Below are positions 1 through 64,000 of a stretch of 64,000 nt of DNA, one piece after another (the first letter of the stretch is position 1; the number at the start of each line of letters is the position of its first letter). The translations under genes and the position numbers were made by a program. The stretch is from NCBI RefSeq assembly GCF_019693215.1, contig NZ_CP081183.1, positions 1,181,226 through 1,245,225 on the forward strand. The letters are read 5' to 3'. Under the pieces are notes generated by a model. The model had not been told where the DNA came from, did no database searches, and saw only the letters and a list, made by a program, of their open reading frames with translations. Source of the stretch: Salinarchaeum sp. IM2453. Its GTDB lineage: Archaea; Halobacteriota; Halobacteria; Halobacteriales; Salinarchaeaceae.

Positions 1-548
1 ACAGGACACTCTACAATTATTTGCGTCTTAATCGGTATATCATCAGCTTTATAGAGTGAATCCCCAGAACCAAGCGATGAAATGATCTCTTGCATATTCT
101 CTTCAACGATATCCTCCACATATTCTACTCGCTCTTTTTGCCAGTTTGACCTTTTTGCCTCATCTCGCTCTTTATTTCCTTCCAAACAATTCGTTAGGTG
201 TCGGTATAATGTTGATGTTGATATTAGATTACTTATTAGTTCCTCGCTGTCTATCCCCTTTGCTTCAAGTTCATCGAGTAAGCCTTGTCGCTCAAGCTCT
301 TCTCCGCTATCTAGTGTTTGGTAATCTGACTTAAGCCGAGAATCTACAATGCTTACCTCGTGTTCCTCATAGGTCGTTTCAATTATCTTTTTGTTGAACC
401 AATCTCGAAGTGGTCGTAGGCCTGTCTCTGGGTAATCTTCTGTTCCGTTCCATCGTCTGAGTAGATATTCATCAACACTGTCTGCCTGCACCGCATCCTG
501 TAAGTTGTATTCTTCAATCACCCGACCAACTTTACAACAAGAATTCAT
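1..548 (-). CDS. RdfA-like (rod-determining factor) protein, 3' end cut by the window edge
   Basis: Reading the minus strand from an ATG at 548, the frame stays open for 182 codons and runs off the left edge, so the last residues are missing. The N-terminus has the motif CKVGRVIEEYNL, and the middle has LYRHLTNCLEG followed by a charged helical stretch; the last visible residues are IIVECP, which fits a C-terminal Cys pair. These features match, from memory, the haloarchaeal family annotated as rod-determining factor RdfA (about 190-200 residues), linked to rod/disk cell-shape switching in Haloferax. The family has many paralogues, so a role in shape here is inference. There is no close neighbour on the visible side: about 770 bases of non-coding DNA separate it from bioB. 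Confidence 0.75.
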   Translation of the reverse strand, partial: MNSCCKVGRVIEEYNLQDAVQADSVDEYLLRRWNGTEDYPETGLRPLRDWFNKKIIETTYEEHEVSIVDSRLKSDYQTLDSGEELERQGLLDELEAKGIDSEELISNLISTSTLYRHLTNCLEGNKERDEAKRSNWQKERVEYVEDIVEENMQEIISSLGSGDSLYKADDIPIKTQIIVECP

Positions 549-1320
549 ATACTGAATGTTGCAAGGGAAACAACATAGTGTTTCGGTCGAATTATGACGG
601 TACTTTTACCGTCTTAAAAAATTAATAATACTACTAAAAAATAATAGGAAATATGATATAACCGCAGGGGTAGTATGAATATAAAACAAAAATTAATTTT
701 TAAGTTGTAGATTAATCAAAAAATATCCAGAAAATGGGGGAAAATAACTTTTCACCGACAAAAACACAAAATAAATATGCAAAAAATTAATAAGAATATT
801 ACATTTATATAGTAGATAATATTATATTATAGAGAATATTGACAGAGGCTGGTATTGGAAAACTACTTGCGAAGCTATTTGTTCGCGTATTATTTTAACC
901 GTTATAGGCTACATCTCCATTTTCAAGGAGCACTGCAGGGGTGAGAATCGCAGGGAGGTATAGATACAGCCGTCCGCTCAGCCTAATCAGCACGGCTAAT
1001 TTACATGCCAGTTGACACCAAGCTGTAATAGATGTTATTCACGAGCCTAGTTTATACTGGACCGTCCCTGCGGTTAGACTACATCATCCTGTCACTATAT
1101 TGGAGGTCAGGAACTGACTGAATTAGTGCCTGAAGGGGTCTACTTCACAAAGAAGCTGAGGAACCCCCCGATGAGGTGTCTTCAGAGTGGCTTATGCGAC
1201 CAGAAAGCTTCTGACTCAACGAGTCGGCGAAGACGGCGAGTAGCCAGGGGCAGTTCACCATACTGTCGTTACGGCGCATTTATCAAAACTACTTTGATGC
1301 CGTAAACTATTTTGGCTATT
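549..1320. other. Long intergenic region with AT-rich island
   Basis: No convincing coding frame. Positions 600-850 are extremely AT-rich with many A/T runs. Positions 850-1260 are mixed in composition with short stem-like patches and could be a decayed mobile-element remnant, but I could not match it to the other repeats in the window. The last 40 bases carry the bioB promoter and start region. Confidence 0.6.
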
Positions 1321-2355
1321 ATGGTTGACAAAACTGGAAATCAGACAATTGATGACGCTGTCGAGCGTGTCTTATCCGGGATCAAGCTAGATCGAGCTGA
1401 CGGGTTATCACTGATTTCACAGCCGGTTGAAAAACTAATGAGAGCAGCGGACATTGTCCAGTCACGATACGGAGATAATACTGTTAACTCATGTAGTATT
1501 GTCAATGCTAAATCCGGCGGATGCGCCGAAGACTGTCAGTTTTGTGCGCAGTCTGCATCTTTTGACACGGATATTGAGACCCATGACCTGCTTGATCCTG
1601 ACCGCATTCTTACGGCAGCAAAGAATGCAGAGCGCGATGGTATCTCTCGGTTTGGGATCGTCATCGCTGGTAGAGGAGTAAATAAGCTACAGCGCCCAGA
1701 AGAGTGGTCCCATATTATTGATGCCATCCGGCGTGTCCGCCGTGAAACTGATCTTGCCGTTGATGCAAGTCTTGGAACACTAACCAAAGACGAAGCCGAA
1801 ACACTCGCTGATGAAGGGGTTGAGCACTACAATCATAACCTTGAGACATCACGACGGTACTTCTCTGAGGTTGTTTCTACTCACACATTTGACGACCGAC
1901 TGAATACACTTGAGAACGCCAAAGAGGCTGGTATGCAGCTATGCTCTGGTGTTATTCTGGGGATGGGTGAATCCCCAGCTGACCGCATTGATGCGGCTCT
2001 GAGCCTCCGTAATTTAGGCGTTTCATCTTTGCCAATTAACCTTCTTAATCCAATCCCCGGAACTCCAATAGGCGATCAGATGCAGGATACAGCAGCGATC
2101 TCCCGATCACAACTACTCAAGACAATTGCCGTATATCGTCTTCTTCATCCGACTGCTAATGTACGTATTGCTGGTGGCCGTGAAGCTAATATCACGTATG
2201 ATAAGCAACATCAACTGTTTGAAGCAGGAGCAGATGGACTGGTCACCGGTGATTATCTCACAACTGAGGGCCAGTCGCCTGAGAAAGATGCGACAATTAT
2301 CCGCCGTTCTGGCATGGAGCCTGACATGAATATCAATCCTACTACTAATCGCTAA
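1321..2355 (+). CDS. bioB: Biotin synthase
   Basis: Radical-SAM enzyme that inserts sulfur into dethiobiotin to make biotin. The signature CxxxCxxC is present as GGCAEDCQFCAQ near residue 65, binding the SAM-associated 4Fe-4S cluster. Further family landmarks are YNHNLETS, CSGVILGMGE and LLNPIPGTP, all typical of BioB, and the length of about 344 residues is normal. I chose the ATG at 1321; an upstream TTG at 1312 would add only three residues. No other biotin gene is adjacent, so it is probably transcribed alone. An IS-end-like hairpin sits directly downstream (2370-2420). Confidence 0.95.
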   Translation: MVDKTGNQTIDDAVERVLSGIKLDRADGLSLISQPVEKLMRAADIVQSRYGDNTVNSCSIVNAKSGGCAEDCQFCAQSASFDTDIETHDLLDPDRILTAAKNAERDGISRFGIVIAGRGVNKLQRPEEWSHIIDAIRRVRRETDLAVDASLGTLTKDEAETLADEGVEHYNHNLETSRRYFSEVVSTHTFDDRLNTLENAKEAGMQLCSGVILGMGESPADRIDAALSLRNLGVSSLPINLLNPIPGTPIGDQMQDTAAISRSQLLKTIAVYRLLHPTANVRIAGGREANITYDKQHQLFEAGADGLVTGDYLTTEGQSPEKDATIIRRSGMEPDMNINPTTNR

Positions 2356-2369
2356 CGGAACAATCAGCT

Positions 2370-2420
2370 TACAGCGGTAGCAAGGCGAACGCCCACGACT
2401 TCAGTCCTGTGAAGGAAATC
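2370..2420 (+). repeat. Solo IS200/IS605-type 3' end hairpin
   Basis: The stretch contains CGGTAGCAAGGCGAACGCCC, then an imperfect hairpin with a TTCA loop (around 2393-2411), then GAAGGAAATCAA. The same order (GCGAGGCGAAC-like box, hairpin with TTCA/TTTA loop, purine-rich tail ending in GTCAA-like) is seen at 50603-50658 (minus strand), 16056-16106, 41261-41313 and after the tnpB genes. No transposase remains beside it. Confidence 0.55.
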
Positions 2421-2649
2421 AATAGCAGTGAACACTATTCTATTATCTGGAGATTGTTTATCACCCGTATTTTATATTCGGAGATCTCGGTCTATTTGGA
2501 TGCTGGCAAGACACAACCTATTGTTATACATCTGCTCCCAGAAGAAATCGAGCATGGTAAAATCCAAGTCTTGCTGTGTGCATATATTGTACACAAAAAT
2601 AGCACGACACGAATGCTTATTACGAACCTGGTAAATAATAATACTCACA

Positions 2650-2811
2650 ATGGTGATTGACACTGTCCTTCATGCAGGAACCGAACATCCAAATCTCTGG
2701 TGGGTGTTTATCCCAAGTCTGTTGTCGTTTATTTTTGGAGTTGGTGTTGGACTGTACTCCGACCAGTTACGCCGGTTGACCCAGTCCGATTCAGATATTT
2801 CAACTGAGTAA
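2650..2811 (+). CDS. Small single-span membrane protein
   Basis: A 53-residue frame starting ATG GTG ATT and ending TAA at 2811. The sequence has a short polar N-terminus (residues 1-13), a hydrophobic segment rich in W, F, L, V and G (about 14-36, ending GVGVGLYSD), and a polar C-terminal tail. Codon use and the sharp polar/apolar pattern look like a genuine small haloarchaeal membrane protein, and similar small proteins are familiar in this group, but I cannot assign a function. It lies convergent to the lipoprotein gene that ends at 2857. Confidence 0.65.
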   Translation: MVIDTVLHAGTEHPNLWWVFIPSLLSFIFGVGVGLYSDQLRRLTQSDSDISTE

Positions 2812-2814
2812 TTA

Positions 2815-2841
2815 GTAGGCTTCCCCAACTGACGGGGATCT
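2815..2841. terminator. Stem-loop between convergent genes
   Basis: GTAG-GCTT-CCCC-loop-GGGG-AT-CTAC can pair around a 7-base loop, midway between the small membrane protein gene and the convergent lipoprotein gene. It may act as a bidirectional transcription end, but lacks a strong T run. Confidence 0.3.
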
Positions 2842-2856
2842 ACTTATAGGTATCAA

Positions 2857-4254
2857 CTATTCCTCACTATTGTTATCATCATCATCTTCATCATCCTCAT
2901 CATTTTCATTCTCTTCAATTTCTTCGTAAGTAACTTCAATCCCAGTGGCCACCGGACGAATTATATACCTCGTGGTCCGTGGCGGCCCTGTCCGTATTGG
3001 GGCCATGTCAGCTGTAAATCTCGTTCGATATGAACTCCGAATCTCGAAGTGTTTGTTGAACGTAACCGGGGCATTTCCTGGAATTCTGACATCTGGATCG
3101 TCAGATTCTTGTGTTCCGGTCGGATTTTCTGGAGATGACCCTGTATCCCGGTTTTCTGCTAATGTTGCATTTTCTACTTCTGCGTTGAGTTTGAGATAAT
3201 TATATCGCCCAACTGGAATTTCTCGATCATCATCTATAAGTTGTGTTTCGCCTTCTCCAGCTAATTCCGTTAAATCAACAATTTGCTCCTCGTCAAATTC
3301 ATACTTTGTTCGCCCCTCTTCCTCTTCTGGGCCCTCAAGCTCCTCAACAACAGAAAGTGTTGCTGTTTCCTCAACTTCCTCAATCATTGCGGTTATTTCG
3401 TACTCTCCGGTTTCACTGAATCCATCCTCGTACTCATCATCGGTAGGCACGTTCTCGAACGTGACTGTTTCCTCTGTCGTAGTGCTTATATTATCTTCTG
3501 ACTTCGTTTCGCTGACTCCATTCCAATCAATCTGTAATTCGATATCTACTTGTTCATCTGTATTAGCCCGCAAATCAATCAATCCTACATCAATATCAGC
3601 ATAATCTTCTTCTTCTATTTCCACATCATCAACCCGAGTTATGACCACCCGATCCTCTTCTTCACTATCTAATACTTCTAATGTTGCTTCCCCAGTTGCA
3701 TCTCCATTGGCGTCTATCTCCATCTCGTAAGTCCCCGAGGAAATATCATCTGCTTCAATTGAGAATGTGATTTCCTCTTGCGTATTTGAGTCAATTGTTC
3801 TGGTTTCTACCGCTTCGATATCCTCATCAGATATTGTGAGCGTGAACTCTGCATCTTCGATCGTATTCGTAGTATAATTGTCAATAGTAACTGTAACCTC
3901 TATACTCTCTGCTGTGTCCGACACGAACACATCATTAAATGATGTGATCACTAACTCTGCGATGTCTTCTATTGACCGCCGAGGTGAAAGATAAATACTA
4001 TCTATCGCTATTTCCAGTGACTCAAAATCACCAATATCGGTTGGTTGATCCGTGACGCTAGTCGCTAGTAATCCAGTTTCTTCATCTTCATTTCCATCAT
4101 CTCCATTCCCGTTATCCGAACTATCCATCTCAATACATCCGGCAACTCCGGCAGATCCTATTGCGGCTGCTGTTCCCGCTGCTAAGAACTGCCGTCTTCG
4201 TGAGCTTACTTCAACTTCTGAACAGTCTGACGATTCTGTAGGTGTCGATCCCAT
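2857..4254 (-). CDS. Tat-exported DUF4382-type lipoprotein with an inserted beta-rich region
   Basis: Predicted 465-residue cell-surface lipoprotein. The N-terminus has a twin-arginine motif (SSRRRQFLAAGT, near residue 17), a hydrophobic stretch and a lipobox GVAGC at about residue 40, so it should be exported folded and anchored by a lipid. A short linker rich in D, G, N and E follows. DUF4382-like segments are seen at about 63-96 (LLATSVTDQP to IYLSPRR) and again from about 315 (KYEFDEEQIVDLTELAG to IRPVATGIEVTYEEIEE). Between them sit about 200 residues of alternating beta-strand character resembling one or two CARDB/Ig-like domains, which looks like an insertion in the DUF4382 fold. The C-terminus is a run of acidic residues. 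Function unknown; ligand or surface role is inferred from export only. Confidence 0.8.
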   Translation of the reverse strand: MGSTPTESSDCSEVEVSSRRRQFLAAGTAAAIGSAGVAGCIEMDSSDNGNGDDGNEDEETGLLATSVTDQPTDIGDFESLEIAIDSIYLSPRRSIEDIAELVITSFNDVFVSDTAESIEVTVTIDNYTTNTIEDAEFTLTISDEDIEAVETRTIDSNTQEEITFSIEADDISSGTYEMEIDANGDATGEATLEVLDSEEEDRVVITRVDDVEIEEEDYADIDVGLIDLRANTDEQVDIELQIDWNGVSETKSEDNISTTTEETVTFENVPTDDEYEDGFSETGEYEITAMIEEVEETATLSVVEELEGPEEEEGRTKYEFDEEQIVDLTELAGEGETQLIDDDREIPVGRYNYLKLNAEVENATLAENRDTGSSPENPTGTQESDDPDVRIPGNAPVTFNKHFEIRSSYRTRFTADMAPIRTGPPRTTRYIIRPVATGIEVTYEEIEENENDEDDEDDDDNNSEE

Positions 4255-4642
4255 TGTACTTTCACGTTAGACCTTATTTTCCTTATATATGCCAAATAGC
4301 TAGCTTGGTTTAAGCTGAGTTAACGCTATTTAATCATAATTCTGCACTGCGATTATGGGAAATTCCAAAATAATTATCAAATAATGTAATAAATATTATT
4401 ATTCGAGACGTCACTTGTGATCAACAGGCCCTAATTCGATGAGCCACAGACGAGTTAACCCGTGAGATACCGCAGAGTCAAGCCCCGAGGCATTCGACGT
4501 GGGTTCTCTGTAGAAATGTCCATCTCCCCTGCATCCGCACAAGTTTCAGTAAAATATGCCTTCTGTTACTATTTATTCAAGGCAATCGCTCAGCGTACAA
4601 TAAATGTAAAACTAAATTCTCCACAGTGTGGAGAATGTACAG
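4255..4642. other. Intergenic region with probable decayed IS end
   Basis: AT-rich from 4270 to 4400, then a more GC-rich patch at 4440-4520 whose minus strand reads GCGGTATCTCACGGGTTAAC, close to the intact hairpin end at 50169-50212 (GGTATCTCACGG...). I read it as a weathered IS200/IS605 end. No coding frame seen. Confidence 0.4.
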
Positions 4643-4837
4643 TTATTTCCGGACGACGTTCGTCGCTCGGGGGCCTTTCTCAGCCTGTTCAATTTCGAAC
4701 TCCAGCTCCTGACCCTCTTCAAGATCAGGACCTCCGATATCTTCCATGTGGAAGAATACGTCTTCGTCTGCTTCGTCAGTTTCGATAAATCCATAGCCGC
4801 CAGAATCGTTGAAGAAATCAACCGTTCCGTTTGCCAT
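4643..4837 (-). CDS. cspA: Cold-shock domain protein
   Basis: A 64-residue single cold-shock domain that binds single-stranded RNA/DNA and is expected to act as an RNA chaperone. RNP1 (SGGYGFIET) and RNP2 (DVFFHM) are both present, followed by the loop [20 protein letters not shown] and the usual ending ATNVVRK. I chose the ATG at 4837 (MANGTVDFF), which gives the standard length; the longer frame up to 4906 adds residues unlike the family. It is strongly acidic, as expected in a salt-in halophile. It stands alone in its transcription unit. Confidence 0.95.
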
Positions 4838-5109
4838 TGTAAACAAATGTATGGTGCATACATGTATAACACTTCCGAGAGTCATGATACCATGGAGACA
4901 GAACATTTATCGTAAAATTTCTCTAAATCAACTTCTCAAAGGACTTACCGTGAAATACTGCTGAATATCGCCTATTGACCGTCAAGATACAGACATGGAA
5001 ATGGATCGAATAGATCTTGGATCGACCCAGACTAAATTTAGGAGACCTTGAGACTGTATCGTAATTGGCTTGATGTAGGCTTTTATTGTATGCTTCCCTC
5101 ATTCATATT

Positions 5110-7026
5110 ATGGGCTCTTCAACGGTGGTTGTGATTGGCCGTGATGTTTCTGATGCTACTGTCGCCGCCTTTTCGGAATACGACTTATCCATTGAATGCG
5201 TTGACGATGCTGAATCTGTGACTGGAATTCTTGAGGACAAGCATGGTGCTGTTCTCTGTTCTGTCAATCCAGATACTTCAGTGCCACTCGAAGCTTTCTC
5301 CTTCATTCAAACTGCAAATCTAAACGTTCCCGTCTATCTTGGCATCGACCAATCACAGCAACAATTTGCGGCTGATGCTCTTGAGGCTGGGGCAACGGAC
5401 TATGTTTACTGGTCTGAGCTACAGTCAAATCCTGATCTCCTTGCCCGAAAAATCAGCCTACAAATTGAAGCACATCCCGACTCATCAATCATTTCGGATT
5501 TTAATCGGGAGCTGGTTCAGTCTATCAGGCTTTTCCACGATCTTCAGTCGATATTCGCCAATAGTGATCTCACGACTAATGAACGCCTTGACCGTGCCGT
5601 TGAGACCGCTGCCGAGCGACTAGACTACCCGATTGCATTCGTTTCACGAATTGAGGATGATCAACAAGAGATTATCTCGGCAGCGGGTGACCATGAGTTA
5701 CTGCAGCCCGGAAAAACAGATATGCTAACCCGGGCCTATTGCCGTGAGACAATTAAATTGGATGAAGGCCTTGTCATCAAAGACGCCACAAACGAAGGGT
5801 GGAATGATGATCCAGCTTTTGAGCGATATAACTTGCATTGCTATGTTGGCGCCAAGATTACAGTTGATGACACTGTTTATGGCACTTTTTGTTTTGCAGA
5901 TACCACTCCTCGCCCTGAGCTAATCGTGCAGATACAACAGACAATCGTTGAAACTCTCGCTGAACGAATTAGCATTGAACTCGCTCAGCCGATTGGCCGG
6001 TTCAAAACCGTATTTCAGGGAGCTCCAGATCCGATTATCATTCATACTCCTGACGGAGATATTGTTGAAGTTAACCAACGAGCAACTGAGCAACTGGGAT
6101 ACTCATACGATCAACTTTGCTCGATGAATGTACGAGACATCGAGGTTAATCTCTCTGAAGATGAATTACTAAATATCTGGGATGAATCTGTAGATGGCCG
6201 ACAGATTCTTCGCGGAGAACACAAACGTGCAGACGAATCAACGTATCCTGTCGAAGTTTGGGTCACTTCTGTTGACATTGGGGGTGAAGTGCAATACATT
6301 GCGATTGCCCGAGATATTAGTAAACAAGAAACATACGCTAAACGATTAGAGGAGCAACGTAATAATCTTGAGTTGCTTAATCAAGTAATGCGGCACGATA
6401 TTCGAAATGATTTACAGCTAATTGATGCATATACTTCTGAACTTACCGATCACGTTGATCCGGAGGGAGAAACGTTCCGTAGTATTATTGCAGATGCTGC
6501 CTCCGACTCCATCGCACTTACAAACACTGCACGTGACTTGGCAGCGATGATGCTTGAGTCTGATCCAGAGTTACAGACTATTTCCTTACCTACTATCATC
6601 GAACAGGAGTGTGATGCCGTATCATCAACGTATCCAAATGCAGAAATAACTATTGAGCATCCTATCCCTGGTCAGGATGTCATTGGCTCTGAGATGATTG
6701 ATACCGTCTTTCGTAATATTCTGAGAAATGCGGTCCAACATAATGACAAATCCACCCCTAAGGTTACTGTTACTGGCACTGTAACCATGGGAAAATATGA
6801 CGATGACGTTGTTGAAATTCGCATTCTCGATAATGGTCCTGGAGTCCCCGATTCAAGAAAAGAAGAGATATTCGGTCACGGGGCCCATGGACTCGATAGT
6901 TCCGGAACTGGAATTGGACTTTACTTTGCTGATACTATTATTGAAGACTCACATGGACACGTCTGGGTTGAAGATAGTGGCCAAGAAGGGGCCGTTTTTG
7001 TCGTCCAACTTCCAGTTGCAGATTAA
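5110..7026 (+). CDS. Sensor histidine kinase with receiver-like, GAF and PAS domains
   Basis: Cytosolic 638-residue signal-transduction kinase with no membrane spans. Domain order: a receiver-like N-terminus (about 5-120, ending EAGATDYVYW), a GAF domain (about 150-290), a PAS domain (about 300-415, starting VFQGAPDPIIIHTPDGDIVEVN), a HisKA-type dimerisation helix with the phosphoacceptor His429 (MRHDIRNDLQLI), and a HATPase domain with N-box NILRNAVQHND (about 536), G1 DNGPGVP (about 573) and G2 SSGTGIGLYFAD (about 599). The receiver-like part lacks a clear phospho-Asp context, so it may be a pseudo-receiver. The ATG at 5110 is preferred to a TTG eight codons upstream. The cognate regulator is not nearby; stimulus unknown. 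Confidence 0.9.
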   Translation: MGSSTVVVIGRDVSDATVAAFSEYDLSIECVDDAESVTGILEDKHGAVLCSVNPDTSVPLEAFSFIQTANLNVPVYLGIDQSQQQFAADALEAGATDYVYWSELQSNPDLLARKISLQIEAHPDSSIISDFNRELVQSIRLFHDLQSIFANSDLTTNERLDRAVETAAERLDYPIAFVSRIEDDQQEIISAAGDHELLQPGKTDMLTRAYCRETIKLDEGLVIKDATNEGWNDDPAFERYNLHCYVGAKITVDDTVYGTFCFADTTPRPELIVQIQQTIVETLAERISIELAQPIGRFKTVFQGAPDPIIIHTPDGDIVEVNQRATEQLGYSYDQLCSMNVRDIEVNLSEDELLNIWDESVDGRQILRGEHKRADESTYPVEVWVTSVDIGGEVQYIAIARDISKQETYAKRLEEQRNNLELLNQVMRHDIRNDLQLIDAYTSELTDHVDPEGETFRSIIADAASDSIALTNTARDLAAMMLESDPELQTISLPTIIEQECDAVSSTYPNAEITIEHPIPGQDVIGSEMIDTVFRNILRNAVQHNDKSTPKVTVTGTVTMGKYDDDVVEIRILDNGPGVPDSRKEEIFGHGAHGLDSSGTGIGLYFADTIIEDSHGHVWVEDSGQEGAVFVVQLPVAD

Positions 7027-7054
7027 TAATCTGATTATTATTCCACCTTTTTTT
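7025..7054 (+). terminator. Probable terminator of the kinase gene
   Basis: AATAAT and ATTATT can pair just at the stop codon, followed by a run of seven T at 7048-7054. A T-rich stretch after a gene is the usual archaeal termination signal. Confidence 0.5.
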
Positions 7055-7242
7055 AGCTGGCTTCGCAACGGAATGGAGAAGGTCGCCCAAGAACGTGACG
7101 GCACTGCGTGTCATCTTGGCGAGTCCAATGCGAACTTAGTATATTATTACTGGAGTTTTATGACATAATGACTGTAAAATATCGGATGTATTTTGTTTAT
7201 ATGTCTTCTAAATACCACGTAGGTCATACTAGTTGGGTTTGA

Positions 7243-8517
7243 ATGTCTATCCTAAGTCACTCCATGTCGATAGCTGATGTCTGGGCTATCCTTTTGTTCT
7301 TATTAGCAATTACTGGTGGTTTCATCTTCTGGGGATTCAGTCGTGCTTCAGAACAACCGGATAGTTCTCGGAGCTGGCTCGTTGCAACTACAGGAGCAGT
7401 TGCGATGGTTTTTACATTTGGCACACCCTTCTCGTATGGTGTTTTCCGTGAACCACTTAGTCAAGAGTTTGGCATCCCAGCAATAGACCTCTCTGCTGTA
7501 TTTTCCCTGATGCTATTTGGACTTTTTATTGGTTCAGGTATTGTTGGTATTCTCTCGACAAGAGTACGAATCCGCCCATTAATATTAGCCGCTGCTGCTG
7601 TGACTGCTATCCTTGCTCCAGGATTGTTTTTCATCGATTCATATGCTGGCATTGCTTTGGTATTTGGACTTCTTGGATGGACGCTTGGCACGGTATTTGT
7701 GCTTCTTGTATCAATTGTGCCACGATGGTTCGACATCCACTCTGGCACGGCGATTGGTATTATATTTGTAGGTAATGGCACTGGAATGGCTATCCTACCA
7801 TGGATATGGCAATTCTCATTTAGCACCTTCGGAGTTGCTGAAGGATTCTTTCTCCTTATTTCTATCACTGCAGCAACCTTTGCCCTTGCTGGACTTGTGT
7901 GCCGCCGTCCGTCATGGACTGAACAGTCGATCACAAGCATTTCTCCAATACAATGGGTTAAAAATGTAGCGCGGACTCGTACCTTCCAATTGCTCTTTAT
8001 TGGGATCGGACTTTCATTTGGATGGTATCAAATCTTCGCCGGATATGCTGTCGACCTATTTGAGGCGGAAGGACTTACCAGATCGGCTGCATCTTTGGCG
8101 TTTGGATCAATCGCAGGAGTGAGTATTGTTTCCAGATTAGGAAGTGGCGTTGCCGCTGACAGAATTGGGTCTCGTCGCGCGTTTGTTTTTTCACTTCTTA
8201 GTGCTGCTGCTGGTGCTATGTTGCTACTTATTTCACATCCTCTTTCGTTTGCTCTTGCAGTAATCTTAATGGGTATTGGATTAGGTGGAACTGCAACATT
8301 GTATGTTCCACTGCTTATGAGCATCTATGACCCCGAAAACGACACCGCCATTGTCGGTATATTTAATATTCCTGCTGGCATCGCTGCATTGGCAATGCCT
8401 CCACTTGGAACAGCAATGATCGCGAGTTTTGAAAGTTATACCGGCGCTATCATTCTGACTGCCGGAACAATTATTGCTGGACTGGGTTTGATTGTTCGCG
8501 GAACTACGATCAATTGA
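7243..8517 (+). CDS. MFS transporter, OFA (oxalate/formate antiporter)-like
   Basis: A 424-residue integral membrane protein with about 12 hydrophobic spans in two halves. Segments such as FTFGTPFSYGVFREPLSQEFG, LGWTLGTVFVLLVSIVPRWF and the second-half motif VSRLGSGVAADRIGSRRA match the MFS branch that contains oxalate:formate antiporters and monocarboxylate carriers. The substrate is not shown by the sequence. Its place directly upstream of, and in the same direction as, a formate-dehydrogenase-type operon supports a carboxylate such as formate or oxalate, but this is inference. A second ATG seven codons in could be the true start. Confidence 0.85.
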   Translation: MSILSHSMSIADVWAILLFLLAITGGFIFWGFSRASEQPDSSRSWLVATTGAVAMVFTFGTPFSYGVFREPLSQEFGIPAIDLSAVFSLMLFGLFIGSGIVGILSTRVRIRPLILAAAAVTAILAPGLFFIDSYAGIALVFGLLGWTLGTVFVLLVSIVPRWFDIHSGTAIGIIFVGNGTGMAILPWIWQFSFSTFGVAEGFFLLISITAATFALAGLVCRRPSWTEQSITSISPIQWVKNVARTRTFQLLFIGIGLSFGWYQIFAGYAVDLFEAEGLTRSAASLAFGSIAGVSIVSRLGSGVAADRIGSRRAFVFSLLSAAAGAMLLLISHPLSFALAVILMGIGLGGTATLYVPLLMSIYDPENDTAIVGIFNIPAGIAALAMPPLGTAMIASFESYTGAIILTAGTIIAGLGLIVRGTTIN

Positions 8518-8727
8518 TCTGTCAGTCCCCGATTCCATAGCAAGACAGTAGATGTATATTTGCTTATCTATTGTATAACGTAGCTAAATAGGTAATGAAC
8601 CTATAGAAATGACCTGAGATAGACTTAATTCATTTTGGAATATGGATAAATTATCTTATCTTTATACTTTTCAGATGCTGAAAATCCGAGGAGGACATAA
8701 GTAATATTCTTATCTACATCTGGCCAG

Positions 8728-11682
8728 ATGTCTGATACTGACCGTCAAAGTAGCACGGCAAAGCTCAGCCGTCGTGATGCTCTCAAGATAAGTGGTGTTA
8801 CTGGTTTAGCTGGAGTCATTGGCGGAAGGGCACTCGTCGAATCTCGTTCGGCAGAAGACACTGGCGAGCAAAATGGTGAACTTGTCAAAACCATCTGTAA
8901 TCACTGCGCGGTTGGATGTGGACTAAAAGTCGAAGTAGCGGATGGACAGATTGTTGGTCAAGAATCGTGGGATAATCACCCAATTAATGAGGGGGGGCTC
9001 TGTGCGAAAGGCTCAGCAACAGCACAGAGTGCGCAATCTCCTAACCGACTCAAAGAACCACTGTATCTGGAAGATGGGAACTGGATGCAATATGATGACT
9101 GGGGAGACGCTATTTCAGAAGTTGCACAGGAGCTTGACCGAATCCGTGATGAGTACGGCCCAGACAGCACTATGTGGATGGGGTCAGCAAAAGTAAATAA
9201 CGAGGAGGCCTATCTTTTCCGAAAGCTTGCTGCTTTCTATGGAACAAATAATGTTGACCATCAAGCTCGTATTTGTCACTCAACAACCGTCGCAGGCCTC
9301 GCGAATACATGGGGATTCGGAGCCCAGACACAGACCGTGCCCGATGTGAAAAATGCCGACGCCAATCTTATTATCGGACATAATCCAGCGGAGTCTCACC
9401 CTGTGGCGATGCGATATATTCAAGAAACTCGTCAGAACGGTGGCGAAGTAATCGTTGCAGAACCTCGTCGAACAAAGACTGCTGCACACGCTGATGAGTA
9501 TGTGCGTTTTCGTCCGGGGACCGATATTGCATTTATAAATGGATTACTTCACCACATCGTTTTCAATCTTAATGCGCATGACGAGGAATTTCTCTCAGAA
9601 CGCGTCTATGACTGGGAAACAGCAAAATCGAACATTGAAGACTACGACCTTGAGACTGTCAGCGACATAACTGGAACATCCGTTTCGGATCTTGAAGCGA
9701 CTGCCGAAGCGCTTGCAGATGCTGAAACAAGCACAATTGAATGGTCAATGGGGTCCACTCAACATAGTAACGGCACCCAAAACATACGTTCCTATGCTAT
9801 TCTTAATCTTGCATTGGGACACAGTGCCCAATCTGGCGGCGGACTCAATCCATTTCGGGGACATAGTAATGTCCAAGGTGCGACCGACCTATGTATTCTG
9901 TCACACTCATTACCAGGCTATTATGGGCTTGATGAGGATGCATGGCGTCATTGGACCAATGTCTGGAATGAAACTCCCAGCACTAGTGGTTCAATCACCT
10001 ACTCTGAAATGCGCGAACGCTTCTACAATGAGGAATTCATGCATAAGGAAGGCCTGACAGTTAGCCGATGGTATGAGGGCGCTTTGGATGATGACACTCG
10101 GAAAAGTGATTTACACCAGCCAGAGCAGGTTCGGGCTGTTGTTGTGTGGGGACATTCAATGGAGTCTCTTAGTGAACTCAAGCGAGTAAAGCAAGCCCTT
10201 GAAAATGTCGAGCTAGTTGTTGTTGTCGACCCGTTCCCTGCTTCGGCCGGTGTCCTTGGGGAGCGTGAAGATGGAGTCATAATGCTCCCTGCTTCAACAC
10301 AAGTGGAGACCCCTGGTAGTGTGACGAACACTAATCGCTCAGTTCAGTGGCGTTTTGAGACGGTTCCGGAACCCGCTCATAATGCTCGACACGATTGGCA
10401 AATCATGGTTGATCTGGCCGATGAACTTGGCTTTGGAGAACACTTTGATTATGAAGAAATTGAGGATGTTACACGAGAATACAACTTGGGAATGAGAACA
10501 ATTGGCCAGATTGGTCAAACTCCAGCACGCCTCAAGAGACAAGCAGAACAAAGTGAAGTCTTCAGTTCCGAGGACCTGCAAGCTGACGTTCCTGATGATC
10601 ACGAACTTGCTGGAGAATACTGGGGGCTTCCCTGGCCGTGTTGGCATGAGGACCATCCTGGAACCCCAATTCTATATGATGATAGCAAGCATCCGAAAGA
10701 TGGTGGTCTCGACTTTCGTGCTCGATGGGGTGTTGAAGATGGCGATGGAACAACTCTGCTACGTGATTCATATGAACCTTCATGGTGGAATGAGGAGATA
10801 TTTGGTGTTCCGCAGTACCCAAACTGGCATACAGTTCTTCCTGACGGTGACAATCCAGCAGCAAAGACAATCCCAATCGAATACGCAGAGAGCGAACAGC
10901 ATTCACCATATGAAACGGCTGTCGAGTTGGCAGAACAGGGCTACGACGTTGATCCAGGTGAGTATGAGGAATATGACCATTCACAGCCTGATCCTCCGAC
11001 CGGCCGAGGCAGAGCCAGAGCAACGACGCCAAACCTCCATGATGAAGTCCCAGTCTACCGTGAGCCCATCGAAACACCTCGTCCTGATCTTGCCGAAGAG
11101 TATCCAAGTCAGGATGAGATCACTGATCACTTTCGACTTGATCTTGACAATCGTGGGAACCAGCAGCAATTCATTGAAGAAGAGATAGACGAATCGTACC
11201 CGTTGGCTTTAACAACTGGCCGTCAAGTTGAGCATCAAGGCGGCGGCGCAACGACTCGATCCACACTTGGAACGGCATCCAGAGCTCCGATGATGTATGC
11301 CGAGGTTAATCCAACTGTTGCAAACGACCTTGGGGTTGATACTGGTGACTGGGTCTGGGTACGTACCGATCCTGGAAGCATGTTGGTACAGGTGAAAGTC
11401 ACAGAGCGGGTTGGCGAAGGAACTGTCTTTATGCCATTTCACTGGAGTGGGCTCTTCGAAGGCAAAAACATTACTGATAGATATCCTGATGACGCTCAAC
11501 CACGTGTAGTTGGTGATTCTGCAAATATCGGCACCTCAGTTGGATACGACGTAGAGACGTGTATGCAGGCAACAAAAGCCACCCTCTGTTCAGTCGATGT
11601 TGCTGATGACGACGAAGTTCCAGATCTCCCAGAGGAGCAACAACAGTATCAGGAATACCGGTATCCGCGTAATGAACGGTGA
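8728..11682 (+). CDS. Tat-exported molybdopterin oxidoreductase, formate dehydrogenase type (alpha subunit)
   Basis: A 984-residue catalytic subunit carrying molybdopterin-bis-guanine dinucleotide and one 4Fe-4S cluster. The Tat signal is SRRDALK at residues 14-20. Cluster ligands are C57, C60, C64 and C92. The active-site stretch ARICHSTTVAGLANTWGFGA places Cys183-His184 where formate dehydrogenases have Sec/Cys-His; the following DVKNADANLIIGHNPAESHP is also FDH-like. The C-terminal MopB domain (about 860-960) includes LTTGRQVEHQ. The expected reaction is formate to CO2 on the outer face of the membrane, though related enzymes reduce sulfur compounds or use other substrates. Downstream genes overlap or nearly so, forming an operon for the FeS, NrfD and TorD proteins. 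Cys rather than Sec is normal for haloarchaea. Confidence 0.88.
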   Translation: MSDTDRQSSTAKLSRRDALKISGVTGLAGVIGGRALVESRSAEDTGEQNGELVKTICNHCAVGCGLKVEVADGQIVGQESWDNHPINEGGLCAKGSATAQSAQSPNRLKEPLYLEDGNWMQYDDWGDAISEVAQELDRIRDEYGPDSTMWMGSAKVNNEEAYLFRKLAAFYGTNNVDHQARICHSTTVAGLANTWGFGAQTQTVPDVKNADANLIIGHNPAESHPVAMRYIQETRQNGGEVIVAEPRRTKTAAHADEYVRFRPGTDIAFINGLLHHIVFNLNAHDEEFLSERVYDWETAKSNIEDYDLETVSDITGTSVSDLEATAEALADAETSTIEWSMGSTQHSNGTQNIRSYAILNLALGHSAQSGGGLNPFRGHSNVQGATDLCILSHSLPGYYGLDEDAWRHWTNVWNETPSTSGSITYSEMRERFYNEEFMHKEGLTVSRWYEGALDDDTRKSDLHQPEQVRAVVVWGHSMESLSELKRVKQALENVELVVVVDPFPASAGVLGEREDGVIMLPASTQVETPGSVTNTNRSVQWRFETVPEPAHNARHDWQIMVDLADELGFGEHFDYEEIEDVTREYNLGMRTIGQIGQTPARLKRQAEQSEVFSSEDLQADVPDDHELAGEYWGLPWPCWHEDHPGTPILYDDSKHPKDGGLDFRARWGVEDGDGTTLLRDSYEPSWWNEEIFGVPQYPNWHTVLPDGDNPAAKTIPIEYAESEQHSPYETAVELAEQGYDVDPGEYEEYDHSQPDPPTGRGRARATTPNLHDEVPVYREPIETPRPDLAEEYPSQDEITDHFRLDLDNRGNQQQFIEEEIDESYPLALTTGRQVEHQGGGATTRSTLGTASRAPMMYAEVNPTVANDLGVDTGDWVWVRTDPGSMLVQVKVTERVGEGTVFMPFHWSGLFEGKNITDRYPDDAQPRVVGDSANIGTSVGYDVETCMQATKATLCSVDVADDDEVPDLPEEQQQYQEYRYPRNER

Positions 11683-11687
11683 TTAGA

Positions 11688-12269
11688 ATGAGTGAAACAC
11701 AACGTGTAATCCCAAATATCGAAGCGTGTATTGACTGTGGAGCGTGTGAAGTCGCCTGTCAGCGTACTTGGGGACTTCCTGCAGGAAGCGAACGAATCCG
11801 TGTCGTTCGAACGAATGAGGCTGAAGATGGCCCCCCACGTGGTGGTGGTGAAGCTCATGTGCCGATGAGTTGTTTTCACTGTGCTGAAGCTCCCTGCATC
11901 AGTGCTTGTCCAACGGGAGCGATGACACGGAGTGACAACGGCCAGGTTCGAATCGATAAAGATCAGTGCATTGGTTGTGCTTACTGTGTTATGTCTTGTC
12001 CATTCGGGGCTCCACAGATTGCTGACGATGATGCACAGGAAGAAACTGACGATAGATTTGGCTCTCCAGAGGCTGGGTTAGCTGATAAGTGCACTCTCTG
12101 TGAACCACGACTTGAAAATGGGGATGAACCAGCCTGTGTAAGTGAGTGTCCTACTGATGCTCTCCTGTTTGGTACGCCAACTGAGTTGTCATCCAAACTT
12201 CGCGAAGACACTGTTGAAAACGCGCTCTCTGATGATCAACTTTCGATTATCTTCGGTGGAGATCAGTGA
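11688..12269 (+). CDS. 4Fe-4S electron-transfer subunit (FdnH/DmsB-like)
   Basis: A 193-residue ferredoxin-like subunit that passes electrons between the catalytic subunit and the membrane anchor. Cysteine clusters are CIDCGACEVACQ, CFHCAEAPCISACP, CIGCAYCVMSCP and CTLCEPRLENGDEPACVSECP, together enough for four 4Fe-4S clusters, the usual number in this family. It has no signal peptide of its own, so it would travel through Tat with the catalytic subunit. I prefer ATG 11688; a GTG at 11679 overlaps the stop of the previous gene (GTGA) and could also be used through translational coupling. Confidence 0.92.
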   Translation: MSETQRVIPNIEACIDCGACEVACQRTWGLPAGSERIRVVRTNEAEDGPPRGGGEAHVPMSCFHCAEAPCISACPTGAMTRSDNGQVRIDKDQCIGCAYCVMSCPFGAPQIADDDAQEETDDRFGSPEAGLADKCTLCEPRLENGDEPACVSECPTDALLFGTPTELSSKLREDTVENALSDDQLSIIFGGDQ

Positions 12270-12286
12270 CCTTCGAGGTGCATACA

Positions 12287-13318
12287 ATGGCAATTGAAAT
12301 ACCACTTTCATCACCATCTGAGGAATGGGGGATAACGATTGCTACTTATCTGTTCATGGGAGCACTCGCTGGTGGAGCCTACCTAACCGGATATATCTCG
12401 AAGGTATGGAGTGAACACGATCCCAAGCAGAATAATTTCCACCGTGTTACCACACAGTTTGGCTTTCTCATCGGTCTTATTGGTACGCTTCTCAGCGGTT
12501 TGCTTATAATCTCTCATTTGGGTGCTCCTCTTCGAGCCATCCTATTCCCGATCACGTTCTCTAATATCACGTGGACAACTATTGGAGCATGGGTCTTTGG
12601 TCTCTTTGGCTTGCTTATTAGTATACAACTAATCTGGAATGTCTTTGGTCAGGACTATAGTTCGACTTCGGTAAGCAAGAAGGTGCGCTGGATGACGACA
12701 CAGCTTAAGCTTACATCCCTACTTGACCGTGTGTCGACTGCGACACGCCCAAGTAGAAAATACCAATTAGCTATTGGCGCCGTTGGTGCACTCTTTGCTC
12801 TTGCAGTAATGGGCTATACTGGTATGGCTATAGCCTCAATCGATACTGTGCCTCTTTGGGACCGAACACTTATTCCAATTCTATTTGTCGCCAGTGGCAT
12901 TTCAATTGGTATCGGAATCGTACTTTCATTCACTGTTGCCGTTACTGAACTTAATCAAACTCCTCTTCACGCGTATGGTGCGCTAAACAGCATAGCAATC
13001 ATCTCCCAAATAGGGGTTATTACATGGCTTTGGTTGCGAATTAGTGATGTTCCGGGCGGTAGAGAGTCTATTGAGCTTTTAACAACTGACTACCAACTCC
13101 TGTTTTTTGGAGGGGTTCTCGGGGTCGGATTGCTGGTCCCTCTCTTCGGATACGTCGGATTGGTTGCCGTTGCTAAACGAAATATCTTTGACCGGGTCAC
13201 TTCGATTCATATCAGATACGGATATATCACCCTCTTTGGATTTGTAGTCGTTGGAGGACTAGCTCTTCGAATTACGATGATTTTAGCTGGCGTTCATGAA
13301 CCACTGGTATTAGCATGA
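12287..13318 (+). CDS. NrfD-family membrane anchor and quinone-reactive subunit
   Basis: An integral membrane protein of about 343 residues with eight or nine hydrophobic spans, starting WGITIATYLFMGALAGGAYL, which is typical of NrfD/PsrC anchors that exchange electrons with menaquinone without heme. Later spans include GAVGALFALAVMGYTGMA and YGYITLFGFVVVGGLALRI. It lies between the FeS gene and the chaperone gene, the standard order in such complexes. A GTG at 12266 overlaps the upstream stop and is an alternative start; the ATG at 12287 gives a family-like N-terminus. The use of NrfD rather than a cytochrome b anchor differs from E. coli FDH-N. Confidence 0.88.
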   Translation: MAIEIPLSSPSEEWGITIATYLFMGALAGGAYLTGYISKVWSEHDPKQNNFHRVTTQFGFLIGLIGTLLSGLLIISHLGAPLRAILFPITFSNITWTTIGAWVFGLFGLLISIQLIWNVFGQDYSSTSVSKKVRWMTTQLKLTSLLDRVSTATRPSRKYQLAIGAVGALFALAVMGYTGMAIASIDTVPLWDRTLIPILFVASGISIGIGIVLSFTVAVTELNQTPLHAYGALNSIAIISQIGVITWLWLRISDVPGGRESIELLTTDYQLLFFGGVLGVGLLVPLFGYVGLVAVAKRNIFDRVTSIHIRYGYITLFGFVVVGGLALRITMILAGVHEPLVLA

Positions 13319-13902
13319 CTGGACACAATTTTCTTTCACAACAGGACCGAGCTCATCTCTGGGAATTCCTTGCTGTAGCTCTTGACTCCCCACCAGATGC
13401 TGAAACCGTGACGTCGCTTCAACAGTGGGATATCACAGATATTCTCGTTGAACATCTTGATGGAGCTGATCAAATACAAAGGTGGCAGCAATCCGTCCAA
13501 GATCCAACTTCCGCTGCAAAAGAACTTCGTCGTGAATTTACTCGATTATTCTCAGGCCCACGTCCCCAACTTCAGATCCATGAATCATACTACGCTGGAG
13601 ATTTTTTGGGCCAGCCAGTAATTGATGTTAAATCCACGTACAGAGACTTCGATATCTGGCCAGCTGCTGATACCTCAAAGGAAGCTGACCACGCAGCTGT
13701 TGAACTTTCAGCATTATCTCTGCTGCTTACACAAGACGGTGATGTTGCCACGTTTCTTAACCAACATGGTTGGTGGATACCGTCGCTTGGAGAAGACATC
13801 CAACAAGAGACAGAAAATGCCTTTTACTCGGCTGTTGGTACGCTTATTTCTGAGCTAATTGCTATTGAAATGGATGCTTGGAACGTTGAACTATCTGACT
13901 GA
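13315..13902 (+). CDS. TorD/DmsD-type molybdoenzyme chaperone
   Basis: A 195-residue all-helical cytosolic protein. The stretch EFTRLFSGPRPQLQIHESYY followed by a Gly/Asp-rich turn is the TorD-family hallmark, as is the later acidic PAADTSKEADHAAVELSALSLLL. Such chaperones bind the Tat signal of the catalytic subunit, help cofactor loading and delay export. The start ATG overlaps the stop of the NrfD gene (ATGA), which implies translational coupling and supports this being the dedicated chaperone of the upstream enzyme. Confidence 0.88.
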   Translation: MTGHNFLSQQDRAHLWEFLAVALDSPPDAETVTSLQQWDITDILVEHLDGADQIQRWQQSVQDPTSAAKELRREFTRLFSGPRPQLQIHESYYAGDFLGQPVIDVKSTYRDFDIWPAADTSKEADHAAVELSALSLLLTQDGDVATFLNQHGWWIPSLGEDIQQETENAFYSAVGTLISELIAIEMDAWNVELSD

Positions 13903-13960
13903 CGCTCTCTGGAACTGTTATTTCATGAATATTTATATCGATGTTCAGCTGAGAGAAAAC

Positions 13961-14043
13961 TCGGTTGAGAATCTTCGATTCTCGTGATCACGAACTTCTG
14001 CAGTTTTTGGACGAGACCAAGGCACTCGGCCTGCTTTCTCTGT
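13961..14043 (+). repeat. Solo IS end, related to 26925-27008
   Basis: Shares with 26925-27008 the order TTGAGAATC-N2/3-GATTCTCGTGATCAC, a variable middle, then GCCTGCTTTCTCTG. The other copy follows an intact tnpA, so this one is a left-over end of the same IS200-like element with no transposase beside it. Confidence 0.7.
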
Positions 14044-14053
14044 AAAAAATCTA

Positions 14054-14419
14054 TCACTTGGTCTTTTCACGTTTTTTTGTCCTTTTTGATTGAATATCTG
14101 CATCTTCAGGCTCATTCATCACTTCATCAAGCCGTCTTTCAAACTCCTGCTCAGTAATCTTCCCTGTCGCGTATTCCTCCTTTACCTTGGCAACAGGATC
14201 TGAGGGTTTTTTGCACGATTGCTGACGCTGCCGCCTTCGATTCCACCACCGATAACCAACATATCCAACGACGATTCCATGAACGAGAATCCCTATCCCA
14301 AGTGTTATTGACCATGAAACATGCCCAACGACAGAAAGCGCTGAAGACAGTATAATTAAATCAATCCCAAGCGCAAAATATAGGCCCCACACCTCTCCAG
14401 GCACGAGCTTCTCGTCCAT
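14054..14419 (-). CDS. Small membrane protein with C-terminal SHOCT domain
   Basis: A 121-residue protein. Two hydrophobic spans (about 9-30 and 33-55) are followed by an Arg/Gln-rich cytosolic stretch (WWNRRRQRQQS) and the SHOCT-like motif VKEEYATGKITEQEFERRLDEV (about 80-102), a short helical module usually found at the end of membrane proteins and thought to mediate oligomerisation. The tail is highly charged. Function unknown. Its end lies only a few bases from the solo IS end at 13961-14043. Confidence 0.85.
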   Translation of the reverse strand: MDEKLVPGEVWGLYFALGIDLIILSSALSVVGHVSWSITLGIGILVHGIVVGYVGYRWWNRRRQRQQSCKKPSDPVAKVKEEYATGKITEQEFERRLDEVMNEPEDADIQSKRTKKREKTK

Positions 14420-14650
14420 TTTACATCATATAGTTTGCATCTGCGGTATTAATCATTTTGCAGAATCTAAACGATAATCAAGCTGTATCTTCTGAATCAT
14501 CATATCTTTCGCTTCGAAAATATGACAAAAATATTGATGGTTGCTGTTAGCTTGTTCCTTCAACCCAGCACTCTCGAGATTAGTGGAGGTCTTAGAACGA
14601 ACCGCAGACGCCTGACACTGTTCTTTTGTACTGCCAGCGTGTGGGTAACA

Positions 14651-15241
14651 ATGATGTCTGACCTAGACACAGCAGTTTCAGATATTAAGAAAGGAAATTT
14701 AGTAGTGTACCCCACTGAAACTGTATATGGACTTGGCGCAGACGCCTTGTCTTCCTCCGCTATCGAACGCGTATACGAGGCTAAAGGTCGATCGAAGTCA
14801 AAGCCAATATCTCTCGCAGTTGAAAGCACGGCCGCTGCTCAGGATTATATCAATCCCACTTCTTTGGAAAGAAGATTTATGGAGACATTTCTTCCTGGTC
14901 CGATCACCGTCGTATGTAAACGCAAAGAGAATGTCCCCGACATCCTAACTGCCGGAAAAGAAAAAGTCGGTGTTCGGGTACCTGATCATGATATTGCTAG
15001 AGAGTTAGCAAAACAAGCGGGACCAATTACAGCAACCAGTGCAAATCGAAGCGGCCAAGCGAGTGTCACGAGTATCCCTGAACTTGGTGACCGGATCCGG
15101 GATCACGTTTCTACAATTCTTGACGCAGGACCCACACCGGGTATGGGCAGCACGGTTGTGGATATTGAGAGCCAGACTATCCATCGCCGTGGACACAATG
15201 TTGAACAGATCGAAAAGTGGCTCGACGAACACTTATCCTAA
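14651..15241 (+). CDS. Sua5/YrdC-family threonylcarbamoyl-AMP synthase
   Basis: Makes threonylcarbamoyl-AMP from threonine, bicarbonate and ATP for the t6A37 modification of ANN-decoding tRNAs. The YrdC core is clear: GNLVVYPTETVYGLGADALS near the start, KGRSKSKPISLAV, FLPGPITVV, VGVRVPDH and ITATSANRSGQ. The frame is open further upstream to 14522, but residues before the double ATG at 14651/14654 do not resemble the family, so I start at 14651 (196 residues). It is YrdC-length, without the extra C-terminal Sua5 domain. Its last four bases overlap the convergent Cas4-like gene. Confidence 0.88.
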   Translation: MMSDLDTAVSDIKKGNLVVYPTETVYGLGADALSSSAIERVYEAKGRSKSKPISLAVESTAAAQDYINPTSLERRFMETFLPGPITVVCKRKENVPDILTAGKEKVGVRVPDHDIARELAKQAGPITATSANRSGQASVTSIPELGDRIRDHVSTILDAGPTPGMGSTVVDIESQTIHRRGHNVEQIEKWLDEHLS

Positions 15242-15900
15242 TCTCCTACAGCAGTAATCTTGGTCCTTGATGTGTATTCGTGGCAACTCTGGGAGCACTC
15301 TTCACATCCTGGTGTTTTCTGAAGCATCGACCGTTTACTATCTGATTTTATCAGTGCATCCCGAGTTCGAAGATATGATGTTTCGTTTGCCTTGGTCCTG
15401 TGTACTGGTCTAATGACTCCGTATGCCGGATACTCGATATATGCTGCGTTTACTGATTTGTTATACTGCTCTGACAGTGCATCCATCGTAGCCACCGCCA
15501 TAACGGCGTGTGTATTCCAGACTCCAGATTCTGGTGGAGCACCAGAAGCAATTAGTGAACACGAAAGAGGTGACTCAAATCGTTTCGATATCACATCTTG
15601 TAGAAAATCTCCGACCACAACTGCATGCGTCTCTGCTGGACTGGTAAACTGAGCCCACCGGTCCCAGTTGGATTCGTACCAGCGCAGGCGTTGTTTATAC
15701 GTTTCGGGAGCCACACCAATCGGAAGTTCAGCTAATAGTCTCTTGTCCGCGGACAGCAGCTGTGGATATCTGAATGCTAATGACTGACGTTCTTTTACAG
15801 AGTATTTACTTTCTCTTTGATTATCACCAGCAGATCGAATCTGCTCTACACAGCAAGCAGCAGTCTGAAATTCATCGAGCGTAAATGTGCTTGTACTCAC
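15238..15900 (-). CDS. Stand-alone Cas4-like (PD-(D/E)XK) protein
   Basis: A 220-residue protein resembling the haloarchaeal family usually annotated as Cas4/Dna2-type nuclease: an N-terminal Cys pair (TAACCVEQI, near residue 16), a central AVMAVATMDALSEQ followed by AAYIEYPAYGVIRPV (possible nuclease strand region), and a C-terminal Cys cluster CEECSQSC for a 4Fe-4S cluster. No CRISPR array or cas genes are in the window, so it is not part of a visible CRISPR system. The N-terminal motif, usually CPRQLYY-like, is altered here to CVEQI, and the catalytic acidic/Lys set is not obvious, so activity is uncertain. It overlaps the sua5-like gene tail-to-tail by 4 bases. Confidence 0.7.
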   Translation of the reverse strand: MSTSTFTLDEFQTAACCVEQIRSAGDNQRESKYSVKERQSLAFRYPQLLSADKRLLAELPIGVAPETYKQRLRWYESNWDRWAQFTSPAETHAVVVGDFLQDVISKRFESPLSCSLIASGAPPESGVWNTHAVMAVATMDALSEQYNKSVNAAYIEYPAYGVIRPVHRTKANETSYLRTRDALIKSDSKRSMLQKTPGCEECSQSCHEYTSRTKITAVGD

Positions 15901-16303
15901 ATCCGACTTTGGTTCTGTTATTACACAAAAAAGCTCGTATCATTTTTAGATGTCATCCTGAGTGAAATTCACCACCCAACCGTGGAGTGGGAGATCGCGC
16001 TCTTTTCCCCCAGCTAACTTCGCACTTTCTGATTACTATCGTCGTTAAAACACGTTTACTAGTAGTGCGAGGCAAACGCCTACGGCTAAAGTCGTGGGAG
16101 AAAGTAAAACATTGCACTGTATATGAGTTATTCAAAAGAAGTTTTCCAGCTGTCCTGAACAACTGATTCAGACAGCTGGTTGGGTGGACTACTCTTGTCT
16201 ATTCGCCCCCTTTGGTCGCTCCTCGATGACAGGGGACGTAGCCTGTAGAAGTTAATATGACTTTGTTATGTGTTTGTGCTGAATGATTTGTTGTAGCTAT
16301 TGA
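15901..16303. other. Intergenic region holding IS debris
   Basis: No coding frame. Contains the solo hairpin end at 16056-16106 and, at 15965-15985, a CACCCAACCGTGGAGTGGG patch that may also be element-derived. Confidence 0.5.
16056..16106 (+). repeat. Solo IS200/IS605-type 3' end hairpin
   Basis: Reads TAGTAGTGCGAGGCAAACG, then CCTACGGC-TAAA-GTCGTGGG, then AGAAAGTAAA. It follows the same plan as the copies at 2370-2420 and 50603-50658. The hairpin is largely intact although no transposase gene remains. Confidence 0.6.
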
Positions 16304-16762
16304 CTATTCGACTTCAAGCTCGAACTGATCGTTCTCTGCAACCGTGTTTAATACCACGCTTGTATTTGACTCAATAATATCTGGATCAGTTAAGATTGTC
16401 TTAATGTGATCATTCATATCATCTGTATCCTTGAACTTTCCAATTGCTATAATGTCGTGGTCGCCTGTGACTTCATAGACGCTAACCATCCGGTCCTCCT
16501 CTTCAAGACGTTTTGTAATTTCCGGGATAGCTTCACCCTCTACCTTAAGCTGTAATATAGCAGTTGCATCATAACCGATTCGATCATAGTTGACAATTGG
16601 CGTATATCCTTGAATTATCCCTTGCTCTTCAAGATCGCCCAAATGGTTTGAGACCGTCGTTACCGATACATCTAGTTCTTCAGCTAGACTACGGAGACTT
16701 GCGCGACCATTCTTAAGGAGTTCATTTACCAACTTTGCATCCAAATTTTCGTATGTCATCAT
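16304..16762 (-). CDS. lrp: Lrp/AsnC-family transcription regulator
   Basis: A 152-residue regulator: an N-terminal winged helix-turn-helix ([28 protein letters not shown], about 18-45) and a C-terminal RAM/AsnC ligand domain ([19 protein letters not shown], then [18 protein letters not shown]). It is divergent from glnA, an arrangement known in haloarchaea where Lrp controls glutamine synthetase. I chose the first of two adjacent ATG codons because a TATA-like TTATAG (16785-16790, minus strand) would start the transcript almost exactly there, giving the leaderless arrangement common in this group. Confidence 0.93.
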
Positions 16763-16784
16763 ATTTATCGAGGCTGTCACCCCA

Positions 16785-16790
16785 CTATAA
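16785..16790 (-). promoter_or_regulatory. TATA box of lrp
   Basis: TTATAG on the minus strand, about 25 bases before the chosen ATG at 16762. Confidence 0.5.
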
Positions 16791-16819
16791 GTTTACGAAC
16801 ATCCAATTTCATGCCTAAT

Positions 16820-16827
16820 GTAATATA
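16820..16827 (+). promoter_or_regulatory. TATA box of glnA
   Basis: GTAATATA centred about 27 bases before ATG 16851, which predicts a leaderless glnA transcript. The lrp and glnA promoters lie within 40 bases of each other, so one bound regulator could affect both. Confidence 0.55.
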
Positions 16828-16850
16828 CTCCGACGAATCAGCACCCCTAA

Positions 16851-18239
16851 ATGCCCTCAAATCGACCAATAGAAACAGCTAATACAATGACATCCGACGA
16901 ACTTGACAGCCAGGAACGTGAGGTTCTAAAAACAATCCAAGATAAAAATGTTGACTTCCTTCGTCTTCAGTTCACAGATATTCTTGGTACTGTAAAGAAC
17001 GTGTCAATCCCTGCTGAACAGGCCGAAAAAGCATTTACAGAGGGGATTTATTTTGACGGATCTTCAATTGAAGGATTTGTTAGAATCCAAGAATCTGATA
17101 TGCGACTAGTCCCCGATCCGGACAGTTTTGCTATTCTACCATGGGACAAAACTGAGAACGGTAAATCAGCCCGACTTCTATGTGACGTGTATGAGACAAA
17201 CACCGGCCAGCCGTTTGATGGAGACCCTCGAACGGTCCTGAAATCTGTGCTTGAAGAAGCGCACGATATGGGATATACAGTAAACGCGGGACCTGAGCCT
17301 GAGTTTTTTGTTTTCCAGACTGATGAGGAAGGGAATGCCACAACGAAGACACACGACAGTGGGGGGTACTTTGACTTAGGGCCCAAAGATTTGGATTATG
17401 ACCTCCGTAGAGAGATTATTGGGTATCTTAGTAAGATGGGATTCGAGGTGGAATCATCCCACCACGAGGTAGCAGAGGGTCAACATGAAATTGCATTTAA
17501 ATATGCTGATGGAATCCAGACAGCAGACAACATTGCCACGTTTCGAGCAGTTGTCCGCGCTACTGCAGCAATGAACGACCTTCACGCGACATTCATGCCT
17601 AAGCCAATCGCTGGTGTAAATGGCTCTGGCATGCATATGCATCTATCACTGTTTGAAAATGGTGAAAACGCATTCTACGATGCGAATGATGAGTTTAATC
17701 TCTCAGAAACAGCAAAACACTTCACTGCCGGAATACTTGCACATGCCCCTGCACTTACCGCTGTCTGTAATCCAACTGTAAACTCATACAAACGGCTCGT
17801 TCCTGGATACGAAGCGCCAGTGTATATTGCGTGGTCAGATGTCAATCGGTCTGCACTTATCCGCAAGCCGGCAACTCGATCACCAGAATCCAGCCGTATT
17901 GAAGTACGGTCCCCTGATCCCTCGTCAAACCCGTACCTCGCACTTGCAGCGCTAATTAAAGCCGGACTAGATGGAATTGAACGCGAACTTGAGTGCCCCG
18001 CCCCAGTTCGTGAAAATATCTATGAATTTGACGAGCAGAAACGTGATGAGTATGGCATTGAAACTCTTCCAGCTAACCTCGGTGCTGCTGTCGATGCTCT
18101 GGAAGACGATCCAGTTATCAAAGATGCTCTCGGATCACATGTCGCTGAGAAATTCATTGAAGCAAAAAGAGAAGAATTCAAAGAATACTCAGCGGAAGTC
18201 ACCGCGTGGGAGCATGACCGGTACCTAGGGAAATTCTAG
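16851..18239 (+). CDS. glnA: Glutamine synthetase
   Basis: Type I glutamine synthetase, 462 residues, making glutamine from glutamate, ammonia and ATP. The beta-grasp domain has [13 protein letters not shown]; the catalytic domain has GSSIEGF, the metal-binding [24 protein letters not shown], the ATP-site stretch [25 protein letters not shown] and [19 protein letters not shown]. No adenylylation-loop tyrosine context is obvious (the relevant region reads NPYLALA, then NIYEFDEQ). The start at 16851 fits the TATA box; an internal ATG at 16887 is possible. Divergent from lrp. Confidence 0.97.
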
Positions 18240-18303
18240 ACTGTACAGGTTATCACGGATAGCGACCAATAGCACTATACCATCTGTCGAATTTGCATTA
18301 AGT

Positions 18304-18858
18304 ATGGTGCTAGAAACGATTGCTATCGCACTCTGGGCTATGCTTCCCGCATATATCCCGAATAACGCGGCCGTAATATTCGGGGGTGGACGGCCAATTG
18401 ACGGTGGCCGAACGCTTGGTGGTTCGCGTCTTCTCGGTGACGGAAAGACTTGGCGTGGTGCTGTTGCTGGCATTGCTGCTGGCGCAGTTTTGGCGGTGTT
18501 TCTAAATCGTATTGTTGATTCTGTTAGTAATGCTATTACTGTCTCTTTACCAGAGTTCAGTATATTCGCGATTCTCTTGCTACCAGCAGGCGCAATCCTC
18601 GGTGACATTGGTGCGTCCTTCCTCAAACGTCGGACTGGGCGAGAACGTGGAGCGCCTTTCCCGGGCGTTGATCAACTGGACTTTGTCGTTGGAGCCCTGT
18701 TATTAGTTGCTATTCCAGCGGTTCTAGGTATCCATGATTGGTTCTTCGATGTGTTTGGGCTTGGAGAGTTATTAGCCGTATTTATTATCACTCCCGTTCT
18801 ACACGTAGTGACAAATGCTATTGCATACTGGATTGGATTTAAAGACGAACCGTGGTGA
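18304..18858 (+). CDS. carS: CDP-archaeol synthase (CarS)
   Basis: A 184-residue membrane enzyme that transfers CMP from CTP to the unsaturated archaetidic acid precursor, giving CDP-archaeol for polar lipids. Motifs are LPAYIPNNAAVIFGGGRPID, GDGKTWRGAVAGI, and the acidic catalytic loop PAGAILGDIGASFLKRRTGRERGAPFPGVDQLDF, as in the CarS/DUF46 family. About five hydrophobic spans. It lies 64 bases after glnA and 80 before pyrE, all on the same strand, but each may have its own promoter. Confidence 0.92.
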   Translation: MVLETIAIALWAMLPAYIPNNAAVIFGGGRPIDGGRTLGGSRLLGDGKTWRGAVAGIAAGAVLAVFLNRIVDSVSNAITVSLPEFSIFAILLLPAGAILGDIGASFLKRRTGRERGAPFPGVDQLDFVVGALLLVAIPAVLGIHDWFFDVFGLGELLAVFIITPVLHVVTNAIAYWIGFKDEPW

Positions 18859-18938
18859 CCGATAAACCGACGTCAATCTAACGGATACGTAACATTGCTT
18901 CCATATTCTTTATGAGTTACTCGGCTGTACTGTAGTAT

Positions 18939-19463
18939 ATGACAGATGATCTTATTGCAGCATTAATTGAAGCCGATGCGGTCAAGTTCGGTGAATTTGA
19001 ACTATCGCACGGAGGCACAAGTGAGTATTACATTGATAAATATCTCTTCGAGACAGATCCACATTGCTTAGATCTTATCTCTTCGGCATTTGCAGACCGT
19101 GTCCCTGATACAAAATTAGCAGGTGTTGCACTTGGTGCTGTTCCGCTTGTCGCAGCGACTAGTTTGAAGACACAGAGTGAATACGTTATTGCCAGAAAAA
19201 AGCAGAAAGAGTATGGTACAAGCAACCTCATTGAAGGCAATCTTGACGATGATGAAAAAGTAGTCGTACTTGAGGATATTGCGACGACAGGACAAAGTGC
19301 AATCGACGCAGTTCAGGCACTTCGAGACGCTGGTGCGATTGTCGATACTGTATTTGTTGTCGTTGACCGACAGGAGGGTGCCACAGAAAATCTTGCTGAA
19401 CACGATATTCAGCTGAAATCGCTCGTCACAGCAGATGAACTTCTTGCTGAGCATGACGAATAG
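18939..19463 (+). CDS. pyrE: Orotate phosphoribosyltransferase
   Basis: A 174-residue PRTase that joins orotate to PRPP in pyrimidine synthesis. The N-terminal [21 protein letters not shown] and the PRPP-binding loop [21 protein letters not shown] are diagnostic; [19 protein letters not shown] is the flexible catalytic loop region. Length is normal for haloarchaea. No other pyrimidine gene is adjacent. Confidence 0.95.
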
Positions 19464-19611
19464 CAGTTATTGAAAATACAGACATGTTCTTCACTACTCG
19501 ATACGTAGTTGCATACAGAACGGGATTGTTACGCGTTCCGAACTGAATAATAAAATTGTATTACCAAAACTGATAGTCTGATTCACCTATACATAAAAGT
19601 AATCACAATCC

Positions 19612-19617
19612 TTTTAA
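19612..19617 (+). promoter_or_regulatory. TATA-like box before the thrS leader
   Basis: TTTTAA in CCTTTTAAGCG. Transcription would begin near 19638-19642, immediately before the ATG of the mini-ORF at 19644, and about 100 bases before thrS. Confidence 0.5.
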
Positions 19618-19643
19618 GCGAATCAATTGAATATAACACTACT

Positions 19644-19685
19644 ATGGCAGGTGTCTACTTTACAGGCCGGTCTACGGCCAAATAA
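19644..19685 (+). CDS. Possible 13-residue leader peptide upstream of thrS
   Basis: ATG GCA GGT GTC ... AAA TAA encodes MAGVYFTGRSTAK. It starts within a few bases of the expected transcript start, so it would be read as a leaderless mini-ORF. It contains two Thr codons (ACA, ACG) and overlaps the stem-loop structure at 19648-19701. I see no direct proof of translation; it may be coincidental, but the combination of promoter, ORF and structure before a threonyl-tRNA synthetase is suggestive of attenuation-like control. Confidence 0.35.
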   Translation: MAGVYFTGRSTAK

Positions 19686-19701
19686 CAACACCCGACACCT
19701 G
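19648..19701 (+). promoter_or_regulatory. Nested stem-loops in the thrS leader
   Basis: Outer stem CAGGTGTC (19648-19655) pairs with GACACCTG (19694-19701). An inner hairpin pairs GGCCG (19665-19669) with CGGCC (19675-19679) around GTCTA. TGG and a five-T run follow (19702-19709), so the outer stem could form a terminator-like structure. Confidence 0.55.
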
Positions 19702-19745
19702 TGGTTTTTCTCGCTGGGGCAACTTAACCAGCGGTGGTTCCAATC

Positions 19746-21695
19746 ATGTCAGAATCAGAGTCACACGAACAGATAGCAGTCGTATTGCCGGACGGATCAG
19801 AACTCTCAGTTACAGCTGGAGCTAGCGTTGAAGATATTGCCTATGAAATCGGTTCAGGGCTTGGTAATGATACAATCGGCGGGCGAATAAACGGAGAGCT
19901 AGTTGGTAAAGAAGTTCCCGTCTATGAGGATAAAGCAGAAATAGAAATTATCACTACCGATGCCGATGAGGCCGTTCAAGTTCATCGGCATACTGCCGCA
20001 CACTGTCTTGCTCAAGCAGTTCAGCGCCTATATGACGACGTTCAACTTGCAATAGGTCCACCAACTGATGATGGCTTCTACTATGATTTTGATAATCTCG
20101 ATATATCTGAAGATGATCTTGACGAGATCATGGACGAGATGCATAAGATCATCGAGGCGGACTATACTATCGAGTACGAGCAAGTATCAATCGAAGAAGC
20201 ACGCGCAAGACTGGCAGATCAACCATACAAGCTTGAGTTGCTCGAAGAGCTGGCACAAGAAGGTGAGACTGTCTCGTTCTACAAACAAGGAGACTGGGAA
20301 GATCTATGCAAAGGACCACATCTTGACTCTACTGGCGATATCGAGGCCTTTGATCTTCTGGAGATCGCTGGTGCATATTGGAAGGGTGATGAAAAAAATC
20401 CAATGCAGACCCGTATTTACGGTACTGCCTTTACATCAGAAAAAGATCTTAAGGAATTCAAAGAGCGCCGCCGGGAAGCCGAGAAACGTGACCACCGCCG
20501 AATTGGATCGGAGATGAATCTATTCTCAATACAGGATGTGACTGGTCCTGGACTTCCACTTTATCATCCTCCTGGTAAAACTGTTCTAAAAGAACTTCAG
20601 GACTTTGTCGAACAAATTAATCGAGATGCTGGCTACGAATACGTTGAAACTCCTCACGTGTTTAAGACAGAACTCTGGAAGCAATCAGGCCACTACGAGA
20701 ATTATGCGGACGATATGTTTCTGTTCGAAGTCGGCAGTGATGAATTTGGTCTTAAACCAATGAACTGTCCAGGCCACGCAGCTATCTTCCAAGATCATTC
20801 ATGGAGCTACCGTGATCTTCCGATTCGATATGCAGAGGACGGAAAGGTATACCGAAAAGAGCAGCGTGGTGAGTTATCTGGTCTCTCTCGTGTCTGGGCA
20901 TTTACGATTGATGACGGACATCTGTTTGTCAAGCCTGGGGACATCGAAAGTGAAGTTGAGCAAATCATCGAAATGATTGATACAGTATTGAATACATTTA
21001 GCTTGGACTATGAAATTGCGCTGGCGACCCGACCAGAAAAATCGGTGGGATCAGATGAAATCTGGGAGCGGGCCGAAACACAGCTTCAATCTGTTCTGGA
21101 GCGTAGAGAACTTGACTTTGAAGTCGAGGAAGGGGATGGGGCGTTCTACGGACCAAAAATTGATTTCGCATTTGAGGACGCCATTGGCCGTAAATGGGAT
21201 GGGCCAACGGTTCAACTCGACTTCAACATGCCAGATAGATTCAATCTTAGTTATGTTGGTGAAGACAACGAAGAACACCAGCCTGTGATGATCCATCGAG
21301 CACTCTATGGTAGCTACGAACGGTTCTTTATGATGCTCATTGAGCATTTTGAAGGGAAGTTCCCAACGTGGTTGGCCCCAGAACAGGTTCGGGTCCTCCC
21401 AATCAGTGACTCAAATAACGACTATGCTCAACGGATCGCATCTGAACTTGAAAATCAAGACGTTCGGGTTGAAGTCAATGACCGCGACGATACAATTGAA
21501 CGAAAAATCCGCGGCGCCCATGAAGATCGGGTTCCATATCAGGTAATCGTTGGCGACAACGAGAAAGAGGCGGGTGAGCTATCAATTCGTGACCGACAGG
21601 AACGACAGCAGTATAACGTTGATCCTGATAATTTCTATCAACACCTACAGAAAGAAATACAACAACGCCGTACGAAGCCAGATTTCCTAGAGTGA
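19746..21695 (+). CDS. thrS: Threonyl-tRNA synthetase
   Basis: A 649-residue class II synthetase. Domain order: TGS (about 10-65), the bacterial-type editing domain with HTAAH (about 85) and the second half [15 protein letters not shown], then the catalytic core with motif 1 around [20 protein letters not shown], motif 2 [24 protein letters not shown], and motif 3 near the end of the core, and a C-terminal anticodon-binding domain from about 535 ([15 protein letters not shown]). Haloarchaea carry this bacterial-type enzyme with the HxxxH editing site. ATG 19746 is chosen over a GTG four codons earlier. Confidence 0.96.
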
Positions 21696-22012
21696 ACCAC
21701 CCCTGCCTACTTGCTGCCGTTGGCGACTCCTTGAGGCAGGGGGCTTAGCGCCTGCAATCAGCTAAATATTGAACGACACTCATCACAGGTGTGCGCTGAA
21801 CGCAGAGAACCTGTGTAGTAGCCTTCCGGAAGTGTAAGATCCACAAAGGATGTAGCAGTTCTTCTCATTGCAAATCAGAAAGACAAGTACTACACAAGAC
21901 GATGGCCTCAGGAGGGGTTCACTGTTCGTAGGATCTTAGATTAATAGTTACCATTCAAATTATGTCGTCAATCTGTGAATATATAAGTAAACATGAAAAG
22001 TTCAGAATAATA
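21696..22012. other. Intergenic region with two palindromes
   Basis: CCCCTGCCT (21700-21708) pairs with AGGCAGGGG (21734-21742); ACAGGT (21785-21790) pairs with ACCTGT (21809-21814) around a CGCTGAACGC-like loop. The first could end thrS transcription; both could be relics of IS ends. No coding frame. Confidence 0.45.
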
Positions 22013-22085
22013 TGGGATCGCCCGGATTTGAACCGGGGTAACGGCGTCCCAAACGCCGAAGGATACCAAGCTACCCCACGATCCC
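22013..22085 (-). tRNA. tRNA-Pro (anticodon TGG)
   Basis: On the minus strand the acceptor GGGATCG pairs with CGATCCC, discriminator A. The anticodon stem GGCGT/ACGCC encloses a loop with TGG, and the T arm is CCCGG-TTCAAAT-CCGGG. No intron; CCA is not encoded. Confidence 0.96.
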
Positions 22086-22153
22086 GTACTCATGAATTCA
22101 CGTGGCAGCATGTAAAACGTTTCGTTGCAAGATGATACAAAAAGGCTATGCTA

Positions 22154-22609
22154 TCAGATATCGAGATCATCAATCTCGCGGATATCCTGTAGGTTACTGA
22201 ATGTTCCAGGGTCTCGTCTATTTTCTTCGAACACTGCTCTATCAATCGTAATATCGGCATTGGTTCGTGCTGCAAGTGCGAGTGAATCGCTTGGTCTGGC
22301 ATCGATTGTCTTCTTGCCTCGTGGTGTCTTGATACGCAGATTGGCTATGAACGTGCCATCTTCGGTAAGATCACAGATTTCGACTCCGATCATCCGCCCG
22401 CCCAATTCCTCTATGGTGTCAAGAAACAGATCGTGCGTCATTGGTCGCCCGATATCAAGTGCATCAATCCCGTGTGCAATGCTTCGGGCTTCATCAAAGC
22501 CAATAAAAATTGGAAGCACATCTCTGTGTTCTTCGACATTCAAAATAACTACCGGTACCGGCCCCTGTGGCGTTCCAGCAACCCGAACCGCATCAATGTC
22601 TGCATCCAT
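22154..22609 (-). CDS. Bifunctional nuclease family protein (BFN, DUF151)
   Basis: A 151-residue protein of the DUF151/BFN family: VVILNVEEHRDVLPIFIGFDEARSIAHGID near the start, then RPMTHDLFLDTIEELGG, and the conserved DARPSDSLALAARTNADI. Plant and Thermotoga relatives have been described as nucleases, but the role in archaea is not established. Family-typical length and single-domain layout. Transcribed in the same direction as the upstream pdxT gene, with a gap of about 37 bases. Confidence 0.9.
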   Translation of the reverse strand: MDADIDAVRVAGTPQGPVPVVILNVEEHRDVLPIFIGFDEARSIAHGIDALDIGRPMTHDLFLDTIEELGGRMIGVEICDLTEDGTFIANLRIKTPRGKKTIDARPSDSLALAARTNADITIDRAVFEENRRDPGTFSNLQDIREIDDLDI

Positions 22610-22646
22610 ATCGTATACAGGCTATCAGACAAGAAAAGCCTCTTGT

Positions 22647-23237
22647 CTATTTATCTGTGCCAAAGAACGCCAAATTGTGAATCCGTGAGTCGTCTGTCAG
22701 CTCCGGATGGAATGAAGTTGCAATGACCGGTCCATCCTGAACTGCAACTGGCGTATCGTTAACCTGGGCAAGGACATCAATCCCGTCTCCTACATTTGCA
22801 ACGACTGGAGCTCGAATAAAGACGGCATGGAATGGTTCATCCAGCCCGTCAATATCTAACGCCGCTTCAAAACTGTCTTTCTGTCGACCAAATGCATTCC
22901 TCTCGACGGATACATCAACAAGCCCAAGCGAGTCAACTCGCTCATCATTTGGATCTGCTGCAAGTACAATGAGTCCAGCACACGTTGCAAGCACTGGCTT
23001 TCCATCAGCAACGTGTTGTTTAATCTCTTCGGCTAGTCCCTCCCGATGAATCAACCGCGAAATTGTGGTCGATTCACCACCTGGAATAAGCAGCAGATCA
23101 CACTCAGGGATTATTCCGGACGTACGAATTGTCTCGACAGTAATGGTGTGCCCGTTTTGCTTAGCTGCTTGTTTTACCGCTTCGGCATGTTCACTTACGT
23201 TGCCCTGAACGGCAACAACACCAGCTTGTAATTCCAT
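22647..23237 (-). CDS. pdxT: Pyridoxal 5'-phosphate synthase glutaminase subunit
   Basis: A 196-residue class I glutamine amidotransferase that supplies ammonia to PdxS for PLP synthesis. The N-terminus AGVVAVQGNVSEHAEAV, the loop LLIPGGESTTISRL, the nucleophile Cys in VLATCAGLIVLA and the C-terminal His-Glu in ATSFHPELTDD are all PdxT features. The usual VERNAFGRQKDSFE stretch is present. ATG 23237 is preferred over TTG 23243. pdxS is not in the window. Confidence 0.95.
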   Translation of the reverse strand: MELQAGVVAVQGNVSEHAEAVKQAAKQNGHTITVETIRTSGIIPECDLLLIPGGESTTISRLIHREGLAEEIKQHVADGKPVLATCAGLIVLAADPNDERVDSLGLVDVSVERNAFGRQKDSFEAALDIDGLDEPFHAVFIRAPVVANVGDGIDVLAQVNDTPVAVQDGPVIATSFHPELTDDSRIHNLAFFGTDK

Positions 23238-23252
23238 ACTCAATTGACTTCG

Positions 23253-23414
23253 TCAGTATACAATTGCTAGCATCTGGACGAAGATTCCCAGAAGTAGTCC
23301 GAACGCAACGACTGTCTTTGGATCCACCTGTACTGCGTTCTGATCTTCGGCATCAAAGTACCGGACGAGTCCGGCACTTGACATCAGGCCACCAGAGTTC
23401 TGTCCACTGCTCAT
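23253..23414 (-). CDS. secG: Preprotein translocase Sec61-beta subunit
   Basis: A 53-residue tail-anchored subunit of the SecYE-beta channel. The polar N-terminus [20 protein letters not shown], the conserved acidic linker before [19 protein letters not shown] and the single C-terminal membrane span are exactly the archaeal Sec61-beta plan. The ATG at 23414 gives family length; the longer frame to 23438 is not needed. It lies 15 bases upstream of pdxT in the same direction. Confidence 0.93.
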
Positions 23415-23738
23415 ACACGTATTAACGAGATTCATCACTAAATGCTTTCCTAAATAATATATGAGCTGAACTTGATTTCTCTATTCAAAGGTCGGAACGA
23501 CCGTCACAGCTATTCTACTGGCAATTGCCTTCGCATAGAGTAACATAGATAAAGAGTTTATAAAAACGATAAGGTGAAAATCTTCAGATTCATCCGTGGC
23601 TAGATCAATCTTGTCACATTTAATTCAAGTCTCCTAGCCTTTTAATTGGTCTTGTTCCTCGGATTATATTCACCATCATTGTTCAGACAATTACTTGGAA
23701 ACGCTTATTGAATATGCGAGTGGATATTTTTGTCGTGG
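23415..23738. other. Divergent intergenic region
   Basis: AT-rich promoter region between secG (minus) and the thioredoxin gene (plus). I see no coding frame, tRNA or clear repeat. Confidence 0.5.
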
Positions 23739-24011
23739 ATGTCTGTAACGATTAAAGACTTCTATGCGGACTGGTGTGGACCGTGTGAAACGCAAGATCC
23801 GATTCTTGAGGAAATCTCTGAGGAGTGGGGCGACCAGTGTGATATCGAGAAGATCGATGTTGACGAACAACAGGATGTCGCAAACGAATATCATGTCCGA
23901 TCGCTCCCAACGCTGGTCATTGAACAAGATGGTGAAATTGTAGATCGATTTGTCGGTGTAACTCCCCGTGACGACATAGAAGATAGCCTCCAAGATGCTG
24001 GATTGCAGTAA
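23739..24011 (+). CDS. Thioredoxin-like protein
   Basis: A 90-residue single thioredoxin domain with the redox pair in FYADWCGPCETQDP and the cis-Pro loop VRSLPTLVIEQDGE. It reduces protein disulfides in the cytosol, presumably with a thioredoxin reductase encoded elsewhere. The N-terminus is short (the first beta strand is trimmed), as in several haloarchaeal small thioredoxins. ATG 23739 is the only ATG before the active site. Confidence 0.92.
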   Translation: MSVTIKDFYADWCGPCETQDPILEEISEEWGDQCDIEKIDVDEQQDVANEYHVRSLPTLVIEQDGEIVDRFVGVTPRDDIEDSLQDAGLQ

Positions 24012-24066
24012 TCATCGTAACTCCGTAAATAACCAACGTTTTGACTGTTGACACGCAACTGCCTAT

Positions 24067-24573
24067 ATGCTCAAGTGGCTCTTTGCGCTATTCCTGCTGG
24101 TTCCACTTGTTGATGCTGCTGTTCTTGTCTATGTTGGCACACAAATCGGTTGGGCCCTGACGATATTGCTGGTTGTTCTAACAGCTCTAGTTGGGTCCTT
24201 ACTGGTTCGAGCTGAAGGTCGTCGGACAATCACATCAATTCAACAGAAACTTGTTCGCGGTGACCCCCCGGCAAATAATCTCATTGACGGTGGACTTTTG
24301 ATCGCTGCTGGCGCACTATTAGTGACTCCTGGGCTCGTTACTGATCTCCTTGGATTTCTGTTTGCGATCCCACTGACACGCCGTCCTATTCGGTCTGCTC
24401 TCAAGCGCTGGGTTATCATCCCTAAACTTGACAAGAAAACGGGCGGATTTGCTACTGGAACTGTCTATACGTATGGATTTCCAGATCAGGATAACTCTGA
24501 TACCGTGACAATCAACTCGACACCTAATGAATCAACAGACAGCGATGACCCTTCCCGAGAAAGAAACTCTTAA
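24067..24573 (+). CDS. FxsA-family membrane protein
   Basis: A 168-residue protein. The N-terminal half holds the FxsA core: FALFLLVPLVDAAVLVYVG, GWALTILLVVLTALVGSLLVRAEG, and a third/fourth span LIAAGALLVTPGLVTDLLGFLFAIP, followed by RRPIRSALKRW. FxsA is named for F-exclusion suppression in E. coli; its biochemical role is unknown. The C-terminal tail is polar. It is followed closely by tRNA-Ile. Confidence 0.9.
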   Translation: MLKWLFALFLLVPLVDAAVLVYVGTQIGWALTILLVVLTALVGSLLVRAEGRRTITSIQQKLVRGDPPANNLIDGGLLIAAGALLVTPGLVTDLLGFLFAIPLTRRPIRSALKRWVIIPKLDKKTGGFATGTVYTYGFPDQDNSDTVTINSTPNESTDSDDPSRERNS

Positions 24574-24609
24574 AACGTCCAAGCCTCCTACTCATTAATG
24601 CGCTCACCT

Positions 24610-24683
24610 GGGCCAATAGCTCAATCAGGTTGAGCGCTCGGCTGATAACCGGGAGGTTCGCGGTTCAAATCCGCGTTGGCCCA
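24610..24683 (+). tRNA. tRNA-Ile (anticodon GAT)
   Basis: Acceptor GGGCCAA/TTGGCCC with discriminator A, anticodon stem CTCGG/CCGGG with loop CTGATAA, T arm CGCGG-TTCAAAT-CCGCG. No intron, no encoded CCA. Confidence 0.96.
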
Positions 24684-24684
24684 T

Positions 24685-24726
24685 ATCCGGCCATTGACCG
24701 GATGTCTGGGGCCGCTTACTCCCCAG
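24685..24726 (+). terminator. Two hairpins after tRNA-Ile
   Basis: ATCCGG (24685-24690) pairs with CCGGAT (24698-24703), and CTGGGG (24706-24711) with CCCCAG (24721-24726). They may act in 3' processing or termination. Confidence 0.4.
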
Positions 24727-24808
24727 CCATCAAACTTCTCTCATGATGTTATTTCTGATAGTATTGCCTCTGTATTCTATAAGAGAACCATTGCAATTGG
24801 CACGGTAG

Positions 24809-25135
24809 TTAGCTATGACGGACATATTGGTGGGCCACATACAAACCAACAGCATAGAGTCCAAACGAAAAGATTCCAATCGAGAAAATCCCAATTGCGA
24901 AAATCCCTACAGAAAATATCCCGGCGGAAAACACACCAACGGAAAACATCCCAGCAGAGAGTACTCCTATACTAAAATTTCCAGCAGCTAAATATCCCGC
25001 AGCTGATTGTCCAGATGCTAGTACATCAAATCCAGCAATCGTTTCAACGCCAGCCACGGTAAGTATTCCAGCAATGATCAACAATGCAATTGCTATTAAG
25101 CCGCTTATGTCTTGCCAGTCGTTAATCATACCCAT
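24809..25135 (-). CDS. Membrane protein with glycine pentad repeats
   Basis: A 108-residue protein, unrecognised. After a short N-terminus (MGMINDWQDIS) come one hydrophobic span (IAIALLIIAGILTVAGV), then a striking run of five-residue repeats of the form (I/V/A)G(I/V/M)F(S/A), for example SVGVFSAGIFSVGIFAIGIF, continuing for about 55 residues to the C-terminus. Spacing of Gly every five residues suggests a beta-solenoid-like or tightly packed transmembrane structure. The start is ATG 25135 (or 25129); the frame further upstream to 25306 is decayed transposase sequence. The mobile-element pseudogene ends only about 40 bases upstream. Confidence 0.7.
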   Translation of the reverse strand: MGMINDWQDISGLIAIALLIIAGILTVAGVETIAGFDVLASGQSAAGYLAAGNFSIGVLSAGMFSVGVFSAGIFSVGIFAIGIFSIGIFSFGLYAVGLYVAHQYVRHS

Positions 25136-25175
25136 TGTTGTCAATAGACAATAATAAGTGTTACATAATTTACCA

Positions 25176-26302
25176 TCAACTGTTGTTCTTCTCAGCAAAA
25201 CTATCTCTGACTCCTGATTGCCACGTAGCGAGCGGAAGCCCATGGTCAGCGTGGTCGTGATGCTCGCACTCACGGCAGTTGAACCGCTTCTTGCGTCGGT
25301 TCGCACGTTCTGTGTGTCAACAAATAGGGCATTCTGGCTGGTGTACTCTGGGGCAACCTCGTCTGAGGGAATCCCTTGTCACGTGGCTTTGTAGCTGATG
25401 AAATCTCGAAGTTTGGCGAACGGTAGCGAGTGCAGACGCCGGTTCATTCGAGTCCCGTATTCAATGTCCTCTCGCATGTCTTCGAAGGCAATCACAGGAC
25501 TGTCAAACCGGTGACTCCACGCGCTGTGACACCGTGTATAGTTGGTCGTGAACGAACTGTTGCTCCTTGTCGCGGACACACGTTGTTGAACGCAGTTTGT
25601 CCGGCTTCTTACATCCGTTTCCCCACCGTGAAATACCGGTGTCGTTCTTCCTTGATATCCGGGTAGTCAATGACGACGGAATCCTCAGGTCCGCTTTCAG
25701 TCAGCGCTGCCAAGGCAACACAGTCTTCGTTGACATCGACACCGATAACCGTTTCTGCCGCCGCCTTCGTACTAACTTTGGCTGCCCCGTTTGTGATGGT
25801 AACGTTCAATTCTTCGCGTCCGTTTTGGACGAGTGCTTCGGCAGTGCCAACGTGCCAGTCATCAGCTTCGATTGCTTGCTTGAGCAGGTCGAACTGGTCT
25901 TGCGTGCCGCGAAGATCGCCTTTGACGTGGTTGTACGGTTTCGCTGAAATACGGAACCGTACCGTTTCGTCTTCGAGAAAGTGGTTGTAGCCTTCGCCGT
26001 AGTTCATCCGCAGTGGGAACGGCTCATGTTTATACCACAGTCTGCCCCAGTCGTCGTTATCATAGTAGTTGTCGAGTGCGTCGAAGGCTTTGCCGATGAT
26101 GCACTGTGCAGTATTTTGCACGAGTTCGGCGTTCTGTTCGACAACATCCTCAATCTTGTCCCAATCCCACCCGTCATAATTGAGTCTAATACTTCGTTGA
26201 ACACGCGGCGACACTTCAAGCGGGTGTCGTGAAGCAGGCTCTCGTTGCCACTCTGTACGTCAAGCGGAAAGATGTGCGTCTTGGTGAGAGCCTGTGTCTA
26301 TG
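25176..26302 (-). pseudogene. Decayed tnpB (IS1341-type) with several frameshifts
   Basis: Reading the minus strand, the expected start ATG ACA is followed by an in-frame TAG, then HIFPLDVQSGNESLLHDTR and RRVFNEVLDS. After a frameshift near 26180 comes YDGWDWDKIEDVVEQNAELV through to the RuvC-I-like ETVIGVDVNEDCVALAAL. Another shift near 25600 leads to VIAFEDMREDIEYGTRMNRRLH (RuvC-II region with FED), then a further break to a zinc-finger remnant FNCRECEHHDHADHG. It cannot make a functional protein. It is divergent from an intact tnpA, the usual IS605 layout. Confidence 0.85.
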
Positions 26303-26436
26303 TCATTCTTGATTGTTTAACCAGTCTTGGATGATCTCACACGCGACTTCTGATTTCGGACGTTCAGCGTCGATGCATTTCTTCGGAACTCCTTGTACAA
26401 ATCGTCCTCGAAGTCTGCGGTGAGGCGTTTGGTCAT
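26303..26436 (-). pseudogene. Frameshifted small ribbon-helix-helix-like ORF upstream of tnpB
   Basis: Starts MTKRLTADFEDDLYKE and, after a one-base shift, continues IDAERPKSEVACEIIQDWLNNQE before the stop. The total length of 134 bases is not a multiple of three. The pattern fits a short CopG/RHH-type protein, of a kind I recall beside tnpB in haloarchaea. Confidence 0.6.
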
Positions 26437-26495
26437 GTTTACAGTATATGCTTATACACAATTACACTTATTTCTTTGACATAATTTGAGCCAGT

Positions 26496-26894
26496 ATGTG
26501 TGGACCACGGTTAAAGCACACAGCGTACAACATTAACTACCATTTCGTGTGGTGTCCAAAGTCCCGTCACTCAGTGCTTGATGAGATAGAACAGTCGTTA
26601 GAAACATCGTCCAGGGATGTTTGCGGCGAGTACAATTATGAAATGCCCTCATTGCATATCTCACCAGACCACGTTCACTTGTTTATTTCAGCACATCCGA
26701 AACACTCCCCGAGCGGAATTACACGAAAAATCAAACGTATCACAGACAGAGCGATGTGGCAGCAACACGAATCGTTCTTGGAAAATTACTTCTGGGGTGG
26801 TGGTTTCTGGGACGAATCGTACTACGTCGGAACGGCAGGTGAAGTATCAAGCCAGACGATTGAACAGTATATTAGGCGAACAGAACACGTTTAG
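26496..26894 (+). CDS. tnpA: IS200-type transposase TnpA (HUH, Y1)
   Basis: A 132-residue single-strand transposase. The N-terminal YNINYHFVWCPKSRHSVL, the HUH motif in SPDHVHLFISAHP, and the catalytic Tyr in SQTIEQYIRRTEHV are all present, so it looks intact. It would cut and join one DNA strand at hairpin ends and may also mobilise the solo ends found elsewhere. It is divergent from the decayed RHH/tnpB pair, and is followed by the matching end at 26925-27008. Confidence 0.92.
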   Translation: MCGPRLKHTAYNINYHFVWCPKSRHSVLDEIEQSLETSSRDVCGEYNYEMPSLHISPDHVHLFISAHPKHSPSGITRKIKRITDRAMWQQHESFLENYFWGGGFWDESYYVGTAGEVSSQTIEQYIRRTEHV

Positions 26895-26924
26895 CGGAGC
26901 TTACGGCATTCACCTTCGGGGGGA

Positions 26925-27008
26925 GGTTGTTTGAGAATCGGAGATTCTCGTGATCACAAACCGAAGGGTTTCCGACACTCCGAGACACTCTGCCTGCTTT
27001 CTCTGCAG
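26925..27008 (+). repeat. IS end downstream of tnpA
   Basis: TTGAGAATCGGAGATTCTC is a hairpin, followed by GTGATCAC, a variable middle and TGCCTGCTTTCTCTGCAG. A second copy lies at 13961-14043. The region just before it (26895-26924) is a GGGGGGAGG-containing spacer. Confidence 0.7.
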
Positions 27009-27134
27009 AATATCCAGTCAGAGCTACGAGTGCGAATCAATTCACAGTTGTCGGCTGTATCCATCCCCTGTGAACGGGTGGGTGTTCGCCTCGAACCAGT
27101 ATAACATAGAGTCAATTCTTGACACAGACAGCAA

Positions 27135-27767
27135 TTACGGTTCCATTAATGACATGAAGTTCCTGATGAGCTCTTCACCGCCGGTCTCTGCAAACTGATG
27201 TTGCGTCTTTGTCCATCCCATTGTGCGTTTCATGTCAGGTAGATGTTGTTCTCGAAGTTCTGGATGGCCTTGGATTGTCCAGATTGGTGCTGTCTGATGA
27301 CGTGTTGCAAAAATTGGGCAGTAGTCCGCTGTAGCAATTATATCAACCTCAGGGCTTTCTTTGATTACATAGTCACCGTGTAATGCGACGATTTTTGGGG
27401 GGACTCCGTCAAATAGTGGATCTTCTTTATATTCATACTCAACAATTTGGTGCATTGCTTCTCCTTTTTCTACTGTCCCCCCAAGTGCTTGATTGATCAG
27501 TTGATGCCCAAAACACACACCAAGTGTTGGAATACCTTTGTCTCTGAGATTTCGAATGAATCCCTCTGCTGATTCAATCCAGCCATGTTCGTCTTTTTGA
27601 TATACCCCAACTGAGCTTCCTGTAACCACAATACCCTGCAACTCGTCTATTGCAGGCAATCCGTCTTCTATGATATTATATCGCTTGCCGGATGGGAAAG
27701 ATTCAGCGAGCGCTGTTGAGTGAAACATTGAGTCTGGCTGAACCTCCATATCAACAATTCCAATCAT
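27135..27767 (-). CDS. Class I glutamine amidotransferase-like protein
   Basis: A 210-residue stand-alone GATase1 domain. The nucleophile elbow is TLGVCFGHQLINQALGG (Cys near residue 85), with the catalytic His-Glu in IQGHPELRE. Oxyanion-loop region GIVVTGSSVGVYQ. It resembles the GMP-synthase-like amidotransferases found alone in many archaea, whose substrate is not settled; it is not GuaA itself, as no synthetase domain or partner gene is adjacent. Start ATG 27767, giving MIGIVDMEVQPDS. Confidence 0.85.
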   Translation of the reverse strand: MIGIVDMEVQPDSMFHSTALAESFPSGKRYNIIEDGLPAIDELQGIVVTGSSVGVYQKDEHGWIESAEGFIRNLRDKGIPTLGVCFGHQLINQALGGTVEKGEAMHQIVEYEYKEDPLFDGVPPKIVALHGDYVIKESPEVDIIATADYCPIFATRHQTAPIWTIQGHPELREQHLPDMKRTMGWTKTQHQFAETGGEELIRNFMSLMEP

Positions 27768-27928
27768 TGTTCACCTGTGCGCGCGTGCGCGTCATTATGT
27801 ACGACGTGCACGTAACGCGATACTCTCCCTTTACGATTAGATGCACAAAAGCATGTCTTCACTGGCAGTTGTTCATATGATTCAGTCCGATCCAGTGGAC
27901 CTTTCTCATTGAACATAGTTACTGGGTG

Positions 27929-28366
27929 TTACCGTCGATGTTCCGGCGGTTGCACTGGCGTGCTTGTTAGCTGTTCCTGCTGTTGTGTTTCGTCTTTTCG
28001 GTACTGCTGAAGCACTTCTTCAAGAATAAGCGCGTGTCGATCCGCGGCGGAGTAGTGGTGGTCAATGAAATCCTCTGCGTCAGCGTAATTCCCTCGCATT
28101 GCATACTGTCGCACAATTACAAGTGACTCAAAAAAAGGTATTTTTTCATCATTCTCTTGCTGCGTAAGATCATGTTCATCAAGCACTTCTTCTTTAATCT
28201 CCTCAAAATCAATTGTTTCAGGTGTGTATCCATCAACAATGCGTTCAAGCATGTAATCAGCAGCAAATCGGTAGAATTCTGATTTGCTCTCGAAGTGTCC
28301 CTCATTGACAAGAGTCTCAATCTCGTCGACAACCGTCTCGGGGAATCGGATTGTACTCTTAACCAT
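27929..28366 (-). CDS. Ribbon-helix-helix (CopG-type) regulator
   Basis: A 145-residue protein. The N-terminal 45 residues form a ribbon-helix-helix DNA-binding fold: VKSTIRFPETVVDEIETLVNEG, then SKSEFYRFAADYML. The rest is an acidic helical region (EEIKEEVLDEHD; IPFFESLVIVRQYAMRGNYADAEDFIDHHY) likely for oligomerisation, ending in a Gln-rich tail. Similar two-part RHH proteins are common in haloarchaea. Target genes are unknown. A weak alternating purine-pyrimidine tract lies upstream of the neighbouring GATase gene. Confidence 0.85.
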   Translation of the reverse strand: MVKSTIRFPETVVDEIETLVNEGHFESKSEFYRFAADYMLERIVDGYTPETIDFEEIKEEVLDEHDLTQQENDEKIPFFESLVIVRQYAMRGNYADAEDFIDHHYSAADRHALILEEVLQQYRKDETQQQEQLTSTPVQPPEHRR

Positions 28367-28551
28367 TGTTATGTATGTATTAGGTAATCCATTATATCAA
28401 CGTTTGTACGACATGTATAAGATAATTTATTAAATACGAGTAACTAGTCATGAATCTCAACCGATATATTTCGATAAAATCGGGTTTCTGCCTTTGATTT
28501 GGGGGTTATCTTTATACTGATTGGTGTGTTCTTTTTACATGGAGGGAAATT

Positions 28552-28860
28552 ATGGTACGAGAAGACGGTAAGCGAAACTTCGCACTACGGGAAGAGAATG
28601 GTGAGGAAACTAGTGTCTTCGCAGGGAATACACCTCGGCAGGCAGCTCTGAAAGCGGCTCGTCGGCTTGAACCGGCACCGTCAGAAGATGATGCTGATCC
28701 CGAAGAGCTTCGTCTCCGTGAAAAAGGTACTGACAAAGTCCACATCTATGACGGCTGGGCATGGGAAGAAGAAGCGCCAGACGACAAGCCGGACTGGATG
28801 CCTGATGAGATCACGGAAGCAAACGTCTCGAAGAAGGGCATCGAGCATCTTGACGAGTAA
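28552..28860 (+). CDS. Non-histone chromosomal protein MC1
   Basis: A 102-residue small DNA-bending protein of the MC1 family. KRNFALREENGEETSVFAGNTPRQAALKAARR and LRLREKGTDKVHIYDGWAWEEE are the family core; haloarchaeal MC1 is acidic overall in contrast to the basic Methanosarcina protein. It helps compact or shape chromosomal DNA. The acidic C-terminal extension (PDWMPDEITEANVSKKG) is as in other haloarchaea. Single gene, own promoter in an AT-rich region. Confidence 0.95.
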   Translation: MVREDGKRNFALREENGEETSVFAGNTPRQAALKAARRLEPAPSEDDADPEELRLREKGTDKVHIYDGWAWEEEAPDDKPDWMPDEITEANVSKKGIEHLDE

Positions 28861-28977
28861 CGCCGGTGGGTATGCTGACTCGGAAGCAGGTCGACGCCCA
28901 CATTAACTTTTCGCCGTGTTTCATCCAGTGGATATTGTCACAATTATTAACCATGCTACCACTGGATATCAGCAGGA

Positions 28978-29403
28978 ATGTATCAGGATATTCTTCTTCC
29001 CACTGACGGCAGTGATAGTGTCTCTAGTGCCGTTAAACGTGGGATAGAACTTGCTCGTGATTACGATGCAACCGTCCATGCATTGACTGTGAAAGAATCT
29101 ACTGGTGCCGTCAAACGCGATCAAATTCGCCATGATCCCGATGAAGCAGCGGAGCAGGCACTTACTGCAGTCCAAAAAGAAGCTGAAGCTCATTCCGTGT
29201 CAACTGAATCATATGTTGAATCAGGCGTTCCGCATGCAGTGATTACAGATTATATTGACACGCACGATATTGATCTAATCGTGATGGGTACACATGGCCG
29301 GACAGGATTACAGCGCATGCTTGTTGGAAGTGTTGCCGAGCGAGTTATCCGAAAATCCGATGTTCCAGTACTGGTTATCAGCCCAGATGATGTTTCAGAA
29401 TAA
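28978..29403 (+). CDS. Universal stress protein (UspA family)
   Basis: A 141-residue single Usp domain. The beta1 strand [18 protein letters not shown] and the ATP-binding motif [33 protein letters not shown] (Gx2Gx9GS-type) are both intact, so nucleotide binding is expected. Start ATG 28978. Role in stress survival is family knowledge only. Confidence 0.93.
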
Positions 29404-29419
29404 CTTTCTTGTCCGTTGA

Positions 29420-29731
29420 TTAGTCATCCCGTTGCGCCGGTATATCTACGCTCATCGACCCACCATACAGTGAATAAAGCACAAATCCGATTCCTATCGC
29501 CGTGATACTCGTCTGGATAGCACTTGCTTGGTGTAAGGAAAATATCCCCAGTTCATAGAGCATACCTTCCACAAGAGCTGCAACACTTACAAGCGAAAAT
29601 CCAACAGCAACGTATAGCATTGCTGTCCCCCCCATCCGGCGGTAACTCCGATATGCATGCACGGCAATAACCCCACTCAGCAGCATCACAACAGTCTTCG
29701 CTATTGTCAGCTCAGGGTGCACACTCGGCAT
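29420..29731 (-). CDS. Three-span membrane protein, paralogue of 30420-30698
   Basis: A 103-residue protein with three hydrophobic spans: TIAKTVVMLLSGVIAVHAYR, AMLYVAVGFSLVSVAALVEG, and TSITAIGIGFVLYSLYG. The pattern with YRSYRRMG between span 1 and 2 and the ending LYSLYGG matches the neighbouring plus-strand gene at 30420, and both resemble what I recall as the haloarchaeal DUF7521 family, often found with a winged-helix regulator. Function unknown. Confidence 0.8.
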   Translation of the reverse strand: MPSVHPELTIAKTVVMLLSGVIAVHAYRSYRRMGGTAMLYVAVGFSLVSVAALVEGMLYELGIFSLHQASAIQTSITAIGIGFVLYSLYGGSMSVDIPAQRDD

Positions 29732-29819
29732 TCATAGTTGGAATTATTTGTACCCGTTGGTCCAATGATATATTGCCCTCTCCATAGTCCATACAATTGC
29801 TTGACAAAGAGATTACCGG

Positions 29820-30167
29820 TCAATCGTTTCGCATCTGTCCCCACATCTGTCCAAACCGATCAGCAACATCGTCCTGTGTCTCGACTGTTACTGTCACCGA
29901 TCCATCCTCCACATTGATTGACAGTCCCTCGAGTGTCGCTTTGTAGAGTTTCCGATGATGTCCGTTCCGATCAATCTCAAGACGTTCTTTAATCAGCCCA
30001 TGCGACTTGAGCCGTTCAATACGACGATACACGGTCGTCTCAGAGGCGTCACACGTTTCTGTTAGATCTTTTGCAGACTTTGCCTCTTGTTCCGTCTCAG
30101 TCAGTATATTGAGTGCGTACTCATCAGCAATCACATCCAACACTTCAGTAGTTGTGGGCTGTGCCAT
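29820..30167 (-). CDS. Winged helix-turn-helix regulator (ArsR-like)
   Basis: A 115-residue DNA-binding protein: VLDVIADEYALNILTETEQ, AKSAKDLTETCDASETTVYRRIERLKSHGLI (recognition helix) and a wing LEIDRNGHHRKLYKATLEGLSINV. It sits between two paralogous three-span membrane proteins, the one at 29420 co-oriented downstream and the one at 30420 divergent, so it may regulate both. The C-terminal stretch TVTVETQDDVADRF is family-like. Confidence 0.88.
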   Translation of the reverse strand: MAQPTTTEVLDVIADEYALNILTETEQEAKSAKDLTETCDASETTVYRRIERLKSHGLIKERLEIDRNGHHRKLYKATLEGLSINVEDGSVTVTVETQDDVADRFGQMWGQMRND

Positions 30168-30419
30168 GTATGTCTGTCAATATCAACCATTGCATATAAA
30201 TGGTTGGCATATTTTCACCCCAAATGTTCGTATTAACAATAATGTTCATAAATGTGTAGTCAAACGTCTATTCTCTGTCGACTACGGACCACCAGACCAC
30301 CAATTAAGGTCACCTCCCGTTTCTGGGTTTTCCGGCGTACTGTGATCTCTGTGTTTTATTTTTATATTCTGGAGATATATGAGTAGAATTAACACGTTCG
30401 GTATCGGTACTTTATTTGT

Positions 30420-30698
30420 ATGGACACACTCTGGATAGCATATATCCTCTCTGCTGGATTTCTCGCAGCAGCCGGTCTTGCAATGGTCGGTGCCGCAGTT
30501 CGAGCATACTTTGAGACTGAGCGAGAGGAAATGATCTACCTCTCTATTGGATTTTCGGTTGTAGTCGCGTCGGTTCTTGCAACAACAATTGTTGGGATCA
30601 CACGCGAGTTCCAGAGCCCCCGGTTTTTATTCACTGTCCAGTATGCAGTGATGACGGTTGGGTTCCTGTTTATCCTCTACAGCATCTGGGGAGAGTAA
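30420..30698 (+). CDS. Three-span membrane protein, paralogue of 29420-29731
   Basis: A 92-residue protein: spans LWIAYILSAGFLAAAGLAMV, MIYLSIGFSVVVASVLATTI and YAVMTVGFLFILYSIWG. The layout, the RAYFETEREEM linker after span 1 and the LYSIWG ending parallel the minus-strand gene at 29420. Together with the regulator between them, they form a small membrane-protein/regulator module of unknown role. Confidence 0.8.
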   Translation: MDTLWIAYILSAGFLAAAGLAMVGAAVRAYFETEREEMIYLSIGFSVVVASVLATTIVGITREFQSPRFLFTVQYAVMTVGFLFILYSIWGE

Positions 30699-30819
30699 GT
30701 TACCTTGACTACCGTTCTCTGCTCTGACGCTTCAATAACTCTCTTATTTACCGCCATTCTTTTAGAATCTGATGACATAACTGTTGTATGCTACGCTGGG
30801 GATGTTCCCCTGATACACG

Positions 30820-31275
30820 ATGAGTCTTGATCCAATTCACGACCGTGACCTTCTTGATCCTCGCTCTCGGCATAATATTCACGTTACTTCTCGCAGTGAC
30901 CTTCGAGATATACACGAATGGTCCCAAGATACGCTTTACCAGGCTGTTAGCGCAGCCGATACAGAAGACAATATTGTCGTGCTAGACTACGGCCGAACAA
31001 ATATCTATCTCGTTGATGAAGAGGAGCTCGAATACCAGCCCCCCGAGATACTTGGCGTTCGAACGCCGCCTGCACTACGAATCTCCAGTTCTCGACAGTT
31101 TGACCCAGAAGGGCCAAAGATCGTCCCTAATCAGTCGGTTGTTGTTTCTCCCGAGTTCGATATCCTTGTTCCAGCATTTGACTGGGATGGCCTCGACGAA
31201 GAAGATATATTGCCTCCTACTGACCGTACACCGTCTAGCACATCAACCGGGGCCGGAACAGGAACGCTTGGATGA
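30820..31275 (+). CDS. Hypothetical acidic protein
   Basis: A 151-residue frame with haloarchaeal-type acidity, starting MSLDPIHDRDLLDPRSRHN and ending in a Ser/Thr/Gly-rich tail (STSTGAGTGTLG). The middle has alternating strand-like segments (NIVVLDYGRTNIYLVDEEEL; QSVVVSPEFDILVPAFDWDG). No signal peptide or membrane span. I do not recognise the family. Codon pattern and length favour a real gene. Confidence 0.6.
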   Translation: MSLDPIHDRDLLDPRSRHNIHVTSRSDLRDIHEWSQDTLYQAVSAADTEDNIVVLDYGRTNIYLVDEEELEYQPPEILGVRTPPALRISSSRQFDPEGPKIVPNQSVVVSPEFDILVPAFDWDGLDEEDILPPTDRTPSSTSTGAGTGTLG

Positions 31276-32090
31276 TCTCCATACCGATAAGGTAACTTAT
31301 TGGCATTTGTAGCTCTCTAACAACTTTACTGTCGTTCTCTTTGTCGCTTCTAGTTTTCCGGTGCCACCCTTGTCTTGGCTAAACATAAATCCGCTAACTT
31401 CCTCACATCTGACATTCACAATCAAAAACTCAGCACATCGAAGCTTATCCGAGCAAGATTAGCTAACAAACGTTATGATGATTCTAATGTCGATCGTTCA
31501 TATGACCGTCCTGATGTGGCTCGGGTGCCTTGTCTAACCGGATCATGTCAGGAATCGGGCCACGCCATGTCTGAGACCCCTCTTTGGGCCGTAGGCTGTA
31601 AACCCCGACAAACACGGTACCGCTGAATCCCATGCCGGGACCCCACTAGATGTTTGACCATGTTGATGAGACTGTAACCCTGGACCTCCCACCCAAGCAA
31701 TGAGCTACCGTGAGAGGAAGTCAACAAGCCTGCCGTCACCAGTGCTCTTTCACATGTGTACCTGCAGCTCCACAGCAATAGCAGGCAGAGTATCTCAGAT
31801 TTCCCCCGAGGTACTTCATCACACCAACATCGTAGCAAAAATCAAGTATAGACGTGTACATACGCGTGCGCGGATTCCCACTCGGTCCGACATCGTGTAC
31901 ACGCGAAGGATGACAGGCCGGTCTCCCTCCGCGTCTTATCTTGTTCTTTTGATGGTGTTGTTCTGTGGAGGCATTCTCTGTGTTCGAGTATGCAAAGTTA
32001 GCTACATTCTTCAGGAATATCAATGATTTATTAATGAATCATGTCGACAGTCAACATGAAAAATCGCCACATGGTACAGAGTTTCGTAGA
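31276..32090. other. Non-coding region before the rRNA operon
   Basis: No convincing ORF. At 31680-31730 the plus strand reads GACCTCCCACCCAAG and then CTACCGTGAGAGGAAGTCAAC, which looks like a decayed IS200/IS605 3' end (compare the minus-strand hairpin at 50169-50212). The rest shows no structure I can name. Confidence 0.45.
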
Positions 32091-32108
32091 GATTCCAGTT
32101 CGACGGCC

Positions 32109-32115
32109 TTATATA
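32109..32115 (+). promoter_or_regulatory. rRNA promoter, upstream copy (TATA TTATATA)
   Basis: TTATATA in CGACGGCCTTATATACC, about 380 bases before 16S; the first of at least three promoter-like boxes. Confidence 0.5.
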
Positions 32116-32210
32116 CCAACCGTCCATTGTGATATAATGTGAGCGAGGTGGTGCACGTCACCGCCAAGGTGAGTCCCGGTCTGCTTTGACCGGACGACCT
32201 TGGTTCGTTG

Positions 32211-32227
32211 CCCTTAAGTGTATAAGG
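32211..32227 (+). promoter_or_regulatory. rRNA promoter-like palindrome (second)
   Basis: CCCTTAAGTGTATAAGGG-like box. TTAAGTG resembles known haloarchaeal rRNA promoters; a similar sequence recurs in the 16S-23S spacer. Confidence 0.5.
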
Positions 32228-32290
32228 GCATTCCAAACATAATGTGCACCCGGAAGCCCTCACGGGCTTCCGACCCCGGGCCGCACAGCT

Positions 32291-32315
32291 TTCGAAGGGT
32301 TTATGACCCATCGAA
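32291..32315 (+). promoter_or_regulatory. Proximal rRNA promoter
   Basis: TTCGAAGGG-TTTATG-ACCC-ATCGAA matches the haloarchaeal rRNA promoter pattern TTCGA...TTTAT and lies about 175 bases before 16S. Confidence 0.6.
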
Positions 32316-32389
32316 GGCAATATTCAGGTCCGGAAGAGAGAATGAGGATTCCACCCCTGCGGTCCGCCGTATAGATGGAATCTGATGTC

Positions 32390-32420
32390 AGCCTTGATAG
32401 TTCGGTGAAATCCGGTCGGA
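32390..32420 (+). other. 16S processing stem, 5' arm (3' arm 34018-34048)
   Basis: AGCCTTGATAGTTC (32390-32403) pairs with GAACTATCAAGGCT (34035-34048), and CCGGTCGGA (32412-32420) with TCCGACCGG (34018-34026). This brings both ends of 16S together for cleavage by the splicing endonuclease at a bulge-helix-bulge. Confidence 0.85.
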
Positions 32421-32487
32421 TGACTGGTGATCACCGAGCTCGGACCTTTTGGTGATTTCCGCCAACCGCCCCCTTCTTGGGGGCAAC

Positions 32488-33958
<1,471 letters not shown>

Positions 33959-34063
33959 ATTGACCGGGACCAGACGGAATGTCTGGCCCACTTTTCATGA
34001 GCTCGACGATCTCGTTTTCCGACCGGACACTTAGGAACTATCAAGGCTGATATCCGCAGGGGA

Positions 34064-34135
34064 GGGCCCATAGCTCAGTGGGAGAGCGCCGCCTTTGCAA
34101 GGCGGAGGCCCTGGGTTCAAATCCCAGTGGGTCCA
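34064..34135 (+). tRNA. tRNA-Ala (anticodon TGC) in the 16S-23S spacer
   Basis: Acceptor GGGCCCA/TGGGTCC, anticodon stem CCGCC/GGCGG with loop TTTGCAA, T arm CTGGG-TTCAAAT-CCCAG. The spacer position is standard for euryarchaeal rRNA operons. Confidence 0.97.
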
Positions 34136-34140
34136 TGTCT

Positions 34141-34192
34141 GAATCGGATCTGATTCGTTCCCCTTAAGTGGGGGAAACGACAAATCCGATTC
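34141..34192 (+). promoter_or_regulatory. Spacer palindrome with TTAAGT box
   Basis: GAATCGGAT (34141-34149) pairs with ATCCGATTC (34184-34192); inside is TTCCCCTTAAGTGGGGGAA. It resembles the CCCTTAAGTG promoter box at 32211, so it may be a spacer promoter, a processing structure, or both. Confidence 0.5.
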
Positions 34193-34282
34193 ACGCAAGA
34201 CCGATGCACCATCCCGTGAAAGCGCGGGTGGGAAGGGTCGAACACGCTCCGCAACCAACGGACGTGTGATGAGACTGCATGT

Positions 34283-34316
34283 GAGTGCGATCCAGGCGTC
34301 CACTGGGCCCGTTCAA
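34283..34316 (+). other. 23S processing stem, 5' arm (3' arm 37296-37329)
   Basis: GAGTGCGATCCAG (34283-34295) pairs with CTGGATCGCACTC (37317-37329), and GGGCCCGTTCAA (34305-34316) with TTGAACGGGCCC (37296-37307). Confidence 0.85.
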
Positions 34317-34346
34317 CCGGGTCTACGTGGCACATATGACCGACTG

Positions 34347-37254
<2,908 letters not shown>

Positions 37255-37351
37255 ACCTTATTCATTTCCGCATGGTCATACGTGTCCGTTCCCGATTGAA
37301 CGGGCCCAGGCGCTAACTGGATCGCACTCATATGTGTTCATTACCGATTGT

Positions 37352-37383
37352 GGTTGTATCGCGGTTCGACTCCGCGAGTCGGC
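37352..37383 (+). other. tRNA-like element in the 5S leader
   Basis: TCGCGG-TTCGACT-CCGCGA forms a T-arm-like hairpin directly before 5S. In Haloferax a tRNA-like 5S leader is cut by tRNase Z to mature the 5S 5' end; the same arrangement is suggested here. Confidence 0.65.
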
Positions 37384-37384
37384 A

Positions 37385-37506
37385 TTAAGGCGGCCACAGC
37401 GGTGGGGAAACACCCGTACCCATCCCGAACACGGAAGTTAAGCCCGCCAGCGTTCCGGCAAGTACTCGAGTGCGCGAGCCTCTGGGAACACCGGTTCGCC
37501 GCCTAC
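37385..37506 (+). rRNA. rrf: 5S ribosomal RNA
   Basis: TTAAGGCGGCCACAGCGGTG at the 5' end and CACCGGTTCGCCGCCTA at the 3' end pair as helix I; ACCCATCCCGAACACGGAAG is the conserved internal core. About 122 nt. Confidence 0.96.
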
Positions 37507-37525
37507 TATTCATTATTACATCTCA

Positions 37526-37555
37526 CCCCCGTACGGTTTCCGTGCGGGGGTTTTT
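37526..37555 (+). terminator. rRNA operon terminator
   Basis: CCCCCGTACGG (37526-37536) pairs with CCGTGCGGGGG (37540-37550) around TTT, followed by TTTTT. An intrinsic-looking terminator between 5S and tRNA-Cys. Confidence 0.75.
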
Positions 37556-37606
37556 CTCATTATGGACCGCTACGTTTAAGCCGTACATGCATGTATATAG
37601 TAATGT

Positions 37607-37682
37607 GCCAAGGTGGCAGAGTCTGGCCTAACGCGTCCGCCTGCAGAGCGGATCATCGCCGGTTCAAATCCGGCCCTTGGCT
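37607..37682 (+). tRNA. tRNA-Cys (anticodon GCA)
   Basis: Acceptor GCCAAGG/CCTTGGC, discriminator T, anticodon stem CCGCC/AGCGG with loop containing GCA, T arm GCCGG-TTCAAAT-CCGGC. A TATA-like CATGTATATAG lies about 20 bases upstream, so it can be transcribed apart from the rRNA operon. Confidence 0.95.
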
Positions 37683-37794
37683 CTCGACTAACTACGTCTT
37701 ATTTTTATATACTAGAGGGCTTTGGATGTCTTAGGCACGGCCCTTGACGATATCACTCGTATAGACGATGAGAGTATTGTCCAAATAACTTTTG

Positions 37795-38727
37795 TCACCA
37801 GCAATGGCAATTCATCAAATAACGCCTTCTCGCTTCGCAACGGGTGGATGTGGCATCTTGTTGCCTTTTCTGAAGGTTTTCGCCCCCCCAAATCAGCGTG
37901 ATCAGGACGATAACCACGAACCATAGTGTGATGTGGAACACCTCTGCGCGACCGGTCAGGGTGAACGTCTGAGCGGTGAAGTTGATCACTGCATGTAGTA
38001 CGATGGCCCCGATAATACTCCGGCGGGTGTTGTTATACACCCAGGTAAATACCACGGACAACCACACGATCCCAATATGGAACATCCAGAACTCTAGCGT
38101 GAGGAATCCAATATTTTCGTGGTGATGCCACCCTTCGACAAAGAACATTGGGAAGTGCCAGAGAGACCAGACGACGCCTAGTATCAGGCTTGCGATCAGC
38201 GCAGAATGTCTGAACTGGAGCCGATCTAATGCATACCCTCGCCACCCAGTCTCTTCGAGCAGCGGCACAAGCGTTGCCATGAACAGTGTCGGTAGAATCG
38301 CTAGCAAGAGGTTGTCGGCACCGGTCACCCAATCCGCGAGCGAGGCGCTCGTGCCGCCCAGTGCGATCTCTATGATCGCTGCGCTGGGGATCACAATCAA
38401 CGGTAACAACAATATGACCAAGAACCAGTGTGCAGGGATACGGCGAACATTTGTAATTCGATCCCAGAAATCTTTCTGGCCAGGATCATCGTAGACGAAA
38501 TATACGAATGCGATCCCGGCGATCCCAGGACCAGTAAGTCCTAAGAACAGCAATAGGATTCCGACAGGAGTGTCTGCACTGAGACCCAGAAGAATGGTTA
38601 GTACCCAGAACCCCAACGTGATAGCGAAGGCCACGCCGAAGAATATCCAGGGGTTCCCAACAGAGACAGACGTATTGCCAATGGTTTTTGATTCATCCCC
38701 TTCCATATTCTCTTCACATACATTCAA
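37795..38727 (-). CDS. CPBP-family intramembrane metalloprotease (CAAX protease-like)
   Basis: A 310-residue membrane protein with about eight spans. The Abi/CPBP signature is present as motif 1 PLLEETGWRGYALDRLQ (paired Glu plus Arg), motif 2 VWSLWHFPMFFVEGW (His), and motif 3 IGAIVLHAVINFTA (His-Asn), so the catalytic set looks complete. Relatives process prenylated proteins in eukaryotes; in prokaryotes many are linked to bacteriocin immunity or unknown tasks. The C-terminus (RCEARRRYLMNCHCW) looks extended by read-through. ATG 38727 or an internal ATG at 38706. Confidence 0.88.
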   Translation of the reverse strand: MNVCEENMEGDESKTIGNTSVSVGNPWIFFGVAFAITLGFWVLTILLGLSADTPVGILLLFLGLTGPGIAGIAFVYFVYDDPGQKDFWDRITNVRRIPAHWFLVILLLPLIVIPSAAIIEIALGGTSASLADWVTGADNLLLAILPTLFMATLVPLLEETGWRGYALDRLQFRHSALIASLILGVVWSLWHFPMFFVEGWHHHENIGFLTLEFWMFHIGIVWLSVVFTWVYNNTRRSIIGAIVLHAVINFTAQTFTLTGRAEVFHITLWFVVIVLITLIWGGENLQKRQQDATSTRCEARRRYLMNCHCW

Positions 38728-39159
38728 CCATGTTAGCGGTATAATTGAGACGGTGAGAAGGACCGTTCTCTAACCCCGAGGATCACTCTCTAACTCTATA
38801 GCTTGGAACGATCTCCCGGTCTAGAAATGATATTATATCATTTGACACCATGTGAGACAGATAATGGGTACTGACTACATCTATGGTGGAGTGAACAGCT
38901 ACATCATCATAGACTACTGGCAACCCCCAGAGGAATACCGAAATGTCGCACTCGAACCAATATCATCCAAACAGACGGTTGCTACTCGGAGCCGCTTAGA
39001 GCATCGTTTTTTCCGGCACGGTTTCCCACTTATTGTCGCACGCGAAGTGGTTAGCATGGATCCTCTGTGGATCTAGTGGATACAACTTACGACAACTGGA
39101 CTGTTATTCTTCGCAACAATCATTGATATCTGGTTCTGCAGGCTCCAGATTTTTGCCGG

Positions 39160-39840
39160 GGTTCTCTTGATCGCTCAGCCGTCAGTCGGGCGCTGGACGT
39201 TTCAGCCTCGTCCGGGTTCTGAACGTCGGCTGCAAATTGAACACTGTCGTTTGGATTCGATGTCTTTGATCAAGTCCGAGTCGTGGGCAAACCGCGAACC
39301 GAAGAGGTAGGTGTCCGCAGTCTTATCACCTCTTCCTCGAGTTCCGTGACCATTACCTGAAAGAGATTATACTTTGTTTCGTCCTTGTCGTCTTGGTCTT
39401 CGTCGTCGGTTTTCTCGCACTGGCGAAACACGAGCGGGTAGGATGTTTTGTCATCGGTGTAGAACGAGTAAACGAGGTCCTGCCTCAGCCGGGTTCGCCT
39501 TTGGTGTGATCGTAGGACTCTCCAGCACCGGGAAATCCCTTCCCAGGTCGCTGGAACACTGAACCGTCAATAATTGATGAAGCCATCCTGAGGTACCATT
39601 TCCCCTGTTTTTGCAGTTCCTCTACCTGATCGTGGTTGAGCTGGTCTTTCTCAGTCGTACTCAGTGAGAAACCTTTTGAGTGCCCGCTCACCTTAGGCGG
39701 GAAGGACTTCTTGTGTAATTCCTGGTCACAATCTTGCTGCTGGCCGCAGAAAGCCCTGCCACGTACGCTTTGACGTGATGAGTCTGGTAATACGACAGCG
39801 AGTTGAACTCATCCAGCATGTCAGTACACGAAGAAAGTCT
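39160..39840 (-). pseudogene. Decayed IS4-like DDE transposase
   Basis: Minus-strand pieces in changing frames read LDEFNSLSYYQTHHVKAYVAGLSAASSKIV, then SLSTTEKDQLNHDQVEELQK, IIDGSVFQRPGKGFPGAGE, DHTKGEP, then QDLVYSFYTDDKTSYPLVFR, and CEKTDDEDQDDKDETKYNLF. I recall this order from haloarchaeal IS4-family (ISH51-like) transposases. Several frameshifts and stops mean it is dead. Ends not located. Confidence 0.7.
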
Positions 39841-40862
39841 GTTATCGGCAGCATCAACCGTCACTACCCTCTATATCGTCTCAACTTAAACTGCAGAGCT
39901 GGGTATACTACATATTTACCCCACAGTTTCATCTGGATATCTTTTCTTGTTAATTATACCTACTCCTATGTACTCGCTACTCGATCTTATTTCCCGAGCA
40001 GGGGAGATGATCAATGACATTACGATTTCAACAATGTGGGGCACAGGTTACTGAGCAATATCCACGTGTCTCTGGCGACGAGAACAATGCCGCCCATCGT
40101 TGCTTAGCCTATGACCGTAGGGATCAAATGTAAAGTGGATCGGCAGCCAGCAAGGATGTCAACCAGCAAACCCCAGCTGAGTATCCTACCCAAAATTAGA
40201 GACACCTCGTTGATGATTCACTAGATCACAACAGCAGTTGTTGTTAATATGACTTCTCTACTCAGTTCAGAACGCATAACAAGCTCGTTCCATGTGCAAC
40301 TACATACCGAATAGTGAATAACATGTTTGTATTCTCAATAATTGATAGGGCACAGCTTCTAGTGATGGCCGCAAAGTTGTCCCGGTCACTGTAGCAATAC
40401 AGGACGCACTGGTTGTACACAGTGCAAAAGACATGCCTCCCGAAGGCGCAGCATTCTTTTACCCAACGAATGACTGGTTGATTGCGACCGAACGCGGTCC
40501 ATACAGAGCGTTGTATTGATACACAGCAACTGCTATCGAAGTAACACAAAACAAAAGTGCTCCGGCATAATAACCTAATATCCCTCCAATTCTATCAGTG
40601 AGCTGGTTTCCAGCGCGAAGCACGGCTTCCGTTCTCCAGCAAATTCCTACGGAAGCTATATTCACGCCAATGAGACATGCGTTTCAAGCTGACGGGCTTG
40701 GACAATATCTAACAGTACAATCTCAGCCGGAATAATACGGGGACAGTGTATCGGTGCTGAGAAAAAGCAGTTAAAGATTGTAAACTGATTTGGAGGTGAT
40801 GATATGTATCCGATCTGTTTTCCCTGTAGAATACCAACGTCTTGAACAACTTGACCTGAGCC

Positions 40863-40991
40863 TTAGATAGCAATGACAGTGGCCGTCAGCGCGAGCCAAA
40901 ATAGACCAAACGTCAAGAAAATCCATAACGAGAGCTCTTCTGTCCATTCGTCGGTTATCTTATCTGGCTCTGTGAGTTTTCTTTCTATCAT
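40863..40991 (-). CDS. Possible 42-residue membrane protein
   Basis: ATG ATA GAA ... ATC TAA encodes a polar, charged N-terminus (MIERKLTEPDKITDEWTEE) and one hydrophobic span (LWIFLTFGLFWLALTATVIAI). The sharp polar/apolar split looks like a real single-span protein, but the neighbourhood is decayed, so it could be the remnant of a longer gene. Confidence 0.4.
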   Translation of the reverse strand: MIERKLTEPDKITDEWTEELSLWIFLTFGLFWLALTATVIAI

Positions 40992-41260
40992 GATCTTCCA
41001 CTATGTTTCCTAGAATATTGCTATGAAAGATGATTAAGGTATTGTGATGGCGCAATACTTGCCTTAATATATCGATCAGGATCTGTCGTGTGATCCATCT
41101 CAGAATTAATTGTCGACACCTCAGCTTGTTCCGTCAGAACGGCAGACGTTCGGCAGTTAACTTCAAAATAATTCCGTATTGGTTACGTAACCAATCGATT
41201 ATTGTTTATTTGTCTATTCAGATGCTCTGTCAGGTTTATTTCGCGGTGTATATATGCGCT

Positions 41261-41313
41261 TTACGGAAGCTTCGAGGCGAAAGCCTCGCCGTTCACGGCG
41301 GGGATGAAGCCGA
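41261..41313 (+). repeat. Solo IS200/IS605-type 3' end hairpin
   Basis: TTACGGAAGCTTCGAGGCGA, then CCTCGCCG-TTCA-CGGCGGGG, then ATGAAGCCGAC. The tail ATGAAGCCGAC is shared with the minus-strand copy at 50603-50658. It lies about 90 bases upstream of the intact tnpB and in the same orientation. Confidence 0.65.
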
Positions 41314-41405
41314 CAACTCGGAGTCAAACCACGCTCGTAGCTCCGACTGGATATTCTAGGTCAAGATACCGAAGAATTATGTAAGTGAAAATACTATGCT
41401 TACAT

Positions 41406-42668
41406 ATGTCGAATCAGGTGGTCACTCGGACACTCAAAGCGAGTATCAGTAACCACTCGCAAGTCAGTGACGACCTCGATTCGCATGGCTTTGCCGCGTC
41501 GAAATTGTGGAACGTCGGGCGATGGACAATTTCGCGTGTCTGGGACGCTATCGGCCACATACCTGATGCCGATGAACTCTGTTCATACCTCAAAACGCAC
41601 GAACGCTATGCAGACCTACACAGCCAATCTAGTCAGCGAGTTCTTCAAGAACTCGGTGAGGCGTTCGTCTCATGGTACGAACAGGACGACCCAGATGCGA
41701 ACGCACCGGGCTACCGCAAACACGGCGACGACCACCCGCGCTCGACAGTGACATGGAAAAATCAGGGCTTCAAACTCGATACGGAGTACAACCGTGTGCG
41801 TCTCTCGAAAGGCACGAACATGAAAGAGTCGCGCTACGCCGCCGACTACATCCTCTGTGAGTACACGCTCCAGACAGCCGACAAGACGCTCGACGCTATT
41901 GAGAGTGTCCAGACGGTGCGTGCTGTCTGGACTGGTGAGACGTGGGAACTCCACTTTGTCTGCAAGATGCGGATTGAGACAGCCGATGCTCCCGGTGAAG
42001 AGACAGCAGGCGTTGACCTTGGCATCTGTAACACGGCGGCTGTCTCTGTCGGTGACGAGACACTGTTGTATCCGGGGAATGCCCTGAAAGAAGATGCTCA
42101 CTACTTCCGACAACAGGAATACGAGACAGAAGGTGAGAATGGCCCGAGCGAGCACGCAGACTGGGCGAGACAGAAGAAATCCCGGCGACAAGAGCATTTC
42201 CTGCACGCAGTGTCGAGAGATATTGTTGAGCAATGTGCTGACCGAGGTGTTGGAAAGATAGCAGTCGGCCACCCGAAGAACATCCGTGACGATGGAGACT
42301 GGGGGAGACACGGGAATAAACGCCTGCACGACTGGGCATTTGAAGCACTGCTCAGCCACATCGAGTACAAAGCTCAAGAGCGTGGCATCGAGGTTGAGCG
42401 AGTAGATGAGTACGAGTTGGCCACGTCGATAACGTGCTGTGAGTGTGGCACGAAAGCCGATTCAAACCGGGTTGAGCGTGGCCTGTACGTCTGTGAGAAC
42501 TGCGAACTGGTGGCAAATAGCGACTTGAACGCGGCAGAGAATATGCGAGCGACGGTAACTCCGAATCCTGAAGAGGATAGGAGTAACGGCTGCTTGGCAC
42601 AGCCATCGGTACGCCTGTTCGACAAATCCACGGGCAGAGTACGCCCACAAGAACAGGTTGTCCCGTAA
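41406..42668 (+). CDS. tnpB: TnpB (IS1341-type RNA-guided nuclease family), copy 1
   Basis: A 420-residue TnpB. RuvC-I is GVDLGICNTAAVS; the RuvC-II position reads IAVGHPKNIRDD, where the usual catalytic acidic residue (E/D in -IEDL- or -VGDL-) is replaced by Gly-His; RuvC-III is ANSDLNAAENMRA. The zinc finger has C-x2-C (CCEC) and C-x2-C (CENC). TnpB uses an RNA from the element's 3' end to cut DNA; no tnpA lies beside it. The C-terminal half is strongly similar to the copy at 47859, while the N-terminal half is more diverged. ATG 41406 (MSNQVVTR) is chosen over an ATG seven codons upstream. Confidence 0.92.
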   Translation: MSNQVVTRTLKASISNHSQVSDDLDSHGFAASKLWNVGRWTISRVWDAIGHIPDADELCSYLKTHERYADLHSQSSQRVLQELGEAFVSWYEQDDPDANAPGYRKHGDDHPRSTVTWKNQGFKLDTEYNRVRLSKGTNMKESRYAADYILCEYTLQTADKTLDAIESVQTVRAVWTGETWELHFVCKMRIETADAPGEETAGVDLGICNTAAVSVGDETLLYPGNALKEDAHYFRQQEYETEGENGPSEHADWARQKKSRRQEHFLHAVSRDIVEQCADRGVGKIAVGHPKNIRDDGDWGRHGNKRLHDWAFEALLSHIEYKAQERGIEVERVDEYELATSITCCECGTKADSNRVERGLYVCENCELVANSDLNAAENMRATVTPNPEEDRSNGCLAQPSVRLFDKSTGRVRPQEQVVP

Positions 42669-42722
42669 ACCGTAATATCCCAACGTGGGAATCCTCGCGC
42701 TTCAGCGCGGGGAGGATGTCAA
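42669..42722 (+). ncRNA. 3' end of tnpB copy 1 element: candidate guide-RNA scaffold
   Basis: After the stop come CCCAACGTGGGA (a small hairpin) and CCTCGCGC-TTCA-GCGCGGGG (42693-42712), then AGGATGTCAAC. In TnpB systems the omega RNA ends at the right end and takes its guide from flanking DNA, here the DNA after about 42720. That it is transcribed is inference from the family. Confidence 0.55.
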
Positions 42723-42981
42723 CTTCAGCCTAGAGACTACTGACCGGTCGATCGATGCAACCAGTCTAGCTGTTGCATTCCCAGACAATGACTCGGAAAG
42801 AGCCGGTGTTTCGGTTGACGGTGATGTTGCTGCTGCCAGCACTGATTCCCTTGGTGCAGGCGATTCAGTAATCGTGACGATTGCTGATGATGTTGATGAG
42901 GAATTAGAGGGCGATCGTGTTCGGCTCGTTTGGGAAGGTGAAGATACCTCCTCAATCCTGACGACACATACAATTCAGTAA
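42722..42981 (+). pseudogene. Pilin/archaellin-like C-terminal fragment cut by the tnpB element
   Basis: The frame continues without an own start from inside the element end to a TAA at 42981. It reads FSLETTDRSIDATSLAVAF, then SVDGDVAAASTDSLGAGDSVIVTI and DRVRLVWEGEDTSSILTTHTIQ. This is like the C-terminal domain of haloarchaeal type IV pilins (DUF1628-like: sheet region, then VRLVW-GDTS-x-L). The N-terminal class III signal and hydrophobic helix are missing, presumably separated by insertion of the tnpB element; I do not find them upstream of 41406. Confidence 0.6.
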
Positions 42982-43169
42982 CTGTCTTCATTTTTCTTGT
43001 ATCCCTACCGCATCCAGATACGCCTGTAGCTGTGGATGCATCTGTGTGTTTTTCATTACCTCATTTACGGATTTTCTTGACGATAGAATGAAGCTTGGGA
43101 GAGTTTCAATCTCTACTACACTGTAACATATTCAGACAATGTTGCCTGCATACTAGCTTGTCCCGTTCA

Positions 43170-43958
43170 TCAGAATGGGAACAGTGACTCAGCTTCTGGA
43201 TCTCGCTTGAGCAGCTCTATTTCATGGCCGCTTGGATCCTTGGTAAACGCATAGAGATTATCGCAGTCTTCCGGTGGCCGATATTCTGGAGCCTCTCGTT
43301 TCATCAGTAGGTCCCAGTCGGATGCAAGCTCATCAATTCTAACGCAAAGGTGCCCCCATGCATTGCCAAAGTCATAGGTCCTTCCGTCATAATTATACGT
43401 CAACTCCAGAGACATTGCCTCAGCCGGTGCACCTTCCGGCTCTAGGAAGTAGTTGGCAAAGGTATCGGCTTCCCAACGTCCGGTTTCTTCATACTCAAAT
43501 TTTCGTGTCCAGTATCCAATCGCTTGATCAGCATCCTCAACCCGGATCATTGTGTGGTCAATACTCCACATCTCTCCTTGATCGCGTTGAACCAACTCAA
43601 TTTCGTGTCCGTCCGGATCCCGAATAAATGCGTATCGGCCACCACAGGATTCTGGGTCTCGGTAATCTTCAACGCCCTCCTCCATGAGTTGTTGATATGC
43701 TGCTTCTAGTTCTCCTTCCGGAACACGAACCGCAATATGACCCCATGCATCACCCATCTCTGTCGTCTCACCTTCGTTGTGTGTTAACTCAAGCATCGCG
43801 CCATCCTCATGCATGTTTTCTGGGCCAAGGTAAACAATTGTGAAGCCGTCTCCTTCATATCGGTCTTTTTCTTCATAATCCAGGTGCGTCTGGTACCAGT
43901 CGAGAGATTCCTCTAGGTCATTAACCCGGACCATTACGTGATCAAGAATTCCATTCAT
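43170..43958 (-). CDS. Two-domain VOC (glyoxalase-like) protein
   Basis: A 262-residue fusion of two vicinal-oxygen-chelate domains. Domain 1 (about 1-125): ligand-bearing segments LDHVMVRVNDLEESLDWY, LELTHNEGETTEMGDAWGHIAVRV and DPDGHEIELVQRD. Domain 2 (about 128-262): IDHTMIRVEDADQAIGYW, LELTYNYDGRTYDFGNAWGHLCVRI and DPSGHEIELLKRD. Each repeat keeps the His/Glu/His/Glu metal set. Closest in style to lactoylglutathione lyases, but haloarchaea lack glutathione (they use gamma-Glu-Cys), so the true thiol substrate is inferred. Single gene. Confidence 0.88.
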   Translation of the reverse strand: MNGILDHVMVRVNDLEESLDWYQTHLDYEEKDRYEGDGFTIVYLGPENMHEDGAMLELTHNEGETTEMGDAWGHIAVRVPEGELEAAYQQLMEEGVEDYRDPESCGGRYAFIRDPDGHEIELVQRDQGEMWSIDHTMIRVEDADQAIGYWTRKFEYEETGRWEADTFANYFLEPEGAPAEAMSLELTYNYDGRTYDFGNAWGHLCVRIDELASDWDLLMKREAPEYRPPEDCDNLYAFTKDPSGHEIELLKRDPEAESLFPF

Positions 43959-44423
43959 GTTTAGTAGTGACCATTCAGCAGTAAAAAGCGTGCTGACAGT
44001 GACGCCGGCTTGGAAAAATGCGTCACTCTTCGAGTGTTAACGTTGCTGCTAAACGGCGTGCCTTGACAACTTTGATAATCACTTAACCTAATCGGTTAGT
44101 GAACCCATAGATTGGATCTCGTGGACTGGTATGTTTAGGCCATTGCAAGTCATTTGTCGCATTAATCCTCAGAGTCAAACCATATTGCACTAGTTTCGCG
44201 TCATATCCGCGGTTAGAAACAATAACATATGCACTATTTCCGACGGTTTTGCCCCTCACATCAAACACTTCTTCGCAACTGATCTCTAAACACATGTGTC
44301 ATACAATTAGTTTGATTTTTTGATGACAAATATCTCATGTCCATATGTATGTTCTTGACTCTCACATATTTCGGGACAAATGAACAGTAATTAAACGCAG
44401 GACATCATTGATAGTCAGTATAG
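43959..44423. other. Intergenic region
   Basis: A 70-codon minus-strand frame (44083-44295) has no recognisable features and I do not count it as a gene. The last 130 bases are AT-rich and should carry the promoter of the NCS2 permease gene. Confidence 0.5.
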
Positions 44424-45878
44424 ATGTCAATATCGGAGCGAGTGGCAGAGTACTTCGATTTCGAGGAGTATGAAACGACTTACCGTACCGAACTTATCGC
44501 AGGTCTGACTACGTTTCTTGCGATGTCGTACATCATCGCAGTTAATCCACAAATCTTAGCTGATGCAATTTTGGCAGACGAGGCGATGGCTGATGCGTAT
44601 TCACGCACACAAATTGTTGAGATGCTCGCCGTCGTCACCATCCTCGCTTCAGTTATTGCGACGGTTGTAATGGCTTTCTACGCTAAGCGGCCATTTGGCT
44701 TGGCTCCGGGGATGGGACTTAATGCCTTTTTCACCTATACCGTTGTGGTTGGTCTTGGAATTCCATGGCAGACAGCATTGGCTGCCGTGTTTGTGGAAGG
44801 TATTATTTTTATTCTGCTTACTGCTGTTGGGGCACGCCGATACCTCATTGAATTATTCCCAGAACCAGTCAAGCGTGGTGTTGGAGCTGGTATCGGTGCA
44901 TTCTTACTCTTCCTTGGGTTGCAGGAAATGAATGTTGTTGTCTCGTATCCAGATGGAACCCTTGTTCAAATGGGTAATATTGCTAGCGATCCAGTTGCTA
45001 TTGTCGCAGTGGTCGGACTCTTCCTTACCTTCATTTTATGGGCCAGAGACATCCGTGGATCAATCGTCATCGGAATTTTAACAACTGCTTTGGCTGGTTG
45101 GGCGCTTGCCCTCTCTGGTGTTAGCTCTCGGCTTGCACCGGAGGCTCAGCAAGACGCTATTGAGTCAGATGGTCTTACTGGTCTACTGGGGGCGGAATAT
45201 GACTTTTCTCCTTTATTTGGCGCCTTCTATGAAGGATTACAAGATATTGATCCCGTAGTATTTGCGTTAGTTGTATTTACCTTCTTCTTCGTTGACTTTT
45301 TCGACACTGCTGGTACGCTAATCGGTGTTTCACAGATTGGTGGATTCCTTGATTCAGATGGTAATCTCCCAGAAATGGAAAAGCCGCTGATGGCGGATGC
45401 TGTCGGAACAACTGCTGGTTCAATCTTAGGTACATCAACAATTACAACATTTATCGAATCTTCAACCGGTCTTGAAGAAGGTGGTCGAACAGGATTCACC
45501 GCTCTCGCTGTAAGTGGGTTCTTCCTCTTATCGCTGCTTGCTGTACCGCTTATTTCGGCAATCCCGGCATATGCTTCCTACCTTGCGTTAGTTGTTGTTG
45601 GTGTAATTATGCTCCAGGGTGTTGTCGATATCGACTGGCAGGACCCAGCTTGGGCTATTTCTGGTGGTCTAACCATCCTTGTCATGCCAATGACGACATC
45701 TATTGCAGACGGTATTGCTGCTGGTATCATTGCATACCCGATTATTAAAACAGCAATGGGTCAAATAGATGAAACCCGGCCTGGCCAATGGATCCTTGCA
45801 TTCCTGTTTATTATCTATTACTACGTCACCACAAGTGGGCTGTTGGAATCAATGACGACTATTTTGCTCTTCCACTGA
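44424..45878 (+). CDS. NCS2-family purine permease (AzgA-like)
   Basis: A 484-residue transporter with 12-14 spans. The N-terminal YRTELIAGLTTFLAMSYIIAVNP and RPFGLAPGMGLNAFFTYTVV are the AzgA-subfamily hallmarks; FFFVDFFDTAGTLIGVSQ and GTSTITTFIESSTGLEEGGRTG hold the conserved substrate-binding and gate residues. Relatives take up hypoxanthine, adenine or guanine. Substrate here inferred. It is followed by a glutaredoxin gene in the same direction. Confidence 0.93.
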   Translation: MSISERVAEYFDFEEYETTYRTELIAGLTTFLAMSYIIAVNPQILADAILADEAMADAYSRTQIVEMLAVVTILASVIATVVMAFYAKRPFGLAPGMGLNAFFTYTVVVGLGIPWQTALAAVFVEGIIFILLTAVGARRYLIELFPEPVKRGVGAGIGAFLLFLGLQEMNVVVSYPDGTLVQMGNIASDPVAIVAVVGLFLTFILWARDIRGSIVIGILTTALAGWALALSGVSSRLAPEAQQDAIESDGLTGLLGAEYDFSPLFGAFYEGLQDIDPVVFALVVFTFFFVDFFDTAGTLIGVSQIGGFLDSDGNLPEMEKPLMADAVGTTAGSILGTSTITTFIESSTGLEEGGRTGFTALAVSGFFLLSLLAVPLISAIPAYASYLALVVVGVIMLQGVVDIDWQDPAWAISGGLTILVMPMTTSIADGIAAGIIAYPIIKTAMGQIDETRPGQWILAFLFIIYYYVTTSGLLESMTTILLFH

Positions 45879-45975
45879 CCCCCTTGAGGTCTTCCTGAGA
45901 CTGAGGCGCGAGGATTTCTTCCCGATTTTCCGTAATCACCATCGAATTCATACTAATTGAGTACTAACTGTATGT

Positions 45976-46239
45976 ATGTCAGATCATAACCTGATTCTTT
46001 ACGAGTTGTCCGCCTGTCCGTACTGCCAGAAAGTGCGTAGTAAGTTGTCCGAGCTGGGGCTCGATTATGAGTCACGGAAAGTCCCTCGGGACCATGCTGA
46101 TCGTGATACTGTCAAAGAAATCAGCGGTCAAACTGGCGTACCTGTCTTGGTTGATAAATCAAACGGAATTGAGGGAATGCCGGAAAGCGACGATATTGTT
46201 GAGTACTTAGAGCAAACATACGGAACCTCGAACACCTAA
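45976..46239 (+). CDS. Glutaredoxin-like protein
   Basis: An 87-residue thioredoxin-fold protein with the CPYC dithiol (YELSACPYCQKVRSKLSELG) and the cis-Pro/TVP region GQTGVPVLVDKSNGIEGMPESDDIVEYL. It is similar to the N-terminal domain of GST-like glutaredoxins and should handle low-molecular-weight thiols. Starts at ATG 45976 in the same direction as the permease, gap of about 97 bases. Confidence 0.92.
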   Translation: MSDHNLILYELSACPYCQKVRSKLSELGLDYESRKVPRDHADRDTVKEISGQTGVPVLVDKSNGIEGMPESDDIVEYLEQTYGTSNT

Positions 46240-46290
46240 TCGGATTCTATCTTCATACAGCGAGAGAATCCCGCCCTTCTCGTGAGCGAC

Positions 46291-46559
46291 GAGTGTTCCG
46301 ACCTGTCGGAACCGAGGACCGAACAGGGCGGGAGTGACTCGATGGAAACGCTGCTACTCCCCGAGAGCGTGAAACAAGATGTGGGGCGCAAGAGACCGAA
46401 CGCGATTCCGTGCCTCAGAGCACGTGGGAGTGACTGGTCCGTGTGCGAAAGAAGCCGAGTCATGGGCGTTACAGCCCGGATGCCGCGCGGCGCGGCATCC
46501 GGGAAAGCCCGAATAGGTGAATCTCTGCTTCACGCACTGGCGTCCCAGGTGAACAAACC
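46291..46559 (+). ncRNA. Candidate IS110 bridge-RNA region
   Basis: The leader before the transposase is GC-rich and structured: TCCGACCTGTCGGA hairpin near 46299-46312, and an 11-bp perfect stem CGGATGCCGCG/CGCGGCATCCG around 46477-46501. IS110-type elements are known to encode a bridge RNA in the non-coding end that selects target and donor. Location and structure fit, but loop sequences were not checked against the element junctions. Confidence 0.45.
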
Positions 46560-47557
46560 ATGTACCTCGGAATCGACGTCCACAAACGGTACGCACAGGT
46601 GGCAGTAATGGATGAGTCTGGAGAAATCGTCGAAGAGGTTCGCGTCGAGAACGCGAACCTCGATGACCTTGCACAGCGGTACGCTGGCGCACAAGCCGCG
46701 ATAGAGGCGACCAGCAATTACTACCACATCCACGATACGCTGTCGGAGCATTTGGATGTGACTGTTGCTCACCCGAAGGAACTGAACCAGATCGCTGATA
46801 CTGATAAGAAAACTGATCGTGTTGACGCCAAAGAACTCGCGCGGATGGTTCGGTTGAACTCCGTGCCTGAGAGTTATGTTCCGACCGACGAAATAAGGAA
46901 ACCCCGCCCCCTCGTGCGCGGGCGACAGTCGTTAGTCGAACACAGGACAGAGTATGCCAACAAGGTTCACGGCCTCCTCTCTGATCACGGCATCAGCGAA
47001 GATGTGAAGCCGTTGACCCAAGAGGGACGAGAGTTCCTGCGGGAACTCTCGCTCCCGACGCCATGGAAATCGGTGTTGGAGTCATACCTCGAAGTGATTG
47101 AGACGCTCACTGATGAGATACAGAATCTCGAAGAGACAATCGAAGAACGCGTGGGTCTCTGGAGGAGAGCCGGGTGGTGATGACGATTCCTGGTGTGAGT
47201 TACTATACGGCGTTGACGATCTACGCTGAATTAGGCGAGATTGATCGGTTTGACGGTGACAAAGAAGTCATCAGCTACGTCGGGTTGAACCCGGTGATCC
47301 GCGAGTCCGGCGACTCGCGGATCGAAGGTGAACTCTCGAAACGTGGTTCAGGGAGAGTCCGGTGGCTGCTCGTTCAGGCCGCTCATACTGCTGTCCACAC
47401 CTGTAACGACGAGTATCTGAGTCGGTTCTACGAGCGGTTAGCTAGTCGGAAGAACTCACAGAAAGCAATCGTGGCAACAGCTCGAAAGATGCTGGTGTCG
47501 ATGTACCACATGCTTGACCGAGGCGAAGTGTACGACCCACCTGGTGTAAGCGCGTAG
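46560..47557 (+). pseudogene. IS110-family transposase, split by a frameshift
   Basis: The first frame (46560-47180) starts MYLGIDVHKRYAQVAVMDES and holds the RuvC-like DEDD motifs: D in GIDVHK, E in AAIEATSNYY, and DRVDAKELARM. A second frame (to 47557) continues VVMTIPGVSYYTALTIYAELG and RWLLVQAAHTAVHT, the Tnp domain with its catalytic Ser region. Between them, near 47150-47175, the expected reading SLEESRVVMTIPGV lies in the other frame, so a one-base indel breaks the gene. Without a programmed shift it is inactive. Confidence 0.85.
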
Positions 47558-47858
47558 ACGAGGGATCTGAGGGCCGCCGGTCGGGCGGCCCTCAGTGGCT
47601 GGTCGAGGCCCTTCGTGAGCGACTGCTATCGCCAGACAGCGACCGCACCGCATCACGATTGGGACCGCATATCGACTGGGAGAGCAGCAGCCTCCGAGAC
47701 GGCGTAACTATTTTATCGAAAACGGTGGTTTGTGTAGGTAGCAGCGTTTCCATAGGTGAATCGCGTCAACCCCGGTGGAATACCGATACTGGTTCTGCTG
47801 GCCGGATATTCCACACCGAGTTCCAGCTATTAAGTCACTGTACTAACATAGACTGTGT
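47558..47858. other. IS110 3' non-coding end and spacer
   Basis: TGAGGGCCGCC (47568-47578) pairs with GGCGGCCCTCA (47584-47594), a strong 11-bp hairpin just after the transposase stop; it may end transcription. The rest up to the tnpB at 47859 includes the second TCGTGAGCGAC repeat and an AT-rich promoter stretch. Confidence 0.55.
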
Positions 47859-49115
47859 ATGGTGAATCTGGTCACAACACGCACCATTACGGCGGCACTC
47901 ACCAACGACCGTGAGGGTGTTGTCCGTGACCTGGATTCACTCGGTCGTTCTGGGAGTAAAATCTGGAACGTTGCCCGGTGGACCATCGGTCGTATCTGGG
48001 ACCATACCGGAGAAATCACGGACGAAGGACCGCTCAAATCCTACATGAAAAATCAACGGTGCTGGAAAGATTTGAACTCGCAGTCAAGTCAGGCAATTGT
48101 TGAAGAATTGTCTGGCGCTTTCCAGTCATGGTTCGAGCAAGATGACCCAGACGCGAATCCACCGGGCTACCGCAAAGACGGCGATGAGCGACCACGTTCA
48201 ACTGTCACGTTCAAAGAAGACGGCTTCAAACTCGATACAAAACACCAGCAGGTCCGCCTCTCCAAAGGCAAGAACCTCAAAGACGGGTGGGCCGACTTCG
48301 TTCTCTGCGAGTACGACACCGGCCCAGACGAAGACCTGACCGACGTAGAAGACGTACAACAGGTCCGCATCGTCTGGAACGGCGACTGCTGGGAACTGCA
48401 CTTCGTCTGTAAAGTCAGCATTGACGCCGCTGACTCCTCTGGTGAGAAGACGGCAGGTGTTGATCTCGGCATCTGCAACACGGCGGCTGTCTCTGTCGGT
48501 GACGAAACACTGCTGTATCCCGGCAACACGCTGAAAGAAGACGCACACTACTTCCGCCAAGTTGAATACGACACGGAAGGTGAGAACGGCCCCAGTAGCC
48601 ATGCAGAGTGGACTCGACAGAAAAAATCCCGGCGACAAGAGCATTTCCTGCACACAGTGTCAAAAGACATCGTTGAACAATGTGCTGACCGCGATGTTGG
48701 CACGATAGCAGTCGGCCATCCGAAGAATATCCGCGAGGATGAAGATTGGGGGCGGCACGGGAACAAATGCCTCCACGACTGGGCGTTTGAGACACTTCTC
48801 AGTCACATCGAGTACAAAGCCGAAGAACACGGTATCGACGTGGAGCGGGTCGATGAGTACGAGTTAGCCACGTCGATAACCTGGTGTGAGTGTGGCACGA
48901 AAGCCGAGTCAAACCGTGTTGAGCGTGGGTTGTACGTCTGCGATGAGTGTGGGTTGGTGGCGAATAGTGACTGTAATGCGGCTGAGAATATGCGAGCGAC
49001 GGTAACTCCGAGTCCTGCACAGGATAGGAGTAACGGCTGTCTGGCCCAGCCATCGGTTCGCCTGTTCGACAAGCAAACGGGGAGAGTAGCCCCACAAGAA
49101 CAGGTGCGACCGTAG
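47859..49115 (+). CDS. tnpB: TnpB (IS1341-type), copy 2
   Basis: A 418-residue TnpB, starting MVNLVTTRTITAALTND. RuvC-I GVDLGICNTAAVS and RuvC-III ANSDCNAAENMRA are kept; the RuvC-II region again reads IAVGHPKNIRED without the usual acidic residue. The zinc finger differs from copy 1: the first ligand pair is WCEC instead of CCEC, so one canonical Cys is lost. No tnpA beside it. The right end falls at the tail of taw1. Confidence 0.92.
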   Translation: MVNLVTTRTITAALTNDREGVVRDLDSLGRSGSKIWNVARWTIGRIWDHTGEITDEGPLKSYMKNQRCWKDLNSQSSQAIVEELSGAFQSWFEQDDPDANPPGYRKDGDERPRSTVTFKEDGFKLDTKHQQVRLSKGKNLKDGWADFVLCEYDTGPDEDLTDVEDVQQVRIVWNGDCWELHFVCKVSIDAADSSGEKTAGVDLGICNTAAVSVGDETLLYPGNTLKEDAHYFRQVEYDTEGENGPSSHAEWTRQKKSRRQEHFLHTVSKDIVEQCADRDVGTIAVGHPKNIREDEDWGRHGNKCLHDWAFETLLSHIEYKAEEHGIDVERVDEYELATSITWCECGTKAESNRVERGLYVCDECGLVANSDCNAAENMRATVTPSPAQDRSNGCLAQPSVRLFDKQTGRVAPQEQVRP

Positions 49116-49183
49116 ACCGGCAAATATCCCAACGCTTGCGGTGCGGTTCGGGAAGCCCCGTCTTCACGACGGGGAGGAGGTCA
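49116..49183 (+). ncRNA. 3' end of tnpB copy 2 element: candidate guide-RNA scaffold
   Basis: CCCCGTC (49156-49162) pairs with GACGGGG (49168-49174) around TTCAC, followed by AGGAGGTCAC. The general plan equals that after copy 1. The next bases (from about 49184) are the end of taw1, which would then supply the guide. Confidence 0.5.
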
Positions 49184-50116
49184 CCCCTCTTCAAAACTAT
49201 AATGAGTATTTTTCTCCTTTGAAATCATTACAACACGAGATGGTGGTGAATCTTTGAGCACACCATACTCTGGAAGACGTTTTTGCATTTCTTGCGCAAA
49301 TTCAATCACATCGTCGTGGTCCGGCATCGTTGACCGGTCAAGCCGATCGCGGGAGTGTCCTACGTGCATATATGCCTTCAATTCAACAAAGTCAGGATCA
49401 GCTCGTCGATACAGTTCAGCATATTCGTCAAAGTTCTTGTCGTTGTGTCCCCCCACAAGCGTCGTCCGAATTGTTGTTCGGGAGTCTGTCCTGCCCATTA
49501 TATCAAGTGATTCCATCAGAGTGTCCCAAGCATTGTCGTCCATTGGCTTTACCACATCATTATAGACCTCTCTGGTTGGAGCATCTACTGATAAATAAAG
49601 TTGTGTCGGGTCACAACGTTTGATTATCTCAGGTCGCGTTCCATTCGATACAAGGAACGTCGTTATCCCCCGCTCGTGATACTCCTGAATTAACTCTGGC
49701 AGGTACGGGTACAGTGTTGGTTCCCCATCAAGTGAAATCGCCACGTGCTTTGGATCCATCGCCTCCTCAAACGTTGCTTCATCAACAGCATCGTTTCCTC
49801 CAAACCCTGAGAGAAGCTTTTTTTGTAACTCAATCGAGGCATCAACAACTGCTTCGGGATCATCCCATTCGACACCATCAAGCTCGTATGCGTGACCAGA
49901 ATGCTCACGCCAGCAAAACACACATCGTTCATTACATCGGACGACAGGTGTCATCTGAATACAACGGTGCGAGTGAATACCATAGAATTTGCTTTTATAG
50001 CACGTTCCTTCGTTATTCAGTGCGTTTTTTGTCCAGCCACATGGCTGTACTGCCGTGTGATTGACATTGTGATACTCAGGGTTCGTCAACTGACCTGTAC
50101 CGTCGCCCGTGCCCAT
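49181..50116 (-). CDS. taw1: 4-demethylwyosine synthase (TYW1/Taw1)
   Basis: A 311-residue radical-SAM enzyme that builds the tricyclic wyosine base at G37 of tRNA-Phe. The cluster motif is CNERCVFCWREHSGHAYEL, with AISLDGEPTLYPYLPELI, TFLVSNGTRP, LYLSVDAPTREVY and RTTLVGGHNDKN following as in the family. The final residues FEEG and the stop overlap the tnpB copy 2 end, so the insertion has probably replaced the last few codons; the catalytic part is intact. Start ATG 50116. Confidence 0.93.
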   Translation of the reverse strand: MGTGDGTGQLTNPEYHNVNHTAVQPCGWTKNALNNEGTCYKSKFYGIHSHRCIQMTPVVRCNERCVFCWREHSGHAYELDGVEWDDPEAVVDASIELQKKLLSGFGGNDAVDEATFEEAMDPKHVAISLDGEPTLYPYLPELIQEYHERGITTFLVSNGTRPEIIKRCDPTQLYLSVDAPTREVYNDVVKPMDDNAWDTLMESLDIMGRTDSRTTIRTTLVGGHNDKNFDEYAELYRRADPDFVELKAYMHVGHSRDRLDRSTMPDHDDVIEFAQEMQKRLPEYGVLKDSPPSRVVMISKEKNTHYSFEEG

Positions 50117-50168
50117 AGCCCAGTGTTAATACTCAGCGAGTAAAAGTCGTCTGATCAGTTATTTCACG

Positions 50169-50600
50169 GTTTGACCTCCTCTCACGGCTTCAGCCGTGAG
50201 ATACCTCCGTGGGTAATCCAACCAGATCGATTACCCCGGCTGTGAACGTGCGGGTTCGCTGACGCACCTTCGACCCTCAAGTGAGGGGCGTGGCGTGTTG
50301 AATCTGTATATCCGCTCGGTGTTGCCCTCCAATGACGGAGTGACACTCACGGGCGTCCAGCACCGTGAGCAGCGGGCTCCCCATTGCAGCCACACGTGGG
50401 GAGCGCTTGGGTGACATGCCAACCGCTGCTGGTTGGGCTGCGAAGGTGTGTGAGTGTAAGAGTTGAGACGCACTCGTGGCCATCTTGAGCATGAGCACGT
50501 TCCCCGCAGCAGCATGCCGCATGTCTACCATTTCGCAGTATCTCGCATAGAATAACTGTTGGGATTACAACGAGCCTATGTCACGTGATTCGTGGCATAT
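50169..50600 (-). mobile_element. Non-coding MITE-like element with tnpB-type palindromic end
   Basis: On the minus strand a GC-rich block with no intact ORF ends in GGTATCTCACGGC-TTCA-like perfect hairpin (CTCACGGC/GCCGTGAG, 50181-50200) and GAGGAGGTCAAACC. It resembles the palindrome-associated transposable elements (PATEs) described in Haloquadratum, which I recall as short, ORF-less IS200/IS605 derivatives. The far end is a guess. Confidence 0.5.
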
Positions 50601-50602
50601 TC

Positions 50603-50658
50603 CGTCGGCTTCATCCCACAGCTAAAGCCAGTGGGTGTTCGCCTTGCTACCGCTGTAA
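50603..50658 (-). repeat. Solo IS200/IS605-type 3' end hairpin
   Basis: Minus strand: ACAGCGGTAGCAAGGCGAAC, then CCCACTGGC-TTTA-GCTGTGGG, then ATGAAGCCGAC. The first box is the same as at 2371-2390, 48 kb away; the tail is the same as at 41304-41313. Confidence 0.65.
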
Positions 50659-50699
50659 TTTGGCTATCCCATCCTGACCATTCTGCTGGTATCTTATAG

Positions 50700-50748
50700 A
50701 AATTGCGAGGCGAAAACTCATCCCTTCACGGGTGGAAGGAGGTCAAGT
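50700..50748 (+). repeat. Solo IS200/IS605-type 3' end hairpin
   Basis: AAATTGCGAGGCGAAAACTC, then ATCCC-TTCA-CGGGTGG, then AAGGAGGTCAAG. Tail GGAGGTCAA is the same as at the 50169 copy. Confidence 0.6.
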
Positions 50749-50783
50749 TTGCACAGACACTTTCAATAAAAGCTTCGAGTGGC

Positions 50784-51140
50784 CTACTCTCCTCCAATCT
50801 TATTTCGGTTAATTTGCACGGTTTGTGGCGTAACGATGAGCTGGTCTTCGCCTTTTTGTACAATGTCCCCACCAACTTCCTCAACAGTATTTCGAAGCTC
50901 GTCCATGATATGTGATGATGAAAGTGCGCTTTTCTCCCCTTCAAGATAAACGACCAGAATATCCCCACCGTACAGTACATCTTTTGCATCTAGTAGATCT
51001 TGTTGGGTCCGAATTTCTGCAATATTGATCGCAATTCCATTCGGCCCGTTTAGATGCTCCGTATTTGGGGCATCTATTTCGGCATAGTCGTCTTCCGACA
51101 TTCGATGCCGATTTGGATAGACATGCTTGAGCATCTTCAT
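50784..51140 (-). CDS. sepF: SepF-like cell-division protein
   Basis: A 118-residue protein of the SepF/DUF552 family, the membrane anchor for FtsZ in archaea. Core: GIAINIAEIRTQQDLLDAKDVLYGGDILVVYLEGEKSALSS, then HIMDELRNTVEEVGGDIVQKGEDQLIVTP. The N-terminus (MKMLKHVYPNRHRMSEDDYAEID) is not the usual MGIMSKILGG-like amphipathic helix, so membrane binding may differ or the start may be later (MSEDDY). The next two upstream genes encode membrane proteins in the same direction. Confidence 0.85.
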   Translation of the reverse strand: MKMLKHVYPNRHRMSEDDYAEIDAPNTEHLNGPNGIAINIAEIRTQQDLLDAKDVLYGGDILVVYLEGEKSALSSSHIMDELRNTVEEVGGDIVQKGEDQLIVTPQTVQINRNKIGGE

Positions 51141-51166
51141 GCACGATACACGGAAGGCCTGTAAGT

Positions 51167-51625
51167 TTAATCTTTCCGGCTACCAATCCAGTCGATGAGC
51201 TTCCCGGGTGTTTCAAGAAGAGATAGTCCGATTCCAACAACTACCATAAATACATATAGACCGAGTGTTGAAAGCCAGATCACTAGCATTGCAAGAATTG
51301 CCCATCCACCAGAGAGAAAGTAAAACGCTCCAACTGTCATTGCGGTCCCGTACAAAAATACCAGATAAGGACCCCAACCTCTAGCATGTCCTCGTCGTTG
51401 TTGCTTTCGAACATATCTCTTTAATGATTGCTCTATCTCATCTCGGTGAAGTGTGCGACTGTCAATCCGATCTTCTAGTTCTTTGAGTTCTTTTCGCACC
51501 TCGTCAACACTTTCCTGATCGGCACTAGAATCGGACTGGGTAGTAGATTCGTCAACTGAATTTACTGTGTTGCTAGATTCGGACACTGTCGAGGAAGACT
51601 CAGACTCATCAGCATCAGATGTCAT
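51167..51625 (-). CDS. Two-span membrane protein with acidic Ser-rich N-terminus
   Basis: A 152-residue protein. Residues 1-40 are Ser/Asp/Glu-rich and disordered; 41-70 is a helical, charged stretch (VRKELKELEDRIDSRTLHRDEIEQSLKRYVRKQQRR); two hydrophobic spans follow (YLVFLYGTAMTVGAFYFLSG; AILAMLVIWLSTLGLYVFMV) with a third short one. Function unknown. It lies between sepF and the YihY-like gene in one direction, with 18-26-base gaps, so they likely form one operon. Confidence 0.8.
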   Translation of the reverse strand: MTSDADESESSSTVSESSNTVNSVDESTTQSDSSADQESVDEVRKELKELEDRIDSRTLHRDEIEQSLKRYVRKQQRRGHARGWGPYLVFLYGTAMTVGAFYFLSGGWAILAMLVIWLSTLGLYVFMVVVGIGLSLLETPGKLIDWIGSRKD

Positions 51626-51643
51626 GCCACTTGCTTTATACTC

Positions 51644-52450
51644 TCATGTCCCTGATTGTTGTAGCTGCCGGTCCGCGATGACGACATTAAGAACTGCTCC
51701 ATACATTATGACAAGTGAAGCTGCATAAAACAGTGCCAGCAACAGTAACACCCCACCGATTGGCCCATATAGTGTTACATCACCAGCGATGGTCACGTAT
51801 ATATTATACAATGAACTCAGAAGCACCCAGCCTAATGCCGCAATAGTTGCCCCTGGAAGAACACCTCGGATTGTCGTATCTCGCTGTGGATAAATATAGT
51901 ACATTGGTAGCAACACGACGATCAATGCTAAAAATAGGAGTATCATACTTGCTAATCCAGCGAGCGGTCCTAATGGAAAATACTGAAGAAGAACGTGGAC
52001 TGCGGCAACGACAACTACTCCAACAATGATCACAGCGATAACCGAGATTCCGTCTTTGAGCCCGGAAATAAATGGCTTTTCCCCAACTGCCCGATGAATT
52101 CTGGAAAATGCTTGGTCAATTGCACGAAATACTCGAAACGCACTCCAAACTAGTGCTACTGATCCCAGTGCTGTTGCTCCTACACGGCCGACACCTCCAA
52201 CAAGCGCATCTGCCAGCACCTCTTGTGTTTCTGGTGTAAGAATCCCCGTTGTTTGATCAAGCATCTGCATCACAAATGGTTCGCCACCAATCATTACCCC
52301 CACAACTACGACAATCGCAAGGATCGGGACGACAGAAAATAACGCATAGTACGCAACGGCTGCGGCCAGAAATGGGATTTGTAACAAATTAGCTCTATAT
52401 GTCGTATCTTTAAAAATAGAGATTAGCTCTCTTACTGAATATTGGTCCAT
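51644..52450 (-). CDS. YihY/BrkB-family membrane protein
   Basis: A 268-residue protein with six spans. Family marks: ANLLQIPFLAAAVAYYALFSVVPILAIVVVVG near the start, SRIHRAVGEKPFISGLKDG, and the two C-terminal spans around YGPIGGVLLLLALFYAASLVIMYGAVLNVVIADRQ. Once named ribonuclease BN by mistake; the real function of YihY proteins is unknown. Co-directional with the next two genes downstream. Confidence 0.9.
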   Translation of the reverse strand: MDQYSVRELISIFKDTTYRANLLQIPFLAAAVAYYALFSVVPILAIVVVVGVMIGGEPFVMQMLDQTTGILTPETQEVLADALVGGVGRVGATALGSVALVWSAFRVFRAIDQAFSRIHRAVGEKPFISGLKDGISVIAVIIVGVVVVAAVHVLLQYFPLGPLAGLASMILLFLALIVVLLPMYYIYPQRDTTIRGVLPGATIAALGWVLLSSLYNIYVTIAGDVTLYGPIGGVLLLLALFYAASLVIMYGAVLNVVIADRQLQQSGT

Positions 52451-52535
52451 GTCTTATGTCAACCCTTGCATGCACATGGAAGTACCGCAACTAATGATGT
52501 TACCAGACAGCGCTTCTAACTCATCGGTCAAAGAA

Positions 52536-52988
52536 TCATCCTCGACGAACTCGAACTTCTCCGTCACTTGTCACTCCAACTAGAATATCAGTAACAACTT
52601 CGCGTCCAGTGACGGCGTCGCCCGCAGCGTCACTAATGAGCTTCATAAATTCTGGTGCTGAACGCGTTACCTTGACACCCTCCTCATCACATGCAGAATA
52701 CACCTGATCAGGAACATCGTATAGATCGGTTCCTGATTCAATCGTTACCTGCACTGGTGCTTCTAATGCTTCTGCAAATGCAATTGTCTCCCGTGCTTTC
52801 TGAATATTCTCGCGGGCGCTATTTTCGATACTTGATACATTAGCTCTGGATGTTCCGAGACGGTCGGCAATTGAGGCCTGTGCAAGACCCTCATTTCGCA
52901 GGGCAAGAACAACCGCCTGCCTTCGAGTTAGGATACTTTCGTCCGGATTGAATCCGGTCCGATCTAAGATATCGTCGGCTGATGGCAT
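52536..52988 (-). CDS. Tfx-family DNA-binding protein
   Basis: A 150-residue transcription regulator. The N-terminal HTH reads ESILTRRQAVVLALRNEGLAQASIADRLGTSRANVSSIE, typical of Tfx (first seen in Methanothermobacter as a regulator near the fmdECB operon). The C-terminal part (VQVTIESGTDLYDVPDQVY; APEFMKLISDAAGDAV) is the family's conserved acidic domain. The ATG at 52988 (MPSADDILDRTGF) fits the family; the frame further upstream does not. Target unknown. Confidence 0.88.
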   Translation of the reverse strand: MPSADDILDRTGFNPDESILTRRQAVVLALRNEGLAQASIADRLGTSRANVSSIENSARENIQKARETIAFAEALEAPVQVTIESGTDLYDVPDQVYSACDEEGVKVTRSAPEFMKLISDAAGDAVTGREVVTDILVGVTSDGEVRVRRG

Positions 52989-53158
52989 GTTCCAGTTTCT
53001 TCGTACGATAGCTACTTGTAGCTTCCCGAAAGGTGTTATGCTTCCACAGAGAACGCACGCAGAATGCGGCTTGTCCTTGAATGAGTTCACAGATATGTAT
53101 GGATTAATGCAATTTCTTCAATAATCTGAGCTAGTTTTTGCAGCTCTGCTGGTAGCTG

Positions 53159-54070
53159 TTATTGACTATTAAGCCAGAGAAGCAGTCCCTTCTGTGCATG
53201 TAGTCTATTTTCTGCTTGTTGCCATACAACTGCTTGATCTGACTCAATAACTGTTTCAGTGATTTCTTCTCCTCGATTAGCAGGCAGACAGTGCATGACA
53301 AATGCATCTTCCGTCAGTGAAAGAAGGTCCTCATCAACCTGAAATCCACTAAAGTCTCGCATTCTGACATCCCGCTCGTCTTCGTGCCCCATGCTAGTCC
53401 ACACGTCTGTATACACAACATCAGCGTCCTGAACGGCGGACTGCGGATCAGTTGTCTGTACTGGTGCTGATCCAATCTTTTCAGTGCGGTCTATCACATC
53501 TTCGTCCACTTGGTATCCGTCAGGGGTTGCAAGTGTTAAGTCGATTCCAGTAAGTGCACACCCAAGTGCAAATGATTGAGCTACATTATTTCCATCTCCA
53601 ACCCATGCTGCTGTCACATCGTCAAATGATCCACATACTTCTTTTATTGTCAGTAAGTCTGACAACGTTTGGCATGGGTGAGCGTCGTCGGTCAATCCAT
53701 TAATCACTGGTACATCCGCATACCGAGCTAATTCTTCGACGTTAGCGTGTTTGAATACACGTGCCATCAAAAAGTCAACATACCGAGAGAGAGCCCTTGA
53801 TGTATCTTTAAGTGGCTCTCCCCGGCCAAGCTGAATATCGTCTTCCCCGAGAAACACTGCATGCCCACCGAGCTGTGTCATCCCCGTTTCAAATGATACA
53901 CGTGTTCGCGTCGATGGTTTCTGGAAAAGCATTCCAAGTGTATGTTGTTCAAGGTCTGTATGTCGTGTTCCGTCCTTGAGCTCTGCTTTGTAGTCTGAGG
54001 CAATGTCTAAAACATCTGTTATCTCGGTAGCCGTAAGATCATCAATATCGAGTAGATGACGAACTGTCAT
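53159..54070 (-). CDS. argF: Ornithine carbamoyltransferase
   Basis: A 303-residue enzyme that makes citrulline from ornithine and carbamoyl phosphate. Carbamoyl-phosphate loop KPSTRTRVSFETGM, DDAHPCQTLSDLLTI, and the ornithine loop FVMHCLPANRGEEIT are all present. It is the last gene of the arg operon; its ATG overlaps the stop of argE (ATGA). Confidence 0.97.
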   Translation of the reverse strand: MTVRHLLDIDDLTATEITDVLDIASDYKAELKDGTRHTDLEQHTLGMLFQKPSTRTRVSFETGMTQLGGHAVFLGEDDIQLGRGEPLKDTSRALSRYVDFLMARVFKHANVEELARYADVPVINGLTDDAHPCQTLSDLLTIKEVCGSFDDVTAAWVGDGNNVAQSFALGCALTGIDLTLATPDGYQVDEDVIDRTEKIGSAPVQTTDPQSAVQDADVVYTDVWTSMGHEDERDVRMRDFSGFQVDEDLLSLTEDAFVMHCLPANRGEEITETVIESDQAVVWQQAENRLHAQKGLLLWLNSQ

Positions 54071-55131
54071 GCTGTTTCACCTCTGGTGAGACGACTTGCT
54101 GTTTTTTCAAGGACTGCAACTGATCGATCATACTCTGAGAGTGAAAGATGCTCATCTGGTGTATGATCTAAGTCCGAATCCCCAGGCCCGTATGTTGCCA
54201 TTGGACAGTCCCATGTATCAGCATAGAGGTTCATATCACTTGTTCCGGTCTTACGGAGCAAACGCGGATCTCCTCCAACATTTCGAATTGCAGCTCGTAG
54301 TGCTCTGGCAACTGGCGTTCGTGGGCTTTCCATTACCGATGGAATTGGCTTACCCCAGTTAACCGTACCTGTGTTAAGTTCTCCGTCTGCCAATTCTCGA
54401 AGTGAGTCTGCGTCTGTTTGTGGTGGTATGCGAAGTTGGACATCCATAGTCACTTCAACAGATAATCCATCAGCACTTGTGCCTCCATCAATTGATATTG
54501 GCTTGGTTGTCACTTGTTCAAACACTGGATCATATTCATCCCCACCAAATTCGGCGACAACCGACTCTACTCCGTCCCACCACGACATAGCTTGCTCAAT
54601 TGCATTCGGCTCTGGTCGTGATGTATGCCCTGACTCACTGGTGGCAACATATGTACCAAAGAGTATGCCCCGATAACCAAGGGTGATTCCGTCCCATCCA
54701 CTTGGCTCACCATTGATCACTGCGCCAGGTTCATCTCGATTCTCTGCTAAATGTCTAGCACCTAGTGAGTCTGTCTCCTCCTGTATTACTCCAGCAAATG
54801 AGACTCCTGTATTAACCGCTGCTGCTGCCATTGCAGCGAGAGGCCCCGTTGCGTCAACACTTCCTCGACCCCATAGTATTTTGTCGTTTTCTGCTGACTC
54901 TACATGAACTGGAATATCTCCTGGTACTGTATCAATATGTGAGGTTAACAGGACTGAATCATCTGCTGGTGCACGAACATTTCCGACTTCATCTATCCAC
55001 GCCTCTCGATCGTGGTTTTTGAAGAACTCGACTAGTCTTTCCGCAGCTTTTTCTTCTTCACCACTTGGTGATGGTATCTCAACAAGATCGATTAAGAGTT
55101 CTCTTGCGGTTGTTTCTGAGACTGCTGTCAT
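54067..55131 (-). CDS. argE: [ArgW]-ornithine hydrolase (M20 peptidase; ArgE/LysK-like)
   Basis: A 354-residue metallopeptidase of the M20 family that frees ornithine from the ArgW carrier. Metal-site motifs HIDTVPGDIPV (with the preceding PSGEE), GRGSVDATGPLAAM and EETDSLGARH are kept; the dimerisation domain and the final catalytic His in GDSDLDHTPDEHLSL follow. The LysK name applies in the lysine version; context here says arginine. Overlaps argD by 4 bases. Confidence 0.92.
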   Translation of the reverse strand: MTAVSETTARELLIDLVEIPSPSGEEEKAAERLVEFFKNHDREAWIDEVGNVRAPADDSVLLTSHIDTVPGDIPVHVESAENDKILWGRGSVDATGPLAAMAAAAVNTGVSFAGVIQEETDSLGARHLAENRDEPGAVINGEPSGWDGITLGYRGILFGTYVATSESGHTSRPEPNAIEQAMSWWDGVESVVAEFGGDEYDPVFEQVTTKPISIDGGTSADGLSVEVTMDVQLRIPPQTDADSLRELADGELNTGTVNWGKPIPSVMESPRTPVARALRAAIRNVGGDPRLLRKTGTSDMNLYADTWDCPMATYGPGDSDLDHTPDEHLSLSEYDRSVAVLEKTASRLTRGETA

Positions 55132-56276
55132 TGATCTGCGCCTCCCATGACTGAGTCAATCGATTTTAAAAGCTGGTCTGCGTGCCCTTTGTCAATCGTG
55201 AGAGGCGGCAGTAGCCGAAGAACAGTCCGACCAGCAGGGAGTGCTAACACTTGCTCTTTGAGTGCGAGGTTCTTAACAAGACGATTTGACCCACGTTTCA
55301 CCTCGATACCGAGCATCAGTCCCTTGCCCCGTACTCTCCGTGCATCAATTTCATCCGCTTCAATCTTCGCGCCTAACTCTTCTGCAAGATATTCACCAAT
55401 TTCAGCGGCGTGGCTTGGCAAGTCTTCTTCAACAATCACATCGAGTGTTGCTGCTGCTGCTGCACTGATCACAGGTCCTCCTGAGAATGTTGATCCATGA
55501 TTTCCATGGTTTTCGGCGACCCAGTCTTGTACAAGCGTCGCCCCCATCGGCAGGCCGCTGGCAATCCCTTTAGCCGACGTTAGAATATCAGGAACGATGC
55601 CTGCGTGCTCACAAGCCCACATCTTTCCAGTTCTACCGAGCCCTGTCTGAATTTCATCTGCAATTAGTGCCGCTCCTGCTTCTTCGGTTATTTCTCGAGC
55701 GGCTTTGACGTATTCTGCTGAAGCAGGATAGATCCCTCCTTCTCCCTGCACTGGCTCAACAATCATCGCTGCAGTATCCTCGTCGACAGCTTCTTCTAAT
55801 TGTTCAACATCTCCATAATCGACAAACTCTACTCCGTCCATGAGCGGCTCATAATAGTGCTTGTATTTCTTCTTCCAAGTAGTCGCCAACGCACCCATAG
55901 TACGACCATGAAATCCTCGTTTTGTGGCAATAATTTTCTCTCGTCCTGTTGCAGCACGAGCGAATTTTAGTGCCGCTTCATTTGCTTCCGTACCAGAATT
56001 ACAAAGCCAGACATTATCGATACTCCCAGGAGCGATTGCTGCTAGTCGATTATACAGTTTGTCCCGGGAATCAACCGGATATGACGCCTGTACATAAAAC
56101 AAATCCTTTGCTTCTTCTGTTACAGCATCCACCACATCTGGGTGACAGTGTCCTACTGGTGTACAGGCATAGCTCGCTCCAACATCAAGATACTCTGTTC
56201 CGTCTTCGGTATATAGATACGGTCCTTCTCCACGTTCGATACGAATTGGTTTCTCTGAGTAGACAAATCCGCTCAT
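55128..56276 (-). CDS. argD: [ArgW]-glutamate-semialdehyde aminotransferase (ArgD/LysJ-like)
   Basis: A 382-residue class III PLP-dependent aminotransferase. GTEANEAALKFARAATGR binds phosphate, ADEIQTGLGRTGKMWACEH is the conserved acidic loop, and the PLP lysine is in ILTSAKGIASGLPMGA. It converts the carrier-bound semialdehyde to ornithine. Overlaps argB and argE by 4 bases each, so translation is coupled. Confidence 0.95.
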   Translation of the reverse strand: MSGFVYSEKPIRIERGEGPYLYTEDGTEYLDVGASYACTPVGHCHPDVVDAVTEEAKDLFYVQASYPVDSRDKLYNRLAAIAPGSIDNVWLCNSGTEANEAALKFARAATGREKIIATKRGFHGRTMGALATTWKKKYKHYYEPLMDGVEFVDYGDVEQLEEAVDEDTAAMIVEPVQGEGGIYPASAEYVKAAREITEEAGAALIADEIQTGLGRTGKMWACEHAGIVPDILTSAKGIASGLPMGATLVQDWVAENHGNHGSTFSGGPVISAAAAATLDVIVEEDLPSHAAEIGEYLAEELGAKIEADEIDARRVRGKGLMLGIEVKRGSNRLVKNLALKEQVLALPAGRTVLRLLPPLTIDKGHADQLLKSIDSVMGGADQ

Positions 56277-57127
56277 TCCTTAGATCCCTCCGTTTGATCT
56301 GGTACCGCAGTGTTTTTGATATGTGTTCCAGCACCGTCCAATGCTGACTGTACCGGCATCTCTGTGTTCGCATCTCCAATTATAACCCGCGATGCACCAC
56401 TCTCGATCGATTCTTTTGCTGCCATAATCTTTCGCTTCATGAATCCTTCAGCAGCCGATTCGATCTTCTCCAACTCTTCAGGAGTGTTGGCCTGCTCAAT
56501 AATCGTCTCTGGATCGTCTGGGTCCTCAAGCACTCCTGGGACGTCTGTTAGAAGCACAAGATCTCCATCTACAGCCCCAGCAATAGCCGCTGCAGCCCGA
56601 TCTGCATCCGCGTTAACAGGCAGCCACCTATCATCGTCTTTGCCCAACATTGGAACTGTTACAACTGGTGTGTAACCTCCCGATAAAAGCGTCGTAAGTA
56701 GATCATCATTTACCGACTTGATAATTCCGGAGTGATCTCCTCGTTTAATTTTTCGCTTTCCATCCTCAACAACTCGAACAGCAGACTTTCGTGGTCCGCT
56801 AAGCACCTTTCCGTCGACACCAGATAATCCAACTGCATCAACGTCGTTATTTTGCAAAGCGGCTACAATATCAGTATTTAACCGACCAGGAAGAACCATT
56901 TTAAAGACGTCAATTGTCTTTTCATCGGTAAACCTGCCAACTACCCCACTTGGTGTCTCCACATATGTCGGCTCTTCCCCAAGTTGTTCAAGTGTATCAT
57001 CAACTGCTGTGGATCCACCATGAACAACAATCACTTCTTCACCGTCTTCTACAAGCGATGCAACATCTCCGATAGCACCCGCAGGATCAACCGCGCGTGC
57101 GCCGCCAATTTTGAGTACAACTGTCAT
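56273..57127 (-). CDS. argB: [ArgW]-aminoadipate/glutamate kinase (ArgB/LysZ-like)
   Basis: An amino-acid kinase-family enzyme of 284 residues. VVLKIGGARAVDPAGAI and VIVVHGGSTAVDDTLEQLG bind the phosphate donor and acceptor; PGRLNTDIVAALQNNDVDAVG and NADADRAAAAIAGAV are typical of NAGK/LysZ. It phosphorylates the carrier-bound glutamate side chain. The ATG at 57127 gives the family start; upstream residues in the same frame are not family-like. Confidence 0.94.
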   Translation of the reverse strand: MTVVLKIGGARAVDPAGAIGDVASLVEDGEEVIVVHGGSTAVDDTLEQLGEEPTYVETPSGVVGRFTDEKTIDVFKMVLPGRLNTDIVAALQNNDVDAVGLSGVDGKVLSGPRKSAVRVVEDGKRKIKRGDHSGIIKSVNDDLLTTLLSGGYTPVVTVPMLGKDDDRWLPVNADADRAAAAIAGAVDGDLVLLTDVPGVLEDPDDPETIIEQANTPEELEKIESAAEGFMKRKIMAAKESIESGASRVIIGDANTEMPVQSALDGAGTHIKNTAVPDQTEGSKE

Positions 57128-57143
57128 TAAAATCACCTCTATA

Positions 57144-58187
57144 CTATGGAGCCCCAATTGGATGAAAACCAGTTGATTCAAGCCCAGCTGTTTCATCAAG
57201 CCCCAACGCAATATTAGCAGCGTGCACTGCTTGTCCCGCTGACCCTTTCATCATGTTATCAATCGCACTAAACACGACTAAACGCTTGTTCCCTGGATCA
57301 ACTTCAAATCCAACCTCTGCATAATTTGATCCAGCTACCACCTTTGGCTCTGGGTATCGATAGACTCCGCCTCCTCCCGATGCCATGCGAACGAATGGCT
57401 CATCTTCGTACACGTCACGATATGCACGCCATAGATCGCTGTTCGTCACTGGCTGTTCCGGAAAGATATGTGCTGTCGCCGACGCACCTCGAATCATATC
57501 AACTGCATGTGCTGTAAACGAGACTGATACTCCAAGATACTCTTCGATTTCGGCTTCGTGACGATGTCCTGTTGGTGCGTACGGGCGAACTATTCCCGAG
57601 CGCTCTGCGTGATTTGACGCTTGACTCTCCGCAGCACCTCCTTCAGACGACCCAACCTTGACATCAACGACAATCTGCTCGCTGCCTGTGATGACGTCTG
57701 ATTTGACGAGTGGATAGAGCCCGATAATTGTGGCTGTTGCGTTACAACCTCCAGCAGCAATTAAATCTGCCTGTGGAAGATTCTCCCGATTAATTTCCGG
57801 TAAGGCATAGACCGCTTGATCAAGTCGATCCGGCGCACTGTGGCCATCATACCACTCGTTGTATTGTTCTTCTGTTGAAAGACGGAAGTCAGCTGACAAA
57901 TCAACCACTGTGTCTGCAACATCCACATACTCGTCTATGTGCTTCATTGACACTCCGTGTGGTGTTGCAGTAAACAATATATCTACAGACGAGAGATCAT
58001 CCGGGTCAATAAAGCGATCATCACGATGACGGAGGTTTGGATGTACATATCCGATGGACTTTCCGGTATACGAGCGACTCGTTGCTTGGTCGAGGGTCAA
58101 AACCGGATGTGAATCAATTATTCGCAATAGTTCTCCTCCAGTGAACCCAGAACCTCCAATAACACCAGCTGTTATTGTCTCGCTCAT
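57144..58187 (-). CDS. argC: [ArgW]-glutamyl-phosphate reductase (ArgC/LysY-like)
   Basis: A 347-residue NADPH-dependent reductase. The Rossmann start is AGVIGGSGFTGGELLRI, the catalytic Cys is in IAAGGCNATATIIGLYPLV, and ATGHRHEAEIEEYLG carries the conserved His. It reduces the acyl-phosphate to the semialdehyde. Lies 16 bases upstream of argB and overlaps argX by 4 bases. Confidence 0.95.
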   Translation of the reverse strand: MSETITAGVIGGSGFTGGELLRIIDSHPVLTLDQATSRSYTGKSIGYVHPNLRHRDDRFIDPDDLSSVDILFTATPHGVSMKHIDEYVDVADTVVDLSADFRLSTEEQYNEWYDGHSAPDRLDQAVYALPEINRENLPQADLIAAGGCNATATIIGLYPLVKSDVITGSEQIVVDVKVGSSEGGAAESQASNHAERSGIVRPYAPTGHRHEAEIEEYLGVSVSFTAHAVDMIRGASATAHIFPEQPVTNSDLWRAYRDVYEDEPFVRMASGGGGVYRYPEPKVVAGSNYAEVGFEVDPGNKRLVVFSAIDNMMKGSAGQAVHAANIALGLDETAGLESTGFHPIGAP

Positions 58188-59059
58188 AGTTTAACTTCGA
58201 TTTCTCCGTCTTCTGTTACTAAGCTTTCGAGCCAATTGACAACCTCTGCCGGCACATCTATATCGACTGTGTCATTCAGTGCCTTAAATTCGACTGTGTG
58301 ATTAACTTCGTGTACGGTGTAACCTTTGCCGTCAGTCTCCATGAGGTCAACTCCAAGCAGTCCTCCTCCAACTGCATTACTGGCCTTCTGAACCAACTCT
58401 CTAGCCCGCTTATCAAGCGAGAATTCTCTTGTCTCGGCACCTTGTGCCGCGTTTGTCAACCAGTGATCGGACGATCGGACCATCCCTGCAATTGGTTCAC
58501 CATCAGCAGCAAGCACGCGAATATCACGTCCTGGTTTGTCGATGAACTCCTGTACGTAGAATACTTTGTGCTCATAATGTCCAAGCGTTGCTTTGTGCTC
58601 AAGAATTGCTTCGGCTGCAGATCGTGAATCAATTTTAGCCATCAACCGGCCCCAAGAGCCGATCACTGGCTTAAGCACACACGGATATCCGAAGTCTTCG
58701 ATAATCTCGAGTGCAGCATCTTTCGTGAATGCAACCTCTGTGTTTGGTGTCGGGACACCCTCCCGCTCGAGTGCAAGGCTGTTTTTCACTTTATCGGCAC
58801 AAACTTCTGCAGTATACGGACTGTTAACTACCGGAATTCCGTATGCTTCACAAAACTGTGTTACGTACAGAGATCGACTTGTCGCTAAGCAACGATCTAG
58901 AATTAAGTCTGTATCTTCAAACGCCTCTGGCGGTTCGCGAATCGAAAACCGCTCATCACGAACATCAATCTTAACCACATCATGCCCCCGGTCGCGGAGC
59001 TCTTGTAGTAAGAGCTTTTCGTCTTTGCGAATCCGGGAGTAGAGTATTCCGACCTTCAC
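58184..59059 (-). CDS. argX: ArgW-glutamate ligase (ArgX/LysX-like)
   Basis: A 291-residue ATP-grasp ligase that joins glutamate to the C-terminal Glu of ArgW. Typical features: KNSLALEREGVPTPNTEVAF, GYPCVLKPVIGSWGRLMAKI (ATP site), VQEFIDKPGRDIRVLAADGE and the metal site DLMETDGKGYTVHEVNHTVEF. It starts with GTG and lies 2 bases after the argW stop, which supports coupled translation. Confidence 0.94.
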   Translation of the reverse strand: MKVGILYSRIRKDEKLLLQELRDRGHDVVKIDVRDERFSIREPPEAFEDTDLILDRCLATSRSLYVTQFCEAYGIPVVNSPYTAEVCADKVKNSLALEREGVPTPNTEVAFTKDAALEIIEDFGYPCVLKPVIGSWGRLMAKIDSRSAAEAILEHKATLGHYEHKVFYVQEFIDKPGRDIRVLAADGEPIAGMVRSSDHWLTNAAQGAETREFSLDKRARELVQKASNAVGGGLLGVDLMETDGKGYTVHEVNHTVEFKALNDTVDIDVPAEVVNWLESLVTEDGEIEVKL

Positions 59060-59061
59060 CG

Positions 59062-59226
59062 TTACTCACCCCAGTCCTCTTCCAGCTCTGGTGCCTTCTC
59101 GAGGACCGGAGGCTCCGTCTCAACGACTTCGAGTTCTGCACCGCAGGTAGTACAGTCAACGATCTCTCCGACCTCCAGATATTCGTGAAGGGACACATCA
59201 GTCCCGCATTCTACGCATTCAGCCAT
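59062..59226 (-). CDS. argW: Amino-group carrier protein ArgW (LysW-like)
   Basis: A 54-residue zinc-ribbon carrier. Cys pairs C4/C7 (CVEC) and C25/C28 (CTTC) bind zinc, and the protein ends in the essential EDWGE motif, whose last Glu forms the isopeptide bond with glutamate. Its acidic C-terminal half matches LysW/ArgW. Start is ATG 59226 (MAECVECGTD). First gene of the argW-X-C-B-D-E-F block. Confidence 0.95.
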   Translation of the reverse strand: MAECVECGTDVSLHEYLEVGEIVDCTTCGAELEVVETEPPVLEKAPELEEDWGE

Positions 59227-59298
59227 GGTATCTACACATCATTTCCCACCACCCTTAAAACTATCGAAAGTATCAGAAAGAATCAACGACCAAAGATG

Positions 59299-59309
59299 CC
59301 GCTATCGGC
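59299..59309 (-). promoter_or_regulatory. Operator-like palindrome upstream of argW
   Basis: GCCGCTATCGGC-type site (GCCG-N4-CGGC). Similar sites lie upstream of argG at 62301-62332; the 11-base string GCTATCGGCGT is shared exactly (59301-59311 and 62322-62332). Confidence 0.4.
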
Positions 59310-59368
59310 GTAATCAAGCCCTTCAAAACCAGTATCTTAAATCCATATAATATATTTGATATTAATAT

Positions 59369-59384
59369 GTCCCCACATGGGGAC
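59369..59384 (-). terminator. Palindrome between argH and argW
   Basis: GTCCCC-ACAT-GGGGAC. It is followed, on the minus strand, by an AT-rich stretch with TATA-like boxes that could start argW transcription. It may end argH transcription. Confidence 0.45.
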
Positions 59385-59422
59385 GCGGTCGTCGCGGTGG
59401 CTTCGGTTGAGACATCATCTGT

Positions 59423-60913
59423 TTATACATAGTTGTCCACCTCTGCTGTGAGCTGTTTAGATGCCTTCTTGACGGCTGTTTTACGATTATCGAGTGCATT
59501 GCGATCCTCATCAAGTCGGTTCTTTGCATCGGCTATTGCTCGTGTCAGCTCTTCCGGTGCTGGCCCTCCTCGTGAGTCTCGAGCAGCTACATTTGCTGTT
59601 GGATCAAGTGCCTTGAGCAGCTGCTGTATCTCCACACGATTTGTTACGGCCTCTCCAAATACTTCCTCTCCTGCCTCATCAAGCAACTCAACTGCTGTTT
59701 CTGTTTCATCTGCTTCTTCAACCGGTTCCGCAGCGGTTGCAACAATTTCATGTGCAATCCGGAATGGAATACCATTCTGTGCAAGTAGGTCTGCAACACC
59801 GGTTGCGGTTGAAAATCCTTCACCAGCAGCTGACTGTAATTTTGATGTATTCCACGTTGCCGTACTAATTGCTCCAGCCGTAACATCAACTGCGTCCTGC
59901 GCGGCGTCTACTGCGTCCCACATATACGTGGTTGCCCGCTGCAGGTCCCGGTTGTAAGCACGAGGCAATCCTTTGAGAGTCGTTGCTAACCCTGTGTAAC
60001 ACCCGATTACCTCACCTGCGGCAGCTCGAACAAGCTCAAGCGTATCGGGATTCTTCTTCTGCGGCATAATCGATGATGTCGATGCATAATCATCGTTCAG
60101 CTCAATGAATCCACGATTAGAGAAGATAATCCCATCTTCAGCAACGCTAGAGCATGTTAATCCAAGCGTCGCAACCGAATTTACCGACTCAACGAGCATG
60201 TCCCGAGTCGTCGATGCGTCCATCGCATTTTCAATCACTCCCTCAAATCCAAGCAGCTCCGCAGTTCGGCCTCTATCGATATCAAACGTCGTGCCAGCAA
60301 ATGCAGCGGCTCCGAGTGGTGATTGATTTACTCGATCGTACGCATCCAATATTCTCTCTGTATCACGAGCTAACGCGTTTTCATATGAAGCAAGCCAGAA
60401 GCCGACCGTAACTGGCTGTGCTGGCTGAAGATGTGTGTAACCTGGCATAATTGTTTCCACGTGCTCAGCGGCTTCGGATAATAGCACCTCCCGTGCGTCA
60501 AGTAACGATTGAAGCACAGCCAGCAAATCCTCGCGGAGTCGATACCGAATACAGGTAGCGACTTCATCGTTTCGCGATCTAGCAGTGTGCATTCTCCCTC
60601 CTTCATCTCCAACGCGGTTGATTACGGCTGTTTCAATTGCAGCATGAACATCTTCACCTGCAGGAAGGTTTTGATGTCCTGCTGTTTCAATATCAGTGAG
60701 GGCAGAAAGAATTTCCCCAGCGGTATCAACTTCTAATATCTCCTGCTCCGCTAACATAATTACGTGCGCACGATCCACAGCGATATCTGCTGTAAAGATC
60801 CGCTCGTCTGCATCGAGTGATGAGAGGAACTCCCGAGCAGGACCGCTGCTAAATCGCTCTCTTCGTACAACGTCCCCCGTTTCGTCGTTTGTAAAGGAGT
60901 CCTCTTCTGTCAT
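59423..60913 (-). CDS. argH: Argininosuccinate lyase
   Basis: A 496-residue fumarase/aspartase-superfamily enzyme that splits argininosuccinate into arginine and fumarate. Conserved region RMHTARSRNDEVATCIRYRL, the second region ETIMPGYTHLQPAQPVTVGFW, and the signature TSSIMPQKKNPDTLELVR are all present. Starts one base after the argG stop, so argG-argH are cotranscribed. Confidence 0.97.
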   Translation of the reverse strand: MTEEDSFTNDETGDVVRRERFSSGPAREFLSSLDADERIFTADIAVDRAHVIMLAEQEILEVDTAGEILSALTDIETAGHQNLPAGEDVHAAIETAVINRVGDEGGRMHTARSRNDEVATCIRYRLREDLLAVLQSLLDAREVLLSEAAEHVETIMPGYTHLQPAQPVTVGFWLASYENALARDTERILDAYDRVNQSPLGAAAFAGTTFDIDRGRTAELLGFEGVIENAMDASTTRDMLVESVNSVATLGLTCSSVAEDGIIFSNRGFIELNDDYASTSSIMPQKKNPDTLELVRAAAGEVIGCYTGLATTLKGLPRAYNRDLQRATTYMWDAVDAAQDAVDVTAGAISTATWNTSKLQSAAGEGFSTATGVADLLAQNGIPFRIAHEIVATAAEPVEEADETETAVELLDEAGEEVFGEAVTNRVEIQQLLKALDPTANVAARDSRGGPAPEELTRAIADAKNRLDEDRNALDNRKTAVKKASKQLTAEVDNYV

Positions 60914-60914
60914 A

Positions 60915-62138
60915 TTATTCCCAGTCCGTAATTCCTTCTGAGCTGCCTTTCACAGAATTTGCAAATCGTTCTTGGAATCCGTGGTATTTGGCGACACCAG
61001 TGGCATCCTCTTGTGCGATACCATCAATATCTTCGGTATTGAATGATGCCATCTCTTCTGAGTATACCGAATACTCACTATCTCGAGCGACTGCTCTACA
61101 GCTACCTCCACCAACTCGAACCGTTGCTGTTCCTGTTACAACATCTTGTGTTTCATCGATGAAGGCCTCCAGTGCGTCAACAACTGGAGCAAACACAATT
61201 CCTTCATATGCTTTTTCTGCCCATTCCTGCTCAATTGACCGTTTAAATGAACGCTCTTCTTTTGTCAGAACGAGGTCTTCAAGTGCTTGATGTGCAGTTA
61301 GCAATACGGTTGCTGCTGGATGTTCGTAGTTCTCACGAACTTTTAGACCGAGCATTCGGTCTTCCATAACGTCCGTGCGACCAACACCGTACTGTCCAGC
61401 AATTTCGTTTAGTGATTCGATGAGCTCAACAAGACTATCATCCTCGATAGAAGTATCTTGATCGTCAATTGTAGCTGAAACGGGGACACCATCTTCGAAT
61501 GATACCTCAATAAGAGCCTTTTCTCCACTTGGCTCATCTGTCCACTCGTAAATATCCTCTGTCGGAACGTAATCTGGGTGTTCCAAATCTCCACCTTCAA
61601 TGGCACGTGACCAAAGATTCTGGTCAATTGAAAGAACACCCCCATCTCCTGCTTCTACTGGAAGATCACGTTCTGCAGCATACTCTATCTCCCATTCTCG
61701 CGTTAAACCAAGTTCACGGACGGGTGCAATGACTTCCATGTCCGATCCACGCCAGACTGCTTCAAACCGGAGCTGATCATTTCCTTTGCCCGTGCAACCG
61801 TGTGCAAGTCCATCACAGTTACGCTCTTTGGCTACATCCATGATCGCCTCTGCGATTACAGGACGGGCTAGAGCAGTACCAAGTGGATACCCTTGATATG
61901 TTGCATTTGATTTAACAGCCGCTGCACATAGATCTGCAAACTCGTCTTTAGCGTCTACAACATGGTGCTCTAGATCCAATGCTTCAGCTGTTTCAGCGGC
62001 TTCTTCAAATTCCGACTCAGGTTGACCAACGTCAACGGTAACTCCAATAACTTCATCATATCCATATTCTTCCTCTAACAGTGGTACGCAGACAGTCGTA
62101 TCAAGACCACCTGAAAATGCTAATGCTACGCGTGACAT
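60915..62138 (-). CDS. argG: Argininosuccinate synthase
   Basis: A 407-residue enzyme joining citrulline and aspartate with ATP. PP-loop RVALAFSGGLDTTVCVPLL at the N-terminus, AHGCTGKGNDQLRFE, and the conserved IDQNLWSRAIEGGDLE and EGIVFAPVVDAL follow. First gene of the argG-argH unit. Confidence 0.97.
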   Translation of the reverse strand: MSRVALAFSGGLDTTVCVPLLEEEYGYDEVIGVTVDVGQPESEFEEAAETAEALDLEHHVVDAKDEFADLCAAAVKSNATYQGYPLGTALARPVIAEAIMDVAKERNCDGLAHGCTGKGNDQLRFEAVWRGSDMEVIAPVRELGLTREWEIEYAAERDLPVEAGDGGVLSIDQNLWSRAIEGGDLEHPDYVPTEDIYEWTDEPSGEKALIEVSFEDGVPVSATIDDQDTSIEDDSLVELIESLNEIAGQYGVGRTDVMEDRMLGLKVRENYEHPAATVLLTAHQALEDLVLTKEERSFKRSIEQEWAEKAYEGIVFAPVVDALEAFIDETQDVVTGTATVRVGGGSCRAVARDSEYSVYSEEMASFNTEDIDGIAQEDATGVAKYHGFQERFANSVKGSSEGITDWE

Positions 62139-62467
62139 CCTTGATTGTGTAGCATCGGCCGTAGAGTATAAATCCTTCCATATTAATTACAAAAGATTTT
62201 GACATAAAAGCAGCTAACCGACAGACAACACAGGGAAACAGTACAGCAAACCGGGAAGATTATAGTTAATTTGGGCCTAGAAATCGGCCCGCCGCGGTCG
62301 CCGCTGTCGGCCGAAGAAGTAGCTATCGGCGTGGCAGTCCGGATAATGGCCATTTTGCGGCATCTTGTGCCTATATATTACTGCTCGTTACTAAATAGTT
62401 TCGAGTTGTTTCGGTTTTTTTGTCTCCTATATATTGAAAATTAAATAAAATTCTTAAATATCTATCA
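62139..62467. other. argG upstream region with palindromes
   Basis: Contains CCGCTGTCGGC (62301-62311) and GCTATCGGCGT (62322-62332), matching the site upstream of argW, plus a GC-rich stretch GGCCCGCCGCGGTCGCC. The argG-proximal part is AT-rich, promoter-like. Confidence 0.55.
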
Positions 62468-63085
62468 CTAGAAATTCTCCGGTGCCAGATCTTTTCCTTG
62501 ACTTTCCCCTGGCAGTATATCGCCGATTGCTCCGCCAAAGGCAGCAGCAGCCCAGATAATCGTAATTCGCCCAATCACCTCTATATTAGTTGGATCTCCA
62601 TCAAATGCTCTCCCCCAAAGGAGTGTCATGCCCGTTGCGACCATGAACGATATACATAATATCCCAAACAATCGGCGGGGAATAAATCCAAGAATTGGCT
62701 TTGATACATCAACCCGTCGGAAGTCAGCCCAATATACTAATCCAACTGTCACGAGGACGATAAATAAAACATTTGCAATGAGAAATACCGGGACATTTAG
62801 CACTTGAGTTGTTGTGAAATGCTCAGCGATATCAAACACTCCGTCTTCGACGAGCAGTGGGAGAGAAAATATTATTCCCCCCACAAATGTTTCAGCAGCG
62901 TCTCGTGTTGTATACTTACCAATCCGACGACGAATCCTTTCTCTTCTCGGCAACTGTGTGACTAACGAAATAGTCTTATCCACTTGCTCACGCTGACGGT
63001 CGTCTTCAACAGAGTCACGAAGATCGGTTAACTCGTCGAGAACTTCATCAACATCAGGCTGGTCCTTTTCTGACCTATCCTCCAT
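62468..63085 (-). CDS. DUF2391-family membrane protein
   Basis: A 205-residue protein. The N-terminal third is charged and helical (DEVLDELTDLRDSVEDDRQREQVDKTISLV); then four to five spans (TFVGGIIFSLPLLVEDGVF; VPVFLIANVLFIVLVTVGLVY; RRLFGILCISFMVATGMTLLWG; ITIIWAAAAFGGAIGDILPG). This matches DUF2391, common in haloarchaea, of unknown function. The ATG at 63085 (MEDRSEKDQ) is preferred over 63106. Confidence 0.85.
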   Translation of the reverse strand: MEDRSEKDQPDVDEVLDELTDLRDSVEDDRQREQVDKTISLVTQLPRRERIRRRIGKYTTRDAAETFVGGIIFSLPLLVEDGVFDIAEHFTTTQVLNVPVFLIANVLFIVLVTVGLVYWADFRRVDVSKPILGFIPRRLFGILCISFMVATGMTLLWGRAFDGDPTNIEVIGRITIIWAAAAFGGAIGDILPGESQGKDLAPENF

Positions 63086-63122
63086 AGTTGTATGTGCTTC
63101 ACGCAAGAAATATATTTACTGG

Positions 63123-64000
63123 CTACTGTTGTCCTGAATTTGAGATTTCTGTTGCGATGTCTTCTGCAAAATACGTCAAAATCAAATCTGCACCTGCTCG
63201 CTTAATTGACAATAGCGATTCATATGCTACTGCTTCAAGATCGAGCCACCCTTTTTCAGCTGCTGCGTGCAACATCGCATATTCGCCAGAAACATTGTAT
63301 GCAGCGACTGGATGGGTTGTTTTCTCTCTTACCTCTCGAATAATATCTAAATAAGGCAACGCTGGCTTGACCATCAGAATGTCTGCCCCTTGCTTGATAT
63401 CAGCTTCTACCTCCTTGATAGCTTCTTGCCGATTTGCTGGGTCCATCTGGTAATGTCGTCTGTTGCCAAATGCTGGCGCTCCGTCCGCTGCGTCGCGGAA
63501 TGGACCGTAGAAATTGCTGTGATACTTTGCTGCATAGCTCATGATTGGTATATCCGTATAACCTGATGTATCAAGCCTGTCTCGAATTGCCTTCACCATA
63601 CCGTCCATCATGCCACTCGGAGCAACCATGTCTGCTCCTGCTTCGGCGTGGGAAACTGCGATATCACCCAAATGTTCAAGAGTTTGATCATTTTTAACTG
63701 TCATCTCTGTATCAGTATCTGAGTTTACCACGCCACAGTGGCCATGTGTAGTATATTCACATAAGCAGACATCCGTGATGATGTATGCGTCCGTCTGCTC
63801 ATCTATAACCCGCGTTGCCCGCTGCACAACCCCACTTTCATCCCACGCACGGGATCCCTGACTATCTTTCTCCTCTGGAATCCCGAACAAAATGATCGCT
63901 TCTATTCCTGTTTCAAGAATCTCATTAACTCGATCAACAACCTCACTAACTGGTACTCGTGAATGTCCCGGCATTGATGAAATCGATGTTCTTGAATCCG
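63123..64000 (-). CDS. hemB: Delta-aminolevulinic acid dehydratase (5' end beyond the window)
   Basis: Porphobilinogen synthase; joins two ALA molecules in heme synthesis. The open frame continues through the window edge ([12 protein letters not shown] in the last codons), so the first 35 or so residues are missing. Visible motifs are [14 protein letters not shown] (metal-ligand Cys region), [16 protein letters not shown], the Schiff-base Lys in [19 protein letters not shown], and [16 protein letters not shown]. The C-terminus [14 protein letters not shown] is complete. Confidence 0.96.

Follow-up and report, generated by a model that had tools for sequence, protein, structure and literature searches.

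The locus studied here raises the question of whether the folded non-coding leader in front of an IS110-type transposase gene in Salinarchaeum sp. IM2453 makes a bridge RNA, and which of the two described arrangements it would follow if it does. In the literature, the IS110 group is characterized by an RNA upstream of the gene and short repeats and the IS1111 group by a downstream RNA and long repeats; the order of the target guides is reversed between the groups, a rule given in the seekRNA paper (PMC11187229). The window analysed is a stretch of 64,000 nucleotides, and positions refer to it unless stated otherwise.

The sequence at positions 46335–47756 (forward strand, 1422 bp) identifies an IS110-superfamily element of a haloarchaeal lineage. 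The genome of 2.66 Mb contains four near-identical copies of it, namely that of the window (L001) and three others (L002, L003 and L004), and their alignment, together with comparison with relatives and the spacing of the subterminal repeats, placed the ends at TGACTCG on the left and CATAGG on the right. The sequence common to all four copies opens with TGACTCGATGG at 46335 and closes with CCATAGG, whose last base is 47756. Outside these ends the flanks differ, save for the short target stretch TGAATCGCGTC and, in three of the four copies, the left end of a host TnpB element. All four copies occupy the same site in the same orientation and share the TG core; this core dinucleotide is most likely the TG at 46335–46336, which is repeated in the right flank at 47757–47758. 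The left subterminal inverted repeat ATGGAAACGCTGCTAC (46342–46357, + strand) is a perfect 16-bp inverted match to 47738–47753 (− strand), the two lying 7 nt inside the left end and 3 nt inside the right end, respectively. As a control, the 7/3-nt rule reproduced the ends of IS4321, IS5075, ISEc11 and ISEc66. Such repeats are long (12–18 bp) and conserved across the lineage; the element carries the long subterminal repeats with 7/3-nt extensions characteristic of the IS1111 group.

These ends displace the boundaries 46280–47623 drawn in an earlier note on this DNA, which had taken an 11-base direct repeat, TCGTGAGCGAC, as bracketing the element. The repeat does exist, at 46280–46290 and 47613–47623, but it brackets no element, and as an element boundary or target duplication it was rejected as a chance pair. 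It is considered incidental because its left copy belongs to host DNA, its right copy lies inside the element, the other three copies lack it and such pairs are frequent by chance: the left copy, situated within the left end of the host TnpB element, reads CGTGAGTGAC and CGTGAGTGGC in L002 and L003 and is absent beside L004, and at least one 11-mer direct repeat occurred in 37% of shuffled 1.7-kb regions. Two further observations concern the surroundings of the copies. In L004, at about 140–1500 in the orientation of the transposase, the host TnpB left end is seemingly interrupted again, by about 1.4 kb of inserted DNA with the inverted ends ACAGTAGTTGCCGAA/TTCGGCAACTACTGT, which would make the elements nested. 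The bridge RNA model described below also gives a fifth match, weaker than the others (L141, genome position C1:553034–553169, E = 3.5e-8), which is followed by a truncated IS110-type start (MYLGVDTHTEYSQVAVVE*) and is a relic of a different element of the family.

The insertion target, a hairpin-bearing sequence, is the left end of an IS1341-type TnpB element. This left end (46250–46334, + strand) is repeated in the genome without the insertion sequence (L005–L011), and its continuation beyond the element (47757–47858, + strand), reaching up to the tnpB start, is homologous in the uninterrupted copy L005. The tnpB gene of the interrupted host (47859–49115, + strand; 418 aa; PF07282 and PF01385) is 85% identical to the copy downstream of the empty site in L005. 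Reading the repeat at 46250–46340 as a TnpB right end or omega RNA was rejected; tnpB lies downstream of it in both L001 and L005, and the repeat is therefore a left end. In Halorientalis salina NEN8, an element with identical guides is inserted in a TnpB left end of this kind, and several other relatives adjoin DDE-type transposase genes; by analogy with IS4321/IS5075, insertion-sequence ends may be common targets of the lineage. In the right flanks of L002 and L003, and also in L011, the same left end of TnpB type continues into another sequence on its right-hand side, which suggests non-autonomous derivatives with this left end in common. Two matches to the Rfam family sot0042 (sense overlapping transcript) were seen in the window, of which that at 49000–49175 overlaps the 3′ end of tnpB and is an omega-RNA-like region, and that at 42553–42713 looks like a site of the same kind.

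That the gene encodes an IS110-family transposase, as the earlier note had stated, was borne out by the domains found. The N-terminal part (46560–47180, + strand) matches the DEDD/RuvC domain PF01548 (E = 8.7e-19) and the C-terminal part (47174–47557, + strand) matches Transposase_20, PF02371, with the catalytic serine (E = 8.3e-23), the pair that defines the IS110 superfamily. The frame is broken before the C-terminal domain, a defect that the note had missed; the gene is likewise broken in L002 and L003, so that three of the four copies are affected, the window copy by a frameshift. L004 encodes an intact recombinase of 332 aa, in which the catalytic residues D, E, D, D and S are conserved in alignment with D11, E60, D102, D105 and S241 of IS621. 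The nearest solved structures by sequence are the ISCro4 and IS621 transposases. In the transposase tree, ISEc11, IS4321 and ISEc66 form a separate clade (100/100) and the haloarchaeal transposase falls outside it, not clustering with the IS1111 transposases; with its long branches and no outgroup, the tree does not assign the transposase to IS110 or IS1111.

The leader upstream of this gene is structured, as had been claimed: the region 46339–46559 folds at −94.5 kcal/mol (z = −3.3), and none of 200 shuffled sequences was as stable. The 11-bp stem reported near 46477–46501 is real and proved to be the inner part of a perfect 13-bp hairpin at 46475–46503 (+ strand), which is supported by folding and by compensatory changes and forms the tip of the donor loop. 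No Rfam family covers the upstream RNA at the curated gathering threshold. The predicted bridge RNA body, delimited by a covariance model and compensatory changes, comprises 171 nt (46379–46549, + strand) with an outer stem, a target-binding loop and a donor-binding loop. In the target loop, the 5′ guide ACGCGATTC (46400–46408, + strand) is the reverse complement of the right target flank GAATCGCGT and co-varies with the right flank in relatives, and the 3′ guide GGGAGTGAC (46426–46434, + strand) corresponds to the left target flank GGGAG, the core TG and AC, where AC are handshake bases that match the left end of the element. In the donor loop, the 5′ guide CGAGTCA (46456–46462, + strand) is the reverse complement of the left end TGACTCG, and the 3′ guide ATAGGTGA (46513–46520, + strand) corresponds to the right end ATAGG, the core TG and a final A that tracks the target. 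The upstream region contains a single occurrence of each of the four guide words, the downstream region contains none of them, and all four together were found in none of 20,000 shuffled upstream regions. The upstream folded RNA is very probably a programmable bridge RNA whose arrangement mixes the two known types. We hold with high confidence that it is the upstream non-coding region of the element that makes the bridge RNA, the target loop pairing with the halves of the insertion site and the donor loop with the element ends around a TG core.

Relatives were gathered from 292 genomes of the class plus a named set. Of 73 loci, 55 had ends that the repeat rule could place, with guide information left unused, and the rule failed in the remaining 18; as this rule required TGA at the left end and TG at the right, the constancy of the core is partly built in. 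Among 51 elements, the guide-flank match was 5.57 against 3.59 in permuted pairings (sd 0.14) for the right flank and 4.73 against 3.93 (sd 0.11) for the left flank, where the permuted pairings remove relatedness among elements only in part. In 21 de-duplicated haloarchaeal RNAs, the target guides vary with the insertion site, one guide scoring 6.62 against 3.15 when shuffled (sd 0.28, maximum 4.57) and the other 4.24 against 2.23 (sd 0.20, maximum 3.10). The loop complementarity proposed by the earlier note is thus present in the window copy, at both junction and target DNA, and also in relatives inserted into different sequences. Weak matches on one or both sides were seen in L066, L064, L028, L051 and L052, which could be old insertions, tolerated mismatches or wrongly placed ends; further targets that fit the guides by eye occur in Halorientalis persicus (L112) and Halobellus captivus (L119).

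The donor guide tracks the right end of its own element through the variants ATAGG, ATACG, AGAGG, AGGGA and AGCGA. The two internal loops pair, and co-vary, with target and donor. In most elements the donor guide carries, directly after TG, the base found at position three of the target flank (TGA-A, TGC-C, TGT-T, TGG-G), even though the donor's own base after TG is A in every element used. Handshake guide pairing has been described for IS621 (PMC11208158), and by analogy the target-tracking base is its signature here. The outer stem, the target-loop hairpin and the donor-loop hairpin are supported by 22 aligned relatives with 87.6% of cells paired, the number of compensatory cells being 71 compared with 20.3 in shuffled alignments (sd 3.8) and 7–16 in slid controls. 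The 19 aligned sequences used to build a covariance model, R1, included the window copy, whose match of 186.3 bits is that of a training sequence and hence non-independent; the fair test is given by held-out relatives, and these match equally well. Matches to R1 were found in 81 of 292 genomes and in 34 of 77 genera. The model found no match at the bacterial reference loci (IS621, ISEc11, IS4321, IS5075, ISEc66 and others), which leaves homology to bacterial bridge RNAs at the RNA level without support. In Halorientalis persicus, L112 bears two bridge RNA copies within about 3 kb (2820–2990, + strand, and 5632–5802, − strand), and L111 of Halorubrum vacuolatum bears a second match (6022–6186) within about 3 kb of the other; these twin copies are possibly paired elements.

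The same data bear on two other explanations of the leader. It might do no more than regulate the transposase mRNA, as a 5′ control region or an attenuator, and resemble the flanks by chance, as would suit its strong folding and its position directly upstream of the gene; yet its loops change with the insertion site and with the element ends across relatives, and the chance of all four guide words occurring in it is below 1 in 20,000, which makes this explanation very improbable. Equally hard to sustain is the proposal that the protein chooses the target, by recognizing a motif in transposon ends together with the subterminal inverted repeats, and that the RNA is a relic. The long subterminal repeats are indeed conserved and several targets adjoin genes of other insertion sequences, but the insertion sites of closely related transposases (83–91% identical to the reference) are unrelated in sequence, and each site matches the loop of the element's own RNA (L001, L018, L019, L020, L026 and L038).

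The downstream non-coding region, which the earlier note had overlooked together with the 16-bp subterminal repeat, is about 200 nt long. Directly 3′ of the stop codon lies a terminator-like hairpin (47567–47595, + strand), conserved with compensatory changes, and further on an archaeal promoter-like element (BRE/TATA-like, CGTAACTATTTTAT; 47703–47716, + strand) pointing out of the right end; it belongs to a (C)GAA..TAT block that is conserved in relatives about 45–55 nt before the right end. A guide RNA in this 3′ region as in classical IS1111, with the 5′ region secondary, is scarcely credible and was rejected, for although the region is folded (z = −2.3) and the element shows IS1111-type ends and guide order, the region's flank match among 51 elements is no better than in permuted pairings (z = 1.4 and 0.5), it contains none of the four guide words, and its conservation is limited to the post-stop hairpin, a short GTGAGC-type block and the promoter-like block. 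The RNA location expected of the IS1111 group is therefore not that of this element. In a circular form of the element, the promoter-like block would transcribe into the bridge RNA, and the bacterial junction promoter likewise points into the bridge RNA. In the integrated window copy, the block at 47703–47716 faces tnpB about 140 bp downstream, and the insertion might thereby drive tnpB transcription.

With the upstream bridge RNA as the preferred reading, a course of transposition can be proposed. Ends, loops, pairing, co-variation and target identity are all taken from sequence comparison, and the steps that follow are inferred. The element would excise as a circle, transcription from the right-end promoter would cross the junction of the two ends and take in both the bridge RNA and the recombinase gene, and the recombinase-RNA complex would insert the circle at matching sites without duplication of target bases. 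The guides here are programmed for the left end that is conserved among IS1341-type TnpB elements, which is why the element sits inside them. The window copy, its recombinase being frameshifted, would need protein from an intact copy.

The lineage is present in about a quarter of the sampled haloarchaeal genomes, and its many natural reprogramming events and halophilic proteins supply material on which guide rules can be tested, as well as candidate recombinases for use in salt-loving hosts. In the window, one RNA-guided element is programmed against the left end of another RNA-guided kind, TnpB, and relatives adjoin other insertion sequences. A search of open-access papers turned up none that deals with an archaeal bridge RNA, and priority is not claimed.

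Compared with known systems, the element resembles IS621 and the IS110 group (PMC11208160, PMC11208158) in its upstream RNA of about 170–177 nt, located at the left end, with the target loop 5′ and the donor loop 3′, and it resembles IS621 in its dinucleotide core, its handshake bases and its DEDD plus Transposase_20 recombinase with the same catalytic residues. Unlike IS621, it has a long right non-coding end, repeats of 12–18 bp (2–3 bp in IS621), a TG core (CT in IS621) and a guide order in which the right flank comes first, reversed relative to the transposase gene; the left-first order and very short repeats of the IS110 group are not found. With the IS1111 group (ISEc11, IS4321/IS5075, ISPa11 and ISKpn4; PMC11187229) it shares the long repeats with extensions of 7 nt on the left and 3 nt on the right, the right (top-strand complement) guide preceding the left guide in the RNA, and insertion into the ends of other mobile elements, as IS4321/IS5075 do in Tn21-type repeats. 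Unlike that group, it has the RNA upstream of the gene and a transposase only about 24–28% identical that lies outside the bacterial IS1111 clade. This mixed architecture, not recognized in the earlier note, unites, as read from the sequence, ends of IS1111 type and a guide order starting with the right flank with an upstream RNA of IS110 type, and it separates RNA location, guide order and repeat length, traits that are joined in the described groups. A few IS1111-type elements with an upstream or double non-coding region are mentioned in PMC11187229, where the exception in RNA location has already been noticed; the passages on upstream-region elements do not give pairing and order.

Whereas the RNA is upstream in all haloarchaeal elements examined, its position varies in non-haloarchaeal archaeal relatives from the same phylum (L162–L175; about 33–46% identical), which likewise show right-first order and subterminal inverted repeats and whose ends are mostly TGA.. 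and ..AGG or GGA. The RNA is upstream in L162, L171, L172 and L174 and downstream in L165, L166, L170, L173 and L175. Short guide matches occur in some of them, for example on the right side in L165, L166 and L170; the contig of L171 has no right flank. Upstream- and downstream-RNA elements fall within one supported archaeal clade (96/95), whose internal branching the tree does not resolve, and the presence of both locations in it implies that the RNA has changed sides of the gene at least once. We consider it likely that this archaeal lineage of the IS110 superfamily breaks the two-group scheme, combining IS1111-type ends and right-first order with a bridge RNA at either end, so that guide order follows the ends and the recombinase and not the RNA location. 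If true, this would directly support the proposal that the RNA moves from one end to the other.
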